This document shows, in pieces, positions 1 through 64,000 of a stretch of DNA of 64,000 nucleotides. Every line of letters starts with the position of its first letter. Position 1 is the stretch's first letter. The stretch covers positions 1,799,001 through 1,863,000 of the forward strand of contig CP126120.1 in the NCBI GenBank assembly GCA_030123585.1, given 5' to 3'. The stretch comes from Rhodanobacteraceae bacterium (lineage in GTDB: Bacteria > Pseudomonadota > Gammaproteobacteria > Xanthomonadales > Rhodanobacteraceae). A program made the translations under genes and the position numbers. Under the pieces are notes generated by a model. It ran no database searches and had not been told where the DNA came from. It was given only the letters and a program-made list of their open reading frames with translations.

Positions 1-1203
1 GACGTTCTCGATGAACTCCAGCGACGACGGCGTGGTCGCCTGGTTGTCGGCGAGGCTCGCCACCCACGCCCGCGCGCGCGACTGCGCGCTGTTGCCGGGA
101 CCCGCCTCGGTCTTGTACGACCAGTGCGCGGCCACGCCGCGCTCGGCCACCGTGTTCATGTCCTCGGTGCGGATCTGGATTTCGATCGGCGCGCCGATCG
201 GCCCGAACAGCACGGTGTGCAGCGATTGGTAACCGTTGGCTTTCGGAATCGCGATGAAGTCCTTGAAGCGCCCTTCCACCGGCTTGAACAGCGAGTGCGC
301 CGAGCCGAGCGCCTGGTAGCAGTGCGCCACCGTGTCGGTCACCAGCCGGAACCCGTACACGTCCATCAACTGGTCGAAGGTCTTGTGTTCGCTCTTCATC
401 TTCGACCAGATGCTGTACGGCGCCTTGATCCGGCTGATGACGCGCACCGGAATGCCGTCCATCGCGAGGCGCTCGGCCAGCGCCCGTTCGATCTTCGCCA
501 TCGCCTCGCGGCGGTTGCCGAGGGTGCGCTGGATGCGCGAGGCAATGATCTTGTAGCGGTCGGGGTACAGGCTGCGGAAACCGAGGTCCTGCAACTCGGA
601 CTTGATCGCGTTCATGCCCAGCCGCGCCGCGATCGGCGCGTAGATTTCCAGCGTCTCGCGCGCGATGCGGCGGCGCGCATCCGGCGCCATCGCCGACAAC
701 GTGCGCATGTTGTGCAGGCGGTCGGCCAGCTTGATCAGGATCACGCGCAGATCGCGCGCCATTGCCAGCAGCATCTTGCGGAAACTCTCGGCGTCGGCTT
801 CGGGACGGCTGGCAAAATCCACGCGTTCGAGTTTGGTGACGCCATCCACCAGTTCGGTCACGGTCGTGCCGAAGCTCGCTTCCAGCTGTGCTCGCGTGAT
901 CGCGGTGTCTTCGAGGGTATCGTGCAACATCGCCGCAATGATGGTTTCGGCATCCAGCCGCAGCCCTGCGAGGATCGTGGCCACCGCGACCGGATGGGTG
1001 ATGTAGGGCTCGCCGCTCTTGCGGCGCTGGCTGGCGTGCGCGCGCGCGCCGACCGCGTAGGCGCCGCGCACGCGTTCGACCTGCTCCGTCGGAAGATAGG
1101 TCGCGAGCTGCGCCGCGAGCGCGTCGATGCCGGCGGTGTCGGCGGACTCGACCGCCGGCTCGGACGCCTGAATTGCTTCCGGTTTCGCCTTGCGCTTGCG
1201 CAT
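1..1203 (-). CDS. spoT: SpoT/RelA-family bifunctional (p)ppGpp synthetase/hydrolase, 3' part beyond window
   Basis: Makes and degrades the stringent-response alarmone (p)ppGpp. Reading from the ATG at 1203, 401 codons stay open to the window edge; full-length members are about 700 aa, so the TGS and ACT part is missing here. An intact HD hydrolase domain is visible (H70, H94-D95 in the HDTLED motif, D161 in KLADRLHN), followed by the synthetase domain (about 258-360) with GFRLV, KANGYQSLH and the catalytic EIQIRT near 341. The intact HD motif argues for SpoT rather than a hydrolase-dead RelA. rpoZ lies upstream on the same strand, as in the conserved gmk-rpoZ-spoT order, but 421 nt of repeat-rich spacer separates them. 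Confidence 0.95.
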   Translation of the reverse strand, partial: MRKRKAKPEAIQASEPAVESADTAGIDALAAQLATYLPTEQVERVRGAYAVGARAHASQRRKSGEPYITHPVAVATILAGLRLDAETIIAAMLHDTLEDTAITRAQLEASFGTTVTELVDGVTKLERVDFASRPEADAESFRKMLLAMARDLRVILIKLADRLHNMRTLSAMAPDARRRIARETLEIYAPIAARLGMNAIKSELQDLGFRSLYPDRYKIIASRIQRTLGNRREAMAKIERALAERLAMDGIPVRVISRIKAPYSIWSKMKSEHKTFDQLMDVYGFRLVTDTVAHCYQALGSAHSLFKPVEGRFKDFIAIPKANGYQSLHTVLFGPIGAPIEIQIRTEDMNTVAERGVAAHWSYKTEAGPGNSAQSRARAWVASLADNQATTPSSLEFIENV

Positions 1204-1624
1204 GGCTTCAAGCTAACACAAAGGCGGTCTCGCTCGCTGCGCGCGAGGGCTTCAGACGTCTTGCAACAGCGCGTCGGCCGCTTCAATGAGCGCTATCCAT
1301 GGCCTCGTTCGCAGCGAGAGCAGACAATCTGCTTCGTTACATCACGCGCACTGGAGGTGCGCAGTCGGGGCCCCTCGAACACGGCGAGCGGACGACGGAT
1401 CAGTCCGAAGGATGGCCCGCAGGATGCGGGCCAGTACGCCGCCGGCACATGGGCGTGCCGTCGGCGAACCCCGGCGGACGCGAGCGAATCCTGAGCACAT
1501 GGATGTGCTCAGGACGTGTTCGCGGGGTCGCCTTTCTCTTGGTGACTTCTTTTTGGCGACGCAAAGAGAAGTCACACGCCCGCTGCGCGGGCTTGTCCGG
1601 GATGACGGAGGATGGAGTGCGCGG
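1204..1624. repeat. Multi-hairpin intergenic repeat region between rpoZ and spoT
   Basis: This spacer carries no convincing gene but several strong palindromes. One is an 8-bp stem with a 3-nt loop at 1414-1432. Another is GGCAC/GTGCC at 1444-1459. The longest is a near-perfect 26-nt palindrome at 1489-1514 with 12-bp arms and ATGGAT at its apex. A smaller CCCGC/GCGGG pair lies near 1580. A 77-codon open frame on the minus strand (1342-1575) is a by-product of the repeat, not a recognisable protein. The rpoZ-spoT transcript must cross this region, so it could affect readthrough or mRNA stability (inference). Confidence 0.7.
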
Positions 1625-1918
1625 TCAGGCGTCGTCGAGACCCTTGGACATGTCCTCGTCCACTTCGGCCGCGGCCCATTCCATGGCCTCGCGGTCGCGG
1701 CGCTCGCGCTCGACGCGGTCGATCTCGTCGATGGTCGGCATGTCGATGGTGCGGTCGGCGATTTCGCGCAAGGCCAGCACGGTCGGCTTGTCGTTCTCGG
1801 CGTCGATGGTGGGTTCGACGCCGTTCTCGAGCTGACGCGCGCGGCGAGTCGCCATCAGGACCAGTTCGAAACGGTTGTCGACCACCTTCAGGCAGTCTTC
1901 CACGGTGATGCGTGCCAT
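1625..1918 (-). CDS. rpoZ: RNA polymerase omega subunit
   Basis: Small subunit that assists assembly of the beta' subunit into RNA polymerase and forms one ppGpp-binding site in proteobacteria. The 97-aa product starts [19 protein letters not shown], the canonical N-terminus of the family, and contains the conserved ATRRARQL segment. The acidic C-terminal tail (about 70-97) is typical. A sigma70-like promoter is visible upstream on the same strand (-10 TACAAT). It belongs with spoT (downstream) and gmk (upstream), although the mla genes now separate it from gmk. Confidence 0.97.
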
Positions 1919-1949
1919 GTGGGCTTCCGGTTGTATCGCAAACTTCCAG

Positions 1950-1977
1950 ATTGTACCAGCGACGGGGCCATTGTCGA
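1950..1977 (-). promoter_or_regulatory. Predicted sigma70 promoter of rpoZ
   Basis: On the minus strand TCGACA (1977-1972) and TACAAT (1955-1950) are 16 nt apart. They lie about 32 nt upstream of the rpoZ ATG and would drive rpoZ and possibly spoT. This is prediction from sequence only. Confidence 0.55.
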
Positions 1978-2111
1978 GACCACCGGTCCCGTCCGGCGGA
2001 AGGCCGCCTGAACGCTGCCCTCCCCGCAGTCGGCGCCCAAAGCGTTTCCGCAGCCCCAGCCCCTACAATCGCTTGCTTGCATTGCAACCGCATCGACCCC
2101 ATCCGCCCCGC

Positions 2112-3083
2112 ATGCCACGTTCCGTCAGTTCCCGCCTGGCGCGCAGCGCCCTCATCGCCGGCTTGACCGGCATGCTCGCCGCCTGCGCGGTCGCGCCGCC
2201 GCGCACCGACGATCCGCTGCAGAACTTCAACCGCAAGATGTTCAAGTTCAACCAGTTCGCGGACAAGACGGCGATCCGTCCGGTGGCCAAGGCCTACGTC
2301 AAGGTCACCGGCGAGAAGGAGCGCGTGCTGATCAGCAATTTCTTCGCCAACCTGCGCACCCCCGTGACGGTCATCAACGAGGTGCTGCAGGGACGGCCGG
2401 GGCCGGCGCTGCAATCGACCGGCCGCTTCGTGATCAACACCACCGTCGGCTTCCTCGGATTCTTCGACCCGGCCAGCGACATGCGGCTGCCGGCGCATCC
2501 CACCGATTTCGGGGTGACGCTGGCCCACTGGGGCTTGCCGGAAGGTCCGTACCTGGTGCTGCCGTTCGTCGGCCCGACCACGGTGCGCGATGCGTGGTCG
2601 CTGGCGGTGGATCGTTACTTCGATCCGCTGGGCTGGTATGCGCAAGAGCATTCCTTCAAATGGCACGCCGAACAACTGCCCACGGTGGCGTACCTCGTGA
2701 CCCTGCGTGCAAGCGCGTTGCCGCTGGACCAGTTGCTGGATTCGTCCTACGACCCGTACGCGTTCATGCGTGATGCCTACCGCCAGCATCGCCTCTACGA
2801 GATCTACTACGGCAACCCGCCGCTGTCGGCGATCGAGGAATTGCAGGGCACGACCCAGAACGAGGAAAACGAGCAGGACATCGACCAGTTGCTGCAGCAA
2901 CAGCAGCAGTACGAGAAGTCCCACGGCGTGAACGAAAATGCGCCACCGGCGTCGGCCGGTTCCGCAACGCCGCCGGCCTCTGCGAGCAGCGCAGCGATGC
3001 CTGCACCGGCCGCCACGTCGGGCGCGGCGACCCCGGCGTCATCGGGCAGCGCCCAGCCCGCGCCGGCAAGTTCCGGCTACTGA
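2112..3083 (+). CDS. mlaA: MlaA-family outer-membrane lipoprotein (phospholipid retention)
   Basis: Outer-membrane part of the Mla system, which removes mislocalised phospholipids from the outer leaflet. The ATG at 2112 gives a lipoprotein signal peptide with lipobox LAAC (Cys25) just after the hydrophobic core. The conserved MlaA core follows: DPLQNFNRKMFKFNQ, then VGFLGFFDPASDM, YLVLPFVGPTTVRDA and the DSSYDPYAFMRDAYRQHR segment. At 323 aa it is longer than E. coli MlaA because of a Gln run and an Ala/Ser/Pro-rich tail after about residue 265, which is probably disordered. It stands alone on the + strand and converges on mlaFEDCB. A TACAAT -10-like element is at 2064-2069. Confidence 0.93.
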   Translation: MPRSVSSRLARSALIAGLTGMLAACAVAPPRTDDPLQNFNRKMFKFNQFADKTAIRPVAKAYVKVTGEKERVLISNFFANLRTPVTVINEVLQGRPGPALQSTGRFVINTTVGFLGFFDPASDMRLPAHPTDFGVTLAHWGLPEGPYLVLPFVGPTTVRDAWSLAVDRYFDPLGWYAQEHSFKWHAEQLPTVAYLVTLRASALPLDQLLDSSYDPYAFMRDAYRQHRLYEIYYGNPPLSAIEELQGTTQNEENEQDIDQLLQQQQQYEKSHGVNENAPPASAGSATPPASASSAAMPAPAATSGAATPASSGSAQPAPASSGY

Positions 3084-3089
3084 TCCCGC

Positions 3090-3422
3090 TCAGGCTGCGG
3101 TGGCGGACGCACCCAGCAAATCCGCGACGTCGCACACCGCTGCCAGCGCGCGCAGGCCTTCCGGCCAGTGCACCACGTCGAGGCGCCGGCCGGCGCGGCT
3201 GGCGCTGGCCGCCAGTCCCAGCACGCACGCCAGGCCCGCGCTGTCGGCGCGGGTGAGTCCGGACAAATCCAGCCGGGTCTGCGCGCCCGTCGCCAGCGCG
3301 CGGGTGCCCGCCGCGTACGCATGCGCCGCGGTGGTGAACGTCAGCGAACCGCGCAACGCCAGCGTGTCGCGATCGGGCTGGGTCAACTCCACGCCATCGA
3401 CAGGGCCGTGCGCACGTGCCAT
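3090..3422 (-). CDS. mlaB: MlaB-like STAS-domain protein
   Basis: Cytoplasmic STAS partner of the MlaF ATPase in the MlaFEDB transporter. The 110-aa product has a STAS pattern, LRGSLTFTTAAHA then LDLSGLTRADSAGLACVLGL, where the DSAG serine sits at the position usually occupied by the regulatory Thr/Ser. It is the last gene of mlaFEDCB, 3 nt after mlaC. Sequence similarity is modest, as usual for this family, and the assignment rests largely on position. Confidence 0.85.
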   Translation of the reverse strand: MARAHGPVDGVELTQPDRDTLALRGSLTFTTAAHAYAAGTRALATGAQTRLDLSGLTRADSAGLACVLGLAASASRAGRRLDVVHWPEGLRALAAVCDVADLLGASATAA

Positions 3423-3425
3423 CGG

Positions 3426-4076
3426 TCAGTGCCCGCTGTCCTGCTGCTTCATCTGGTCGATCGCGTTGGCGCCTTCGGTCTGCAGGCGCTTGATCAGACC
3501 GTCGATGCCTTCCTTCTGGATTTCCGCATCCACCTGGTTGCGGTAGTTGGTGATGTAGGAAATGCCCTCGATGATCACGTCGTAGGCTTTCCACTCGCCC
3601 GACGCGGTCTTGCGGAACGCATAGTCCACCGACAGGTTCTTGCCGCTGTCGAGGATCACCACGGTGCGCACGATGGTGCGGCGCTGGTCCAGCGGACCCT
3701 GCGCGGGCAGCACCTTCACCGAGCCGCGCGTATAGGCCACCAGGCCTTCGGCGTAGCGATGCGTCAGCGCGTTGTAGAACGCCTTGGCGAATGCCACGCG
3801 CTGCGCCGGCGTCGCCTCGCGCGCGTGCCGGCCCAGCACCAGCAGCGAGGCGTAGTCCGTGTCGAAATGCGGCAGCACGATGTCGTCGATGATCTTGATC
3901 ATCTGCTCCGGGTTCTGCCGCAGCTCGTCCTGGTGCCCCTGGATCGCGTTGGCGAGCCGGTCGGCGATCGACTGCACGATCTGCTGCGGCGTCTGCTCGG
4001 CCGTCGCGAACGCCGGCGCCGCGAACGCACCTGCGAAGAACACCGCCGCCAGCAGCAGCAAAGAACTTTTCAACAT
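3426..4076 (-). CDS. mlaC: MlaC periplasmic phospholipid-binding protein
   Basis: Carries phospholipid across the periplasm between MlaA and the inner-membrane MlaFEDB complex. The ATG at 4076 is preceded by a clear AGGAG ribosome-binding site and gives a signal peptide (MLKSSLLLLAAVF, ending near AFA at 22-24). The mature protein of about 190 aa matches the MlaC/Ttg2D fold: QIVQSIADRLANAI, IDDIVLPHFDTDYASLLVLGRHAREATP and AYDVIIEGISYITNYRNQV. An upstream in-frame start would remove the signal peptide from the N-terminus, so it is rejected. Confidence 0.95.
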   Translation of the reverse strand: MLKSSLLLLAAVFFAGAFAAPAFATAEQTPQQIVQSIADRLANAIQGHQDELRQNPEQMIKIIDDIVLPHFDTDYASLLVLGRHAREATPAQRVAFAKAFYNALTHRYAEGLVAYTRGSVKVLPAQGPLDQRRTIVRTVVILDSGKNLSVDYAFRKTASGEWKAYDVIIEGISYITNYRNQVDAEIQKEGIDGLIKRLQTEGANAIDQMKQQDSGH

Positions 4077-4122
4077 GCTTGTCTCCTCAACCCCCGCGGC
4101 ACGCCGCAGGGCAGTCGATGTT

Positions 4123-4641
4123 TCAGGGTTTGCCGGATGACGCCGGGGCGCTGGACGCGGGCGCGGAATCCGCACTGCTGGATTTCGGTCCGCCGTTGAC
4201 CAGGAATTTGCCGATCAGGTTTTCGATGCTCATCGCCGACTGCGTCAGCACCATCTCGTCGCCGTTCTTGAGGAAGGTCGGCGAGCCGCCCGGCTCGATG
4301 CCAACGTACTGATCGCCCAGTAAACCCGAGGTGAATATCGCGGCGGAGGAATCGTCCGGGATGTCGTTGTACTGCTTGTCGATCGACAGCGTCACCAGCG
4401 CATCCATCCGTTGCGGTTCAAGCTGGATGGATTGCACGTCGCCGATGCGCACGCCCGCGATCTTCACCGGCGCGCGCACCTTCAACTGGCCGATGTTCTG
4501 GAACCGTGCCTTCACCGTGTAGCTGTCGCCCGCATGGATGTTGGCGACCGACGTGGTTTGCGTCGCCAGATAGGCCAGTGCGGCGAAGCCGAGCAGGATG
4601 AACAGGCCGGTGCCGATTGCATAAGACGGACGTGGATTCAT
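4123..4641 (-). CDS. mlaD: MlaD MCE-domain inner-membrane substrate-binding subunit
   Basis: Forms the hexameric MCE ring of the Mla ABC transporter. The 172-aa product has one N-terminal transmembrane helix (about 8-28) and then an MCE domain: YTVKARFQNIGQLKVRAPVKIAGVRIGDV, then SGLLGDQYVGIEPGG. The C-terminal Ser/Ala/Pro-rich tail is short. The start codon and size agree with the family. It lies between mlaE and mlaC on the same strand. Confidence 0.96.
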   Translation of the reverse strand: MNPRPSYAIGTGLFILLGFAALAYLATQTTSVANIHAGDSYTVKARFQNIGQLKVRAPVKIAGVRIGDVQSIQLEPQRMDALVTLSIDKQYNDIPDDSSAAIFTSGLLGDQYVGIEPGGSPTFLKNGDEMVLTQSAMSIENLIGKFLVNGGPKSSSADSAPASSAPASSGKP

Positions 4642-4690
4642 CTCGAATTTCCCGAAAAACAGGCCGTGGCCTGCGTTGTCTTGACCGTGC

Positions 4691-5458
4691 TCACGTCATG
4701 AACGCCGTCATCACGAAATCGACCATCAGGATGACGATCGACGAGAACACCACCGTGCGCGTGGTCGAATACGCCACGCCCTCGCTGGTGGGCGGCGCGG
4801 TGTAGCCCTGGAACACCGCGATCAGGCTGACCACGCCGCCGAACGCGATGCTCTTGTACAGGCCGTCGAGGATGTCCTTGTGCAGATCGACGGTGGCGGT
4901 CATGTTGCCCCAGAAGGTGCCGTTGTCGAGGCCAAGCCAGCTCACGCCGATGAGGTGTCCGCCGAAGATGCCCATCGCGTTGAACACGCACGCCAGCAGC
5001 GGCATCGCGATCACGCCCGCGAGGAAGCGCGGCGAAGCGACGTAGGCCAGCGGATCGACCGCCATCATCGACATTGCATCCAACTGGTCGGTGGCGCGCA
5101 TCAGGCCGATTTCCGCGGTGACGGCGGTGCCCGCGCGGCCGGCCACCAGCAACGCGGTGATCACCGGTCCGAGTTCGCGGAACAGGCTCAGTGCGACCAC
5201 GGTGCCGAGCGCGGCGGTGCCGCCGAAGATCGACAGTGTGTAATAGAGCTGCAACGCCAGCACCATGCCCACGAACAACCCGCAGGTCATCACGATCACG
5301 AGGCTCATCGCGCCGATGAACCAGACCTGCCGCGCCAGTTCGCGCCAGTAGCGCAGGCTCTTGGGTAGTGCGCCGAGGATGGCGACAAAGAACAGCCCGC
5401 ACTCGCCGACCGAGGCGACGCCTTGCAGTAACCAGTTGCGACGAATGTTCGTGTTCAT
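4691..5458 (-). CDS. mlaE: MlaE permease subunit of the phospholipid ABC transporter
   Basis: Integral-membrane permease of MlaFEDB. The 255-aa product is hydrophobic and contains the family hallmark FRELGPVITALLVAGRAGTA followed by EIGLMRATDQLDAM, the cytoplasmic coupling helix. The ATG at 5458 overlaps the mlaF stop as ATGA, which fixes the start and implies translational coupling. A longer in-frame extension into mlaF is not credible. Confidence 0.96.
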   Translation of the reverse strand: MNTNIRRNWLLQGVASVGECGLFFVAILGALPKSLRYWRELARQVWFIGAMSLVIVMTCGLFVGMVLALQLYYTLSIFGGTAALGTVVALSLFRELGPVITALLVAGRAGTAVTAEIGLMRATDQLDAMSMMAVDPLAYVASPRFLAGVIAMPLLACVFNAMGIFGGHLIGVSWLGLDNGTFWGNMTATVDLHKDILDGLYKSIAFGGVVSLIAVFQGYTAPPTSEGVAYSTTRTVVFSSIVILMVDFVMTAFMT

Positions 5459-6294
5459 CGCGCGCTTCCCGCGAATCCAAGGTCCGTCGCATAGTCCGGC
5501 GCCGGATACTGGAACGGGACGGGACCATCGGCTTCGCCGCCGAAAAACTGCCGCGTCCACGGCGAATCCTGGTGCGCCAGTTCGTCCGGCGCGCCCTGCG
5601 CCACCAGTTTTCCGTTCGCGATCAGGAACACGCGGTCGGCCACCAGACGGATCGCCGCGAGTTCGTGCGCGACCACGATCGAGGTGATCCCGAGCGTCTT
5701 GTTGAGCGTGCGGATCAGGCGCAGCACCTGGTTCAGCGCGATCGGATCGAGGCCCACGAACGGTTCGTCGTACAGGATCAGCATCGGGTCGAACACGATC
5801 GCCCGCGCCAGCGCCACGCGCCGCGCCATGCCGCCCGACAACTCGCTTGGCATCAACGGCGCCGCGCCGCGCAGGCCGACCGCCTGCAACTTGGTCAGCA
5901 CGATGTTGCGGATCAGCGTCTCCGGCAGTTTCGTGTGCTGGCGCAGCGGAAACGCAACGTTCTCGAACACGCTGAAATCGGTCAGCAGCGCCGAGTTCTG
6001 GAACAGGTAGCCGATGCGCTCGCGCAAGCCGAACAACGCGCGCCGCGAAAGTTGTGTCACCTCTTCGCCATCGACCATCACGCTGCCGGCGTCCGGCCGC
6101 AACTGGCCGGTGAGGTGCCGCAGCAGCGTGGTCTTGCCGGTGCCCGACGGGCCCATGATCGCGGTGATGCCGCCGCGCAGCACGTCCAAATCCAGCCCGT
6201 CGAAAATCATCTTGCTGCCGATGCGCGTGCGCACGCCGCGCACCTGCACCAGCGTATCGGCGGAAGCTTCGTGGTTGGCGGCGACCGCGCTCAC
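5455..6294 (-). CDS. mlaF: MlaF ATP-binding subunit of the phospholipid ABC transporter
   Basis: ATPase that drives the Mla transporter. Walker A GPSGTGKT is at 48-55, the ABC signature LSGGMARRVALARAI follows about 100 residues later, and Walker B is ILYDEPFVGLDP. The C-terminal extension (about 245-279) is the part that in E. coli MlaF reaches across the dimer to hold MlaB. It is the first gene of mlaFEDCB, 71 nt downstream of gmk, so it may be cotranscribed with yicC-vapBC-gmk. Confidence 0.96.
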   Translation of the reverse strand: MSAVAANHEASADTLVQVRGVRTRIGSKMIFDGLDLDVLRGGITAIMGPSGTGKTTLLRHLTGQLRPDAGSVMVDGEEVTQLSRRALFGLRERIGYLFQNSALLTDFSVFENVAFPLRQHTKLPETLIRNIVLTKLQAVGLRGAAPLMPSELSGGMARRVALARAIVFDPMLILYDEPFVGLDPIALNQVLRLIRTLNKTLGITSIVVAHELAAIRLVADRVFLIANGKLVAQGAPDELAHQDSPWTRQFFGGEADGPVPFQYPAPDYATDLGFAGSAR

Positions 6295-6365
6295 TGCGAA
6301 AACGGCAAACCCGGATTCATGAACCCGCTAGGGTAGCGGAATTGCGGTTTCCGGGGCGGCAAGGT

Positions 6366-7022
6366 TCAGGCCAGCAATTGAGTTATCAACTCGCGGTGCC
6401 GCTCGGCGGGCAACGGCCGGCCCGCCCGCGCATCGCGCACGATGGCCTGCAAGGCGGCAACCGCATCGTCGAAACGATCGTTCACCACGATGCAGTCGAA
6501 CTCGTGCGCGTGCGCGATTTCCTCGCGCGACGCCGCCAATCGCTTCTCGATGGTGGCCGCGCTGTCGGTGGCGCGCGCGCGCAGGCGGCGTTCCAGTTCC
6601 GCGCGCGAGGGCGGCAGGATGAAGATCGACACGCACCCCGGCATCGCCCGGCGCACCTGCTCGGCGCCCTGCCAGTCGATTTCCAGCAGCACGTCGCGGC
6701 CGGTTTCCAGGATCGGCTCCACCGCCGCGCGCGAGGTGCCGTAGCAGTTGCCGAACACGTCGGCGTGTTCGATGAAATCGCCGTGCGCGACCATCCGCTC
6801 GAACGTCGCGCGATCGACGAAGTGGTACTGCACGCCATCCACGTCGCCCGGCCGCGGCGCGCGCGTGGTGTGCGAAATCGACAGCGCGATCCCGGGCTCG
6901 CGCGCCAGCAGCGCGTTCACCAGTGTCGACTTTCCAGCCCCCGACGGCGCGGCGATGATGAAGAGCTTTCCGAGAGCCGGCTTTCCGGGCGCTGGCTTGG
7001 CCTCTTTCGCCGCAGCGCTCAT
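6366..7022 (-). CDS. gmk: Guanylate kinase
   Basis: Essential enzyme that phosphorylates GMP to GDP. The 218-aa product has P-loop APSGAGKS (25-32), the GMP-binding SHTTRAPRPGDVDGVQYHF segment, and VLLEIDWQGAEQVR. The N-terminus has about 18 extra Lys/Ala/Pro-rich residues before the core. Its ATG overlaps the stop of the upstream vapC as ATGA. In related genomes yicC normally precedes gmk, so the toxin-antitoxin genes have been inserted at this junction. Confidence 0.97.
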   Translation of the reverse strand: MSAAAKEAKPAPGKPALGKLFIIAAPSGAGKSTLVNALLAREPGIALSISHTTRAPRPGDVDGVQYHFVDRATFERMVAHGDFIEHADVFGNCYGTSRAAVEPILETGRDVLLEIDWQGAEQVRRAMPGCVSIFILPPSRAELERRLRARATDSAATIEKRLAASREEIAHAHEFDCIVVNDRFDDAVAALQAIVRDARAGRPLPAERHRELITQLLA

Positions 7023-7441
7023 CGCGACGCCTGCCTTGTACTGAACAGCTTGAGGCGCGGTTCGACGCGTGCGATCGCGTCGAAATCACGGTCGTTGTGC
7101 AACAAGGGCACATCGTGCTCGATCGCGATACAGGCGATCAGGCAATCGGTACCCGAACGTGGTGTCGTGCCGACCAGCCGACAGCGCAGATACAGGCGGG
7201 CCGCCGCAACTGCTGCGACTGCCGCATCATCGAAGTCCAGCAGCGGTACGCGATGAAACCGCCGCTCCAACGCTGCCTGGTTTTCGCGCATCGATGCGCC
7301 CTGCAGCACTTCCTGCAGGATGGGCGGCGCCATGCATACCGAAACCTTGTCATCCAGCAATCGCGCCAGCGTTTCGACATGAGCGAGCGGACGGTTGCGA
7401 ATGAAATCTACCCAAACGGACGTATCGACAAGAATCCTCAC
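7019..7441 (-). CDS. vapC: VapC-type PIN-domain toxin ribonuclease
   Basis: Predicted metal-dependent RNase toxin of a type II toxin-antitoxin pair. From the GTG at 7441 the product is 140 aa with all four acidic PIN positions: D6 (LVDTSVWVDF), E44 (LQEVLQG), D99 (GTDCLIA) and D118 (NDRDFD). The GTG lies 13 nt after the antitoxin stop. An upstream in-frame start at 7507 would overlap vapB and add residues with no family support. The stop overlaps the gmk ATG by 4 nt, which makes translation of toxin and essential kinase likely to be linked. The RNA target cannot be told from sequence. Confidence 0.9.
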   Translation of the reverse strand: MRILVDTSVWVDFIRNRPLAHVETLARLLDDKVSVCMAPPILQEVLQGASMRENQAALERRFHRVPLLDFDDAAVAAVAAARLYLRCRLVGTTPRSGTDCLIACIAIEHDVPLLHNDRDFDAIARVEPRLKLFSTRQASR

Positions 7442-7454
7442 GGTTTGGCCCGCA

Positions 7455-7667
7455 TCAATCGCCAGCACGGACTTTCTTGTAATCGTAGTCCGGATCGAGC
7501 AGGCCACTGCCGCGCAATTCGAGCAGGTCGCGTTGCGCCTCGTCCTGCAGCAAGCGCTTCAAGCCGCGCGTCAGCACTTCACGTTTGGTCTTGGCGCCGG
7601 TCGCCTTCATCGCTGCTCGCACCAGCTTGTCATCCAGAACGACGTTCGTGCGCGTGTTCATATCCAT
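7455..7667 (-). CDS. vapB: VapB-family antitoxin (DUF2191-like)
   Basis: Antitoxin partner of the downstream VapC. The 70-aa product starts MDMNTRTNVVLDDKLVRAAM, a ribbon-helix-helix DNA-binding N-terminus, then KATGAKTKREVLTRGLKRLL. Its C-terminus (RDLLELRGSGLLDPDYDYKK) is the usual toxin-binding part. Starts at either Met1 or Met3 are possible; GAGAG precedes Met3 at good distance. By analogy with other vapBC pairs it should autoregulate the operon. Confidence 0.88.
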   Translation of the reverse strand: MDMNTRTNVVLDDKLVRAAMKATGAKTKREVLTRGLKRLLQDEAQRDLLELRGSGLLDPDYDYKKVRAGD

Positions 7668-7670
7668 CTC

Positions 7671-7901
7671 TCAATGTGCCGATGTACGCAGGTGCTTTCC
7701 GCGCGCGACCCTGACGTCGTAGTCGGGGTCGATCAGATTCTGGCCCGCCAGATCGAGGATGTTCAGGCGCCGCGTCTCCCGCACGGCCAGGCGCAGGCTG
7801 CGATCCGCCGCCTCGCGCCTGGCCTTCGCCCCCGTGGCCTTCGTCGCCTGACCCGTCAGCTTGTCGTCGATCACGATATCGGTGCGCGTATTCAGATACA
7901 C
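7671..7901 (-). pseudogene. Second VapB-like antitoxin copy, probably decayed start
   Basis: A tandem paralogue of vapB placed directly upstream, with no toxin of its own. The 76-codon frame aligns along its whole length with vapB: NTRTDIVIDDKL, ATKATGAKARRE, and IDPDYDVR near the end. The leader DNA also aligns, but the position matching the best-spaced vapB ATG reads CTG. The only in-frame start is a GTG at 7901, and the GAAAGG that would serve as its ribosome-binding site lies directly against it. It may be untranslated or weakly expressed. A functional orphan antitoxin is the alternative. Confidence 0.6.
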
Positions 7902-7924
7902 CTTTCAATGTGTATCGTAACGCG

Positions 7925-8785
7925 TCACTCGAGGTTCTGCACCTGTTCGCGCATCTGCTCGATCAGCACCTTCAGGTCCACCGCGGCGCGGGTGCTGCGG
8001 GAGTCGACGGACTTGGACGCCAGCGTGTTGGCTTCGCGGTTGAACTCCTGCATCAGGAAATCGAGGCGCCGCCCGACCGGTTCGTCCAGCGCGAGGATGC
8101 GGCGCGCTTCGCCGACATGCGCGTCGAGCCGATCGAGTTCCTCGTCCACGTCGATGCGCGACAGTTGCAGCACCAGTTCCTGTTCGAGGCGCCCGGGATC
8201 GGCGGCCTGCTTCAGTTCGGCCAGCCGCGCTTCCAGTTTCGCGCGCAGGGCCGTGCGGATATCGGGCAATACCGCGCGCACCTCGGCGACGATACGTTCG
8301 ATGCCATCCAGGCGTTCGCGCAGTGCCGCGGCAAGTTTCTCGCCCTCGCGTTCGCGCCCGGCGATGAACTCGTCCAGCGTGCGATCCAGCAACGCCAGCG
8401 CGGCCTGCCCCAATCCGGCCTGGTCGAGTTCCGGCTTCACCAGCAGTCCCGGCCAATCCAGCAGCCCGGCGAAATCGGTGGCAAGTTGCGGGAAGCGCAC
8501 CTTCAACGCGTTCGCGACCGCGGCCAGTTGCGTCGCGGTGCGTTCGTCCAGCAACAGGTCGGTCGCCGAAGCGGGCGCGCGATAGCGAAACGTGACATCG
8601 ACCTTGCCGCGCGACAGCCGCGCACCGATGAGTTCGCGCAGCGCGGGTTCCAGCGTGCGCAGTTCGTCGGGCAAGCGCACGCCGGTTTCCAGGAAGCGCG
8701 AGTTGACCGCGCGCAGTTCGCACGCCAGCCAGCCCTGCGGGGTGGTCGCCTCGTCGTTCGCGTAGGCGGTCATGCTGCGGATCAT
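7925..8785 (-). CDS. yicC: YicC-family endoribonuclease
   Basis: Member of the YicC/YloC family, recently shown in other bacteria to be an endoribonuclease that acts on small RNAs. The start [11 protein letters not shown] is the characteristic N-terminus, followed by [20 protein letters not shown] and [12 protein letters not shown]. The C-terminal DUF1732 block ends with [20 protein letters not shown] and [13 protein letters not shown], as in the family. The product is 286 aa. It is divergent from rph, with 71 nt between the two starts. Confidence 0.95.
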
Positions 8786-8856
8786 GCGTGGGCTTCCGGG
8801 TCGGCGCGGCAAAGCGCGATGGTAAACTGTCCGGCCCTGCGCGGAAACTTTTTGCG

Positions 8857-9582
8857 ATGCCAGCCACCCGCCCTTCCGGCCGCGCGCCCGACCAGTTGCG
8901 CGCCGTCACCATCGAACGCGGTTTCACCCGGCATGCGGAAGGATCGGTGCTGATTTCCTGCGGCGACACCCGCGTGCTGTGCACCGCCAGCGTCGAGGAA
9001 CGCGTGCCGCCGTGGCTGCGCGGCAAGGGCGAAGGCTGGGTCACCGCCGAGTACGGCATGCTGCCGCGCGCCACCAGCGAACGCACCCAGCGCGAAGCCG
9101 CGCGCGGCGGCCAGGGCGGCCGCACCATGGAAATCCAGCGCCTGATCGGACGCTCGTTGCGCGCGTGCGTGGACCGCGCGGCACTGGGTGAGCGCGTGAT
9201 CACGCTGGACTGCGACGTGCTGCAGGCCGACGGCGGCACCCGCACCGCGGCGATCACCGGCGCGTACGTCGCGCTGGTCGATGCCGTGAACGGCCTGCTG
9301 AAGCGCGGCGCGCTGAAAGCCAACCCGATCCACGGCGCGGTGGCAGCGGTGTCGGTGGGCATCCATCAGGGTACGCCGGTGCTCGATCTCGATTACGCGG
9401 AAGATTCGAACTGCGACACCGACATGAACGTGGTGATGAACGACGGCGGCGGTTTCATCGAACTGCAGGGCACCGCCGAGGGCCACGCGTTCCGCCGCGA
9501 GGAACTGGATGCGCTGCTGGCGCTGGCGCAGAAAGGCATCGGCGAGTTGATCGACGCGCAGCGCGCGGCACTGAAGTCGTGA
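8857..9582 (+). CDS. rph: Ribonuclease PH (tRNA 3'-end maturation)
   Basis: Phosphorolytic 3'-5' exoribonuclease that trims tRNA precursors. The 241-aa product from the ATG at 8857 has [47 protein letters not shown] and the conserved [11 protein letters not shown] phosphate/metal region. Length is normal. A TAAACT element at 8823-8828 could be its -10 box. Its stop overlaps the GTG start of rdgB (GTGA). Confidence 0.97.
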
Positions 9583-10199
9583 AAATCGTGCTGGCCAGCA
9601 GCAACGCCGGCAAGCTGGCGGAGTTGCACGACTTGTTGGCCGACACCGGCATCGAGCTTGTCTCCAAGCGCGACTTCGACATCCCCGATCCCGACGAAAC
9701 CGGCACCACCTTCGTCGAGAACGCCATCATCAAGGCGCGCCACGCGGCCGCCGCGTCCGGCCTGCCGGCGCTGGCCGACGATTCCGGCATCTGCGTGGAT
9801 GCGCTGGGCGGCGCGCCTGGGCTCGACTCGGCCATCTATGCCGGCATCCACGGCGCGGACGAAGCCAACAACGACAAGCTGCTGTGTGCGCTTGCGGACG
9901 TGCCCGACGAGCAGCGCACCGCGCATTACACCTGCGTGATGGTGCTGCTGCGCAGCGCCGTCGACCCCGATCCGGTCATCGCGACCGGCCGCTGGCCAGG
10001 GCGCATCCTGCACGCGCGACGCGGCAGCAACGGCTTCGGTTACGACCCGCTGTTCCTGCCCGACGACGGCGGCGGCCTGTCTTCGGGCGAACTCGAACCC
10101 GCCGTGAAAAACCGCATCAGCCATCGCGGGCTGGCGCTGGCGGCGCTGCGCCAGATGCTGTTATCCCCCTCTCCCGCTTGCGGGAGAGGGCTGGCGTAA
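9579..10199 (+). CDS. rdgB: RdgB/HAM1 dITP/XTP pyrophosphatase
   Basis: Hydrolyses non-canonical purine triphosphates (dITP, XTP) and so keeps them out of DNA. The GTG at 9579 overlaps the rph stop. Motifs are [10 protein letters not shown] near the N-terminus, [30 protein letters not shown] and [11 protein letters not shown]. The last dozen residues ([11 protein letters not shown]) are not family sequence: they are translated from a CTCTCCCGC palindromic repeat that also supplies the stop codon. The native C-terminus has therefore been replaced or extended. Confidence 0.95.
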
Positions 10200-10206
10200 G
10201 GGGGGA
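10164..10206. repeat. Left copy of inverted repeat bracketing the DUF559 gene
   Basis: 43-nt sequence built around the hairpin CTCTCCCGC/GCGGGAGAG. Its reverse complement matches the copy at 10552-10592 almost completely over the last 30 nt and partly over the first 13. It contains the rdgB stop codon and ends 3 nt before the TTG start of the DUF559 frame. Confidence 0.9.
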
Positions 10207-10209
10207 AGT

Positions 10210-11925
10210 TTGGAAAAGCGCAGGAAAATCGCGAATGCGCGTTTATTGCGGCGCCAGGAAACCGACGCAGAGCGTCGCTTGTGGCGATTTCTGCGCAATC
10301 GTCAACTCAGCGGCTACCGTTTTCGTCGCCAAGTTCCATTGGGGCGATTCATCGCCGATTTCGTCTGCATGGATGCGAAGGTCATCGTGGAGCTCGATGG
10401 CGGCCAGCACGCCGACCGTATCGCTGGCGACACGGCGCGCACGCAATACCTGGAGCGCGGCGGGTTTCGCGTGCTGCGCTTCTGGAACGACGATGCACGG
10501 CTTCGCACCGAAGTCGTACTCGAGCAAATCCTGCAGGCGTTGCGCGACGTCTCCCCTCACCCCAACCCTCTCCCGCAAGCGGGAGAGGGGGAAGAGCAAA
10601 CGCGGCGGCTGTACCCGAAGGAAGAGAGGTGCGCGCCCCGAGTCCCGAGTCCCGAGAAACTCGCCGCTCCTGCGGCTCGCCCAAGAGCTGCCATCCATGG
10701 CCAAGAGCTCCGTGACCATCGACTACGCCGATGTTCGCTCCGGCGTCCTGCCTTCGCAGTCCGAGTCCCGCTTTCTCTTTACATCCACATCCCCTGGTGC
10801 GTGAAGAAGTGCCCGTACTGCGATTTCAATTCGCACGGGCTGCGCGCGGCGATGCCGGAGCGCGAATACGTGGCCGCGCTGCTGGCGGACCTCGATGGTG
10901 ACTCGGCCGACTTCGGCGATGCCGTTCGGGACCGCGAAATCATCAGCGTGTTCTTCGGCGGCGGCACGCCCAGCCTGTTCGCACCGGATTCGATCGCGGC
11001 GATTCTCGATGGTGCGTGCCAACGCATTCCGTTCGCGCACGACTGCGAGATCACGCTGGAAACCAATCCGGGCACGGTCGAGCACGGGTGCTTCGACGGT
11101 TATCTTGCGGCCGGGGTCAACCGCATCAGTTTCGGCGTGCAGAGCTTCGACGACGAAAAATTGCGGGTGTTGGGGCGCATCCATTCATCGGCCGAAGCCG
11201 AAGCCGCGATCAAGCTGGCGCAGGATGCCGGCTACACCAACGTCAACCTGGACCTGATGTACGCGCTGCCCAACCAGACCCTCGACGGCGCGCTCGCCGA
11301 CGTCGAACGCGCGATCGCATTGCAGCCTGCGCACCTCTCGCACTACCAGTTGACGCTGGAACCCGGCACGCCGTTCGCGAAGACGCCGCCGCCGTTGCCC
11401 GACCACGATGCCGCCTGGGACATGCAGGAAGCCTGTCAGGCGCGCCTGGCCGAAGCCGGCTACGCGCAATACGAGGTTTCCGCGTACGCCCAACCGGGAA
11501 GGCGTTGCCGCCACAACCTCAATTACTGGGAGTTCGGCGATTACCTCGGGATCGGCGCGGGCGCGCACGGGAAGGTCACGGACCCATCGCACGCAATCCG
11601 CCGCTGCTGGAAAACCCGTTCGCCGGTCGCCTACCTGCAAAGCGCAGGAACGCCGCAACGCATCGGCGGCGATGAAACCGTCGCCGCGGAGCAACTGCCG
11701 TTCGAATTCGTGTTGAACGCGCTGCGCCTGAACGACGGCGTCACGATGGACGCTTTCACCGCACGCACCGGATTGCCGGTCGAGGCCATCACGGCGCCCT
11801 TGCGCGACGCTCGCCGCAACGGCTGGCTGACCGGAGATCCAGCCCGCCTGCAACCCACCGCGCTCGGCCGGCGCTTCCTCAACGACCTGATCGAGCTGTT
11901 CCTGCCGGAACCCGCGCATGCCTGA
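10210..11925 (+). CDS. hemW: DUF559 endonuclease-like domain fused in frame to HemW radical-SAM heme chaperone
   Basis: One open frame of 571 codons covers two normally separate proteins. Residues 1-114 are a DUF559 (Vsr/restriction-endonuclease-fold) domain with DAERRLWRFLRNRQL, FRRQVPLGRFIADFVC (D50), VELDGGQH (E61, D63) and RVLRFWNDD. Residues 115-187 are repeat-derived linker. From about 188 the sequence is HemW: LSLYIHIPWC with C197-x3-C201-x2-C204 for the 4Fe-4S cluster, FFGGGTPSLF, VNRISFGVQSF and HNLNYWEFGDYLGIGAGAHG. The HemW part is 384 aa, normal for the family. The DUF559 start is a TTG at 10210. No ATG, GTG or TTG lies in frame between the right-hand repeat and the HemW core, so HemW is either made as this fusion or from a non-standard start. 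rdgB-hemW is a conserved pair, so DUF559 is the insertion. Confidence 0.85.
   Translation: MEKRRKIANARLLRRQETDAERRLWRFLRNRQLSGYRFRRQVPLGRFIADFVCMDAKVIVELDGGQHADRIAGDTARTQYLERGGFRVLRFWNDDARLRTEVVLEQILQALRDVSPHPNPLPQAGEGEEQTRRLYPKEERCAPRVPSPEKLAAPAARPRAAIHGQELRDHRLRRCSLRRPAFAVRVPLSLYIHIPWCVKKCPYCDFNSHGLRAAMPEREYVAALLADLDGDSADFGDAVRDREIISVFFGGGTPSLFAPDSIAAILDGACQRIPFAHDCEITLETNPGTVEHGCFDGYLAAGVNRISFGVQSFDDEKLRVLGRIHSSAEAEAAIKLAQDAGYTNVNLDLMYALPNQTLDGALADVERAIALQPAHLSHYQLTLEPGTPFAKTPPPLPDHDAAWDMQEACQARLAEAGYAQYEVSAYAQPGRRCRHNLNYWEFGDYLGIGAGAHGKVTDPSHAIRRCWKTRSPVAYLQSAGTPQRIGGDETVAAEQLPFEFVLNALRLNDGVTMDAFTARTGLPVEAITAPLRDARRNGWLTGDPARLQPTALGRRFLNDLIELFLPEPAHA
10552..10592. repeat. Right copy of inverted repeat bracketing the DUF559 gene
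   Basis: 41-nt sequence around the hairpin CTCTCCCGC/GCGGGAGAG, inverted relative to the copy at 10164-10206. The DUF559 reading frame runs through it without a stop (encoding [11 protein letters not shown]) and on into the hemW linker. Confidence 0.9.
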
Positions 11926-12100
11926 CCTCGCGCCCGTGCACTGCCCCTATTGCGGCGAGGCCATTGAACTCGTGGTGGACGCCTCGGCGGGTTCGGCGGC
12001 CTACGTCGAGGATTGCCCGGTATGCTGCCGGCCCATTCAGGTACGGCTGGACGTGTCCGGGGACGAATTCTCGGTCCAGGTCGGCACCGACGACGAGTGA
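11918..12100 (+). CDS. CPXCG-motif zinc-ribbon small protein
   Basis: 60-aa cysteine-rich protein of the CPXCG family (Pfam Zn-ribbon type). Two metal-binding knuckles are visible: C9-P-Y-C12 and C33-P-V-C36, with an extra Cys37. The C-terminal half is acidic. The ATG overlaps the end of hemW by 8 nt, so it is probably cotranslated with it. The molecular role of the family is not established. Confidence 0.88.
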   Translation: MPDLAPVHCPYCGEAIELVVDASAGSAAYVEDCPVCCRPIQVRLDVSGDEFSVQVGTDDE

Positions 12101-12198
12101 AACCGCTCATGGCGCTTTGCCGCGGGCATGCCTAGAATCGCGGCATCGGCGGGCAGCCTGCTGGCAGGGAGCTTGCATGCGACCCCCGGGGGAAATCG

Positions 12199-14448
12199 AT
12201 GGACATGACCATGCCGACACTCGCTGACCGCGGCGACCTGGCACCACGCGCCCGCCACCTGCTGGCGCAACAGCTGGCGGAGTGCGGCGCCCTGCTGGAA
12301 CCGCTGCTGCGCAACGTGCTGGACGACCTGGAACACGAACTGTTCCGGATTGCCGAGCAGTCCAGCGGCGGGCAGACCCAGCACGAGGCCATGGAATCGC
12401 TGCGTGAGCTGAAGCGTACGCGTCCGCGTTTCCAGGGCAAGCTGATGGCCTTGCTGGAACGCCGCTTCGCAAACGTCGGCCAGCCGCAGGCGGACACGGC
12501 ACGCGAGTACGAACACCGCAACGGCGAGGGGCTGGCGCTGGTCGATCCGCACGAATTCGACGAAAGCATGGCGCTGGACGATCTGTCCGCCCGCACCGAA
12601 CTGCACGCCGGCAACGCCATCTTCGATCTGTGCCATCGCTACGCGGTGCTGCTGGCCGCGCCACCGCTGGACAACGACGCCCTGCCCTCCGGGCCGCACA
12701 TGCTGGCCGTGGTACTGGGCGAGGCCGCGGGCGACCTCGGCCTGCAGCGCGAGCAGCGGCTGCTGTTCTACCGGCTGTGCGATCGCCGCTTGTTTGGCGC
12801 GGCCGAGTCGTTCTATGGGCGGCTCAACGACCACCTGAAGTCTTCCGGCATCCTGCCCGACCTGCGCAGCTACCTGCCCAAGCGCGCTGGCTCGACGACG
12901 CGTCCTGCGCAGGCCGAGACGCCCGCGCCCGCAGCCGGCGCGCCGCAAACGCCTGCGTCGAATGCACCGGCGCCGATCGCACCCGCACCGATCGCGCCGG
13001 TCACCAATTTCACGGCGCCGCCCCCCGGCATGGGGGAACTGCACAGCCTGCTCGACGCGCGCCGCCACGCGCTGTATCCCGAGGCCGAGGCGGCTGCAGC
13101 GCAATCGGCGCAGTTCGCGTCGATGCCGGAACTGCAGGAAGCGCTCGCGGCCCTGCAGGCGATGCCCTCGCGCAAGCCCGGCCCGCAAACGGGCGAGACC
13201 CTGAACAACAACCTGATGGCCGAACTGCGCCGCAGCGCGCACGGCGGCCCGGTGCAACTGCAGCCCGAGCATCGCGACGCGATGGACCTGGTCGGCCTCC
13301 TCTACGACCAGCTCCTCGCCGAAACGCGCGACCAGGGCATCGCACAGCAACTGCTCGCGAGCCTGCAGGTGCCGTTACTGCGGATCGCGCTGTCCGACAG
13401 CGACTTCTTCACCACCCGCAACCATCCGGCGCGCCGCTTGCTCAACTTGGTGCTGGAAACCGCCAACCTGTGGCTGGACCGCAGCGGCGACCACTTCGAT
13501 GCCGCGCTGAACCAGCGGCTGCAGCGTTCCGTGCAACGCGTCGCCGCCGAATACCGGGGCGACATCGGCGTGGTCGAGCGCGAAGCCGACGACCTCGACT
13601 CGCACCTGCGCCTGATCAGCCGCCGCGCCGAAATCGCCGAACGGCGCCAGGTCGAGGCCGCACAGGGCCGCGACCGGCTGCGCGAAGCGCGCGCCACAGC
13701 CAGTGCGGCGGTCGCCAAGCGCCTCGCCGGCCGCAAGACCACGCCGCTGGTGCGCGCGCTGCTGGAAAACGCATGGACAGACGCGCTCACCATCACCCTG
13801 CTGCGCGAGGGCGAGAACAGCGAAGCCTATCGCCGCCGGTTGGCCGCCGCCGACCAGTTGCTGGGCTCGCCGATGGAGCGCGACGACACCCGGCTGGCCG
13901 CGGATTTCAACCACGGCCTGACCCAGGTCGGTCTGCAGGCCAGTGAGGCCGACCAGATCACTCGCTACGCGCTGGACCTGCCGCAGCAGCGTCCGGCCTC
14001 GCCGACGGTTCCGCCGCCGCCCAGTCAGACCGAGCTGCTGATTCGCCTGAAGTCACGCCGCAAATCCGACGACGAGGAAACCTCGCCGGCGGCGGAAGCC
14101 GTCGCGCGCAAGCTGGCGCTGACGCCCAGCGAGCGGCGTGCGCTGGACAGCCTGAAAAAATTGCCGTTCGGAAGCTGGCTGGAATTCACCATCAACCAGC
14201 AGGGTCAGAAGGCCGCGCGCAAGCTGGCCTGGTACGCGCCCACCAGCGGCCGCTGCCTGCTGGTCAATGCGCGCGGGGCCGCCGCGCCTGAACGCACGCT
14301 GGATCAGGTGGCGCGGCTGATGGCGCGCGGCCAGGTTTCCGTCATTCCGCGCCAGGATGGCGGTATGATCGACCGCGCTTGGAACGCCTTGGTGGCAGGG
14401 TTGCGAAAATTCGGCCGAAGCAACGAAACCAGTGAGACCGCGACATGA
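12199..14448 (+). CDS. DUF1631 family protein
   Basis: 749-aa protein of the DUF1631 family, often misnamed thymidine phosphorylase in Xanthomonadales; the true function is unknown. The N-terminal half is helical and charged (LLEPLLRNVLDDLEHELFRIAEQ; DPHEFDESMALDDLSARTEL). A low-complexity Ala/Pro stretch spans about 235-275. A second helical block includes VGLLYDQLLAETRDQGIAQQ. The C-terminal region (about 645-740: LKKLPFGSWLEFTINQQGQ, KLAWYAPTSGRCLLVNARG) looks like a small beta-barrel resembling a PilZ fold (inference). Its stop overlaps the ATG of a PilZ gene. No signal peptide or membrane helix was seen. A TAGAAT -10-like element is at 12133-12138. Confidence 0.88.
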   Translation: MDMTMPTLADRGDLAPRARHLLAQQLAECGALLEPLLRNVLDDLEHELFRIAEQSSGGQTQHEAMESLRELKRTRPRFQGKLMALLERRFANVGQPQADTAREYEHRNGEGLALVDPHEFDESMALDDLSARTELHAGNAIFDLCHRYAVLLAAPPLDNDALPSGPHMLAVVLGEAAGDLGLQREQRLLFYRLCDRRLFGAAESFYGRLNDHLKSSGILPDLRSYLPKRAGSTTRPAQAETPAPAAGAPQTPASNAPAPIAPAPIAPVTNFTAPPPGMGELHSLLDARRHALYPEAEAAAAQSAQFASMPELQEALAALQAMPSRKPGPQTGETLNNNLMAELRRSAHGGPVQLQPEHRDAMDLVGLLYDQLLAETRDQGIAQQLLASLQVPLLRIALSDSDFFTTRNHPARRLLNLVLETANLWLDRSGDHFDAALNQRLQRSVQRVAAEYRGDIGVVEREADDLDSHLRLISRRAEIAERRQVEAAQGRDRLREARATASAAVAKRLAGRKTTPLVRALLENAWTDALTITLLREGENSEAYRRRLAAADQLLGSPMERDDTRLAADFNHGLTQVGLQASEADQITRYALDLPQQRPASPTVPPPPSQTELLIRLKSRRKSDDEETSPAAEAVARKLALTPSERRALDSLKKLPFGSWLEFTINQQGQKAARKLAWYAPTSGRCLLVNARGAAAPERTLDQVARLMARGQVSVIPRQDGGMIDRAWNALVAGLRKFGRSNETSETAT

Positions 14449-14786
14449 ACGATGAACGTCGCAGCGCCCCGCGCAAACCGATCTCCGCACCGATCGAGGT
14501 GGTCGACAGCATCAGCGGCGAAAACATCGGACGGGTCGGCAATCTCTCGCGCAACGGCATGATGCTGATCTGCCACCGTCCCCTGCGCGACGATGCGCTC
14601 TACCAATTGCGCTTCCGGCTGCCGAACCAGCACGGCGCCACGGCGGAAATCGAAACCGGCGTGCACACGATGTGGACGGAACAGGCCGCGATCAACGGCT
14701 ACCAGTGGTCGGGGTTGCGCATCATCTCCATCAGCGGCACCGCGGCCGCATCGCTGGACAAGTGGCTGGACAGCGTCGCGGCATGA
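14445..14786 (+). CDS. PilZ-domain c-di-GMP receptor
   Basis: 113-aa single-domain PilZ protein. Both c-di-GMP-binding signatures are intact: RxxxR (R6-SAP-R10) and N33-L-S-R-N-G38. The rest follows the PilZ beta-barrel pattern (LYQLRFRLP, IETGVHTMW, WSGLRIISIS). The ATG overlaps the DUF1631 stop as ATGA, so the two products are probably made in proportion and may act together. The output could be motility, pili or envelope and cannot be told from sequence. Confidence 0.92.
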   Translation: MNDERRSAPRKPISAPIEVVDSISGENIGRVGNLSRNGMMLICHRPLRDDALYQLRFRLPNQHGATAEIETGVHTMWTEQAAINGYQWSGLRIISISGTAAASLDKWLDSVAA

Positions 14787-14843
14787 TTTTTTTGCGATCG
14801 TCCATGATCGCTGCTTCGATTGATCTCATCGCCCCTTGCAGGC

Positions 14844-14898
14844 TTCTGGTGCGATACGCACCAGAACGCACATCCATGTGCTGACTTTTCACGAAAGC
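14844..14898 (-). repeat. Palindromic interspersed repeat (ATGGAT-apex family)
   Basis: Between pilZ and pepQ lies a perfect 10-bp stem with a 3-nt loop (14844-14866) followed by GCACAT/ATGTGC (14868-14881), whose minus-strand apex is ATGGAT. The adjacent minus-strand sequence GCTTTCGTGAAAAGTCAG recurs at 58559-58576 and, with one change, near 40986. The remainder of the 171-nt spacer shows nothing else clear apart from a T-run just after pilZ. Confidence 0.8.
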
Positions 14899-14957
14899 GC
14901 TTTGCTTTGCGGCGCGCTTCGCCGCATCATGGCAGTCCCGATCAACGCACCGCCGCC

Positions 14958-16292
14958 ATGACCGCTGCTCCGCAAGACAACCTTTCCGCGCTGTATCCCG
15001 CACACCTCGCCGAAATCGAGCAACGCAGCGCCGATGCGCTGGCCGCCTGCGGACGTGACACGCTGGCCGTGGCGGCAGGGATGCCGCACGACTGGTTCCT
15101 CGACGACCAGGGCCGCCCGTTCAAGGCCAACCCGCATTTCCTGCACTGGCTGCCGCTGGCCGAAGCGCCGGGAAGCTGGGTGGTTTACACGCCGGGCAGG
15201 AAACCGAAACTGATTTTCCTGCAGCCGCGCGATTACTGGCACGTGGTGCCCGCCGCGCCTTCCGGTTACTGGGTCGAGCACTTCGACATCGTCACCATCC
15301 GCACACCGGATGACGCGCGCACACATCTTCCGAAAGATCCGTCGCGCTGCGCGATCATCGGTGAAGCCAACGCGGCGGTTGGCGACATCAAACCGGACAA
15401 TCCTGCAGCCGCGTTGAACCTGCTGCATTACCGGCGCGCGTTCAAGACGCCGTACGAAGTCACCATGATGCGCGTCGCCAGCAAGCTTGGTGTGCACGGC
15501 CACCGCGCCGCGGAAAAGGCGTTCCGCGAAGGTTGGTCGGAATTCGACATCCACTGCGAATTTCTGAAGGCCACGCGCCTGGCCGAACACCAGTTGCCCT
15601 ACGGCAACATCATCGCACTGGACGCGCACGGCGCGGTGCTGCACTACATGCACTTCGACCGTAATCCGCCCGCGCACGCGCATTCGTTCCTGATCGACGC
15701 CGGCGGTCAGTTCCACGGCTACGCCTCCGACATCACGCGCACCTATGCGTCACCCGACGCCGGCGAGTTTCAATCATTGATCGATGCCGTCGAAAAGGCG
15801 CAACAGGGTTTCTGCGCCAAGGTGCGCGCAGGCCAAAGCTATCCCGAACTGCACGTCCACGCGCACCACGTGCTGATGCAAGCCATGCACGACCAGGGCT
15901 TCATCACCTGCTCACCGGAAGCGGCAGTCGCGAACGGCATCTCATCGGCGTTCTTCCCGCACGGGCTCGGGCATTTGATCGGGCTGCAGGTACACGACGT
16001 CGCCGGTTTCGCGCGCGACGAGCAAGGCCACACGATTCCGAAACCCGAGGGCCATCCCTACCTGCGCTGCACGCGCACGTTGCAGCCCGGGATGGCCGTC
16101 ACCATCGAACCCGGTCTGTATTTCATCGACATGCTGCTGACCGAACTGAAAGCGAAACCCGCCGCGAAGGATGTCGCGTGGAACAAGGTAAATGCGTTCC
16201 GCAAGTACGGCGGCATCCGCATCGAGGACGACGTGGTGTGCACCGACGGTGATCCGATGAACCTGACGCGCGAGGCGTTCGCGGCGGCGTAA
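14958..16292 (+). CDS. pepQ: Xaa-Pro dipeptidase (prolidase)
   Basis: Cleaves dipeptides with C-terminal proline. The ATG at 14958 gives a 444-aa protein of typical PepQ length. The N-terminal creatinase-like domain runs to about 165. The pita-bread metallopeptidase domain shows its dinuclear-metal ligands: D in FLIDAGGQFHGY and ASDITRTYA, H in FPHGLGHLIGLQVHDV, E in VTIEPGLYFI and E in GGIRIEDDV. The in-frame extension upstream to 14820 runs through repeat sequence and is not coding. It is transcribed in the same direction as pilZ but 171 nt away. Confidence 0.96.
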   Translation: MTAAPQDNLSALYPAHLAEIEQRSADALAACGRDTLAVAAGMPHDWFLDDQGRPFKANPHFLHWLPLAEAPGSWVVYTPGRKPKLIFLQPRDYWHVVPAAPSGYWVEHFDIVTIRTPDDARTHLPKDPSRCAIIGEANAAVGDIKPDNPAAALNLLHYRRAFKTPYEVTMMRVASKLGVHGHRAAEKAFREGWSEFDIHCEFLKATRLAEHQLPYGNIIALDAHGAVLHYMHFDRNPPAHAHSFLIDAGGQFHGYASDITRTYASPDAGEFQSLIDAVEKAQQGFCAKVRAGQSYPELHVHAHHVLMQAMHDQGFITCSPEAAVANGISSAFFPHGLGHLIGLQVHDVAGFARDEQGHTIPKPEGHPYLRCTRTLQPGMAVTIEPGLYFIDMLLTELKAKPAAKDVAWNKVNAFRKYGGIRIEDDVVCTDGDPMNLTREAFAAA

Positions 16293-16433
16293 CGCCACCG
16301 TGCGCGACTGGTAGAAAGCGGGCCTCCGTGTGCTGCCTGGCTCTATTACGAAAATGGGCTTCAGCCGCCTGGCCGACGATTTCGTACCGAAGCCGATAGC
16401 GGGTAACATTGCGGCGGGACGAACTGGAAGAAT

Positions 16434-16449
16434 CACTCACCAGTGAGTG
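16434..16449. promoter_or_regulatory. Inverted repeat upstream of the MBL-fold gene
   Basis: CACTCAC and GTGAGTG separated by CA form a 16-nt palindrome just upstream of the GGAGGA ribosome-binding site of the next gene. It could be an operator or an mRNA hairpin near the ribosome-binding site; no binding protein is suggested by the neighbours. Confidence 0.4.
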
Positions 16450-16464
16450 TCGGAGGATGCGCCC

Positions 16465-17562
16465 ATGTGTGTTCCTGCATTGGTGGCCGCGCTTCGAACT
16501 GTTGCGATCCTTGCGCTTGTGTTGGCTGTCGGCGTGTCGGGCGCTGACGCCGTCCAAAACACTCCTGCGGCAGGCCCGAGCCACACCACCGAGATCGTTT
16601 TTCTCGGTACGGCTGGGGGACCGCCGCTGCGGCTGGATCGCTCGGAACCCTCCACACTGCTCATCGTCGACGGACGCGAGTATTTGATCGATTGCGGAAT
16701 CGGAACCATGCGCAGGATGGTCGAGGCCGGCATCGAATCCGAGCAGATCAAGACCATTTTCTTTACGCACCTGCATGCGGATCACGATCTCGGGCTGGCC
16801 GACGTCATGGCGAACGATTTTGCCCGTGAAGATCTCTTCGGGATGACGGGATCCTTCGACATATACGGGCCGCCGCAAACCAGGGAACTCGTCGATGCGG
16901 CATTCCGCTACATCACGATCGGCTTTCGACCCTTCGAGGCGGAAACCCCTTCCGGCCGCCTCACCGCCAACGGACAGTTCGTGAGCCCCTTCGTTGCCCA
17001 CGAGTTCAACCGGGACGGCGTGATCTTCCGGGACGACAAGATCAGCGTCACCGCAGCCGAAAATTCGCACTACGCGCTGATGCCAAGCCGGCAACGCGAA
17101 GCGTTGAAATCCTATTCCTACCGGATCGAAACACCGCACGGAGTCATCGTATTCACGGGCGATACCGGTCCGAGCGACGCCGTGGCCCGGTTGGCAAGGG
17201 GCGCCGACGTGCTGGTGGCGGAAGCATCGAGCCGCGATGCCGGGGATCGCGACCGCTTCATCAACTCGATGGCGGCACGGAATCATTGGTCGCCGAAACG
17301 CGTCCAGGCGTTCCGGGCCCATTTCACCTCCGAGCATCTCGATACGGGCGGCATCGGCGCGCTTGCCACGAAGGCCGGAGTGAAGGCGGTGATGCTCTAC
17401 CACTATGACCCCATCGACAACGCTGACCAGGCGGCTTATGCAAGTGGCGTCAAAAGGCACTTTGCCGGCGCGGTCTTTGCGCCCGACGACCTCGGCCGTT
17501 ACTGCATGGTCGCCGGGATCGTTGGCCGTTGCGAACACAAGTCCGAGCCGTCCCCGCATTGA
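16465..17562 (+). CDS. Secreted metallo-beta-lactamase-fold hydrolase (RNase Z/arylsulfatase-like)
   Basis: 365-aa predicted exported metallohydrolase. The ATG at 16465 has GGAGGA seven nt upstream and gives a signal peptide (hydrophobic 9-25, probable cleavage after ADA at about 29). The earlier in-frame GTG at 16447 lacks such a site. The MBL zinc motif HLHADHD is at 102-108, after FLGTAGGPPLR and LIDCGIGT. Later metal ligands are expected in FTGDTGPSD and FTSEHLD. An insert (about 130-190) separates the halves, as in tRNase Z-like members. The substrate is unknown. It stands alone and has no operon partner. Confidence 0.85.
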   Translation: MCVPALVAALRTVAILALVLAVGVSGADAVQNTPAAGPSHTTEIVFLGTAGGPPLRLDRSEPSTLLIVDGREYLIDCGIGTMRRMVEAGIESEQIKTIFFTHLHADHDLGLADVMANDFAREDLFGMTGSFDIYGPPQTRELVDAAFRYITIGFRPFEAETPSGRLTANGQFVSPFVAHEFNRDGVIFRDDKISVTAAENSHYALMPSRQREALKSYSYRIETPHGVIVFTGDTGPSDAVARLARGADVLVAEASSRDAGDRDRFINSMAARNHWSPKRVQAFRAHFTSEHLDTGGIGALATKAGVKAVMLYHYDPIDNADQAAYASGVKRHFAGAVFAPDDLGRYCMVAGIVGRCEHKSEPSPH

Positions 17563-17659
17563 TGGGGAAAGCAGCCACCGTCATCGCATCAACTGGCGAT
17601 GACAAGTTCGGGATGAACTGCGATGATCGGACCCTGTTTCGCCGGGGAATGTCTGACAC

Positions 17660-19324
17660 ATGAGCAACGAAAACGCGATCCGCCGCAACGTCGGCGCATG
17701 GGCGCTGATGTTCACGGGCCTCGGCTCGATCATCGGCTCGGGCTGGCTGTTCGGCGCGTGGCGCGCGGCGCAACTCGCAGGACCCGGCGCGATCTGGGCG
17801 TGGGTGATCGGCGCGGTGGTGATCCTGTTCATCGCGATCACCTACGCCGAACTCGGCGCGATGTTCCCGGAATCCGGCGGCATGGTGCGCTACGGCCAGT
17901 ACTCGCACGGCACGCTGGTGGGTTTCATCGCGGCGTGGGCGAACTGGATCGCGATCGCGTCGGTGATTCCGGTGGAAGCGGAAGCCTCCGTGCAATACAT
18001 GGCATCGTGGCCGTGGCAATGGGCGCAGGACCTCTACCACGTCGCACCGGGCGGGATGGGCGAACTCAGCCCGACCGGCCTCGGCATTTCCGCACTGCTG
18101 GTGATCGGCTATTTCCTGCTGAACTACTGGAGCGTGAACCTGTTCGCCAAGACCAACACCTGGATCACGTTGTACAAATTGATCGTGCCGGCGCTGACCG
18201 CGATCGCATTGATGGCCACTTCGTTCCATCCCGAGAACTTCCATGTCGGTGCGCACGGCGGCACGCACGCGGTCAGCCTGTCGGCAGTCCTGACCGCGGT
18301 CGCGATCAGTGGCATCGTCTTCAGCTTCAACGGATTCCAGAGTCCGGTGAATCTTGCCGGCGAAGCCAAGAATCCCGGCCGCAACGTGCCGTTCGGCGTG
18401 ATCGGCTCGATCCTGCTGGCGACGATCGTGTACCTGTTGCTGCAGGTGGCGTTCCTCGGCGCGACCGATCCCGCGGTGCTCGCCAAGGGCGGCTGGGCCG
18501 CGATCGAGCACTCCTCGCCGTTCGCGCAACTGGCGCTGGCGCTCAACCTCAACTGGCTGGCGCTGCTGCTGTATTCCGACGCCTTCATCAGCCCGAGCGG
18601 CACCGGCGCGACCTACACCGCGACCACCGCGCGCATGATCTACGGCATGGAGCGCAACGGCACGCTGCCGAAGATTTTCGGCAAGGTGCATCCGCGCTTC
18701 GGCATCCCGCGCCCGGCGATGTGGCTGAACCTGGTGGTGGCCTTCATTTTCCTGTTCTTCTTCCGCGGCTGGGCGACGCTGGCCGAGGTGATTTCGGTCG
18801 CGACGATCATTTCGTACCTGACCGGGCCGGTCAGCGTCTCGGTGCTGCGGCGCACCGCGCCGGAAATCCATCGGCCATTGCGTATCCCTCTGCTGCCGAT
18901 CATCGCGGGACTCGCGTTCGTGTTCGCGACCGAGCTCCTGTACTGGGCGCGCTGGCCGCGCACCGGCGAGATCATCCTGCTGATGGTGGTCGCGCTGCCG
19001 GTGTGGCTGTGGTACGCGGTGAAACGCGGCGGCGCCGATTTGACGAAGCAGGTGCGCGGCGCGGCGTGGCTGATCTTCTATCTGCCCGCGATTGCGGCGT
19101 TGTCGTGGGCTGGCAGCGCCAAGTTCGGCGGCCACGGGTACCTGCCGTACGGATGGGATTTGTTGATCGTCGCGGTGGTCGCGCTCGGATTCTTCGAGTG
19201 GGGCCTGGCTTGCGGATGGCGTACGCCGGAGGTCGAGGCGATCAAGGTGGAAGCGCGCGCGCATCCCGACGCGATCATGGTGCCGCCGGATGAAGAGACG
19301 GCCGAACGCATGACGGGACGCTGA
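17660..19324 (+). CDS. APC-superfamily amino acid permease
   Basis: 554-aa inner-membrane transporter with about 12 transmembrane helices. The N-terminus contains the APC substrate-backbone motif GLGSIIGSGWLFG in helix 1, and ELGAMFPESGGMVRYGQYSHG follows helix 2. FSFNGFQSPVNLAGEAKNPGRNVP marks the helix 6 to 7 region typical of amino acid permeases. The C-terminus is soluble and charged. The specific amino acid cannot be deduced. Its stop is only 3 nt from the converging hom stop, so the two transcripts overlap in their 3' ends. Confidence 0.9.
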   Translation: MSNENAIRRNVGAWALMFTGLGSIIGSGWLFGAWRAAQLAGPGAIWAWVIGAVVILFIAITYAELGAMFPESGGMVRYGQYSHGTLVGFIAAWANWIAIASVIPVEAEASVQYMASWPWQWAQDLYHVAPGGMGELSPTGLGISALLVIGYFLLNYWSVNLFAKTNTWITLYKLIVPALTAIALMATSFHPENFHVGAHGGTHAVSLSAVLTAVAISGIVFSFNGFQSPVNLAGEAKNPGRNVPFGVIGSILLATIVYLLLQVAFLGATDPAVLAKGGWAAIEHSSPFAQLALALNLNWLALLLYSDAFISPSGTGATYTATTARMIYGMERNGTLPKIFGKVHPRFGIPRPAMWLNLVVAFIFLFFFRGWATLAEVISVATIISYLTGPVSVSVLRRTAPEIHRPLRIPLLPIIAGLAFVFATELLYWARWPRTGEIILLMVVALPVWLWYAVKRGGADLTKQVRGAAWLIFYLPAIAALSWAGSAKFGGHGYLPYGWDLLIVAVVALGFFEWGLACGWRTPEVEAIKVEARAHPDAIMVPPDEETAERMTGR

Positions 19325-19327
19325 CCG

Positions 19328-20407
19328 TCAATTCAGGGCAAGGATGTCGCCCAGCAGCGCCTGGGCCGTGACTTCCGGTCCCGCACCGGCGCCCTGGATC
19401 ACCAGCGGACGCCGCGCATAGCGCGCGGTGTGGATGGCGAACAGGTTGTCTGCGCCTTGCAGGTGCGCGGTGGGATGGTCGCGCGGCACTTCGGCAAGGC
19501 CGACCCTGGCCTGGCCATCCGCGTCGAAGCGCGCCAGATACCGCAACACGTGGTCGCGCGCGGCCGCCGCGGCATGACGCGCGGCGATGGCCGCATCGAG
19601 TTCTTCGAGGCGCGCAAGGAACGCCTCGCGCGGGATGTCGCGCAGCGCTGGCGGCACCAGGCTTTCGACTTCGATCCGGCCGCGTTCCAGCGGCTGGCCC
19701 GCGGTGCGCGCGAGGATCAACAGTTTGCGCGCGACGTCCTCGCCGGAAAGATCCGCGCGCGGGTCGGGCTCGGTGTACCCCAGCTCGCACGCTTCGCGCA
19801 GCAGGGTCGAGAACGGCTGGCGGCCATCGTAGTGGTTGAACAGGTACGAGAACGATCCCGAGAACACGCCCTCGATGCGGGTCAGCTTGTCGCCGCAGGC
19901 ATGCAGGCGCTGCACGGTGGTGATCGCCGGCAGGCCCGCGCCGACCGTGGCGCTGTTGCCGTAGTTCGCACCCTGCGCGCAGGCAGCCTGCAAGGCGTGC
20001 CAACCGGTCAAGTCGCCGCCGGCCAAGGCCTTGTTGGCGGTGACGACGTGGCAGCCATGCGCCAGCCACTCGGGGTGCCGCGTCGCCAATTCCGCCGAGG
20101 CGGTCGCGTCGATGATCACCTTGTCGCGCGCGCCATGACCATGCAGCGCACGCAGCAACGCGCCGTCGTCGCGCGCTTCGCCGCCGGCATCGAGGCGTTC
20201 GCGCAGGCGGCGCTCGGCCAGCGCCGCGGCCTGCGTTTGCTGGTGCCGCGAATTGGCCGCGCCGACCAGGCGCAGGTTCGCGCCGGCCGGCGTGCGCAGC
20301 AATTGCAGGAACGCGCCGCCGACCTTGCCGGTGCCGAACAGCACCACCGCGATGTCGCCTCGTGCCGTCGCGCGCGGAACCGCAGCGTCCGACAACACGG
20401 CGCTCAT
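19328..20407 (-). CDS. hom: Homoserine dehydrogenase
   Basis: Reduces aspartate semialdehyde to homoserine, feeding methionine and threonine synthesis. The 359-aa product has NAD(P)-binding VVLFGTGKVGGAFLQLL (25-30 GTGKVG), DATASAELATRHPEWL, VVTANKALAGG, then GNSATVGAGLPAITT and the catalytic GVFSGSFSYLFN and ELGYTEPDPRADLSGEDVARKL. There is no aspartokinase or ACT domain, so it is the monofunctional form, closest to the C-terminal half of ThrA. The ATG overlaps the metB stop (ATGA). It is the third gene of the riboswitch-controlled met operon. Confidence 0.95.
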   Translation of the reverse strand: MSAVLSDAAVPRATARGDIAVVLFGTGKVGGAFLQLLRTPAGANLRLVGAANSRHQQTQAAALAERRLRERLDAGGEARDDGALLRALHGHGARDKVIIDATASAELATRHPEWLAHGCHVVTANKALAGGDLTGWHALQAACAQGANYGNSATVGAGLPAITTVQRLHACGDKLTRIEGVFSGSFSYLFNHYDGRQPFSTLLREACELGYTEPDPRADLSGEDVARKLLILARTAGQPLERGRIEVESLVPPALRDIPREAFLARLEELDAAIAARHAAAAARDHVLRYLARFDADGQARVGLAEVPRDHPTAHLQGADNLFAIHTARYARRPLVIQGAGAGPEVTAQALLGDILALN

Positions 20408-21591
20408 GCCGGGATCGCCTGGCGTTTGGGCGCGGTCGCCGCGGCACGCGCCAGCGCCGCGTGCAACTCGCGCGACAGGTCGGCGAGGTCTTCGATTCCG
20501 ACCGAGAGACGCAGCAGCGTGTCGGAAATGCCCGCCGCGCGGCGCGCCTCCGGCGCCATCGCCGCATGGGTCATGGTGGCCGGATGCGCGATCAGGCTTT
20601 CCACGCCGCCCAGCGATTCGGCCAGGGTGATGCACTGCAAACCTTCGAGGAACGCGCGCACCGCGTCCTCGCCGCCCGCGAGTTCGAAACTCAGCATCGC
20701 GCCGAATCCGTGTTGCTGGCGCGCCGCCAACGCGTGCTGCGGGTGCGAAGCGAGGCCCGGATAGAACACGCGCGTCACCGCCGGGTGTTGATCCAGCAGG
20801 TCCGCCAGCGCGGCCGCGTTTTCCTGGTGCGCGCGCAGGCGTGCCGACAGCGTGCGCAGGCCGCGGAGCGTCATCCAGCTGTCGAACGGCGCGCCGGTGA
20901 GGCCGAGGCAGTTGCCCCACCATTTCAATTGCTCGGCCACCTCGGGCTCGCGCGCGATCACCGCGCCGCCCACCACGTCGCTGTGGCCGTTGATGTATTT
21001 GGTGGTGGAATGCACCACCACGTCCGCGCCCAGCGTCAGCGGCTGCTGCAGCGCCGGCGACAAAAAGGTGTTGTCGACCACGCACAGCGCGCCCGCCGCG
21101 TGCGCGGCCTGCGCGACGTGGCGGATGTCGGTGATGCGCAACAGCGGATTGGATGGCGTTTCCACCCACACCAGCGCCGGCCTCTTCGCGAGCCCGTCGG
21201 CCAGCGCCACCGGATCGGTGAGGTCGCGGAACTCGACCGCGAAGCGGCCCTTCTTCGCCCACGCGTCCAGCAGCCGCCAGGTGCCGCCGTAGCAGTCGTG
21301 CGCGGCCAGCACCGTGCCGCCCGCGGGCACCAGTTCCAGCGCCAGCGCGACCGCGGACATGCCGCTGGACGTCACCACTGCACCGACGCCGTGTTCGAGT
21401 TCGGCCAGCGCACCCGCCAATTGATCGCGCGTCGGATTGCCGCTGCGCGAATAGTCGTACGCGCGCTTCTCGTTGAAGCCGGCGAAGCTGAAATTGGTCG
21501 ACAGGTGCAGCGGCGGCACCACCGCACCGTGTTGCGTGTCGGACTCGATGCCGGCGCGCACCGCGCGGGTACAGGACGCAAGGTTGGTCAT
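20404..21591 (-). CDS. metB: Cystathionine gamma-synthase (PLP enzyme)
   Basis: Joins an activated homoserine with cysteine (or sulfide) in methionine synthesis. The 395-aa product carries the Cys/Met-metabolism PLP fold: YSRSGNPTRDQLAGALAELE, SSGMSAVALALELV, CYGGTWRLLDAW, and the PLP lysine in VVHSTTKYINGHSDVVGG (about 200). ESLGGVESLIAHPATMTHA near the C-terminus is typical of CGS/OAH-type members. The ATG at 21591 is 1 nt after the metX stop; a GTG at 21603 is possible. Whether it uses acyl-homoserine with cysteine only, or also sulfide, is not resolved by sequence. Confidence 0.95.
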   Translation of the reverse strand: MTNLASCTRAVRAGIESDTQHGAVVPPLHLSTNFSFAGFNEKRAYDYSRSGNPTRDQLAGALAELEHGVGAVVTSSGMSAVALALELVPAGGTVLAAHDCYGGTWRLLDAWAKKGRFAVEFRDLTDPVALADGLAKRPALVWVETPSNPLLRITDIRHVAQAAHAAGALCVVDNTFLSPALQQPLTLGADVVVHSTTKYINGHSDVVGGAVIAREPEVAEQLKWWGNCLGLTGAPFDSWMTLRGLRTLSARLRAHQENAAALADLLDQHPAVTRVFYPGLASHPQHALAARQQHGFGAMLSFELAGGEDAVRAFLEGLQCITLAESLGGVESLIAHPATMTHAAMAPEARRAAGISDTLLRLSVGIEDLADLSRELHAALARAAATAPKRQAIPA

Positions 21592-21592
21592 G

Positions 21593-22627
21593 TCACGCTC
21601 CACAGGTGTTCAGGGCTTCGCGCAGCAGCGGCGCGACGCGTTCGTGTTCCTTCAGGAATCCGTCGTGGCCGTATTGCGTTTCGACCACGTCGAGGCTGGC
21701 CGGGGCGGCGAGGCGTTGCTGCAATTCGCACAGATCGGCAAGCGGCACCAGCCGGTCGCTGGCGAAGCCGATCAGGCTGGCCGGCACGCGCACCGCGCGC
21801 GGGTCGACCTGGTGCAGGTCGATCGATTCCGACAGCGCGAGGTAGCGGCGCGCATCGAAACGCGCGACGAACTTGCGGCCCTGGTGTTCCAGCCAGTCTT
21901 CGACCGGCAGGCGGAAACGGCCTTCGCGACACTCGGCGCCGCCGCCGAAACGGCGCGCAAGTTCCTCGCCGCTGCGATAGGTCGTCAGCGCGAGCTGGCG
22001 CGCCAGCGACAGCGCATCGTCGACGCAGCCGTTGTCGATGCCCAGTTGGACGATGCCGCGCTGCACCGACCGCTGCGCGGTCGCCAGCGGATGCGGACGA
22101 TGCGCGCCGGCCAGCGCGACCAGCTTGCCGAGCCGCGCGCCGTGGCGCGCCGCGAAGGCGAGCCCGACCATCGCACCGTAGGACGCGCCGACGAACGCCT
22201 CGATGCGCACGATGCCCAGGGCATCCGCAAGCGCCGCCAGCGCGTCGGCCTGGTCCTCGCTGGAAACCGAAGCGGTGCCGAGATCGCCTGCGTCCAGCCA
22301 GTCGATCGCCAACACGCGCACACGTTCGAGGTCGATCGCGCGGCCGGCGCCCACTTGCGATTCCCACCAGCCCGGCGCCGCATGTTCTTGGTTGGCGCAC
22401 ACGTCGCGATCGGCGGAGATCCCGCCCTGCACGATCAGCGTCGGCGCGCCCGGCGCGCCGATCCAGAGATAGCGCACGTCGACGTCGACCGGACCCTTGC
22501 CAAAGCGCGGGGCGATCCGCACCCTGCGGGTGGCGCGCTGGCAGGTGAAAGGCGCGGCCAGCGGGCGGGCAAACGCTGCGTCCACTACCTGCGATTCGAC
22601 GAGTTCGGGTACGACGGCGAGTGTCAT
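21593..22627 (-). CDS. metX: MetX-type homoserine O-acyltransferase (probably succinyl)
   Basis: First committed step of methionine synthesis: acylates homoserine. The 344-aa alpha/beta-hydrolase protein has nucleophile Ser149 in GASYGAMVG, and the Asp and His of the triad are expected in GFASDRLVP and YGHDGFLKE. Published work on the MetX family indicates that Xanthomonadales MetX proteins use succinyl-CoA, so succinyltransferase is the better guess, but this was not tested by residue analysis here. It heads metX-metB-hom and is preceded by a SAM-I riboswitch with AAGGAG before the ATG. Confidence 0.93.
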   Translation of the reverse strand: MTLAVVPELVESQVVDAAFARPLAAPFTCQRATRRVRIAPRFGKGPVDVDVRYLWIGAPGAPTLIVQGGISADRDVCANQEHAAPGWWESQVGAGRAIDLERVRVLAIDWLDAGDLGTASVSSEDQADALAALADALGIVRIEAFVGASYGAMVGLAFAARHGARLGKLVALAGAHRPHPLATAQRSVQRGIVQLGIDNGCVDDALSLARQLALTTYRSGEELARRFGGGAECREGRFRLPVEDWLEHQGRKFVARFDARRYLALSESIDLHQVDPRAVRVPASLIGFASDRLVPLADLCELQQRLAAPASLDVVETQYGHDGFLKEHERVAPLLREALNTCGA

Positions 22628-22688
22628 GCTGGTTCTCCTTGCCTCGATCAGGACACCGAGTCCCGCGGAGAACCGACAAATGGCCGTC

Positions 22689-22711
22689 CAGTCCCGCAGA
22701 AGGCGGGACTG
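22689..22711 (-). terminator. Hairpin directly after the SAM riboswitch (candidate expression-platform terminator)
   Basis: A perfect 9-bp stem (CAGTCCCGC/GCGGGACTG) with a 5-nt loop follows the aptamer by 5 nt. The U-tract after it is weak (only three consecutive T), so it may be a rho-independent terminator of low quality or a structural part of the expression platform. Confidence 0.5.
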
Positions 22712-22716
22712 CGCGA

Positions 22717-22831
22717 CTCATCTCTCGGGCGGCGCTGCGCGCCTCCGCAGGAGTTGGCACCGTGCGGAACCTTGCGGTCCTGCGGGTTGCCCCGGCTTCC
22801 AAGGGCCTGTCCCTCAGCCGGTCTCGATGAG
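22717..22831 (-). ncRNA. SAM-I (S-box) riboswitch upstream of metX
   Basis: The minus-strand RNA shows the SAM-I conserved order: closing stem CTCATCGAGA ... GAGAGATGAG, then GGCTGAGGGACAGGCCC, GAAGCCGGGGCAACC, and GGTGCCAACTCC. The P1 arms pair at 22831-22824 and 22724-22717. It lies about 90 nt before the metX ATG and should lower metX-metB-hom expression when S-adenosylmethionine is high. Confidence 0.95.
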
Positions 22832-22842
22832 CTACGGGCCGC

Positions 22843-22871
22843 ACTCTAGCGATGCCGCATCCGTGTGTCAA
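22843..22871 (-). promoter_or_regulatory. Predicted sigma70 promoter of metX-metB-hom
   Basis: On the minus strand TTGACA (22871-22866) and TAGAGT (22848-22843) are spaced by 17 nt and end 12 nt before the first riboswitch stem. Position and spacing fit the start of the riboswitch transcript. Confidence 0.7.
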
Positions 22872-22872
22872 C

Positions 22873-22897
22873 GGCCGTCTGGACGTTTAGACGTCCA
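22873..22897. promoter_or_regulatory. Candidate operator with tandem met-box-like octamers
   Basis: The perfect inverted repeat TGGACGT-TTAG-ACGTCCA (22880-22897) sits just upstream of the metX -35. In 8-bp register it reads GGCCGTCT, GGACGTTT, AGACGTCC, matching the known MetJ box AGACGTCT at 6, 6 and 7 of 8 positions. No metJ gene is in the window and the order may not carry one, so the regulator is open. Confidence 0.45.
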
Positions 22898-22948
22898 TAT
22901 AACCAATCATCATTTCGCGGCCTGCATGGCCCGGCCTGCCGACCTGCT

Positions 22949-22989
22949 TGACAATCCGATTAGGTGCATATACACATGAATGATATGCA
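22949..22989 (+). promoter_or_regulatory. marR promoter and inverted repeat overlapping its start
   Basis: TTGACA at 22949-22954 is followed by TATACA-like sequence 15-17 nt on. A perfect inverted repeat TGCATAT (22965-22971) and ATATGCA (22983-22989) overlaps the -10 and the marR start codon. This is a plausible autoregulatory MarR operator; the implied transcription start leaves little or no leader. Confidence 0.5.
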
Positions 22990-23509
22990 GCCAGACCCGG
23001 CCATCCGCGAGACCACGCAATGCCTGTGCCTGGCCGCGCGCCGCGCATCGCGCACGATCACCCGCGAATTCGACCGCGCCTTGCGTGCACACGGCCTGCG
23101 CGCGACCCAGTTCACCCTGCTGGCGGCGCTGCACCTGGCCGGTCCCAGGCCGATCGGCGCGCTGGCCGAACTGCTGTCCCTCGACCGCACCACCCTGACC
23201 CGCAACCTCGCGGTGGCCGAACAGCACGGCTGGGTGACGACCCGCGCCGATCGCGAGGACGAACGCTCGCGGATCGCTGCCATCAGCGCGAAGGGCCTGC
23301 GCACCCTGACCGCGGCCCTGCCCGCCTGGCGCAGGACGCAAGGCGCGCTGATCGACACGATCGGCCAGGAATCCGCGGCCAGCCTGCGCAAGCTTGCGGG
23401 CGGCCCGTGCGCGTCACCAGCGCGTGCACCGTCCCGGCCAGCAAGCCTCTCTCGCAAACGTTTGTCGAATTCCGATGCCGTCGTTCGTCATCAAACCGAC
23501 ATTGCATGA
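22976..23509 (+). CDS. MarR-family transcriptional regulator
   Basis: 177-aa winged-helix regulator. The core follows the MarR pattern: FDRALRAHGLRATQFTLLAALHLAG, LAELLSLDRTTLTRNLAVAEQHGWV and RADREDERSRIAAISAKGLRTL. Starts at 22964 (GTG), 22976 or 22985 are all in frame; the position of the inverted repeat and promoter favours 22976 or 22985. The C-terminal 30 residues are unlike MarR proteins and come from sequence also seen before the VOC gene. It is divergent from metX and 19 nt ahead of gst, so either could be its target. Confidence 0.85.
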   Translation: MNDMQPDPAIRETTQCLCLAARRASRTITREFDRALRAHGLRATQFTLLAALHLAGPRPIGALAELLSLDRTTLTRNLAVAEQHGWVTTRADREDERSRIAAISAKGLRTLTAALPAWRRTQGALIDTIGQESAASLRKLAGGPCASPARAPSRPASLSRKRLSNSDAVVRHQTDIA

Positions 23510-23510
23510 A
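23457..23510 (+). repeat. Leader duplication, copy 1 (before gst)
   Basis: The stretch beginning GTTTGTCGA, then TTCCG, ATGCCG, TTCGTC and ACAT in order recurs at 24171-24213 in front of the VOC gene with a few small indels. Both copies end shortly before the start codon of a downstream gene. Confidence 0.6.
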
Positions 23511-23528
23511 AGCCATGGAGACGCCACG

Positions 23529-24152
23529 ATGAAACTTTACTGGTCCGACGTGCTGTCGCCGCGCAAGGCTTGCGCGGTGGCGAAGTATCTGGAGTCGCCG
23601 GTCGAATACGTCTATCTCGACCTCGGCCGCGGCGAGCACAAGACGCCCGAATACCTCGCGCTGAATCCCAACGGCAAGGTGCCGACGCTGGTGGACGGCG
23701 CACGCTCGCTATGGGAAGCCGACGCGATCATGTGCCACCTGGCGGCGCGCTGCGATTCCGACCTGTGGCCGCAGGATGCGCGCCAAGTGGACGTGCTGCG
23801 CTGGCTGAGCTGGGATCTGGCGCATTTTTACCCCAGCGCCGGCACCCTGTATTTCGAATACCTCGTCAAGCCGCGTTTCAGGCTGGGCGATGCCGATCCG
23901 GTCGAGGCGAAGCGCGCGGTCGCCGATTGGCGGCGCGCCGCCACGCTGCTGGATGATCATCTGCACGATCGCCGCTGGCTGGTGGGCGATTCGATCACGG
24001 TCGCGGACTTCGCGGTCGCGATCGCCCTACCCTACGCCGAACGCGCGCACATCCCGCTGCACGAATTTCCCGCGATCCGGCGTTGGCATGATCGCCTGAA
24101 CGCCATCGATGCCTGGCGCGAACCGTTCCCCGCCTTGGCCGAAGCGGCCTGA
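23529..24152 (+). CDS. Glutathione S-transferase family protein
   Basis: 207-aa protein with the thioredoxin-like N-terminal GST domain (MKLYWSDVLSPRKACAVAKYL; LNPNGKVPTLVDG; WEADAIMCHLA) and an all-helical C-terminal domain (WRRAATLLDDHLHDRRWLVGDSITVADFAVA). GGAG precedes the ATG. The substrate is unknown. It follows marR closely and precedes a VOC-family gene, a grouping suggestive of a small detoxification set (inference). Confidence 0.88.
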   Translation: MKLYWSDVLSPRKACAVAKYLESPVEYVYLDLGRGEHKTPEYLALNPNGKVPTLVDGARSLWEADAIMCHLAARCDSDLWPQDARQVDVLRWLSWDLAHFYPSAGTLYFEYLVKPRFRLGDADPVEAKRAVADWRRAATLLDDHLHDRRWLVGDSITVADFAVAIALPYAERAHIPLHEFPAIRRWHDRLNAIDAWREPFPALAEAA

Positions 24153-24167
24153 ATGCGCCGTCACGGC

Positions 24168-24215
24168 GTTTGTCGATTCCGCCCCATGCCGTTCGTCGTC
24201 AAGACGAACATCCGC
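24168..24215 (+). repeat. Leader duplication, copy 2 (before the VOC gene)
   Basis: Second copy of the element described at 23457-23510; roughly three quarters of positions match after allowing small indels. It lies between the gst stop and the VOC ribosome-binding site. Confidence 0.6.
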
Positions 24216-24233
24216 AAAATTGAGGAACCCGCG

Positions 24234-24653
24234 ATGCAACTCGTGACCTATCTCCATTTCAGGAATCAGGCAGCGGAAGCTTTCGACTTTTACGCCAGGT
24301 GCCTCGGCGGCAAGGTCGTGATGAAGGTGACGATGGGCGAAATGCCAGGCACCGGGAACCTGCCTGCGGAAACACGCGGACTGATGGCGCACGTACGGCT
24401 CCAGGCCGGTGACGCCGTCCTGATGGGATCGGATTGGTGCAACCCCGCCGCGGGACCTTATCCGGGCATCCACGGCAACGCGGTGTCGCTGTCGGTGGAC
24501 ACGCCCGCGGAAGCGGAGCGCGTGTTCAAAGCCCTCAGCGAAGGCGGCACGATCACGATGCCGATCGCAGAAACGTCTTGGGCGTTGCGCTTCGGCATGT
24601 TCACCGACCGCTTCGGCGCGAACTGGATGGTCAATTGCAACCGGCCGGCCTGA
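24234..24653 (+). CDS. PhnB-like VOC (glyoxalase/bleomycin-resistance fold) protein
   Basis: 139-aa single-domain VOC protein of the PhnB/YjdN type. The ATG at 24234 has GAGGA seven nt upstream. Family features are TYLHFRNQAAEAFDFYARCLGG, MGEMPGTGNLP, LMGSDW, VSLSVDTPAEAERVFKALSEGG and FGMFTDRFGANWMVN. Earlier in-frame starts translate the duplicated leader and are rejected. The enzymatic activity is not known for this subfamily. Confidence 0.88.
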   Translation: MQLVTYLHFRNQAAEAFDFYARCLGGKVVMKVTMGEMPGTGNLPAETRGLMAHVRLQAGDAVLMGSDWCNPAAGPYPGIHGNAVSLSVDTPAEAERVFKALSEGGTITMPIAETSWALRFGMFTDRFGANWMVNCNRPA

Positions 24654-24681
24654 GGACGCCATGACCACGGAGAAAAACACG

Positions 24682-25287
24682 ATGCACCTTGTGACGCTCG
24701 CGCTGCTGTTGGCCGCCGGCACCGCAGCCGCCGCGCCGGCGCGCTTCACGATCGACCCGGACCATACCTACCCGAGCTTCGCCGCCGACCACATGGGCCT
24801 TTCGACCTGGCGCGGCAGGTTCGACCACAGCGCCGGCTCGATCACGCTGGACCGTACGAAGCAAACCGGCAGCGTGCACATCGTCACGCAAGTCGCCAGC
24901 ATCGATTTCGGCAATCCGTCGCTGACCCAGATGGTGCTGCGCGACGCGATCCCCGCGGATCTGTGCAAGACGCAATGCGCGTTCTTCGACGCCGCGAAAT
25001 ATCCGACCGCGGTCTATGACGGCAGGCTCGCGGATTTCGTCGATGACGCACCAACACGCGTGATCGGCAAACTGACGCTGCATGGCGTGACCCGGCCGCT
25101 GGACCTGAAGATCGAGCACTTCAAGTGCATCCCCGATCCGATGCTGCACCCGCGCGAGCGTTGCGGCGCGGAAGCCTCGGCCACCTTCAACCGCGCCGAT
25201 TTCGGCATCGACGCCGGCAAGTCGTTCGGCTTCGACATGAAGGTATCGATGCAGATCCAGGTCGAGGCGGTGCAGGACAAGCCGTGA
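24682..25287 (+). CDS. YceI-family periplasmic lipid-binding-like protein
   Basis: 201-aa lipocalin-like YceI protein. The signal peptide is MHLVTLALLLAAGTAAAAPA. The mature part shows FTIDPDHTYPSFAADHMGLSTWRGRF, SIDFGNPSLTQMVLRD, VIGKLTLHGVTRPLDLKI and FNRADFGIDAG, all typical. The ATG at 24682 has GGAG nine nt upstream; an ATG at 24661 is also in frame. In other bacteria YceI proteins bind isoprenoid chains; the ligand here is unknown. Confidence 0.92.
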   Translation: MHLVTLALLLAAGTAAAAPARFTIDPDHTYPSFAADHMGLSTWRGRFDHSAGSITLDRTKQTGSVHIVTQVASIDFGNPSLTQMVLRDAIPADLCKTQCAFFDAAKYPTAVYDGRLADFVDDAPTRVIGKLTLHGVTRPLDLKIEHFKCIPDPMLHPRERCGAEASATFNRADFGIDAGKSFGFDMKVSMQIQVEAVQDKP

Positions 25288-25354
25288 CGTCTTGCCCGTG
25301 CAGACGTCCCGATTGGGCGATACCCTGAAGCCCTTTCCCGCGGGGAACATCGTC

Positions 25355-26749
25355 ATGTCCATGCATCGCACATTGTTGGCCGGCTGCCTCGCGATGGCGC
25401 TCGGCTGTTCTTCGCTGGCCACCGCGGAAACCACGCAGCAGGCGATGCCGGAAACCATGGACATGCTGCGCCATGCGATCGCGGCGCAGACGGTGCAGGG
25501 CAAGGACCAGGTTCCCGCATTCGCGCAGTACCTCGCGGGCAAGCTGGAATCGGCGGGGCTCGCCAAGTCCGACATCGAGATCATTCCGGTCGAACATACC
25601 GCCGCGCTGGTGGTGCACTACCGCGGCAGCGACAAGAACCTGAAGCCGATCCTGCTGTCGGCGCACATGGACGTGGTCGCCGCGAATCCGGCCGACTGGC
25701 AGCGCGATCCGTTCAAGCTGATCGAGGAAAACGGTTATCTGTACGGCCGCGGCGTGGCCGACATGAAGACCAACGTGATCGCGCTGATCGAGACGATGAT
25801 GCGCTTCAAGCGCGAACACTACGTGCCCAAGCGCAGCATGATCCTGGTGTTTTCGGGCGACGAGGAGACCGAGATGGCCTCCACCCGCGAACTTGCCAGG
25901 CGCTACCACGATGCCGAGTTCCTGCTCAACGCCGACGCCGGCGGCGGCACCTTGAATGCACAAGGCAAGCCGGTGGTGTACGAAATCCAGGCGGCTGAAA
26001 AAACCTACGCCGATTTCAAGTTGACCGTCACCTCGGCCGGCGGCCATTCCAGCGAACCCAATCCGCCGAAGAACGCGATCTATCGATTGGCGAAGGCGCT
26101 CGATCGCGTGGCCGCGTATCAATTCCCGGTGCAGCACAGCGAAATCACGTTGGCCTCGTTGAAGGCGACAGGCGAGCACAACACCGGTCCGATCGCGGAG
26201 GCGATGCGCGCGTTCGCCGCGAATCCGAATGACGCAAAAGCGGCCGCAGTGCTCTCGGCCGACCCGGCCTACGTCGGCCAGATCCGCACCACCTGCGTCG
26301 CCACGATGCTTGACGGCGGCCACGCCTTGAACGCGCTGCCGCAGCGCGCCGACGCCAACATCAACTGCCGCATCTTCCCCGGCACGCACGTCGCCGCCGT
26401 GCAGGAAGCCCTCGCGAAGGCGATCGATGACCCGAGCGTCAAGCTCACCGTGCGCCCGCCGCCGCCGGTGGAAAGCCCGGCCTCGCCGCTGCGCAAGGAC
26501 GTGGTCGATGCGGTCAGCGCGACGATCCATCAGCGCTATCCAGGCCTCGACATCGTGCCCGGCATGTCGGCCGGCGCTTCCGACAGCATGTATTTCCGCA
26601 ATGCCGGGGTACCAAGCTACGGCGTCGATCCGACTTTTGCCAAGCCCAACGACACCTTTGCGCACGGCCTCAACGAAAAGCTACTGGCTTTCAACGTGCC
26701 GTGGGCGCTGGATTTCTGGCACGCGTTGCTCACGAAGCTCACGCAGTGA
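25355..26749 (+). CDS. Secreted M20-family metallopeptidase
   Basis: 464-aa exported zinc peptidase of the M20/M25/M40 clan. Signal peptide [24 protein letters not shown]; the Cys in ALGC could make it a lipoprotein. Metal and catalytic motifs are [28 protein letters not shown] and [10 protein letters not shown], with the dimerisation domain opened by [21 protein letters not shown]-terminal [21 protein letters not shown] is family-typical. It probably trims peptides in the periplasm or outside the cell. Confidence 0.93.
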
Positions 26750-26755
26750 CGCGCC

Positions 26756-26784
26756 TTGGGCGGCTTGGCGGGCGCCGCTAGAAT
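26756..26784 (+). promoter_or_regulatory. Predicted sigma70 promoter of prfC
   Basis: TTGGGC (26756-26761) and TAGAAT (26779-26784) are separated by 17 nt, about 32 nt upstream of the prfC ATG. Prediction only. Confidence 0.5.
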
Positions 26785-26816
26785 GGTGGGTTTGCGTTGC
26801 ACGCGAAGCCGCTTCC

Positions 26817-28433
26817 ATGTCCGACCCTTCCACCGCCCACCACCTTCAAGAGACGCGGCACCGCCGCACGTTCGCGATCATTTCGCATCCGGACGCCGGC
26901 AAGACTACGCTGACCGAAAAGCTGCTGCTGTTCGGCGGCGCGATCCAGATGGCGGGCGCGGTGAAGTCGCGCAAGTCCGCGCGTCACGCGACGTCCGACT
27001 GGATGGCGATGGAAAAGGAGCGCGGCATTTCGGTCACCTCGTCGGTGATGCAGTTTCCGTACGAAGGCCGCATCGTCAACCTGCTGGACACGCCAGGCCA
27101 CGCGGACTTTTCCGAGGACACCTACCGCGTGCTGACGGCGGTCGATTCCGCGCTGATGGTGATCGACTGCGCCAAGGGCGTCGAGGAACGCACGATCAAG
27201 TTGATGGACGTGTGCCGGCTGCGCACCACACCGATCATGACCTTCATCAACAAGCTCGACCGCGAGGGCCGCTCGCCGATCGAACTGCTGGATGAAGTCG
27301 AAAGCGTGTTGAAGATCCAGTGCGCGCCGGTGACCTGGCCGATCGGGATGGGCAAGCGCCTCAAGGGTGTGTATCACCTCATCGACGATGAAGTGCACCT
27401 GTACGAATCGGGCCGCAATTTCACGCGCCAGGATTCGACGATCCTGCAAGGCCTCGACGATCCCGAACTCGAGCGCCGCATCGGCGCCGGCGCGCTGGCC
27501 GAACTGCGCGAGGAACTGGAACTGGTCCAAGGCGCTTCGCATCCTTTCGACCTCAAGAAATATCTCGCGGGCGAGCAGACGCCGGTGTTCTTCGGCTCGG
27601 CCGTCAACAACTTCGGCGTGCAGCCGCTGCTGGATTTCTTCGTCGCGCACGCGCCCTCGCCGCAGCCGCGCGCTGCGGCGACGCGCGAGGTGTCGCCCGA
27701 CGAGGAAAAGTTCTCGGGCTTCGTGTTCAAGATCCAGGCCAACATGGACCCCGCGCACCGCGACCGCGTGGCGTTCCTGCGCGTGTGCTCGGGCCGCTAC
27801 GCATCGGGCATGAAGGCGCTGCAGGTGCGCACCGGCAAGGAAGTGAAACTCGCGAACGCGTTGACCTTCATGGCGTCCGAGCGCGAGATCGCGGAAGAAG
27901 CGTATCCCGGCGACGTGATCGGCCTGCACAACCACGGCACGATCTCGATCGGCGACAGTTTCAGCGAAGGCGAACGGCTGGTGTTCACCGGCATCCCCAA
28001 CTTCGCGCCTGAACTGTTCCGCCGCGCGCACCTGCGCGATCCGCTGAAGATGAAGGCACTGCGCGCGGGCCTCGCGCAATTGTCCGAGGAAGGCGCAACG
28101 CAGTTCTTCCGCCCGCTGATGTCGAACGACTTGATCCTCGGCGCGGTCGGCGTGCTGCAGTTCGACGTCGCCGCGTACCGGTTGCAGGACGAATACAACG
28201 TCGATTGCGTGTTCGAAAACGTCGGCGTCGTCACTGCGCGCTGGGTGCATTGCGACGATGCGAAAAAGCTTGCCGAATTCCGCGAACGCAACGCCTCGCA
28301 CCTCGCGCTGGATGCCGCCGAACAACTGGTGTACCTCGCGCCCACCCGCGTGAACCTGCAACTCGCGCAGGAACGTTGGCCGCAGGTCCGCTTCACCGAC
28401 ACGCGCGAACACGCCAGCGCGATGGCGATGTAG
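26817..28433 (+). CDS. prfC: Peptide chain release factor 3
   Basis: Translational GTPase that recycles RF1/RF2 from the ribosome. The 538-aa product from the ATG at 26817 has G1 HPDAGKTT (24-31), the switch region [22 protein letters not shown]3 [14 protein letters not shown] and G4 [11 protein letters not shown]. The C-terminal part ([23 protein letters not shown], after [20 protein letters not shown]) is diagnostic for RF3 rather than EF-G. Length is normal. Confidence 0.97.
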
Positions 28434-28497
28434 AGCCGCTTGCATCTGCACCCACGCAAGCAGACACTGCCTGTCCGAACCGGCCCGCTGCCGGCGA

Positions 28498-30276
28498 GTG
28501 CGAGAGAAAATCGTGGCAAACGCGCGCAGTTTCATCGGCGAACTGAAAAGGCGCAACGTGCTGCGCGCCTGCGCGTTCTACGCCGCCGCGGCATGGGCGC
28601 TGGCGCAAGGCGTTTCGCAACTGAGTCCCGCATTCGGTCTGCCCGACTGGACGACGCGCTGGTTCGTGATCGCGTGCATCATCGGCTTCCCGTTCTGGAC
28701 CGCCTTCGCGTGGTTTTACGAATGGACACCGCACGGCCTGAAGCGCGAGAGCGAAGTCGAGCGCGACCAATCGATCACGCGCAGCACCGGCCGCAAGCTG
28801 AATTTCTGGATCATCGGCGCGCTCGCGGTCGCGGTGGTGTTGCTGCTGACCAACTCGTTGGTCTGGCACAAGGGCGCCGGATTCCAACCTGCCGACGCCG
28901 CTTTCAACCCGCCCGCGGACTCCATCGTGGTGCTGCCGTTCGCCAATCTCTCCGACGACCCCGGCCAGAAATATTTCAGCAACGGCATCACGGAAGAGCT
29001 GACCGGCGCGCTAGGCCAGAACACCGGGCTGGCAGTGATCGCCTGGGATACGGCATCCCGATTCGCCGACAGCAAGCAAACGCCGGCCGAAATCGGCAAG
29101 GCGCTGAACGTCGCGCACATCCTCGATGGCACCATCCAGCGCGAAGGCGACACGGTGCGGGTTTCGGTGGAACTGGTCGATTCCGTCACCGGCCGGGAGT
29201 TGTGGTCCGAGCACTACGACGATTCCTTCAAGAACATCTTCGCGGTGCAGGACAGGATTTCCGCCGCGATCGCGCAGGCGCTGAAGGTGAAGTTTGCCGG
29301 CATGCAGGCCGCGCCCACGCTGAATCCGCAGGCGCATGAACTCTATCTCAAGGGGCTCGCGTCCATGGCTCGCTTCACGGCAGCGGGTGCGCAGGCCGCG
29401 CAGGATTATTTCCAGCAGACGCTGAAGCTCGATTCCAATTACGCCGATGCCTGGGCCGGACTCGCGCACAGCTACCTGCAGTTGTCGGAGGTCTCGACGC
29501 TGCCGTTGAAGGAAGCCCTGCCCAGGACGCGCGCGGCGGCCGAAAAAGCGCTATCGCTGGATTCGCGCAACGTCAACGCGTTTGTGGCACTGGGTCTCGC
29601 TGATGCCAACGACAACCGCATCGCCGAGGCCAAGACGGAATTCGAGCGGGCGCTGGCCATCGACCCCAGCAATGCGGGGGCGCACATGAATTTCGGCCTT
29701 GTGTTGCCGCTCAAGCAAGCGCTGGTCCAGGAACAGGAAGCCGCGCGGCTGGATCCCGACGATACGCTCGCGCAGAACAATCTTGCCGTGCTGTATCAGG
29801 ATCTGGGCGACTGGCCGCAGATGGTAGCGGCGCTGCAAGCGTTGAACAAGCTATCGCCGCATGAAATTGACGCTGCGTTCGGTTTCGCCCTCGCCTACAC
29901 GCAGATGAAGCGTGGCGAGGATGCGGTGAAGGCCTTCGATCTGGTGCAGCCGGCAACGGCGCTGGACAAGCAACTGGTGGACGCCGGCCGGCTGACCTAT
30001 CAGGCGCTGTTGCAACCATCATTGCGACCCGAGGCACTCGCCGCGCTGGACACGCTGCGCCATGTCGACCTCAGTCCCTTCGCGCAAAGCGATCTGTTGC
30101 AGCTCTATCTGGCACTCGGTGAGAAAGACACCGCCCTGCAAATGCTCACCGGCAACTGCACCGCCAATCCAATCGGCTGCAGCGACCTCAAAGTCAATCC
30201 GGTCTTCGCGCCACTGCGCGGCGATCTGCGCTTCGAGAGATTGTCGAAACAGTACGCCACCCTGACGTCGCAGTAG
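28498..30276 (+). CDS. Membrane-anchored TolB/FlgO-like and TPR protein
   Basis: 592-aa protein of the type often found beside adenylate cyclase-like or TPR regulators. Three hydrophobic helices lie at about 22-41, 54-74 and 102-122. Then comes a TolB_N/FlgO-like domain (DSIVVLPFANLSDDPGQKYF, ITEELTGALGQ, VAHILDGTIQREGDTVRVSVELVDSVTGRELWSEHYD) and, from about 300, several TPR units (YADAWAGLAHSYLQL, NVNAFVALGLADAND, DDTLAQNNLAVLYQDLGDW). The start may be GTG 28498 or GTG 28513; the latter has GAGAG at good spacing. No catalytic or DNA-binding domain is present, so it is probably a scaffold; its partner is unknown. Confidence 0.8.
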   Translation: MREKIVANARSFIGELKRRNVLRACAFYAAAAWALAQGVSQLSPAFGLPDWTTRWFVIACIIGFPFWTAFAWFYEWTPHGLKRESEVERDQSITRSTGRKLNFWIIGALAVAVVLLLTNSLVWHKGAGFQPADAAFNPPADSIVVLPFANLSDDPGQKYFSNGITEELTGALGQNTGLAVIAWDTASRFADSKQTPAEIGKALNVAHILDGTIQREGDTVRVSVELVDSVTGRELWSEHYDDSFKNIFAVQDRISAAIAQALKVKFAGMQAAPTLNPQAHELYLKGLASMARFTAAGAQAAQDYFQQTLKLDSNYADAWAGLAHSYLQLSEVSTLPLKEALPRTRAAAEKALSLDSRNVNAFVALGLADANDNRIAEAKTEFERALAIDPSNAGAHMNFGLVLPLKQALVQEQEAARLDPDDTLAQNNLAVLYQDLGDWPQMVAALQALNKLSPHEIDAAFGFALAYTQMKRGEDAVKAFDLVQPATALDKQLVDAGRLTYQALLQPSLRPEALAALDTLRHVDLSPFAQSDLLQLYLALGEKDTALQMLTGNCTANPIGCSDLKVNPVFAPLRGDLRFERLSKQYATLTSQ

Positions 30277-30282
30277 GGGTTC

Positions 30283-32760
30283 TCAGGCGATGTGCAGCGA
30301 GCGTTGCGTATCGGCGCCGCCGTGCACGACCTTCGCGCGCAGTTCCTCGGGATCGAAATCGTCCACGTTGATGAACTCTGCCGTCGCGCGGCGCAGGCGC
30401 TCCAGCAATGCGCGCTCGGTCTCGCTGATCGCGCCTTCCTTCTGCGCCTCGGCCAGTTGCTCGAAGTAGTCGTGCGACTGGATGGTGCCGGCCTTCACGG
30501 CTTTCAGGAACTTGCGCTCGATCGGCTCGGCCGCGACCACGTCGGGCAGCAGCGCGTGCATCCGGCCGACCGGGTTATTGGCGTTGGGCGTCAGGTACAT
30601 GCCCGCGACCAGCGCATCGCGCGCCGCACTCGGCGCGGTGATCAGCGCCGCGACGCGGCGGCCCAGGCGATCGGACGGCGGCACTTCGCGCCGCCCGAAC
30701 GGGAACACCAGCGTGTGCACCAGCCACGCGACCGGGCGCACCGGGAAGTTGCGGATCACGCCGTCCAGCGCCATCTGCATCCGCCACACCGAATCGTGGA
30801 ACGCCCACGCCAGCAGCGGCCGCTCGATTTCCGGACGGCCCTCGTCCTCGTAGCGTTTCAGCATCGCCGAGCAGATGTAGAGGTACGACAACACGTCGCC
30901 GAGGCGCGCGGAAATCTTTTCCTTGAACTTCAACTTGCCGCCCAGCACGCCCATCGCGGTATCGGACAACAGCGCGAGGCACGCGGAGTAGCGGTTCAAC
31001 TTGCGGTAGTAGCGGCGCGTGTAGGCGTCGCCCGGCGCGCGGCCGAACTTCGCGAACGTCACGCCCAGCACGAAGGCGCGCGCGGCGTTGGAGATGCCGA
31101 AACCCAGGTGCCCGAACAACGCCTCGTCGAATCCGCGCAGCGCCTTCGCGCGGTCGCGTTCGTGCACCGCCTGCATTTCCTTGAGGATCCACGGATGGCA
31201 GCGGATCGCACCCTGGCCGAAGATCATCAGGCTGCGGGTCATGATGTTGGCGCCTTCGACCGTGATCGGAATCGGCGCGCCCTGCCACATCCGGCCGAGG
31301 TAATTCGACGGCCCCAACTGGATGCCCTTGCCGCCATGCACGTCCATCGCGTCCTGCACCACGATGCGGCCGAGGTCGGTGGCGTGGCACTTGGCGATGG
31401 CCGAGGCGACGGCCGGTTTCTCGCCGCGATCTACTGCCGCCGCGGATGCGCGCGACAGCGCCGTGACCGCATAGGCGTAGCCGCCGATCCGCGCCAGCGC
31501 TTCCTCGACACCCTCGAAACGCGCGACCGCGAGGCCGAACTGCTTGCGGATGCGCGCGTAGGCGCCGGTCGCCGCCACCGCGAGCCGCACGAAACCGGTC
31601 GCGTTGGACGGCAACGAAATGCCGCGCCCCACCGACAGGCACTCGACCAGCATCCGCCAGCCGTGTCCGGCCATGTGCGGGCCGCCGATCAGCGTGTCGA
31701 TCGGCACGAACACGTCCTTGCCGCGCAGCGGGCCGTTCTGGAACGGAATGTTGAGCGGAAAATGCCGGCGGCCGATTTCGAGACCTTTGGTTTCGCGCGG
31801 AATCAACGCCAGCGTGATGCCGAGGTCATCCTTGTCGCCCAGCAGGTGCTCGGGGTCGTACATCCGGAACGCCAAGCCCACCAAGGTCGCGACCGGCGCC
31901 AGCGTGATGTAGCGCTTGTCGAAGGTGAGCTTGATGCCCAGCGTTTCCTTGCCATCGACCATTTGTTTGCAGACGATGCCGTAATCGGGAATCGAGGTGG
32001 CGTCGGATCCCGCGTAAGGACCGGTCAGCGCGAAACATGGGATTTCGCGGCCATCGGCGAGCCGCGGCAGGTAATGATTTTTCTGCGCGTCGCTGCCGTA
32101 ATGCAGCAGCAACTCGGCCGGGCCCAGCGAGTTCGGCACCGCCACCAGCGACGACAGCGTCGCGGAAATACTGGACAACTTCTGCAGCACCGCCGAATGC
32201 GCCAGCGCCGAGAACTCGAGCCCGCCGTAGCGCTTGGGGATGATCATCGCAAAGAAGCCCTTGCGCTTGATGAAATCCCAGATCTCCGGCGGCAGGTCGG
32301 CAATTTCATGCGTGATGTGCCAGTCGTCGACCATGCGGCACAGTTCCTCGCACGGGCCGTCGAGGAACGCTTGTTCCTCGGCGGAAAGCTGCGGCTTCGG
32401 CTCCGACAACAACTTCGACCAGTCCGGCTTGCCGGAAAACAGTTCGCCCTCGAAACCGACCGTGCCGGCGTCCAGCGCGACCTGTTCCGTCTCCGAAATC
32501 GTCGGCAGCACGCGCTTGAACAATTTCAAGAGCGGCGCAGCGAACAGCGCGCGGCGCAGTGGCGTCGCGTTCAGCGGCAGCGCGACCAGCACCACGAAGA
32601 TGCCGAGCAGCGCCCACATCGGCGTCAATGCATGCAGGCCGATGCCGACCACGAGGATGGTCACGATGGTCGCCAGCGTCCATTGCCAAAGCCGCGCGCG
32701 GAAGTACGCGCAAACGAGTCCGGCGATGGCGACGCAAATCAGGATGACGATGATGCTCAT
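30283..32760 (-). CDS. fadE: Long-chain acyl-CoA dehydrogenase FadE
   Basis: First oxidation step of fatty acid beta-oxidation. The 825-aa protein is the large FadE type, with two N-terminal hydrophobic helices (about 3-19, 28-62) anchoring it to the membrane. The ACAD domain has FFAMIIPKRYGGLEFSALAHS, CFALTGPYAGSDATSIPDYG, FGLAVARFEGVEEALARI and MDVHGGKGIQLGPSNYLGR. A C-terminal DUF1974 region of about 290 aa completes the fold. The ATG overlaps the stop of the upstream hydrolase (ATGA). The operon is divergent from a TetR gene with shared operators, which suggests regulation by an acyl compound (inference). Confidence 0.95.
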   Translation of the reverse strand: MSIIVILICVAIAGLVCAYFRARLWQWTLATIVTILVVGIGLHALTPMWALLGIFVVLVALPLNATPLRRALFAAPLLKLFKRVLPTISETEQVALDAGTVGFEGELFSGKPDWSKLLSEPKPQLSAEEQAFLDGPCEELCRMVDDWHITHEIADLPPEIWDFIKRKGFFAMIIPKRYGGLEFSALAHSAVLQKLSSISATLSSLVAVPNSLGPAELLLHYGSDAQKNHYLPRLADGREIPCFALTGPYAGSDATSIPDYGIVCKQMVDGKETLGIKLTFDKRYITLAPVATLVGLAFRMYDPEHLLGDKDDLGITLALIPRETKGLEIGRRHFPLNIPFQNGPLRGKDVFVPIDTLIGGPHMAGHGWRMLVECLSVGRGISLPSNATGFVRLAVAATGAYARIRKQFGLAVARFEGVEEALARIGGYAYAVTALSRASAAAVDRGEKPAVASAIAKCHATDLGRIVVQDAMDVHGGKGIQLGPSNYLGRMWQGAPIPITVEGANIMTRSLMIFGQGAIRCHPWILKEMQAVHERDRAKALRGFDEALFGHLGFGISNAARAFVLGVTFAKFGRAPGDAYTRRYYRKLNRYSACLALLSDTAMGVLGGKLKFKEKISARLGDVLSYLYICSAMLKRYEDEGRPEIERPLLAWAFHDSVWRMQMALDGVIRNFPVRPVAWLVHTLVFPFGRREVPPSDRLGRRVAALITAPSAARDALVAGMYLTPNANNPVGRMHALLPDVVAAEPIERKFLKAVKAGTIQSHDYFEQLAEAQKEGAISETERALLERLRRATAEFINVDDFDPEELRAKVVHGGADTQRSLHIA

Positions 32761-33674
32761 GGCTGACCTCGCAAGCCGGCCGCGCGTGGACGCGGTGCAG
32801 TGGTTTCCAAGTCGAGTGTATTCAGGAACGGTTCGATCGCCCCCGTGAACGCGGCATTGTCGTCGCCCGCCAGGGTGTGGGTGGCGTGCGGAACTTCGAC
32901 GTGCACGGCATGCGGCACGCTGTCGAGGAATTCACCGACGGTGGCGTCAGACACGATGTCGCTGCGCCCGCCCGACACCAGCAGCACGGGGACGTCGATG
33001 TTGCGTGCGGCATCCAGCAGCCGCTGCTGATGGCGCTCGCCTTCGTGCGCCACGGTGTCGAGGAGGGCCGGATCCCAATGCCAGCGCAGGCGTCCGTCCT
33101 CGCCGCGCTTGAGCAGTTGCGCGAGTTCATCACGATCCTTGCGGCGGCGGCGCTGCGGCAGGTACGCGGCCACTTCAGCGGCGGCCTCGTCGAGCGACGC
33201 GAAACCGCGCGGGTGCGCGCGCATGAAGCCGAGCATGCGCTCCACGCCCGCGGTTTCCCAGCGCGGCGTGATGTCCACCAGCACCAGCGCGCGGAAGGGA
33301 TCGGGGCGAATCTCGCCGGCAGCCACCAATCCAAGCAGGCCACCCAGCGATGCGCCCACCAGCACTGGCGGCTGCCCCAACGAATGGGCAACGACCAGCA
33401 GGTCGTCGACGAATTGTTCCAGTCGATAACGGCCGCCCGCGACCCGGCCGCTGTCGCCATGGCCGCGCGCATCGAAAGCGAGCGTGCGCCACCCGCGTTC
33501 GGCCATGGATTCGGCCGTGCGGGTCCATGCGCGCCGGCTCTGACCGAAACCGTGCGCGAACAACACTGACGGTGCATCGACAGGACCACGCGCTTCGACG
33601 GCGAGCGGCACGCCATCGCGCGCCGGTACGGTGTCGAACTTGCTGATGCTTGGACCGGGAGCCGGCTTTTCCAT
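32757..33674 (-). CDS. Alpha/beta-hydrolase
   Basis: 305-aa serine hydrolase. From the ATG at 33674 it shows the oxyanion-hole HGFGQSRRAW (H41), FDARGHGDSG, and nucleophile Ser109 in VGASLGGLLG. The acid and His are expected in SGGRSDIVSDATVGEF and VPHATHTLAGDD. Substrate is unknown; an acyl-CoA thioesterase or ester hydrolase role would suit its translational coupling to fadE. A start at 33710 in the same frame would run through both operator elements and is rejected. Confidence 0.88.
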   Translation of the reverse strand: MEKPAPGPSISKFDTVPARDGVPLAVEARGPVDAPSVLFAHGFGQSRRAWTRTAESMAERGWRTLAFDARGHGDSGRVAGGRYRLEQFVDDLLVVAHSLGQPPVLVGASLGGLLGLVAAGEIRPDPFRALVLVDITPRWETAGVERMLGFMRAHPRGFASLDEAAAEVAAYLPQRRRRKDRDELAQLLKRGEDGRLRWHWDPALLDTVAHEGERHQQRLLDAARNIDVPVLLVSGGRSDIVSDATVGEFLDSVPHAVHVEVPHATHTLAGDDNAAFTGAIEPFLNTLDLETTAPRPRAAGLRGQP

Positions 33675-33723
33675 ACGCACAAGTATGGATTTGTACTGGG
33701 CACCTGTCAATACGCTAAAGTAT
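33673..33723. promoter_or_regulatory. Twin TetR-type operators between the hydrolase-fadE operon and tetR
   Basis: Two copies of an inverted repeat, ATACGCACAAGTAT at 33673-33686 and ATACGCTAAAGTAT at 33710-33723, both followed by GG, are 37 nt apart in the same orientation. One overlaps the start codon of the hydrolase, the other the first codon of tetR. Occupation would block both genes. Confidence 0.75.
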
Positions 33724-34351
33724 GGTCATGCCCGTCGAATCCGCGACCACGACCCACCCGCGCGAAACCGTGCGGCCCGGTCGGGCGCATGCGCGTTTGT
33801 CCGCGACGGACTGGGAACACGGCGCGCTCGACATGCTCGCCGAGGAAGGCGTCGCCGGTCTCGCCATCGAAGCGCTGGCGCGGCGTCTGGGCGTCACCAA
33901 GGGCAGTTTCTACTGGCATTTCAAGAATCGCGAAGCCTTGTTGCAGGCCGCGCTGGACCGTTGGGAAGCCGACGACGAACGCGAGCTGCAGGCGCACATC
34001 GGCACGGCCGGCGGCAACCCGCGCGAAAGGCTCGGCGCGCTGTTCCGCTGGGTATCCGGCGAAATCCAGTCGCACCGTGTCTATGCTGCGCTGCTGCAGG
34101 CGCTGGACCACCCGCAGGTGAGGCCGATGATGACGCGCGTCTCGCAGCGGCGGATGGATCTGCTGGAAGTGGCGTTCCGGCAAGCCGGACTCGCGAGCGA
34201 GGATGCGCGCCATCGGGCACGGCTCACCTACGCGGCTTACGTGGGTTTCCTGCAACTGAATGTGGCGCTCGAACTGCCGCACCTCTCGCACGAACAGTAC
34301 GAGGCCTACGTCGAGCACGTGATCGGCGCGCTGGTGCCGCGCATGGGCTGA
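33722..34351 (+). CDS. TetR-family transcriptional repressor
   Basis: 209-aa regulator with a standard TetR N-terminal helix-turn-helix: ALDMLAEEGVAGLAIEALARRLGVTKGSFYWHFKNREALLQAAL. The C-terminal domain (about 80-209) is the ligand/dimer domain and is not specific enough to name the effector. It starts at ATG 33722, or at the second ATG 33728. It is divergent from the hydrolase-fadE operon and almost certainly binds the twin operators in the shared region. Confidence 0.9.
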   Translation: MVMPVESATTTHPRETVRPGRAHARLSATDWEHGALDMLAEEGVAGLAIEALARRLGVTKGSFYWHFKNREALLQAALDRWEADDERELQAHIGTAGGNPRERLGALFRWVSGEIQSHRVYAALLQALDHPQVRPMMTRVSQRRMDLLEVAFRQAGLASEDARHRARLTYAAYVGFLQLNVALELPHLSHEQYEAYVEHVIGALVPRMG

Positions 34352-34481
34352 CTCCGCTCCGCGCAGCGTCATGCTGCAACCGCACAAATTCCGCGCCTCG
34401 CGCTGCCTTGCAATGGACGCAGGCGGAGACTACCGTCACAAACCCTCCCTTTCCGGCGGTGCCGCGGCACCGGAATCCCTG

Positions 34482-36281
34482 ATGCCAAGCAAACTCGATG
34501 CGCTGAACCGATGGGTCGACCAAGTCGCGAAACAGACCCGGCCCGACCACATCCACTGGTGCGACGGCTCCGACGCCGAATACACGCAGCTCGTCACCGA
34601 GATGCTCGCAACCGTCGAATTGATCGAACTGAACCAGCAGACCCATCCGCGCTGCTACCTGCACCGCTCCGATCCGAAAGACGTTGCGCGCGTCGAGAAG
34701 CTCACGGTGATCTGCACGAAGGACAAGGACGACGCCGGCCCCAACAACAACTGGATGGATCCGGCCGAGGCGCACGCGAAGATCGACGCGCTGTTCGACG
34801 GCTGCATGCAGGGCCGCACGATGTACGTGATCCCGTACTGCATGGGCCCTCTCGGCTCGCCGCTGTCGCGCTGCGGCGTCGAGATCACCGACTCGAAATA
34901 CGTCGTCGCCAACATGCGCATGATGACCCGCATGGGCACCGCCGCGCTGGAACGCATCGAGCGCGAGGGCCGCTTCGTCAAGGGCCAGCACTCCAAGGGC
35001 GAGCTCGATCCGGCGCGCCGCTGGATCATGCACTTCCCCGAGGAACTCACCATCAAGTCCTACGGTTCCGGCTACGGCGGCAACGCGCTGCTGGGCAAGA
35101 AGTGCCACGCGCTGCGCATCGGTTCGTGGCAGGCACGCACCGAAGGCTGGCTGGCCGAGCACATGCTGATCGTCGGCATCGAGAACCCGCAGCACGAAAT
35201 CCGCTACATCGCGGCGGCGTTTCCGTCGGCCTGCGGCAAGACCAACCTGTCGATGCTGATCCCGCCGGAAGGTTACCGCCGCGAGGGCTGGAAGGTGTGG
35301 ACGGTCGGCGACGACATCTGCTGGATGCGGCCCGGCAGGGACGGCCGGCTGTACGCGATCAACCCCGAAGCCGGTTTCTTCGGCGTCGCGCCCGGCACCT
35401 CGAAGAAGACCAACGCCAATGCGCTCGCGATGCTCTCGCACGACACCATCTTCACCAATGTCGCCGTGACCGCCGACAACCAACCGTGGTGGGAAGGCCT
35501 GGACGACAGGAAACCCGTGAAGGACTGGCAGGGCCGCGACTACGATCCTGCCAACGGTCCGGCCGCGCATCCGAACTCACGCTTCACCGTGCGCATCAGC
35601 CAGTGCCCGAGCTGGTCGCCCGAGGCCGAAAACGATGCCGGCGTGCCGATCGACGTGATCGTGTTCGGCGGCCGCCGCGCCGAACGGGTGCCGCTGGTGA
35701 TCGAAGCCCGCGACTGGACGCACGGCGTGCTGCTGGGCGCTTCGATGGCGTCGGAAACCACCGCCGCCGCCACCGACGTCGGCGTCGCGATCCGCCGCGA
35801 CCCGATGGCGATGAAACCGTTCTGCGGCTACAACTACGGCGATTACTTCGCGCACTGGCTTTCGTTCGACCAGCCCGGCGCCAAACTGCCGAAAGTGTTC
35901 CACGTCAACTGGTTCCGCAAGGGCCGGAACGGCAAGTTCCTGTGGCCCGGCTTCGGTGACAACATGCGCGTGCTGGAGTGGATGCTGAAGCGCGTCACCG
36001 GCCAGGCCGGCGCCGTCGAAACGCCGATCGGCAATCTGCCGTGCGCGGAAGACCTGAACCTCGAAGGCTTGGCACTTCCGGACGGCGCGATCGACGAGCT
36101 GTTCCGCGTGGACAAGGCCGAATGGCGCGACGAGGAAGCCGCGGTCGGCGAATACCTCGAGGGTTACGGCTCGCACCTTCCCGACGCGCTGAAAACGGCG
36201 CATCGACGCATCGTCGATGCCCTGGACGCCGAATCCGAAACCGCGGCGACGACGCCCGTGCGCAAGGCGGCGGCATCCTGA
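34482..36281 (+). CDS. pckG: Phosphoenolpyruvate carboxykinase (GTP)
   Basis: Converts oxaloacetate and GTP to PEP, CO2 and GDP at the start of gluconeogenesis. The 599-aa protein matches the GTP form, not the shorter ATP form. Motifs are the active-site P-loop FPSACGKTNLSMLIPP, the metal-binding GDDICWM, and NPEAGFFGVAPGTS. Substrate-binding RSDPKDVARVE and YGGNALLGKKCHALRIGSW are present. The ATG at 34482 fits the family; 37 further in-frame codons upstream are not supported. It is monocistronic and converges on secA. Confidence 0.96.
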   Translation: MPSKLDALNRWVDQVAKQTRPDHIHWCDGSDAEYTQLVTEMLATVELIELNQQTHPRCYLHRSDPKDVARVEKLTVICTKDKDDAGPNNNWMDPAEAHAKIDALFDGCMQGRTMYVIPYCMGPLGSPLSRCGVEITDSKYVVANMRMMTRMGTAALERIEREGRFVKGQHSKGELDPARRWIMHFPEELTIKSYGSGYGGNALLGKKCHALRIGSWQARTEGWLAEHMLIVGIENPQHEIRYIAAAFPSACGKTNLSMLIPPEGYRREGWKVWTVGDDICWMRPGRDGRLYAINPEAGFFGVAPGTSKKTNANALAMLSHDTIFTNVAVTADNQPWWEGLDDRKPVKDWQGRDYDPANGPAAHPNSRFTVRISQCPSWSPEAENDAGVPIDVIVFGGRRAERVPLVIEARDWTHGVLLGASMASETTAAATDVGVAIRRDPMAMKPFCGYNYGDYFAHWLSFDQPGAKLPKVFHVNWFRKGRNGKFLWPGFGDNMRVLEWMLKRVTGQAGAVETPIGNLPCAEDLNLEGLALPDGAIDELFRVDKAEWRDEEAAVGEYLEGYGSHLPDALKTAHRRIVDALDAESETAATTPVRKAAAS

Positions 36282-36387
36282 CGCGGACTCTCTTTGGGAA
36301 AGGGAGAAAATCCGGATTCCGGGTTCCGTTCGCACGGCGACGCGAACAGCCCCGCGATGACGAAGATTGCCGACGCGCGCCCGCGCG

Positions 36388-39156
36388 TCAGTTCAATGCC
36401 CCGTGGCAGTGCTTGTATTTCTTGCCCGACCCGCACGGGCACGGGTCGTTGCGGCCGACCTTGGGTCCGCTGCGCACCATCGGCGCGACGGCAGCCGCGC
36501 CCGCTGCGGCGGCAGCGTTGTCGACGTGCCCGATGCCATCCGCCGGCTGCGGTTCGGCGGCACCAAACCCGGTCGTTTCGGCGTGCTGGAAATCCATCGC
36601 CCGCGCCGCGGCAATGCGGCGCTGCTCGGCTTCCAGTGCGGCGACTTCTTCCTCGGTGCGGATGCGCACGCGCGCCAGCGTCTGGGTCAGTTCCTTCTTG
36701 ATGCGCTCCAGCATGTCCTGGAACAGCAGGTAGGCTTCGCGCTTGTATTCCTTCTTGGGATCGATCTGCGCATAACTGCGGAGATAGATGCCCTGGCGCA
36801 GGTAATCCATGCTGGCAAGATGGTCCTTCCACGCACCGTCGACCACGGTCAGCATCACGTGCTTCTCGAGCGCGCGCATCACCTCGGGACCGACCTGCTG
36901 CTCCTTGGCCGCGAACATCGCGTCGGCGGCGTCCATCACGCGCTTGTGGATGGCTTCGGAATCGGCTTCCTCGGCGGTCTCGACCCACTGCTTCAGGTCC
37001 AGCTTCATCCCGAACTCGGATTCCAGCGCGTTTTGCAGGCCGGCCAGATCCCACTGCTCGTCCACGCTTTCGCGCGGCACGTACTGCTGCGCCAGCGAAT
37101 CGAACACGTCGTGGCGGATGTCGCGCACGGTCTCGGAAACATCCTCGGACTCCAGCAGCTCGCGACGCTGCGCGTAGATGACCTTGCGCTGATCGTTGGC
37201 GGTATCGTCGAACTCCAGCAACTGCTTGCGGATGTCGAAGTTGTGCTGCTCGACCTTGCGCTGCGCCTTCTCGATCTGGCGGCTGACCAGCCGGTCCTCC
37301 AGCGCGTCGTCTTCCTTCATGCCGAAGCGCTGCATCCAGCGCACCAGGCCTTCGCCGCCGAAGATGCGCATCAGATTGTCTTGCAGCGACAGGTAGAAAC
37401 GCGAGGAACCCGGGTCGCCCTGGCGGCCGGAACGGCCGCGCAACTGGTTGTCCACGCGCCGCGATTCGTGGCGTTCGGTGCCGACGATGTGCAGGCCGCC
37501 CGCATCCAGCACCTGCTGGTGGCGCTGCTTCCACTCGGCCCGGACCTTTTCCTTATCGGCGTCGGTGGCGTCCGGCGGCAGCTCCGCCAGCGCCGCATCG
37601 AGGCTGCCGCCCAGCACGATGTCGGTGCCGCGGCCGGCCATGTTGGTGGCGATGGTGACCGCGCCCGGCATCCCCGCCTGTTCGACGATCTTCGCCTCGC
37701 GCGCGTGCTGCTTGGCATTCAGGACTTCGTGCGGAAGGCCGGCCTTCTTCAACAAACCGGAAACCAGTTCCGACACCTCGATCGACGCTGTGCCGACCAG
37801 CACCGGCTGGCCGCGTTCGTGGCAGTCCTTCACGTCTTCCAGCACCGCCTTGAACTTGGCCTCGGGCTTCAGGAACACGAGATCGGGGTTGTCCTTGCGG
37901 ATCATCGGCTTGTGGGTGGGGATCACCACCACCTCCAGGCCGTAGATCGACTGGAACTCGTAGGCTTCCGTGTCCGCCGTGCCGGTCATGCCCGCCAGCT
38001 TGTCGTACATGCGGAACAGGTTCTGGAAGGTGATGGTGGCCATCGTCTGGTTTTCGCGCTGGATCGGCACGCCTTCCTTGGCCTCGACGGCCTGGTGCAG
38101 GCCTTCGGACCAGCGCCGGCCCGGCAGGGTGCGGCCGGTGAACTCGTCGACGATGATGATTTCGCCGTCGCGCACGATGTAATCGACGTCGCGCTGGTAC
38201 AGCGCATGTGCGCGCAGCGCCTGGTTCAGGTGATGCACGACCGCGAGATTGCGCGCGTCGTACAGGCTGGAATCCTCGGCGAGGATGCCCGCCTGCTGCA
38301 GCAGCTGTTCGGCGTGCTCCATGCCTTCCTCGGACAGGTGCACCTGCTTCTGCTTCTCGTCGACGTAGTAGTCGCCGGGCTCGGGCGCCTCGCCCGGCAG
38401 CGGTTCCCTGGCCTGCCGCGTCATGTGCGGCACGATGCGGTTGACGCGCACGTAGAGTTCCGGCGACTCCTCGGCGGGGCCGGAAATGATCAGCGGGGTG
38501 CGCGCTTCGTCGATCAGGATCGAATCGACTTCGTCCACAATCGCGTAGTGCAGGCCGCGCTGGTAGAGCTGCTCCTTCGACACCGCCATGTTGTCGCGCA
38601 GATAGTCGAAGCCGAATTCGTTGTTGGTGCCGTAGGTGATGTCGGCGCCATAGGCCGCGGCCTTGTCGGACATCTCCATGCCCGGCCACACCACGCCGAC
38701 GGTCAGGTCGAGGAAGTTGTAGACCTTGCCCATCCACGCGGCGTCGCGCTTGGCGAGGTAGTCGTTCACGGTGACCACGTGCACGCCCTTGCCTTCCAGC
38801 GCGTTGAGGTACACCGGCAAGGTCGCGACCAGGGTCTTGCCCTCGCCGGTGCGCATCTCGGCGATCTTGCCCTGGTGCAGCACCATGCCGCCAATCAACT
38901 GCACGTCGTAATGACGCAGGCCCAGCACGCGGCGGCTGGCTTCGCGCACCACCGCGAAGGCCTCGGGCAGGATCTTGTCGAGGCTCTCGCCGTTGGCGAC
39001 GCGCTGCTTGAACTCGGCGGTCTTGCCGCGCAGGGCGGCGTCATCGAGACGCTGCATGTCGGGTTCGAGCGCGTTGATGCGCGCCACGATTTTCGAAAGC
39101 TGCTTCAGCACGCGTTCGTTGCGGCTGCCGAAGACACTCGTCAGGATATTGGGCAT
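36388..39156 (-). CDS. secA: Preprotein translocase ATPase SecA
   Basis: Motor of the Sec export pathway, acting on the SecYEG channel at the inner membrane. The 922-aa product has Walker [12 protein letters not shown] (104-108 GEGKT), Walker [24 protein letters not shown], GTRTxxG-type helicase segment [14 protein letters not shown] and [21 protein letters not shown]. The C-terminus carries the SecB/zinc-binding motif [14 protein letters not shown]. The ATG at 39156 gives the conserved N-terminus [18 protein letters not shown]. It follows the M23 peptidase gene by 113 nt. Confidence 0.98.
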
Positions 39157-39269
39157 CGGGGTTGGTTTCGCGGTGGCGGGCTGCGGCTGAAACTCAATCG
39201 GACATGATAAGGGCGGCACGCCGTCCGCGCCTAGGGATGGCGGCAAAATGCCCGATTTTCAAGCCGTAC

Positions 39270-40202
39270 TCAGCGTTTGACGTACACGAGCGGATTGACC
39301 AGCTTGCCGTCGTGCCACACTTCGAAGTGCACGTGCGGCCCGGTCGAGCGGCCGCTGGTGCCCGCGTCGGAGATCACTTCGCCCGCCTGCACGTGCTCGC
39401 CGACGTACGCCAGCAGCTTGCTGTTGTGGGCGTAGCGGGTCATGTAGCCGTCGCCGTGGTCGATTTCGACCACCTTGCCGTAGCCGTCGCGCACGCCGGC
39501 ATAGGTCACCACGCCGGCGGCCACGGCGTGCACCGACGCGCCCCACGGCACGCCAATGTCGAGCCCGGGATGGAAGCTCTCGTGTCCCGTGAACGGATCG
39601 ATGCGTTCGCCGTAGCGGGAAGTGATGTAGCCATCCTTCACCGGCATGCCGGAAGGAATCAGGCTGGCCGTGACGTCGCGGTCGGTCAGCAACGACTGCA
39701 GCACGCCGAGTTGGGTCTGCTGGGCATCGAAGCGCCGGCCCAACTGCTCCATGCTGACGGACAGGTCGAAAGGAAGCGAACGGGCAGGCGGAATGCTCTT
39801 TTCGGGGCCGCCGACGCCGGGCGGTTCGTTGAAGTTGAATTCGGCGGGGTCGAGCTTGCCGGCCACCACCAGGCGCTGGCCCAACGCGTCGAGGCGCGCG
39901 GAATCGGCCTGCAACTCGCCCAGCTTGATTGCCATCCGGCTGATGTCGCGCTGCGCATTGTCGCGCACCTGCTGCAACTCGGCCTTCTGCGCGGCGATCT
40001 GCTGGCGCATCCCATCGATCCGGGCCAGCATCCGGCTGCTGGGACTGACGATCCACACCGCGAGCAAGGCGCTCGCCACCAAGCAAACGACCAGCCCCCC
40101 CGCCAAGGTCCGGAACAAGCGGCGGTTGGCCAGCCTGCGTTCGTCCAGATGCGCGTTCGACCATTCGCATCGCCGCGAGCGGGCCACCAGTATCATGCCC
40201 AT
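39270..40202 (-). CDS. M23-family peptidoglycan endopeptidase
   Basis: 310-aa cell-wall hydrolase or activator. One transmembrane helix (about 34-52) is followed by a coiled-coil region (about 58-110; GMRQQIAAQKAELQQVRDN) and a LytM/peptidase M23 domain with zinc ligands in SFHPGLDIGVP and GPHVHFEVWHDG. Both zinc motifs are intact, so it is probably an active enzyme. The position between lpxC and secA is conserved in Xanthomonadales. Its start lies only 17 nt from the divergent dciA start. Confidence 0.93.
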   Translation of the reverse strand: MGMILVARSRRCEWSNAHLDERRLANRRLFRTLAGGLVVCLVASALLAVWIVSPSSRMLARIDGMRQQIAAQKAELQQVRDNAQRDISRMAIKLGELQADSARLDALGQRLVVAGKLDPAEFNFNEPPGVGGPEKSIPPARSLPFDLSVSMEQLGRRFDAQQTQLGVLQSLLTDRDVTASLIPSGMPVKDGYITSRYGERIDPFTGHESFHPGLDIGVPWGASVHAVAAGVVTYAGVRDGYGKVVEIDHGDGYMTRYAHNSKLLAYVGEHVQAGEVISDAGTSGRSTGPHVHFEVWHDGKLVNPLVYVKR

Positions 40203-40219
40203 GTCAGCAACCCGTATGG

Positions 40220-40696
40220 ATGTTCATCGTCGTGTCTCCTGCCCGACCGCTGCCGCCACGCGACACCCACGGTCCGACGCCTCTCTCGCAATGTGCTCCG
40301 GTCGCCGATCTGGCGGCCCGGGCACGTGACGTTGACCGCCTGAGCCAACGCATTGTTCCGCTGTTGCCGACGCCGCTGCGCGGACACGTCGGCTTCGCCG
40401 GCCTGCGCAACGATCGCGTCCTGCTGCTGGTCGAGTCGCCCGCCTGGGCCACCCGCGTACACATGGACCAGGCCCGCATCCTTGCCGCGGTGCATTCCCT
40501 CGGGCTGGCCGCGAGTTCCGTCACGGCCAAGGTGGCGCCCATCCGGGCGTCGGCTGGTGATTCCACCTCCCAGCCGAAGCTGTCGCCACGCTCGGCGAAG
40601 GCCATCCGTGCCGCGGCGGCCTCCATGGCTGATCCGGATCTGCGCGCCCTGTTCCTCGAGCTCGCCGCGCTGGCGGAGAACCCCTCGGCCGAATGA
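40220..40696 (+). CDS. dciA: DciA (DUF721) replicative helicase loader
   Basis: 158-aa DUF721 protein. Members are the ancestral loaders of DnaB helicase in bacteria that lack DnaC. The family core is visible: LPTPLRGHVGFAGLRNDRVLLLVESPAWATRVHMDQARIL. The C-terminal part is Ser/Ala-rich and then helical (MADPDLRALFLELAALAEN). It is divergent from the M23 gene and converges on lpxC. The start could also be a later GTG in the first few codons. Confidence 0.85.
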   Translation: MFIVVSPARPLPPRDTHGPTPLSQCAPVADLAARARDVDRLSQRIVPLLPTPLRGHVGFAGLRNDRVLLLVESPAWATRVHMDQARILAAVHSLGLAASSVTAKVAPIRASAGDSTSQPKLSPRSAKAIRAAAASMADPDLRALFLELAALAENPSAE

Positions 40697-41092
40697 CTCG
40701 CATGCGTCGCTCCGCCCCCTCATCCATCGGCGGAAGCGGACGTTATAACACGGGCAAAGTGGCCTGTGCGGGCTCAGGCCCGAAAAATGTCACGAAATGT
40801 GAAGCTGAATGCCAGAACCGCGCGATCCGGGGAACACGCACGCTCAAACCAGCCGGCTGTAAAGCCTGATCGAAGCGGCTGTTGTGACAAGTCAGGGCAG
40901 GAAGCCCGTTCTGGTCTTCACCCGAAGCGCGAGAAGGCATGTCGCGAGAACACCACGGCTTGCAGCGTTCATGGATGAACGCACAGCTTTCGTGGAAAGT
41001 CAGGCCATGGAAGGCCGTTCTGGTCTTGCCGGGCGCGAGCGTGACCCGCTCGCCTTGCCATCAGGCGAAACAGCGTTCATGGATGAACGCAC
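40697..41092. repeat. Repeat-rich convergent spacer between dciA and lpxC
   Basis: This 396-nt region between two converging 3' ends contains no gene. It holds two identical 18-nt palindromes GCGTTCATGGATGAACGC (40965-40982, 41073-41090). It also holds two copies of the module of about 40 nt that includes AGTCAG, a small GC hairpin and CGTTCTGGTCTT (40871-40920 and 40985-41028). The hairpin stems differ between copies but keep their pairing: GGGC/GCCC and GGCC/GGCC. Confidence 0.85.
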
Positions 41093-42004
41093 TTATACCG
41101 CCTGCGCCGGATGTGCGTAGGAAATCGGCGCCAGGGCGGGATCGTCGAAGGTGACTTCTTCCCACGCCGACTTGTCGGCCAACAGGGCGCGCAACAACTG
41201 GTTGTTCAACTGGTGCCCGGACTTGTGGCCGAAGAACGCGCCGATCAGGCTGTGGCCCAGCAAATACAGGTCGCCGATCGCATCGAGGATCTTGTGCTTG
41301 ACGAATTCGTCCTCGTAGCGCAGGCCGTCCTCGTTCAACACGCGGTAATCGTCCAGCACGATGGCGTTGTCCATCGAACCGCCCAGCGCAAGATTCTTCT
41401 CGCGCAGCATCTCGATGTCGCGCATGAATCCGAAGGTGCGCGCGCGGCTGACTTCCTTGACGAACGAGGTCGTCGAGAAATCGATTTCGGCCCTGGAAGC
41501 GCGGCGCGAAAAGATCGGGTGCTGGAACTCGATCGAGAAGCCGACCTTGAAACCGTCGAACGGCTCGAAGCGCGCCCACTTGTCACCCTGTTCGACCTTC
41601 ACCGGCTTCTTGATGCGGATGAAGCGCTTGGGCGCGGACTGTTCCTCGATGCCGGCCGACTGCAGCAGGAACACGAACGGACCCGCGCTGCCGTCCATGA
41701 TCGGCACTTCCGGCGCGGAGAGGTCCACGTAGGCGTTGTCGATGCCGAGGCCGGCCATTGCGGAAAGCAAATGTTCGACGGTGCCGACGCGCACGTCACC
41801 ACTGATCAGCGTGCTGGACAGGCGCGTATCGCCGACATATTCGCAGCGCGAGGGAATGCTGACGGGTTCGGCGAGATCAGTGCGGCGGAACACGATGCCG
41901 GTGTTGACCGCAGCGGGGCGCAAGGTCATGTAAACCTTTTCGCCTGTGTGCAAGCCCACGCCCGTCGCGCGGATCACGTTCTTGAGCGTGCGCTGCTTGA
42001 TCAT
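41093..42004 (-). CDS. lpxC: UDP-3-O-acyl-N-acetylglucosamine deacetylase
   Basis: Zinc enzyme for the committed step of lipid A synthesis. The 303-aa product has TVEHLLSAM with zinc ligand H78, [24 protein letters not shown], and [14 protein letters not shown] with the second His and the Asp ligand near 237-241. [16 protein letters not shown] at the end carries the catalytic His region. It is the last gene of the dcw-type cluster, 437 nt after ftsZ, and probably has its own transcription start (TAGGAT-like element upstream). Confidence 0.98.
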
Positions 42005-42441
42005 TTTTCGTTGGAATCCTGTTAGGACAACGCTAAAACGTCGGCGATCCTACCACGGTTGACCGCCCGAATAAAGTGGACTATTGGGTTCAGTTAATCC
42101 CCTGACATTGCTGGCGTGACCCTCGTCACACCCTGCCTCACCGCCAGCCCGGATGGATGCCACAGTCAATTGGGACCATGCCGGCATCGGCAGGTTCCAC
42201 GGCATCAGGGACGAAAAATCATCCGCGCTGCCGGTGGGCGAAGGCGGACGTTTACGCGATGCCGGTGGCATCGCGTGTCCGCCTGGGCGCCCGGCCACGG
42301 ATGGCCCGGCAGGCGCCAAGCACCATGGATGGCTGCTTGCCCTTCGCGATGTGCACGAGCCATGCGGACACCGGAACGCCGTGAACTGCCGGGGACGGGA
42401 GTCCGGCAGTTCAAGCGCCCCCGATTTTCCAAAACGCTTCG
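42005..42441. other. Structured spacer between ftsZ and lpxC
   Basis: No gene is recognised. Three strong hairpins are present. One at 42243-42283 has CGCGATGCC/GGCATCGCG closed by an outer GGCGGAC/GTCCGCC. One at 42317-42339 has CAAGCACC/GGCTGCTTG arms around ATGGAT. One at 42383-42412 has 10-bp arms GAACTGCCGG/CCGGCAGTTC. None has a U-tract typical of rho-independent termination. Confidence 0.7.
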
Positions 42442-43629
42442 TCAATCCGCCTGACGCCGCAGAAACGCCGGGATGTCCAGATAGTCGTACCCCGGCGCGG
42501 CTTCCGCTTCCGGTTTGGCCGCCGCGGCAGGCGATTTCCTGACGACCGCGGCCGGTTCCGGCTGGGCAGCGAAAGTCACCGGCCCGTTGTCGGTTCCGGT
42601 ACGCAGTACCCGCGTGGGCTTGGGCATCTCGATGGTTTCCGGCTTGGGCACCGGCCGCAACGCGGGCTTGGCGGCTCGGTTCAGGCCGGTCGCGACCACC
42701 GTGACGCGCACGTCGTCCGAGAGATCCGGATCGAGCGCGGTGCCCAGCACCACGGTCGCATCCTCGCTGGCGAAGTCGTGCACCACGCGGCCGATCTCGT
42801 CGAACTCGCGCATCGTCAGGTTCGGCCCGGCGGTGACGTTGACCAGGATGCCGCAGGCACCCGAGAGATCCACGTTCTCCAGCAGCGGGTTGTTGATGGC
42901 CGCCTCGGCCGCCGCCTGCGCGCGGTCATCGCCGCGGGCGGTGCCGGTGCCCATCATCGCCATGCCCATTTCGCTCATCACGGTGCGCACGTCGGCGAAG
43001 TCGACGTTGATCAGGCCCGGGCGGGTGATCAGGTCGGCGATGCCCTGCACGGCGCCCTGCAGCACGTCGTTGGCGGCCTTGAACGCATTCAGCAAGGTCA
43101 CCTCGCGGCCCAGCACCGTCAGCAGCTTCTCGTTCGGCACGGTGATCAGCGAGTCGACCGACTGCGACAGATCCTCGATGCCCTTCAGCGCCACCTGCAT
43201 GCGGCGACGGCCCTCGAACGGGAACGGCTTGGTCACCACCGCGACCGTCAGGATACCCTTCTCTTTCGCGAGCTGTGCGACCACCGGCGCCGCGCCGGTG
43301 CCGGTGCCGCCACCCATGCCGCAGGTGATGAACACCATATCGGCGCCGTCGAGCACTTCGACGATCCGGTCGCGATCCTCGAGCGCGGCCTGGCGGCCGA
43401 TCTCGGGGTTGGCGCCGGCGCCAAGGCCCTTGGTCACCGTTTCGCCGAGTTGCAGCGTGGTGCGTGCGCCGGAGCTTTTCAGCGCCTGCGCGTCCGTGTT
43501 GGCGCAGATGAACTCCACGCCATCGATGGCTGAATTGACCATGTGGCTGACGGCATTGCCACCGCCGCCGCCGACACCGATCACCTTGATCACCGCATTG
43601 GGTGCGAGTTGTTCCACCAGTTCAAACAT
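42442..43629 (-). CDS. ftsZ: Cell division GTPase FtsZ
   Basis: Tubulin homologue that forms the division ring. The 395-aa product begins [20 protein letters not shown] after a GGAGG ribosome-binding site. The tubulin signature GGGTGTG is at 106-112, followed by the T7 synergy region [12 protein letters not shown] variable linker (about 318-380) precedes the conserved C-terminal peptide [11 protein letters not shown], which binds FtsA and ZipA. A 146-nt spacer with a 12-bp hairpin separates it from ftsA, unlike the tight junctions upstream. Confidence 0.99.
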
Positions 43630-43741
43630 TGCCCGTCCTCCGTGCTGCTGAAAAGTCATGCCGTTGTTGTCATGCTGCCGTTGAGTTGCCGCCGTTTCGG
43701 CGGGGTCCGGCCCGAGGGCCGTCGGCGCCGCAGCGCCGTCG

Positions 43742-43770
43742 GAATCCCGCTTCGTCCCGAAGCGGGATTC
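43742..43770 (-). other. Strong hairpin between ftsA and ftsZ
   Basis: A perfect 12-bp inverted repeat (GAATCCCGCTTC/GAAGCGGGATTC) with a 5-nt loop lies 5 nt after the ftsA stop. It is followed by a second, smaller GGCGC/GCGCC pairing. There is no U-tract. It could act as an mRNA processing or stabilising element that sets ftsZ level relative to ftsA. Confidence 0.65.
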
Positions 43771-43775
43771 GTGTC

Positions 43776-45014
43776 CTAGAAGTTCCGTGTCAACCAGCCC
43801 CGCGCCTTGCCAATGAAACCGGCAACACTGTCGCCCATCGCGCCGCCGATCGCGCGGCTGTGGCTGCCTTCGCGCGATCCGTGCAACAGCAGGCCGATGC
43901 CCGCAGCGTGCGCCGGCGTCGCGATCACCTCGGTCGCGCCGGTGACGTGTTGCGGCACGCCGAGGCGCACCATCTTGTGGAACACCTCCTCGGCGAGGTA
44001 CAGCGCGCCTTCGATGCGCGCCGCGCCGCCGGTCAGCACCACGCCGGCCGCGAGCAGGTTCTCGAAACCCGAGCGGCGCACTTCGTCCTGCACCATCTCG
44101 AAGATTTCCTCGTAACGCGCCTGGATCGACTGCGCCAGCGCCTGCCGCTGCAGCCGCCGCGGCGGACGTTCGCCCACGCTGGGCACCTGGATGGTTTCCT
44201 CGCCGCGCGCCATCTGCGCCAGCGCGCAGCCGTACTTCACCTTGATTTCCTCGGCGTTGCCGGTGGGCGTCTGCACGTATTGCGAAATGTCGGACGTCAC
44301 CTGGTCGCCGCCGACCGGCAGCGACTTGGTGTAGCGGATCGAACCCTGCGTATAGATCGCGATGTCGGTGGTGCCGGCGCCGAGGTCGACCACGCACACG
44401 CCGAGTTCGCGCTCGTCCTCGGTCAGCACCGCCTTGGACGCCGCCACCGCGGCAGGCACCAGATCGTCCACCTGCAGGCCACAGCGCTGGATGCACTTGG
44501 TGAGGTTCTGCACCGCCGAGGCCGCGCCGGTCACCATGTGCACGCCGGCTTCCAGCCGCACGCCGCTCATGCCGACCGGATGACGGATGCCGTCCTGGCC
44601 GTCGATCCGATACTCCTGTGGCTCCTTGTAGAGCACCTTGCGGTCGGCCGGGATCGGCACCGCGCTGGCCGATTCCAGCACCTGGTCGAGGTCGCCGGCC
44701 GCGACTTCGCGGTCGCGGATCGCGGCCGCGCCGCGCGAATTGTGGGTGTCGAGGTGGCTGCCGGAAATCGACGCACACACCGAACGGATGTCGCAACCGG
44801 CCATCTGTTCGGCTTCCTCGATCGCGCGCTGGATCGAGTGCACGTTGGAGTCGATCTCGACCACCACGCCCTTCTTCATGCCACGCGAAGCGTGGCTGCC
44901 GAAACCGATCACCTCGACCGGTTCGCCCGGCAGGTATTCGCCGACAATCGCCATCACCTTGGAAGTGCCGATGTCGAGGCCGACGACGAGGTGCTTGTCA
45001 CTCTTGCGGGTCAT
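43776..45014 (-). CDS. ftsA: Cell division actin-like protein FtsA
   Basis: Actin-fold protein that ties FtsZ to the membrane. The 412-aa product has phosphate-1 [17 protein letters not shown] at the N-terminus, the 1C-domain region around [21 protein letters not shown], phosphate-2 [16 protein letters not shown] and adenosine motif [14 protein letters not shown]. The C-terminal amphipathic tail ends [13 protein letters not shown]. The start at 45014 is 4 nt after the ftsQ stop. Confidence 0.98.
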
Positions 45015-45018
45015 GGGT

Positions 45019-45783
45019 TTAAACGTTTCCGTCAGCAGCATGGGGGCCACCGTTCTTGGGGGTCTGGGAAGGAGTGGGCGCGGGTTCCGGCCAGCGCACC
45101 GCGAAACCGTTGCTGTAGCGAAGATCGGCGTACACGAAGCCGTCGCTGCGACCGCGCATCAGGATCGGCAGCGCGGCCGCGAAGCGCGCCAGCCGCTGGT
45201 TGGGCTGTCCGTCGCCCACCACCACCCGCGCGCCGTTCGAGAGCACCAGCGTCCAGCCGCCGCGCGCGGACAGGTCCACCTCGCTGACGCGCAGGCCGTA
45301 GGGCACGAAATCGGTCGTGGCGGTGCGATAGAACGCCATCACGTCGGCCACCCGGTCATCCGGCGCCTGGAATTTCGGCAACCCGTTCACCACGCCGGCA
45401 TCGGGCACCTTGAAGATGCGGCCATCCCCGTCCAGCAACGCACCGTCGCCCCAATGCGCGACGGGACGGATTTCCGTGACGGTGATGTCGAGCGCATCCG
45501 GCCAGCGCTTGCTGACCTCGACCTGCCCGACCCACGGCAACGCCGCGACCGCGTCGCGCATGTGGCCGAGGTCGATCGCGAAAAATCCCGCGCCGAGCGT
45601 GGGCGCCACGGCGGCGCGAACCTGGGCTGCGCTGACATGCCGGAACGTCGCGTGCACCTGCAGCTCGCGCACCGGCCAACTGCCCGATGCGAACCAGCCC
45701 TGCAGCACGCCGACCACCGGCAGCGCGACTACCGCGATCGCGATCAGCCATGCGGCAAGACGAAGGGACGTGGCGCCCTTCAT
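45019..45783 (-). CDS. ftsQ: Cell division protein FtsQ
   Basis: Bitopic divisome protein that links to FtsL/FtsB. The 254-aa product has an N-terminal transmembrane helix (about 8-30), then a POTRA domain ([61 protein letters not shown]) and the beta domain ([22 protein letters not shown]). The ATG overlaps the ddl stop (ATGA). The Pro-rich end of about 30 aa is variable. Confidence 0.96.
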
Positions 45784-46763
45784 GCGGCGCCTCCTTGTTT
45801 GTCGTCGAAGCTCGTCTCCAGCACGCGCCAGCACAGCTCGGCGTAATCCATGCCGGCTGCAGCGGCGGCCTTCGGCACCAGCGAGTGCGAGGTCATGCCG
45901 GGCGCGGTGTTCACTTCCAGCAGCCAGTTGTTGCCGTTGTGGTCGCGCATCACGTCCACGCGGCCCCAGCCCGAGCAGGCCAGCGCATCGAACGCGCGTC
46001 GTGCCAGCGCGCGCAACTCTTTTTCCGCGTCGCCGTCGAGGCCAGGACAGATGTATTGCGTGTCCTCGGCGATGTACTTGGCGTTGTAGTCGTAGTACCC
46101 GCCCTTGGGCACGATCCTGATGCTGGGCAGCACGTCGGATTTCAGGATCGAGACCGTGAACTCGTCGCCGACGATCATCTGCTCCACCAGCATCGGCCCC
46201 GGATAACGCTGCGCCAGTTGCACGGCGGCGTCGAGATCCTTTTCCTCGAAAACGCGCGACACGCCGACGCTGGAACCCTCCCACGCCGGCTTCACGATCA
46301 AGGGCAGCCCGATCGCCCGCATGGCCGCGTGCACGTCGCCGCCGCGCGGCAACGGCACGAACTTCGGCGTCGGCACGCCCAGCGATTGCCACACCCACTT
46401 GCTGCGGATTTTGTCCAGCGACAACGCCGAACCCAGCACGCCGGAACCGGTGTAAGGCACGCCCAGCGATTGCAGCGCGCCTTGCAGTTCGCCGTTCTCG
46501 CCGCCGGCGCCGTGCAGGATGTTGAACACGCGCGCGAAGTGGCCCGCGCGCACCGCGTCCAGCAGCGCGGGAATGCCGTCGATCGCGTGCGCATCCACGC
46601 CGTGGCTCTTGAGCGCCTCCAGCACCCCCTTGCCGGAGTTCAGCGACACCTCGCGCTCGGCCGAACTGCCGCCCATCACCACGGCGACGCGGCCGAAGTC
46701 GCGGGCGTCGGTGATGCGCTTCGCATCTGCGTTCGGGACTCGGGACTCGGGACTCGGATTCAT
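45780..46763 (-). CDS. ddl: D-alanine--D-alanine ligase
   Basis: Makes D-Ala-D-Ala for the peptidoglycan stem. The 327-aa ATP-grasp protein has [56 protein letters not shown], and catalytic [27 protein letters not shown]. The first 10-12 residues ([11 protein letters not shown]) come from a GGGACTC tandem microrepeat and have no counterpart in other Ddl proteins. No alternative ATG or GTG closer to the core is in frame. The start overlaps the murC stop (ATGA). Confidence 0.97.
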
Positions 46764-48199
46764 GCTTCGCTCCCGGCCGTCAGCTTTCCGCGCTGCGCGA
46801 GTTCCGCCGCCACCGCGCCGATATCGCCAGCGCCCAGCAGCAGCACCAGGTCGCCGTCGCGCAGCAACGCGGGAAGGGTCGCGCCGAGTTCGCGCGGATG
46901 CTCGATGAAGACCGGATCGACCTTGCCGCGCGCGCGCACCGCGCGCGCCAGCGCGCGTCCGTCGGCGCCCGCGATCGGCGCCTCGCCGGCGGGATACACC
47001 TCGGTCAGCACCAGCGCATCGGCCTCGCACAACACGCCGGCGAAATCGTCCAGCAGATCGCGCGTGCGGGTGTAGCGATGCGGCTGGAAGGCGATCACCA
47101 GACGCCGCTCGGGCCAGCCCGCGCGCGCCGCTTCCATCACCGCCGCCAACTCGCGCGGATGATGACCGTAGTCGTCCACCAGCAGCACCTTGCCGTGGTC
47201 GATCGGCAATTCGCCGTCGATGTGGAAGCGCCGGCCCACGCCCTGGAAGCGCTCCAGCGCGCGTGCGATCGCGTACGGCTCGACGCCGAGGTGCCAGCCA
47301 AGCGTGGCCGCGGCCAGCGCGTTCAGCACGTTGTGCCGGCCCGGCAGATTCAACTTGACGGACAGGCTGGGCTGGCCCGGCAACAGCAGGTCGAAGTGCA
47401 TGCACGCGCCTTCGGCGCGCAGGTTGGCGCCGCGCACGTCGGCGTCGTGCTCGATGGCGTAGGTCAGCGTCGAACGCGGACTGTGCTGCGCCAGTTCGGC
47501 GACCTCGGGGTTGTCCACGCACAGCACGGCCAGGCCGTAGAACGGCAGCCGGTGCAGGAAATCCATGAACGCCTGTTTCAGTTCGGCAAAGTCGCCGTGG
47601 TAGTGATCCAGGTGATCGGCATCGATGTTGGTGACCACCGCGATCACCGGCGACAGCTTGAGGAACGAGCCATCCGATTCATCGGCCTCGGCGACCAGAT
47701 ACGCGCCGGCACCGAGCCGCGCATTCGCGCCCGCCGACAGCAGTTGCCCGCCGATCACGAACGTCGGGTCGTAACCGGCCTCGGCCAGCACGCTGGCGGT
47801 GAGGCTGGTGGTGGTGGTCTTGCCGTGCGAACCCGCGACCGCGATGCCGCGCCTAAAGCGCATCAGTTCGCCCAGCATCTCGGCGCGCGGCACCACCGGG
47901 ATGCGGCGCGCCTGCGCGGCGACCAATTCGGGATTGTCGGGCTTGATCGCGCTCGACACCACCACCGCATCGACATTCGCCACGTGCCCGGCCGCATGGC
48001 CGATCTCGACGCGCACGCCGAGGCCGGCGAGGCGCTCGGTCACCGGCGACGTCGCGCGATCGGAACCCGACACGTCGTAGCCCAGCGTGTGCAGCACCTC
48101 GGCGATCCCGCTCATGCCGGCGCCGCCGATGCCGATGAAGTGCACGCGACGGAAGCCCTGCATGATGTCGCCGTGCGGCGGGAGGCGGTGCGGCGTCAT
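46760..48199 (-). CDS. murC: UDP-N-acetylmuramate--L-alanine ligase
   Basis: Adds the first amino acid to UDP-MurNAc. The 479-aa Mur ligase has Rossmann [20 protein letters not shown]-binding [43 protein letters not shown], and the C-terminal [19 protein letters not shown]. The first dozen residues could be excluded by starting at the Met at position 13, but the ATG at 48199 overlaps the murG stop as ATGA. No murB lies between it and ddl. Confidence 0.98.
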
Positions 48200-49281
48200 G
48201 CGGCCACCTCCACGCAGCGTTGCGCGATTACGTCGGCGGCATCGGGCTTGGCCAGCGTGCGCGCGGCATTGGCCATCGCGAGGCGCTTGTCCTCATCGCG
48301 CAACAGGCGTTCCAGCATTCCGGCGAAACGCGACGGATCGAAGTCGCGGTCCTGCACCAGTTCGGCCGCGCCGGCGGCGACGAAACCTTCCGCGTTTTTC
48401 GTCTGATGGTCGTCCACCGCATACGGAAACGGCAGCAGGATCGCGCCCAGACCCGCCGCCGCGAGTTCCGCCAGCGTCAGCGCGCCCGCGCGGCAGATCA
48501 CCAGATCCGCCCAGGCATAGGCCGCCGCCATGTCGGCGATGAAGGGTTCGACCTTCGCGTCCACGTCCGCGCGCGCGTAAGCGGCGCGGGTCGCCTCGAC
48601 ATGTTGGGCGCCGCACTGGTGCAACACTTCGGGACGACGATCCGCGGGAATCAACGACAACGCCTTCGGCAACCCCATGTTCAACGTGCGCGCACCGAGG
48701 CTGCCGCCGAGCACCAGCAGGCGCGGCGCGCCGGAACGATTCGCGAAACGCACGGCGGGCGCGGGCAGCGCGGCGATTTCCGCGCGCACGGGATTGCCCG
48801 TCCACTCGGCGTGCAACCGCGCCGGAAACGCATCCGGGAAACCGCTCATCACGCGCCGCGCGCGTTTCGCCAGCACGCGGTTGGTGAACCCCGCGATGCG
48901 GTTCTGCTCGTGCACCAGCAACGGGCGACGTTGCAGCCATGCGGCGATCCCGCCCGGACCCGCGACGTAGCCGCCCAGCGACAGCACGCTGCGCGGCTGG
49001 ATGTCGCGCAGCGCGCGCCACGCCGCGAGCCCCGCGCGCGCCAGCATCCACGGCGCCGCGAGACGCTGCCGCAAGCCCTTGCCGCGCAGCCCCGCAACCG
49101 GCAGCGTGCGCATCTCGATCCGGTGCTCGGGCACGATCCGGTTTTCCATGCCGCCTTGCGCGCCCAGCCACAGCACCGGCACGTCGCGCGCGCGCAACGC
49201 CGCGGCAACCGCAAGGCCGGGGAAGATGTGGCCGCCGGTGCCGCCGGCCATGATCAGCACGGGTGCCTGCAAACCGTTCAT
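48196..49281 (-). CDS. murG: UDP-GlcNAc transferase MurG (lipid II synthesis)
   Basis: Adds GlcNAc to lipid I at the inner face of the inner membrane. The 361-aa GT28 protein shows [53 protein letters not shown], the donor-binding [13 protein letters not shown], and [35 protein letters not shown]. The start overlaps the ftsW stop (ATGA). Confidence 0.98.
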
Positions 49282-50564
49282 GCGGGCACCTTCCCGAGCG
49301 TCGGCTCGATGCGGGCCCGCGCGGCCAGCGGCAGTTCGGCGGTGGGACGTTCCGTCGCGACCGTGCTCGCCGCTGCGGCAGCGGGCCGCCGCGTCGCCAT
49401 CCGGCGCGCATCCTCGGCGCGGTGGATTTCGTAACCCGCGCGCACCAGCACCCCCAGCATCACGCAGGTCATCAGGATGCTCGATCCGCCCGAACTGATC
49501 AGCGGCAGCGTCAGGCCCTTGGTCGGCAACACGCCGAGGTTCACGCCCACCGACACCAGCGCCTGCAGGCCGATCATCAGCGAGATCCCGAACGCGACAT
49601 AGCCGGCGCGCTGCTGGCCCACTTCGACGCCACGCAGGCCGAGTTGCAGACCACGCCCGACCAGCAGCGCAAACAACGCGAGCACGAACAGCACGCCGAC
49701 GAAACCCAGTTCCTCGGCGATCACCGCGAGGATGAAATCGGTGTGCGCTTCGGGCAGATAGAAAAGCTTCTGCACGCTGCCGCCCAGGCCCACGCCGAAC
49801 CACTTGCCGCGGCCGATCGCGATCAGCGCCTGGGTCAACTGGAAACCGTTGTCGAACGGATCCTTCCACGGATCGAGGAACGAGGTGAGGCGCTTGACGC
49901 GGTAGTCGGTGGACAGCGCCAGCCACGCGCCCAGCGGGATCAGCGGCAGGCCCATGATCACGAGGTTGCGCATGCGCGCGCCGCCCAGCCACAGCATCCC
50001 GATCGTGACCACGCCGATCAGCGCCGCCGAACCGAAGTCGGGTTGCGCGAGCAGCAGCACGGCGGTGAAGCCTGCCACGCCCACCGGCTTCACCGCGCCG
50101 AGGAAACGGGTTTCGACCGCATCGCGATGGCGCACCAGGTAACTCGCGACATACAGCACCACCGTCAACTTGGCCAGTTCGACCGGCTGGAATCCGGAGA
50201 TGCCGAGGTTGATCCAGCGACGCGCGCCGTTGACGCGCATCCCGATGTGCGGGATGAACACCAGCAGCAGCAACAGGAACGTGATCAGCATCAGCGGCCC
50301 GGACCAGCGCTCGAGCGTGTCGAGTTCGACCCTGAGCGCCACCCACACCGCCACCGCACCGCCCATCGCAAGGAAAGCGAGGTGCCGCTTCAGGTAATGG
50401 AATTCGCCGATGTGCTGGCCGTCGGCGACCGCGATCGAACTCGATGCCACCATCACGATGCCGAACGCGACCAGCCCGGTGATCGCGAGCAACAGCCACG
50501 GGTCGAAGCGGCCCTCGGGACCGAGCTTGCGAACCGCCTGCGATGGGCCGAACCAGGTCATCAT
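49278..50564 (-). CDS. ftsW: Septal peptidoglycan glycosyltransferase FtsW
   Basis: SEDS-family polymerase of the divisome, paired with FtsI. The 428-aa product has about 10 transmembrane helices. SEDS motifs are [51 protein letters not shown] and [21 protein letters not shown]. The C-terminal 40 residues are soluble and Ala/Arg-rich. It follows mraY directly (TGATG overlap); murD, which usually lies between them, is absent. Confidence 0.97.
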
Positions 50565-51646
50565 CAGCGCACCTTCAACGTCGCCAAACCCACCAGCACC
50601 AGCACCACCGACACGATCCAGAAGCGCACGATCACGCGTGGCTCGGGCCAGCCCTTCAATTCGAAGTGGTGGTGGATCGGCGCCATCCGGAACACGCGCT
50701 TGCCGCGCAACTTGAAGCTGCCGACCTGCAACATCACCGACGCGGTTTCCACCACGAACAAGCCGCCCATCACCAGCAGGATGATTTCCTGGCGCACGAT
50801 CACCGCGACGCAACCGATCGCGGCGCCGATCGCGAGCGCGCCGACGTCGCCCATGAACACCTGCGCGGGATAGGTGTTGAACCACAGGAATCCGAGGCCC
50901 GCGCCGGTCAGCGCGCCGCAGAACACCGCGAGTTCGCCCGCGCCGGGAATCGAAGGAATGCCGAGGTAGGCCGAGAACACCGCGTTGCCGGCGAGATACG
51001 CGAACGCGCCCAGCGCCGCCGTCACCAGCACCGCCGGCATGATCGCGAGGCCATCGAGGCCGTCGGTGAGATTCACCGCATTGGAAAATCCGACGATCCA
51101 CAGGTACGCCACCACGATGAATCCGGCGCCGAGCGGGATCGCGACGTGCTTGAACAACGGCACGTACAGCGCGGTCGCGGCCGGCACGTTGGCGGTATGG
51201 AACAGGAACCACGCGGCGGCGAGGCCCACCACCGATTGCGCGAGGTACTTCCAGCGCGCCGGCAGGCCGTGCGGATCCTTCAACACCAGCTTGCGGTAGT
51301 CGTCGTAGAAGCCGATCGCGCCGCAGGCCAGCGTCACCAGCAACACCACCCACAGGTAGCGGCTGCCGAGGTCGCCCCACAGCAGCGTTGCCGCCACCAC
51401 CGCGGCCAGAATCAGCGTGCCGCCCATGGTCGGCGTGCCGGCCTTGGACAGGTGCGTCTTGGGACCGTCGTCGCGCACCACCTGCCCGGCCTTCAATTCG
51501 GTCAGGCGCCGGATCACCGCCGGCCCGAAGAACAGCGCGACGAACAGCGCCGTGAGCGCCGCCATGATGGTGCGGAAGGTGATGTAGTCGAACAGCCGCA
51601 GCGGGCCGAAGTAATGTTCCAGCCAGCGCGAAAGCTCAAGCAGCAT
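50564..51646 (-). CDS. mraY: Phospho-MurNAc-pentapeptide transferase MraY
   Basis: Transfers phospho-MurNAc-pentapeptide to undecaprenyl phosphate to form lipid I. The 360-aa polytopic protein has [44 protein letters not shown] (catalytic Asp), [19 protein letters not shown] and [17 protein letters not shown]. The ATG at 51646 overlaps the end of murF by 11 nt. Confidence 0.98.
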
Positions 51647-53003
51647 GCCGGTCGTCCCCCTTGTCGCCCAACAACGCTTCGACCACGCGCTCCATGTGCG
51701 AGGAATGCGAACCCTTGACCAGCACGCTGACTTTCGCATGCAGATCGCCGCGCAGCGTTTCAATCAGCGCTGACTGATTCGGAAACACGCGCGCGTCCGG
51801 ACCGAAGGCTTCCGCCGCATTCGCGGCCTGCGTGCCGACCGCATACACGCGCTCGATCCCGCGCTCGCGCGCGGCGCGGCCGATGCCGGCGTGCAACGCA
51901 GCGCTGTCGGGACCCAGCTCGGCCATGTCGCCCAGCACCAACCAGCGCTCGCCCGGCTGCAGCGCCAGGGTCGCCACTGCCGCCAGCATGGAACCCGGGT
52001 TGGCGTTGTAGCTGTCGTCGATCAGCGTCCAGCCCTGCGGCGAAGCGCGCCGCAGCAACCGCCCGGCCACCGCTTCCGCGTCGCGCAGGCCCGAAGCAAT
52101 ATCGTTCAGACCCACGCCCGTGGCGTACGTGAGCGTGGCGGCGGCCAGGGCGTTGGCGATGTTGTGGCGTCCCGGCAGCGGCAAATGCACCGCGGTGCGG
52201 CCGGCCGGCGTCAGCAACTCGAAATCGCTGGAGTCGGCGTGCATGCGGATGTCGGCGGCCTGCACGTCGGCCGGCGCGTCGATCCCGAAGCGCAGGATCC
52301 GGCGCGTGCCCGCCAAGCCCGCGAAATAGATCGCGAACGCGTCGTCGGCGTTGATCACCGCGACGCCGTCCGGCGGCAACGCCTGGTACATCGCGCCCTT
52401 GGTTTCGGCGATGCCTTCCAGGGTGTGCATGCGCTCCAGGTGCGCGGGGCCGATGTTGTTGACGAGACCGATCCGCGGACGCGCGATCGCGGCGAGGTAG
52501 GCGATGTCGCCCGGCTTGCCTGCACCCATTTCCAGCACGGCGAAACGGGTGTCGCGCGGCATTGCCAGCAAGGTCAGCGGCAGGCCGATCTCGTTGTTGA
52601 AGCTGGCGGCGTTGCTGTGGGTAGCGCCGTGCCGCGCGAGGATGCGCGCGGTCAGCGTCTTGACCGTGGTCTTGCCGTTGGAGCCGGTGATGCCGATCAC
52701 CGTGACGTCGCGCTGCGCGCGCACCGCGCTCGCGAGGTCGCCGAGCGCGTGCAAGGTGTCGGCCACCACGACCTGCGGCAGTTCCGCCTCGACGCGGCGC
52801 GCGACCAGCACCGCCACGGCGCCGCGGGCCGCGGCTTCGGCGACGTGGTCATGGCCGTCGTGATGCTCGCCCTTCAGCGCCACGAACAGTTCGCCCGGCT
52901 TCAGCGTGCGCGTGTCGGTGGACACGCCGTGCACCAAGGCGTCCGCACCTTGCAACACTCCGCGCGTCCACACCGCGATTTCCTTGAGGCGCAGGTTCAG
53001 CAT
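51636..53003 (-). CDS. murF: UDP-MurNAc-tripeptide--D-Ala-D-Ala ligase MurF
   Basis: Adds D-Ala-D-Ala to complete the UDP-MurNAc pentapeptide. The 455-aa product has [23 protein letters not shown]-binding [43 protein letters not shown] and [16 protein letters not shown]. The ATG at 53003 has GGAGGCGC before it. A partial duplicate of its first 26 codons and ribosome-binding site lies immediately upstream, and the duplicate ends inside the murF start region. Confidence 0.97.
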
Positions 53004-53086
53004 GGCCGCGCCTCCAAGATCGCATCGACGCCGCCCGGCGCGCCGCGCGTCCACGGCTCGACTTCCTTGAGGCGCAGGTTCAGCAT
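52997..53086 (-). pseudogene. Partial duplicate of the murF 5' end (29-codon ORF)
   Basis: Between murE and murF there is a second GGAGGCGC ribosome-binding site and an ATG followed by 29 codons. The first 24 nt are identical to murF (both encode MLNLRLKE), then the two diverge while still matching (WTRG, then G, then DA). The small frame stops with TGA overlapping the true murF start (ATGCTGA), so it could be translated and hand ribosomes on to murF. It is too short to be a Mur ligase. Confidence 0.75.
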
Positions 53087-54546
53087 GCGTGCGCCTCCAG
53101 GGCGGCACGCGCCACCTTGAGGTCGTCGAACGGGCGCTTCGTGCCGGCGACTTCCTGATAGGTTTCGTGGCCCTTGCCCGCGACCAGCACCACGTCGCCC
53201 GCCTGCGCGCGTGCGATGGCAAGATCGATCGCGCGCGCGCGGTCGCGCTCGACCACGGCGCGCTCCGGCGCCCGCATGCCGGCAACGATCTGCGCCGCGA
53301 TCGCGTCGCCGTCCTCGCCGCGCGGATTGTCGTCGGTGACGATCGCGAGGTCGGCGAGACGCTCGGCGATCGCGCCCATCAGCGGACGCTTGCCGGCGTC
53401 GCGCTCGCCGCCGCAACCGAACACGCAGATCAACACACCGTCGCAGTGTTCACGCAGGGTCGCCAGCACCTGTTCCAGCGCATCCGGCTTGTGCGAATAG
53501 TCGACCACCACCAGCGGCAACGCGCCGCCGCCCAAACGGTTCATGCGGCCGGCGACCGGCTCCAGCGCCTCGAGCGCCGCCGTGATCCGCGCGAACGGCA
53601 CGCCCAGCGCGCCGAGCACGCCGGCCACCGCGAGCAGGTTGGCGACGTTGAAACGGCCGAGCAGACGCGAATGCAGCGCGGCGATTCCCCACGGCGTTTC
53701 GAGTTCGAAATCGAGGCCGTCGGAATGCGTGCGCACGTTGCGCGCATGCAGTTCGGCATCGTCGCGACCGATCGCGCAGCGCAGCTTGTCCACGCCGGCC
53801 GGCAACTTCTCGGCCAATTCACGCCCGAACGGGTCGTCGACATTGATCACCGCCGCGCGCAAACCGGGCCACGCGAACAGTTTGGCCTTGGCCGCGCCGT
53901 AGGCTTCCATCGTGCCGTGGTAATCCAGATGATCGCGGGTGAGGTTGGTGAACACCGCGACGTCGAAATGCACGCCGTCCACGCGCCGCTGGTCGAGCGC
54001 GTGCGAGGACACTTCCATCGCGACATGCGTCGCGCCCGCATCGCGGAATTCGGCCATCAGCCCGTGCACCCGGATTACGTCCGGCGTGGTGCGCTCGCCT
54101 GCGTGCAACGCACCGTGCAGGCCGGCGCCCAGCGTGCCGATCGTGGCCGTACGCCTGCCTAGACGCGTCAATGCCTGCGCCAGCAATTGCACGGTCGAGG
54201 TCTTGCCGCTGGTGCCGGTGACGCCGATCACTGTCATGGACGCGGACGGATCGCCATAGAAACGTGCGGCGATGGCGCCGAGGCGAGCGCGCAGATTGTC
54301 GGTTTCGATGACGGGGATCGGGAATCGGGAATCGGGAATCGGCGGCTCGGCCAGTACCGCCACTGCGCCTTGCGCTGCCGTCGCCCTCGCAAACTCGATC
54401 CCGTGGTACTTCCTGCCCGCCAGCGCGACGAAGGCATCGCCCGCGCGCACCGCGTGCGAATCCTGGGTCAAGCCGGACACCACGATGTCGCCGTACTCCG
54501 GCGTCGCGATGCCGCGCAGCAATTCGTCGAGGCGCATCGCGCTCAT
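53080..54546 (-). CDS. murE: UDP-MurNAc-dipeptide--diaminopimelate ligase MurE
   Basis: Adds meso-diaminopimelate to the peptidoglycan precursor. The 488-aa product has [20 protein letters not shown]-binding [51 protein letters not shown] and the DNPR motif ([10 protein letters not shown]) typical of meso-DAP-specific enzymes. Around residues 69-78 a [10 protein letters not shown] segment comes from a GGGAATC tandem microrepeat inserted between two conserved parts of the N-domain. The ATG overlaps the ftsI stop (ATGA). Confidence 0.97.
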
Positions 54547-56354
54547 GGCGTCGGCCCCGGCGTGGAATGCGCGGCGGCCACCGCGCCGGCGGGTTGCGGC
54601 GGCGGCGCGGCCGCGGGCTTGACCGGCCCGCCGGCGTACCACTGCTGGACGTTGTCCGGCGGCACGTCGAGCAGGCGCAGCGCGCCGGTCATCACTTCGC
54701 GGAACACCGGCGCCGAAACCTTGCCGCCGAAATACTCGCCGCCGTGGCCGCCGGCGTCGCGGATGACCACCACGCCCACCAGCCGCGGGTTGCTGGCCGG
54801 CACGATGCCGCAGAACAAGGCCGCATAGCGGTCGCGCGAATAACCGCCCGCGATCGCGAGATGCGCGGTGCCGGTCTTGCCGGCCACGCTGTAATCGGGG
54901 ATCGCGGCCTGCGGCGCGGTGGCCGGCGGCGCACCCACCACGGTGCGCAACATCGCCATCATCTCGCCCGCGATGTCGGAGGATTCGACCCGCACCCCGG
55001 GATTGTCGTCGCCCTTGATGAAGGTCGGCGCGTGGCGGACGCCGCCATCGGCGATCGCCGAATACGCCTGCGCGAGTTGCAGCGCCGTCACGTTGAGGCC
55101 GTAGCCGAATGCGATGGTGGCCTTGACGAAATCGCCCCAGGTGCGGGGCGGCGGGATGTAGCCGCCTACCTCGCCGGGAAAGCCGCTGCCGGTGCTGGCG
55201 CCGAAACCGAACTGATGCAGCACCTTGTCCATCTGCGCCGCCGTCAGCGTCAACGAAATCTTGGACACGCCGACGTTGCTCGAGTAGGTGATCACGTGGC
55301 TCACGTCGATCAGGCCGTTGTTGTTGTCGTCGCGGATCAGGTGCCCGTCGAGCGTGAACGTCCCGGGGTTGGTGTTGATCGGCGTGGTCGGCGTCCACTT
55401 GCCCGATTCCAGCGCGGTGGTGACGGTGAACGGTTTCATGGTCGAGCCGGGCTCGGTCACGTCGGTGACCGCGCGATTGCGGCGCTGCCCCGAGGTGCTG
55501 CTGTCGAGGTCGTTGGGGTTGTACGACGGCACGTTGACCATCGCCAGGATCTCGCCGTTGCGCGGATCCATGATCACCATCGAACCCGACGCCGCGTTGT
55601 TCTTCAGCACCGCCGCGGACAACGCGGAATAGGCGAGGTACTGGATGCGGCTGTCGAGGGATAGCGTCAGATCGTGGCCCGGCACCGGTGCGCGGATCTG
55701 TTCGACGTTCTCGACCACATGGCCGAGGCGGTCGCGGATCACGCGCTTCAGCCCCGGCTTGCCGGCCAGCCAGCCGTCGTAGGCCAGTTCGAGTCCTTCC
55801 TGGCCGCGATCGTCGATGTTGGTGAAACCGAGCACATGCGCGGTCGCGGCGCCGTCGGGGTAATAGCGCTTGTATTCACGCTGCGCGTTGACGCCCGGGA
55901 TCTCCAGCGCCAGCACGGCCTTGGCCGCTTCCGGCGGCATCAAGCGGCGCAGGTACACGAACTCGCGGCCATTTTTCGTCTCCAGCTTGCGCGACAGGTC
56001 GACCGCATTGACGCCCAGCGCCCGCGCAAGTTCGGGAATCCGGTCGGCGTGCTGCAGCAACTCGTCCGGATTGGCCCACAGCGACAGCATCGGCGTCGAC
56101 ACCGCGAGCGGCACGCCGTTGCGGTCGTAGATCGCGCCGCGCGACACCGGGATTTCGACTTCGCGCAGGAAACGCGCATCGCCTTGCTGTTGCAGGAAGG
56201 CCTGGTGCACCACCTGCAGATCGATCGCGCGCGCAACCAGGCCCAGCGCGGCCACCGACAGCGCGCCGACCACCAGCACCAAGCGCTTGCGCGTGTCCGG
56301 GCGCTGCCTGCGTGGCGGGCGCGAGAAACTTTCCGGCGGCCGGCGCAGTTTCAT
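54543..56354 (-). CDS. ftsI: Septal penicillin-binding protein 3 (FtsI)
   Basis: Monofunctional transpeptidase of the divisome. The 603-aa product has a cytoplasmic basic tail, one transmembrane helix (about 25-45), a PBP dimer domain ([17 protein letters not shown]) and a transpeptidase domain with SxxK in EPGSTMKPF, SxN in [10 protein letters not shown] and KTG in VAGKTGTAH. The C-terminal tail of about 35 aa is Ala/Pro-rich. Its ATG overlaps the ftsL stop (ATGA). Confidence 0.98.
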
Positions 56355-56623
56355 TCGTGGATCATCTCCACGCTGGATGCCGGCGGACTGATCATGCCGA
56401 GCTGCCCGCGCGCGATCGATTCGATCCGCGACGGACTCGCCCAAGTCGCCTGCTCGAGTTCCAGTCGGCCGAACTCGACGTTCAGGGCATCGCGCTGGTT
56501 CTGCAGATTCGACAACTCGACGAACGCGACGCGATCCTGGTGGCGCGCCCACACCACGGCAATGCCGCTGGCGATCACCGCCAGCAGCAGCACGCCCACC
56601 GCGAGCACGCCGATCACCTTCAT
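56351..56623 (-). CDS. ftsL: Cell division protein FtsL
   Basis: Small bitopic divisome protein that forms a complex with FtsB and FtsQ and helps to activate FtsWI. The 90-aa product has a transmembrane helix (about 4-25) and a periplasmic coiled coil (VAFVELSNLQNQRDALNVEFGRLELEQ), then RIESIARGQLGM, the usual FtsL ending. It is placed between rsmH and ftsI with 4-nt overlaps at both ends. Confidence 0.95.
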   Translation of the reverse strand: MKVIGVLAVGVLLLAVIASGIAVVWARHQDRVAFVELSNLQNQRDALNVEFGRLELEQATWASPSRIESIARGQLGMISPPASSVEMIHE

Positions 56624-57672
56624 GGCGAGCCCTCCACCGCGACTTTCTCGGCGATGCGCAGCACCGCCGAACGCGCACGCGGGTTGCGCGCGACTTCTTC
56701 GTCACTCGCCGTTTGCGCGCGACCAATGGCGCGCAGCGGTGCGGGCGCCGTCGCCGGCTGCGGCAAACCACGGCGCACCGAAACCGGCTGCGGCCCGCGG
56801 ATGAACTGCTTGACGATGCGGTCCTCCAGCGAATGGAAGCTGATGACGGCCAATCGGCCGCCCGGTTTCAGCACTTCGACGGCAGCCGGCAACGCGCGTT
56901 CCAGCGAACCCAATTCGTCGTTCACCTGCAGGCGCAGCGCCTGGAAGGTGCGCGTGGCGGGATGCTTGTTGCGTTCGCGCCGGCCGAGCGTGCGCTCGAC
57001 CAGTTCGGCCAGTTCGCGGGTCGTCGCGATCATCGGCGCCTCGGCGCGGCGCGCCACGATCGCGTGCGCGATGCGCCGGCTCATGCGTTCCTCGCCATAG
57101 CGGAACAGCACATCCGCGATTTCCTGTTCGCCGGCGCGCGCGAGGAAATCCGTGGCGCTTTCGCCCGTGGTCGGATCCATGCGCATGTCCAGCGGCGCAT
57201 CCGACTGGAACGAAAACCCGCGCGCGGCGTCATCGAGCTGCGGCGAGGACACGCCGAGATCCAGCAGCACACCGTCCAACCCGGCGCGCGCCTGATCCCA
57301 TTCACCCATGTCGGAAAAATTCGCATGGCGGATCGCGACGCGCGCATCGCCACCGAATTCGCGCCGTGCATGCGCAACGGCTTCCGGATCGCGGTCCATC
57401 AGCAGCAGCCGGCCGTGGGCGCCGAGGCGTGCGAGAACCGCGCGCGCGTGGCCGCCGCGCCCGAAAGTGCCATCGAGATAACGCCCCTCCGGACGCAGCG
57501 CGAGCCCCGCCAGCACGGCGTCGCGCATCACCGGGATATGCTCCAGCTCGTGGCCGCCCGTCATCGCCCGCATCCCGTCCATCGACCTGCAACCGTGAAC
57601 GCCGCGCCGCGCGCATCCCGTCCGCATCATCCGGCCCGGCGACGACCGCCGTTCGCCGAATGCGTGTGTCAC
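56620..57672 (-). CDS. rsmH: 16S rRNA (cytosine1402-N4)-methyltransferase RsmH
   Basis: Methylates C1402 in the 16S rRNA decoding centre. The conserved core begins [13 protein letters not shown] and contains [15 protein letters not shown] (SAM binding), [51 protein letters not shown] and [15 protein letters not shown]. The GTG at 57672 overlaps the mraZ stop as GTGA and gives 350 aa with a 40-residue N-terminal extension. The ATG at 57582 would give a length nearer to the family norm (about 313-320). Confidence 0.96.
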
Positions 57673-58115
57673 AACCTCAATCCCGCCATTTCCTCGCTGA
57701 CTTCCTCCTCGCCGATCGTTTGATGGATCTTCGCGAGGTGCGCCTGCTCACTCCACAATTCGAACTTGTTGCCCATGCCCAGCAGCACCGCCTTTTTCTC
57801 GATGCCGGAAGCCGCGCGCTGACTGGCCGGCAGCAGCACGCGTGCCGCGCCGTCCAGTTCCACCAGCGTGGCCGCACCGACCAGTTTCAATTGCAGGTCG
57901 CGGTGCACGCGCTTGACGTTGGGCAACGCATTCACCTGGTCGCGCACCCGTTCCCAGTCGGGCTGCGGAAAAACCCACAGGCAGCCCTGCTCGAACGGGT
58001 TGTAGGTGACGACCAGACGACCGTTGCACACACGCGCGATCGGCTCCCGATAGGCTGTGGGAATCGCCAGCCGGCCCTTGTCGTCAACGCTGATAGCGGT
58101 TTCGCCCTGGAACAT
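57669..58115 (-). CDS. mraZ: MraZ transcriptional regulator of the dcw cluster
   Basis: Double-AbrB-domain DNA-binding protein that represses its own operon. The 148-aa product starts [23 protein letters not shown]; the second repeat is [24 protein letters not shown]. An in-frame GTG at 58142 lies inside the operator repeats and is rejected. It is the first gene of the dcw transcript and acts on the operator at 58123-58162. Confidence 0.97.
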
Positions 58116-58122
58116 GCGCCTT

Positions 58123-58162
58123 GATTTCCCACGATTTCCCACAAAACCACACGGGAGCCCAC
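58123..58162 (-). promoter_or_regulatory. MraZ operator: four tandem 10-bp repeats
   Basis: On the minus strand four consecutive decamers read GTGGGCTCCC, GTGTGGTTTT, GTGGGAAATC and GTGGGAAATC. They match the published MraZ recognition element (TGGGA-type half-sites every 10 bp). They lie between the promoter -10 and the mraZ start. Confidence 0.9.
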
Positions 58163-58189
58163 CTTAGTCGCAGGCGGTGAGACTGTCAA
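58161..58189 (-). promoter_or_regulatory. dcw cluster promoter (Pmra)
   Basis: On the minus strand TTGACA (58189-58184) and TAAGGT (58166-58161) are exactly 17 nt apart. The predicted transcript starts within the MraZ repeats, so MraZ binding would block initiation. Confidence 0.85.
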
Positions 58190-58671
58190 GAAATTTTCGC
58201 TTGTAGATCAATGGGAAAGGCACAAATTCTGACCAGATTTCAGGTGCTCTGTTAGCTGTGGTTGCAAGGTTGTTGAATACAAAAGATTTCGTTCTTCAGA
58301 AATTGGGTCGCTTGAGGCGAAAGCACGCATTCGGACGCCTCGGCCACTCTGTCAAGTTCAGTCGCAAGTCAGTTTTCACGCGACGCAAACGAGTCGGCGC
58401 GAGAAAGGTGCTCTTCCAAAAAGGGGGCGCACGCAACTCCAATCGAAGCAGCTTTTGTGGAAACAAGGCCGTGGATGGCCGGGGTGGAGTTGGTAACTGA
58501 CGAATTTGCGCGTTCGCGCAAACCGCAACGAAACAGCAAGCACGGATGCGAGCAAAGGCTTTCGTGAAAAGTCAGGCCATGGACGGCCGAGGTAGAGCAA
58601 TGCGGCACGACAGAACATCGATTCGTATCGAGGTGGTGTTGCGCCGCCATCAGGGAAGATGGCAAAAGAGT
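58190..58671. other. AT-richer spacer between Pmra and rnpB, with two palindromic repeat modules
   Basis: This 480-nt stretch includes a segment (about 58190-58460) visibly lower in GC than its surroundings; an 80-codon frame there (58258-58500) is not recognisable. A second TTGACA on the minus strand (about 58350) has no good -10. At 58445-58485 and 58557-58592 are two copies of the TTTnGTG/AGTCAG-type module with hairpins GGCC-GTGGAT-GGCC and GGCC-ATGGAC-GGCC. A GCCATC/GATGGC hairpin lies at 58646-58663, just after rnpB. Confidence 0.65.
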
Positions 58672-59030
58672 GGAGTCGGCCTGTAAGCCGGGTCCTGTGC
58701 GCCTTGCGGCGTGACAGTCATTCCTCTCGGCGCGGCGTCGCCGCCGTGCTCAAGCAACCAACCCGGGAACGGCGCGGGCCACGCCATCGTTCCCCTATTT
58801 GGTCTTGCTTCGGGTGGGGTTTGCCGTGCCGGTCTGTTGCCAGACTCGCGGTGGGCTCTTGCCCCACCGTTTCACCCTTGCCTGATCCCCTTGCGGGGCC
58901 ATCGGCGGTCTGCTCTCTGTTGCACTGTCCGTCGGCTCACGCCGCCCAGGCGTTACCTGGCACCCTGCCCTGCGAAGCCCGGACTTTCCTCGGCGTTCTT
59001 GCGAACGACGCGACTGTCCGGCCGACTCCA
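58672..59030 (-). ncRNA. rnpB: RNase P RNA (bacterial class A)
   Basis: Catalytic RNA that matures tRNA 5' ends. On the minus strand the 5' part reads GGAGTCGGCCGGACAGTCGC, then GAGGAAAGTCCGGGCT, GGGCAGGGTGCCAGGTAAC and GCCTGG, the universally conserved P-RNA blocks. The 3' part ends with GACCCGGCTTACAGGCCGAC, closing P1 with the 5' end. The length of about 359 nt fits class A. Ends are accurate to a few nt. A TATACT -10 box precedes it. Confidence 0.97.
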
Positions 59031-59036
59031 CGCGTA

Positions 59037-59042
59037 AGTATA
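59037..59042 (-). promoter_or_regulatory. -10 box of the rnpB promoter
   Basis: TATACT on the minus strand ends 7 nt before the first rnpB nucleotide. No strong -35 is visible at 17 nt. Confidence 0.6.
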
Positions 59043-59189
59043 GTCGCTCGCCGCGAGGCGGCGATCTGTAAACGGGAAATCGCGCGCCGCTGCGCAGCGC
59101 GCTGTAAGGAGTAAGCAGACGGTCGAGCGCCGACTCCTTGCAGGCGGCGCAGCCGCCGACTTCACTCTTTACCATTTACAGCGAGCGAC

Positions 59190-60026
59190 TCACCCTTTAC
59201 CGCGCTCGTAGAGCGCCTTGCGCGACGCGCCACTGATCGCCGCGGCCAGCTTCGCCGCCTGCGCCGGCGGCAGTTCGGCGCGCAGAAGCGCATACACGCG
59301 CCGGCCTTCGGCGAGCCTGGCATCGGCTTCCTCGCCGCGGCCCGCGATGACCAGCACGAATTCGCCGAGGCGCTGTTCGGCATCGGATCGGACGCGCGCG
59401 GCGATTTCGCCAATCGTCGTGCCGAGGTGCGTCTCGTGCAGCTTGGTGATCTCGCGCAGCAACGCCGCCTCGCGTTCGGCGCCGAACGCGTCGACGAGAT
59501 CGGCGCAGCTTTCGTCGATGCGATGCGAGGACTCATACAGCACCAACGTGCGCGGTTCGTCGGCAAGTTCGCGCAACCGCGCGCGCCGCGCCGCGGGTTT
59601 CGCGGGAAGGAATCCCTCGAACACGAAACGATCGCTCGGCAATCCCGCGACCGACAACGCGGCGATCGCAGCGCACGCGCCCGGCACCGACGACACGGGA
59701 ATGCCGGCCGCGCGCGCGGCACGCACCAGGCGGTAACCCGGGTCGCTGACCAGCGGCGTGCCCGCGTCGGAAATCAGCGCGACGTCCGTGCCCTCCTGCA
59801 ACTTCGCGACCAGCGAAGCCGCTGCGGCCTGTTCGTTGTGTTCATGCAGTGCGGTCGCCGGCGTCGCGATGCCGAAATGCTGCAGCAGCGGCCGGCTGTG
59901 GCGCGTGTCTTCGCAAGCGATCAGCCCGGCCTCACGCAACACCTGTTGTGCGCGCGGCGACAGATCGCCGAGGTTGCCGATCGGCGTGGCGACCACCCAC
60001 AGGGTTCCGGGCTTGCGTGCATTCAT
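59190..60026 (-). CDS. rsmI: 16S rRNA (cytidine1402-2'-O)-methyltransferase RsmI
   Basis: Adds the 2'-O-methyl group to C1402, the same nucleotide modified by RsmH. The 278-aa product has LWVVATPIGNLGDLSPRAQQVL, IACEDTRHSRPLLQHF, VALISDAGTPLVSDPGYRLV, SVPGACAAIAALSVAGLPSDRFVFEGFLP and LYESSHRI, the tetrapyrrole-methylase-like fold of the family. The ATG at 60026 is chosen over an upstream in-frame codon without support. It is divergent from lpoA. Confidence 0.97.
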   Translation of the reverse strand: MNARKPGTLWVVATPIGNLGDLSPRAQQVLREAGLIACEDTRHSRPLLQHFGIATPATALHEHNEQAAAASLVAKLQEGTDVALISDAGTPLVSDPGYRLVRAARAAGIPVSSVPGACAAIAALSVAGLPSDRFVFEGFLPAKPAARRARLRELADEPRTLVLYESSHRIDESCADLVDAFGAEREAALLREITKLHETHLGTTIGEIAARVRSDAEQRLGEFVLVIAGRGEEADARLAEGRRVYALLRAELPPAQAAKLAAAISGASRKALYERGKG

Positions 60027-60099
60027 GTTTCCGTTCCGGCGTTTCGGCACGATCCGCTATCATCGCCGAAAAAGGGCGCGCCAAGGGCGCACGGAACCC

Positions 60100-61902
60100 A
60101 TGCACAGGATTCGCTTTCTTGCGTACATCGCCTTGCTCGCCGCAGGCATGCTGCTGGCGGGCGGATGCGCGACGCTGGGTCCGTCGCTGCCGGCCGCGAG
60201 TCCGCAGGCCGAAGCGCAATACACGCACGCGCAAGGGCTCTACCAATCCGGCGATTACCGCGGGGCGGCCAGCGCGTTTCTCGCGGTCGCCGACGCCGAT
60301 CCCGCGATCCGCGATCGCGCGCTGCTGGCCGCAGCCGCGAGTTATCGTTCACTCGGCCAGCTCGACCGGACCGCAGCGTTGCTGCCGCGGATCGACCGCC
60401 ACCAGCTCACGCCCGACCAGGACGCGCGCTATCGCGTGCTTGCCGCGGAAGTCGCGCTGCAGCACGGTTCCGCCGACGCCGCGTTGAAGCAGCTTGCGGA
60501 TTTGCCCTCGCCGCTGCCTCCGGACGTGCAACAGCACGCGCTGGATGTCGAAGCGCGCGCGCAGCTCGCCAGCGGCGATCGTCTGGCCGCCGCGCGCGCG
60601 CTGGCCCGGCGCACCCCGTTGCTGCCGCCGCCGGCGCAGGCCGGCGCGCGCCAGCAGGCGATCGCGATCCTGGCAGGCCTGGGCCATGATCGCCTGACCT
60701 CGCTGCTCGCTTCGCTGGCCGACAACGATCCGGTCAAGCCCTACGTCCAGCAAGCCCTCGGCCAGTCCGGCGCCGCGATGCCGCTGGTGTTGCCGCAGCC
60801 CAACCAGTCGGTCGGCACGCTGGCGGCATCCGGCGTGCCGCAGGGTTTCGCGATGCCGTCGAAGGTGGCGCTCTTGCTACCGGCCACGGGGCCGATCGCG
60901 GTGGCGGGTGCGGCGGTGCGCGACGGGTTCTTCACTGCCTACTTCCATACCGCCGTCACCCGCGAACGGCGACCGGCGGTCAAGGTGTACGACACCGGCG
61001 GCACCGCCGATGGGGCCGTGGCCGCATATCGGCAGGCCGTGGCGGACGGCGCCGAACTGGTGGTCGGCCCGCTCGGCCGCCCCGCCGTTGGCGCGGTGTT
61101 CGCGCAGCCGCAACTGCCGGTGCCGGTGCTGGCGCTCAACCACGCGCAAGGCGACACGCCGACGCCTGCGGGCAGTTTCGAATTCGCGCTGCTGCCCGAA
61201 GCCGAGGGCGCGCAGCTGGCCGCGCACATGATCACGCTCGGCCTGCACGCCGCGATCGTGTTCCGCAGCGACGACGGCACTGCCGCGCGCACCTTCGATG
61301 CGTTCAAGACCCAATTCACGAGCCTCGGCGGCCAGGTCGCCAACGATGTGGTGCTCGCGCAGGGCAGCGTGGATTTCGCGGCGCAGATTCAGGCTGCGCT
61401 GGCGGGATCGGGCTCGCAAACCGGCATCGTGGTGCTGCTGCGGCCGGCCCAGGCGCGCCTGCTGCTGCCACAGTTGCGGCTGGCGCGCTCCACCCTCCCG
61501 ACATTCGGAACCTCGCTGGTTTACACGGGCAACGAAGATCCCACGGCCGACGGCGACCTCGACGGCCTGCAGTTCTGCGACGAGCCGTGGCTGTTCGACG
61601 CACAAACCGGCCTGCCGGACCACGCGGCCCTGGCTTCGCTGCTGGCGACCGCCAGCGGACCGGCCGCGCGCCTGTTCGCGTTCGGCATGGACGCCTGGGC
61701 GCTGGTGCCCTACCTCGGATGGCTGCAAAGCCACCCCGGCAGCTACGTGCCCGGCGCCACCGGCCAGTTGACCATGGATGCCTCCCGGCACGTGCAACGC
61801 ACGCCGATCTGGGTGCAGTTCCAGGGCGGCGTCGCGCGCCCGGTGGCTGCCGGTCTCGAGACTCAGCCGCCCGCCAGCACGCCGGTTTCCGGCGGGCCAT
61901 GA
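60100..61902 (+). CDS. lpoA: LpoA-family outer-membrane lipoprotein activator of penicillin-binding protein
   Basis: Outer-membrane lipoprotein that stimulates a bifunctional PBP in peptidoglycan synthesis. The 600-aa product has a lipobox (LLAGGC) near residue 24, an N-terminal TPR-like helical domain (about 35-245) and a periplasmic-binding-protein-like C-terminal domain ([70 protein letters not shown]). The domain order matches LpoA. The ATGA overlap with yraN is as in many gammaproteobacteria. Confidence 0.92.
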
Positions 61903-62261
61903 GCGCGGGCGACACCGGCGCACGCTTCGAGCAGCGCGCGCTGGATTTCCTGGAACGCGCGGGCCTGGAGCTGGTCGAACGCAACTGGCGAACCCGCTTC
62001 GGCGAAATCGACCTGGTGATGCGCGACGCGAACGTGCTGGTCTTCGTGGAAGTCCGTTACCGGCGCGACCCGCGTTTCGGCGGCGGCGCGGCTTCGGTCG
62101 GGCCGGCCAAGCGCGAGAAGCTGACGCGCGCCGCGCAGGGATTCCTGCAGGCGCACCCGCGCCTCGCTTCGCTGCCGTGCAGGTTCGATGTGGTAGCGTT
62201 CGACGGCGATGCCGATGCGCCCGCAAGCGACTGGCAACGCGCCGCGTTCGAGGCCTGCTGA
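61899..62261 (+). CDS. yraN: YraN/UPF0102 family endonuclease-like protein
   Basis: 120-aa protein of the UPF0102 family with a restriction-endonuclease-like fold: [49 protein letters not shown]. The catalytic-type residues E (GEID), D and E-x-R (VEVRYR) are present. The biological role is not settled. It overlaps the lpoA stop and precedes the dolP gene, a conserved neighbourhood; the usual diaA gene is missing between them. Confidence 0.94.
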
Positions 62262-62276
62262 TCCGGAAACCACACC

Positions 62277-62822
62277 ATGCGCAAACCGATTCTCCTGACC
62301 GCCCTTGTCCTGCTCGCTGCCGCGCTGGCCGCGTGCAGCGCCTTCACGCCGCGCCGCGGCTTCAATCGCGTCCTCAACGACCGCAACGTGCAGATCACCG
62401 CGCAGCGCGCGCTGGACGACGACCCGCAACTTTCCGGCCGCGCCCACATCGGCACCAGCGTGTACAACGGCGTGCTGCTGCTGATCGGCGAGGCCAGCAC
62501 CGAGGAAGTGAAGCAGCGCGCCGAGGCCGACGTCACCGGCTACGAAGGCGTGCAGCGCGTGGTCAACCTGATCGACGTGATGCCGCTGCAATCGGTGGCG
62601 CGCAGCATGCGCGACGCCTCGCTGACGGCGGCGGTTAAAACGTCCCTGCTGCACATCGACATGAAGGGCTTCGACCCCGGCCGGGTGGCGATCAGCACCG
62701 CGCACGGCAAGGTGTACCTGATGGGTCTGGTCAGCCACGCGGAAGCCGACGCCGTCGTCAAGCAGGCCCGCAGCGTCGCGGGCGTGCAGCAGGTGGTGCA
62801 GGTTTTCGAATACACGGATTGA
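62277..62822 (+). CDS. dolP: DolP-like BON-domain outer-membrane lipoprotein
   Basis: 181-aa lipoprotein (lipobox LAAC, Cys20) with two BON domains (about 40-105 and 115-180): VQITAQRALDDDPQLSGRAHI, then GVLLLIGEAST, and VKTSLLHI, GKVYLMGLVSHAEADAVV. In E. coli DolP supports outer-membrane integrity and the BAM complex. It follows yraN by 15 nt and is probably in the same operon as lpoA. Confidence 0.92.
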   Translation: MRKPILLTALVLLAAALAACSAFTPRRGFNRVLNDRNVQITAQRALDDDPQLSGRAHIGTSVYNGVLLLIGEASTEEVKQRAEADVTGYEGVQRVVNLIDVMPLQSVARSMRDASLTAAVKTSLLHIDMKGFDPGRVAISTAHGKVYLMGLVSHAEADAVVKQARSVAGVQQVVQVFEYTD

Positions 62823-62941
62823 TCCGCGGCAATCGCGCACGCACGGATCGTCGTAAGCTGGCGCGATGAACCTGTCCGCCGGTGTGTCCCGCGATCCCGA
62901 ACGTTGCGATCGCTCGATCGAATCCCTGCGCGGCGCCGCGC

Positions 62942-63532
62942 ATGGCTGAATCGTTCGCCGCGTTGATGGCGCGCATCCGCGCCTGCCAGGTCTGCGCGCA
63001 ACACCTGCCGCACGGTTGCCGGCCAGTGCTGCAGGCGCATCCGGACGCGCGGCTGCTGATCGTCAGCCAGGCGCCGGGGCGCAAGGTGCACGAGACAGGC
63101 ATCCCGTTCAACGACAAGAGCGGCGACAAGCTGCGCGAGTGGCTCGGCATCGATCGGGACATTTTCTACGACCCGAAACGAGTCGCGATCGTGCCGATGG
63201 GATTCTGCTATCCCGGCAAGGGTCCGTCGGGCGACCTGCCGCCGCGCCCGGAATGCGCGCCGCTGTGGCACCCGCAACTGCTGCCGCGCCTGAAGGACAT
63301 CAGGCTCACCTTTGCCATCGGTGGCTACGCGATCCGCGGCATGCTGGGCGCGCGGCGCAAGCCCAGCCTCACCGAAACCTGCGCGGCGTGGCGCGAATAC
63401 CTCGACGGCGGCGTGCTGCCGTTGCCGCACCCGAGTCCGCGCAACACCGCGTGGTTCCAGCGCCACCCGTGGTTCGAAATCGAGGCGTTGCCGGCCATCC
63501 GGCGGCGCGTGCGCAAGCTGTTGCGCGAGTGA
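62942..63532 (+). CDS. Uracil-DNA glycosylase superfamily protein
   Basis: 196-aa member of the UDG superfamily. From the ATG at 62942 it contains LLIVSQAPGRKVHETGIPFNDKSGDKLREWLGI (motif 1 GQAPG-type with Ser for Gly), PMGFCYPGKGPSGDLPPRPECAPLWHPQLL and PLPHPSPRNTAW (motif 2). Four Cys (C-x2-C near the N-terminus, FCYP, PEC) may hold an iron-sulfur cluster as in UDG families 4 and 5 (inference). Whether it removes uracil is not known for this subgroup. Confidence 0.88.
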   Translation: MAESFAALMARIRACQVCAQHLPHGCRPVLQAHPDARLLIVSQAPGRKVHETGIPFNDKSGDKLREWLGIDRDIFYDPKRVAIVPMGFCYPGKGPSGDLPPRPECAPLWHPQLLPRLKDIRLTFAIGGYAIRGMLGARRKPSLTETCAAWREYLDGGVLPLPHPSPRNTAWFQRHPWFEIEALPAIRRRVRKLLRE

Positions 63533-63538
63533 CCGCGC

Positions 63539-64000
63539 TCAGGCGTCCGCGGGCGGCGGCGCGGCGCGTCCCGCGATGCCGGCACGCAGGCCCGCCAGCA
63601 TGCAGCGCAGGTTCTTCGCGCGCGGCGGCACCAGCAGCGAGAACAGCAGCAACTTGACCACGAGGCGCGGAATGTCCTGCGCGACCCAGCGTCGCGGCGT
63701 GTAGCGGCGGCGGTACAACAGCACGCGATTGCGCATCATGTAGAACAACCGGCGCGGCGGATGCACCACGATGCCGCGCGGAAAACCCGGAACATGGCGG
63801 CGCGCGTCGCCCAGCCGGTGACGCAGCCGCGCCGCGCACACGCCGTGCAACGCGTAGCCCGCCGCGCTGGCGCGAAAGCACCAGTCCAGATCGACGTTGT
63901 CGATGAACAGGCGATCGTCCATGCCGCCCACGTCGTCGAGCACCGCGAGTGGGATCAGGCAGCCGGACGAAATCAGGAAATCGCAGCAGATCTCCGTGCA
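63539..64000 (-). CDS. Family 2 glycosyltransferase, 5' part beyond window
   Basis: 153 codons of the C-terminal part are visible and the frame stays open to the window edge. The sequence LISSGCLIPLAVLDDVGGMDDRLFIDNVDLDWCFRASAAGY resembles the rhamnosyltransferase (RfbF/WbbL) type, with the acceptor-binding D in NVDLDWC. The end is hydrophobic and basic (VVKLLLFSLLVPPRAKNL). It probably works in O-antigen or exopolysaccharide synthesis. It is convergent with the UDG gene, which ends 6 nt away. Confidence 0.85.
   Translation of the reverse strand, partial: CTEICCDFLISSGCLIPLAVLDDVGGMDDRLFIDNVDLDWCFRASAAGYALHGVCAARLRHRLGDARRHVPGFPRGIVVHPPRRLFYMMRNRVLLYRRRYTPRRWVAQDIPRLVVKLLLFSLLVPPRAKNLRCMLAGLRAGIAGRAAPPPADA

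Follow-up and report, generated by a model that had tools for sequence, protein, structure and literature searches.

A DUF559 gene and hemW share one open reading frame

The window, the whole 64,000-nucleotide stretch of Rhodanobacteraceae DNA analyzed here, belongs to a host assembly (G000) that is a single contig of 3.29 Mb. At the junction of rdgB and hemW, a DUF559 gene bounded by inverted repeats lies upstream of hemW, the gene of a radical SAM heme chaperone, and reads into it through a linker. The features of the locus are the following.

9579 to 10199, plus strand: rdgB (Ham1/XTP pyrophosphatase), by Pfam PF01725
10164 to 10209, no strand: left arm of the 46-nt inverted repeat bounding the DUF559 cassette, by repeat search
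10197 to 10205, plus strand: Shine-Dalgarno-like TAAGGGGGG for the fusion start, duplex energy -11.7 kcal/mol
10210 to 10212, plus strand: TTG that opens the DUF559-HemW frame, 10 nt past the rdgB stop
10225 to 10542, plus strand: DUF559 (PF04480) Vsr-like nuclease domain, aa 6-111, by Pfam
10543 to 10767, plus strand: linker of 75 codons, free of in-frame stops, ATG, GTG and TTG, mostly disordered by prediction
10547 to 10592, no strand: right arm of the inverted repeat, read through as peptide, by repeat search
10640 to 10656, plus strand: GAGTCCC microrepeat in the linker, from the sequence
10734 to 10759, plus strand: dispersed repeat TTCGCTNCGGCNTCCTGCCTTCGCAG in the linker, 7 genome copies, control 0
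10768 to 11925, plus strand: HemW, with core strand LSLYIH (aa 188-193), CVKKCPYC (C197, C201, C204) and HemN_C
10801 to 10803, plus strand: GTG codon in WCVKKC, an implausible start with no ribosome-binding site (-2.8)

An earlier note, made from the letters of this DNA, had proposed that the frame runs without a stop from the DUF559 TTG into HemW, and this is confirmed: 10210 to 11925 is a single stop-free ORF of 571 aa, DUF559 (PF04480) followed by HemW (TIGR00539). Its Pfam domains are DUF559 (aa 6-111), Radical_SAM (191-360) and HemN_C (493-556). Counting in-frame start codons back from Y191 gives TTG at 10210, 10246, 10279 and 10339, ATG at 10369, GTG at 10387 and 10471, and TTG at 10540. 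The last of these lies inside DUF559, and the next in-frame start codon after it is GTG 10801, the V of WCVKKC. The count agrees with the note that no ATG, GTG or TTG stands in frame between the right repeat and the core; the nearest in-frame start before the core is codon -80, and hemW lacks the start of its own that relatives have some 10 codons or fewer from the core.

Only TTG 10210 among the in-frame starts has a real ribosome-binding site, TAAGGGGGG, and its anti-Shine-Dalgarno duplex energy of -11.7 kcal/mol was equalled by 0 of 2000 random 20-mers from the window. All remaining in-frame starts have energies of -5.6 or weaker. TTG 10540 was considered as an independent HemW start and rejected, its ribosome-binding energy of -2.5 being close to the background mean of -2.6. 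Initiation at GTG 10801 would cost HemW Cys197 and, judging from the structural model, strand 188-193, which bears out the earlier warning that a start at WCVKKC removes the first strand and the first cluster cysteine. The further claim that hemW is open only as a fusion, taken strictly, leaves room for starts internal to DUF559, none of them with a good ribosome-binding site. The last residues of rdgB are encoded by the left palindrome, and the rdgB stop TAA falls within the fusion's ribosome-binding site, an arrangement that would suit termination-reinitiation.

The cassette ends in palindromes and the linker is built of repeats

The DUF559 gene sits in a 429-bp unit (10164-10592) whose two 46-nt arms form an inverted pair, 89% complementary, resembling the inverted REP pairs of REPINs. 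With a gene on board, the unit is not a short element without its own gene of the kind represented by Rickettsia palindromic elements (RPE). The left arm holds the palindrome CCCTCTCCCGCTTGCGGGAGAGGG at 10167-10190, the right arm holds one at 10566-10589, and the CCTCACCCCNNCCCTCTCCC part of the right arm has seven copies in the genome. The right repeat and the GAGTCCC microrepeat that had been reported in the linker are both real. The ATGGAT-type hairpin, also reported there, was not recovered: our repeat search found no hairpin with arms of at least 12 nt in the linker, and the region is the dispersed repeat at 10734-10759, with its seven genome copies. Another GAGTCCC microrepeat array, like that of the HemW linker, lies at 46732-46755 of the window on the minus strand.

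An out-of-frame ATG at 10731 sits at the edge of the dispersed repeat. Were this ATG (or the one at 10698) the true hemW start, split from the core by a frameshift, whether a sequencing error or a real indel, a one-base change would join its frame to the core, and a relative in the same genus (G005) does have a related ATGTTCGCT… sequence in frame with HemW. What follows ATG 10731, however, is the dispersed repeat and no conserved hemW leader, and on this ground the frameshift was rejected. The assembly is a single contig, and in a second genome (G014, below), which carries the same fusion, an ordinary start near the core is independently missing. We consider a frameshift very unlikely.

Simulated linkers of the same composition were stop-free in the given frame in 29% of cases and free of both stops and starts in 7%, so that an in-frame open junction would arise by chance with a probability of about 0.1 (29% x 1/3), and the argument rests on the second genome and the parallel cases rather than on this locus alone. 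The 29% figure would fit an account in which HemW is initiated separately near the core, at a non-canonical codon or through internal entry, and a GC-rich, repeat-rich junction has left the linker open by chance; the palindrome end GGGAGAGGGGGAAG also looks like a ribosome-binding site. Yet no in-frame ATG, GTG or TTG lies downstream of GGGAGAGGGGGAAG, a rare start on a conserved gene would be unusual, and the start-less arrangement recurs upstream of epmA, in frame at 15 of 17 loci. Separate initiation is thus improbable in our judgment.

Both domains retain their conserved residues

HemW scores 364 bits against the equivalog TIGR00539 (cut-off 205, NCBIfam). Its CX3CX2C cluster motif has the invariant C197, C201 and C204, and in the model the first barrel strand, 188-193, is complete. 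The frame is intact over 385 residues, with all cluster cysteines and family-invariant residues kept. The earlier note had called for a look for another hemW copy; there is none in the genome, where the sole other match covers the first 244 residues at 29% identity. Some bacteria can do without HemW, and the missing start could be taken as decay of a gene that is dead or silent in this lineage. Against this stand the intact 385-residue frame with its cysteines and invariant residues and a HemW dN/dS of 0.18 relative to G014, and we find a dead gene scarcely credible.

DUF559 matches its Pfam model at 135.2 bits (gathering cut-off 20.6; E 1e-39) and a solved homologue, PDB 3hrl, at 2.9e-29. Residues E21, D50, E61, D63, Q66 and H67, conserved across the 56 rows of a DUF559 alignment, are all intact in the window copy; the fold residues D, E-x-D and H correspond to D50, E61, D63 and H67, near-invariant in these rows. 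It is not a true Vsr mismatch endonuclease, since TIGR00632 gives just 20.7 bits against a cut-off of 97.85. An anti-phage defense system was rejected as an identity for the locus, all PADLOC matches being insignificant, and a search of a plasmid collection returned only HemW-like or short matches. The DUF559 protein VsrA damages DNA in Caulobacter without a cytosine methyltransferase (PMC12907096), which makes a nuclease role for DUF559 plausible, and we infer that the window copy is active.

In an AlphaFold prediction of the fusion, HemW is confident and the DUF559 part has low confidence owing to a shallow alignment in which only two rows cover DUF559; given this, the model was left out of the fold search. 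Linker residues 133-183 have pLDDT below 50. The prediction is consistent with DUF559 and HemW being two independent domains.

The fusion recurs in a second genome of the genus

In about 78 of 80 hemW loci from GTDB genomes, the hemW start is ordinary and at most 30 codons before the core, and almost all of the 80 show an ATG or GTG some 8-12 codons ahead of YxHxPWC, mostly an ATG near -10. In seven genomes of the same genus, the hemW start overlaps or adjoins the rdgB stop and the N-terminal extension varies, the junctions being ATGA (G002), GTGA (G004, G010), TTGA (G005, G006) and TGA|ATG (G011, G012); these starts were chosen by reading the sequences by eye. The arrangement suggests that rdgB and hemW are typically translationally coupled elsewhere in the genus. 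Three more genomes (G013, G007, G003) have palindromic repeats without DUF559 at the rdgB-hemW junction, with rdgB entering the left repeat, and the window and G014 have DUF559 between such repeats. The junction thus appears to be a place of repeat accumulation, where the repeats, here with a DUF559 cassette, seem to have displaced a former hemW start near the rdgB stop, and HemW presumably tolerates N-terminal additions. At the three loci without DUF559 (L004, L006 and L011), the only hemW start candidates are TTG codons, at -36/-30, -7 or -3.

G014, a complete genome, carries an orthologous DUF559-HemW fusion at the same site and in frame, opening with the same TTGGAAAAG start, and its HemW is 84% identical to that of the window. 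A sequencing error, which the earlier note had named as a possible source of the open linker, is made unlikely by this fusion, and the open linker is probably no artefact. From DUF559 to the core, the window linker measures 78 codons and that of G014 44, some 34 fewer and with different DNA, so the frame has outlasted large changes in length. Between the two genomes, dN/dS is 0.20 for DUF559, 0.18 for HemW and 0.65 for the linker (27 alignable codons), values that place both DUF559 and HemW under purifying selection. A 56-row tree groups the two DUF559 copies as sisters (99/80). Their dS is about twice that of HemW (1.11 versus 0.56), which leaves room for gene conversion or for separate arrival of the two copies. 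The HemW tree of the genus does not settle the branching among the ten closest species, including whether the window and G014 are sisters, and an insertion date is not obtainable from it. In G014, a GTG with a fair ribosome-binding site (-8.5) also lies 25 codons ahead of the core, and in that genome HemW could start there, separately from DUF559.

The linker data bear on whether the fusion, once translated, is then cut in the linker, so that DUF559 and HemW act separately and the linker only provides the ribosome to HemW. The predicted disorder of residues 133-183 would suit such cleavage, as would a linker that evolves faster than both domains and differs by tens of codons from that of G014, and there is no sign of functional contact between DUF559 and HemW. 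Selection on the frame, though, is expected with or without cleavage. We regard cleavage as somewhat unlikely.

A wide-order search listed matches by open-frame length only; of the loci fetched, only those of the window and G014 hold DUF559 and HemW in a single frame. Two candidates for further fusions, L128 and L164, were rejected when reading their sequences revealed no DUF559.

DUF559 is fused to EpmA and other proteins in related genomes

Elsewhere in the Rhodanobacteraceae, DUF559 lies upstream of epmA, which encodes the EF-P lysine aminoacylase (assigned by TIGR00462), and at 15 of 17 such loci the two are fused in frame. The 17 come from a set of loci chosen by similarity to one EpmA-linked DUF559. 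The 15 fusions have 15 different motif-to-motif distances, from 348 to 549 nt and all multiples of 3, which implies many frame-keeping indels; the two unfused loci measure 452 and 517 nt, neither a multiple of 3. At a 1/3 chance per locus and assuming independence, 15 of 17 in frame has a probability of about 4e-6, an arithmetic figure whose true weight is lower than it suggests since the loci are related. As with the HemW of the window, the linker contains no ATG, GTG or TTG in 6 of the 11 DUF559-EpmA fusions checked. One clade (95/95) unites eleven EpmA-fused DUF559s from eight genera.

In-frame DUF559-EpmA loci were seen at L200, L201, L203, L205-L211, L216, L250-L263, L277, L286 and L288-L290. 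One of them, L286 (G108:C3:275811-277118), has three tandem DUF559 genes with 501-bp spacing upstream of epmA, the last alone being fused. The DUF559-EpmA linker is proline-rich (for example, GERPPPLPNPLP). EpmA modifies EF-P, which aids polyproline translation, and it is conceivable, as a speculation, that such a linker could exert feedback on EpmA synthesis.

The palindromes are likewise widespread. Among 56 Rhodanobacteraceae DUF559 loci, 52 have a palindrome with arms of at least 8 nt no more than 180 nt past the end of the domain, and in 46 of the 56 the ORF reads through a repeat-coded SPHPNPLPxAGEG-like peptide, by a motif list written after viewing the sequences. Such read-through of the palindrome means that there is no stop inside the cassette.

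Other proteins in frame with DUF559 are MurL (L212 in G100, NF041275), a NadE-like protein with its own ATG (L299 in G482) and a GDSL hydrolase (L192). Near L046 (G001) there is a NadE-like frame as well. DUF559 occurs inside an MmeI-type gene between the target-recognition and C-terminal domains (L214), inside an HsdS gene past a specificity domain (L215) and inside a type ISP gene (L054). In these restriction-modification genes, the cassettes are in frame and near domain boundaries.

The genome that holds the window also offers an example of the repeats, outside the window at about 1929900 (L282/L291). There valS contains a related inverted repeat pair in frame, which lengthens the protein by roughly 40 residues past RFVLMN and ahead of the anticodon-binding part (…RFVLMN-TTNSLPLLAGEGARRADGGNTREPPPHPNPLPQTGEGVK-TEAERW…), and its repeat has the same coding frame (PPHPNPLPQTGEG) as that of the cassette. 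ValS matches its equivalog at 1237 bits. Dispersed palindromic repeats thus lie in frame in two conserved genes of this genome, the hemW linker and valS, and the intact valS frame implies that this organism translates such repeats within an essential gene.

Proposed capture of the hemW start by a DUF559 cassette

Together, these observations argue that a DUF559 cassette captured the start of hemW and that HemW is made as one 571-residue DUF559-HemW protein from TTG 10210, a reading to which we give a probability of roughly three in four. We hypothesize that a DUF559 gene flanked by a pair of inverted palindromic repeats inserted at the rdgB-hemW junction in an ancestor of the host species and G014 and took over the hemW start. 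A cassette with no stop of its own would, when inserted in the right frame, fuse through its right-hand palindrome to whatever is downstream. Ribosomes ending rdgB at TAA 10197 would initiate at TTG 10210 from the overlapping TAAGGGGGG, giving a product of DUF559, a flexible proline/arginine-rich repeat-coded linker and complete HemW. The length of the linker could then drift freely while its frame would be kept, because HemW is under purifying selection and has no other start. HemW would apparently be producible only as a tail on a nuclease. From these sequences we infer translation of the fusion, a HemW that functions with its extension and mobility of the cassette. Against the reading, beside the GTG of G014 and the higher dS of DUF559 given above, TTG is a weak start, and the HemW fusion occurs in two genomes only. 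The earlier note had left a choice between a nuclease-like N-domain and a rare start; the N-domain is clearly better supported, by the ribosome-binding site of TTG 10210, the G014 fusion and the start-less DUF559-EpmA parallels.

The window fusion belongs to a wider pattern that is apparently unreported. We tentatively speculate, as a possibility short of even odds, that palindrome-bounded DUF559 cassettes are mobile, insert in frame within conserved genes or just before them, take over their starts and so addict the host. If this is true, a cassette would be hard to lose, since a housekeeping enzyme (HemW, EpmA, MurL) could not be made without the nuclease frame.

Parts of this arrangement have precedents. 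RPEs are protein-coding palindromes (Ogata et al. 2000; reviewed in PMC2229807) of 105-146 bp (PMC2229807). Like them, the repeats described here are dispersed palindromes that lie in frame in or beside conserved genes and would be tolerated as extra peptide; unlike them, they flank a whole nuclease gene that would give the downstream gene its start codon, ribosome-binding site and N-domain. What is known is thus the protein-coding repeat, and what appears new is such a repeat carrying a nuclease gene that gives a host gene its start. The inverted pairs of short GC-rich palindromes between genes also recall REPs and REPINs (PMC3116915, PMC3733652), and REPs within ORFs are known, including in Xanthomonas recB (PMC3733652); REPINs, however, are tied to RAYT transposases, whereas here DUF559 lies between the repeats, and the window repeat has few copies (7). 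The domain match and conserved acidic residues place the nuclease part with DUF559/Vsr-like endonucleases (Caulobacter VsrA, PMC12907096; 3hrl), the members of which are single-domain in the papers found, unlike the fusion to HemW described here. The literature searched, which includes few subscription papers, does not describe a fusion of DUF559 to HemW or EpmA.

Vsr-related homing endonucleases occur in fractured genes. By analogy, a small Vsr-fold nuclease would here too be tied to insertion into conserved genes; the differences are that no intein or intron is present and that the fusion would stay in the protein. A selfish-looking nuclease gene could in this way join core metabolism without inteins or introns, through read-through of its end repeat and capture of the next gene's start. 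This would suggest, in a form open to testing, how DUF559 genes persist and how N-terminal fusions between unrelated functions originate. If the fusions are translated, HemW here and EpmA in many relatives bear a nuclease domain, and standard gene calling may trim such fusions or mislabel them as two genes.
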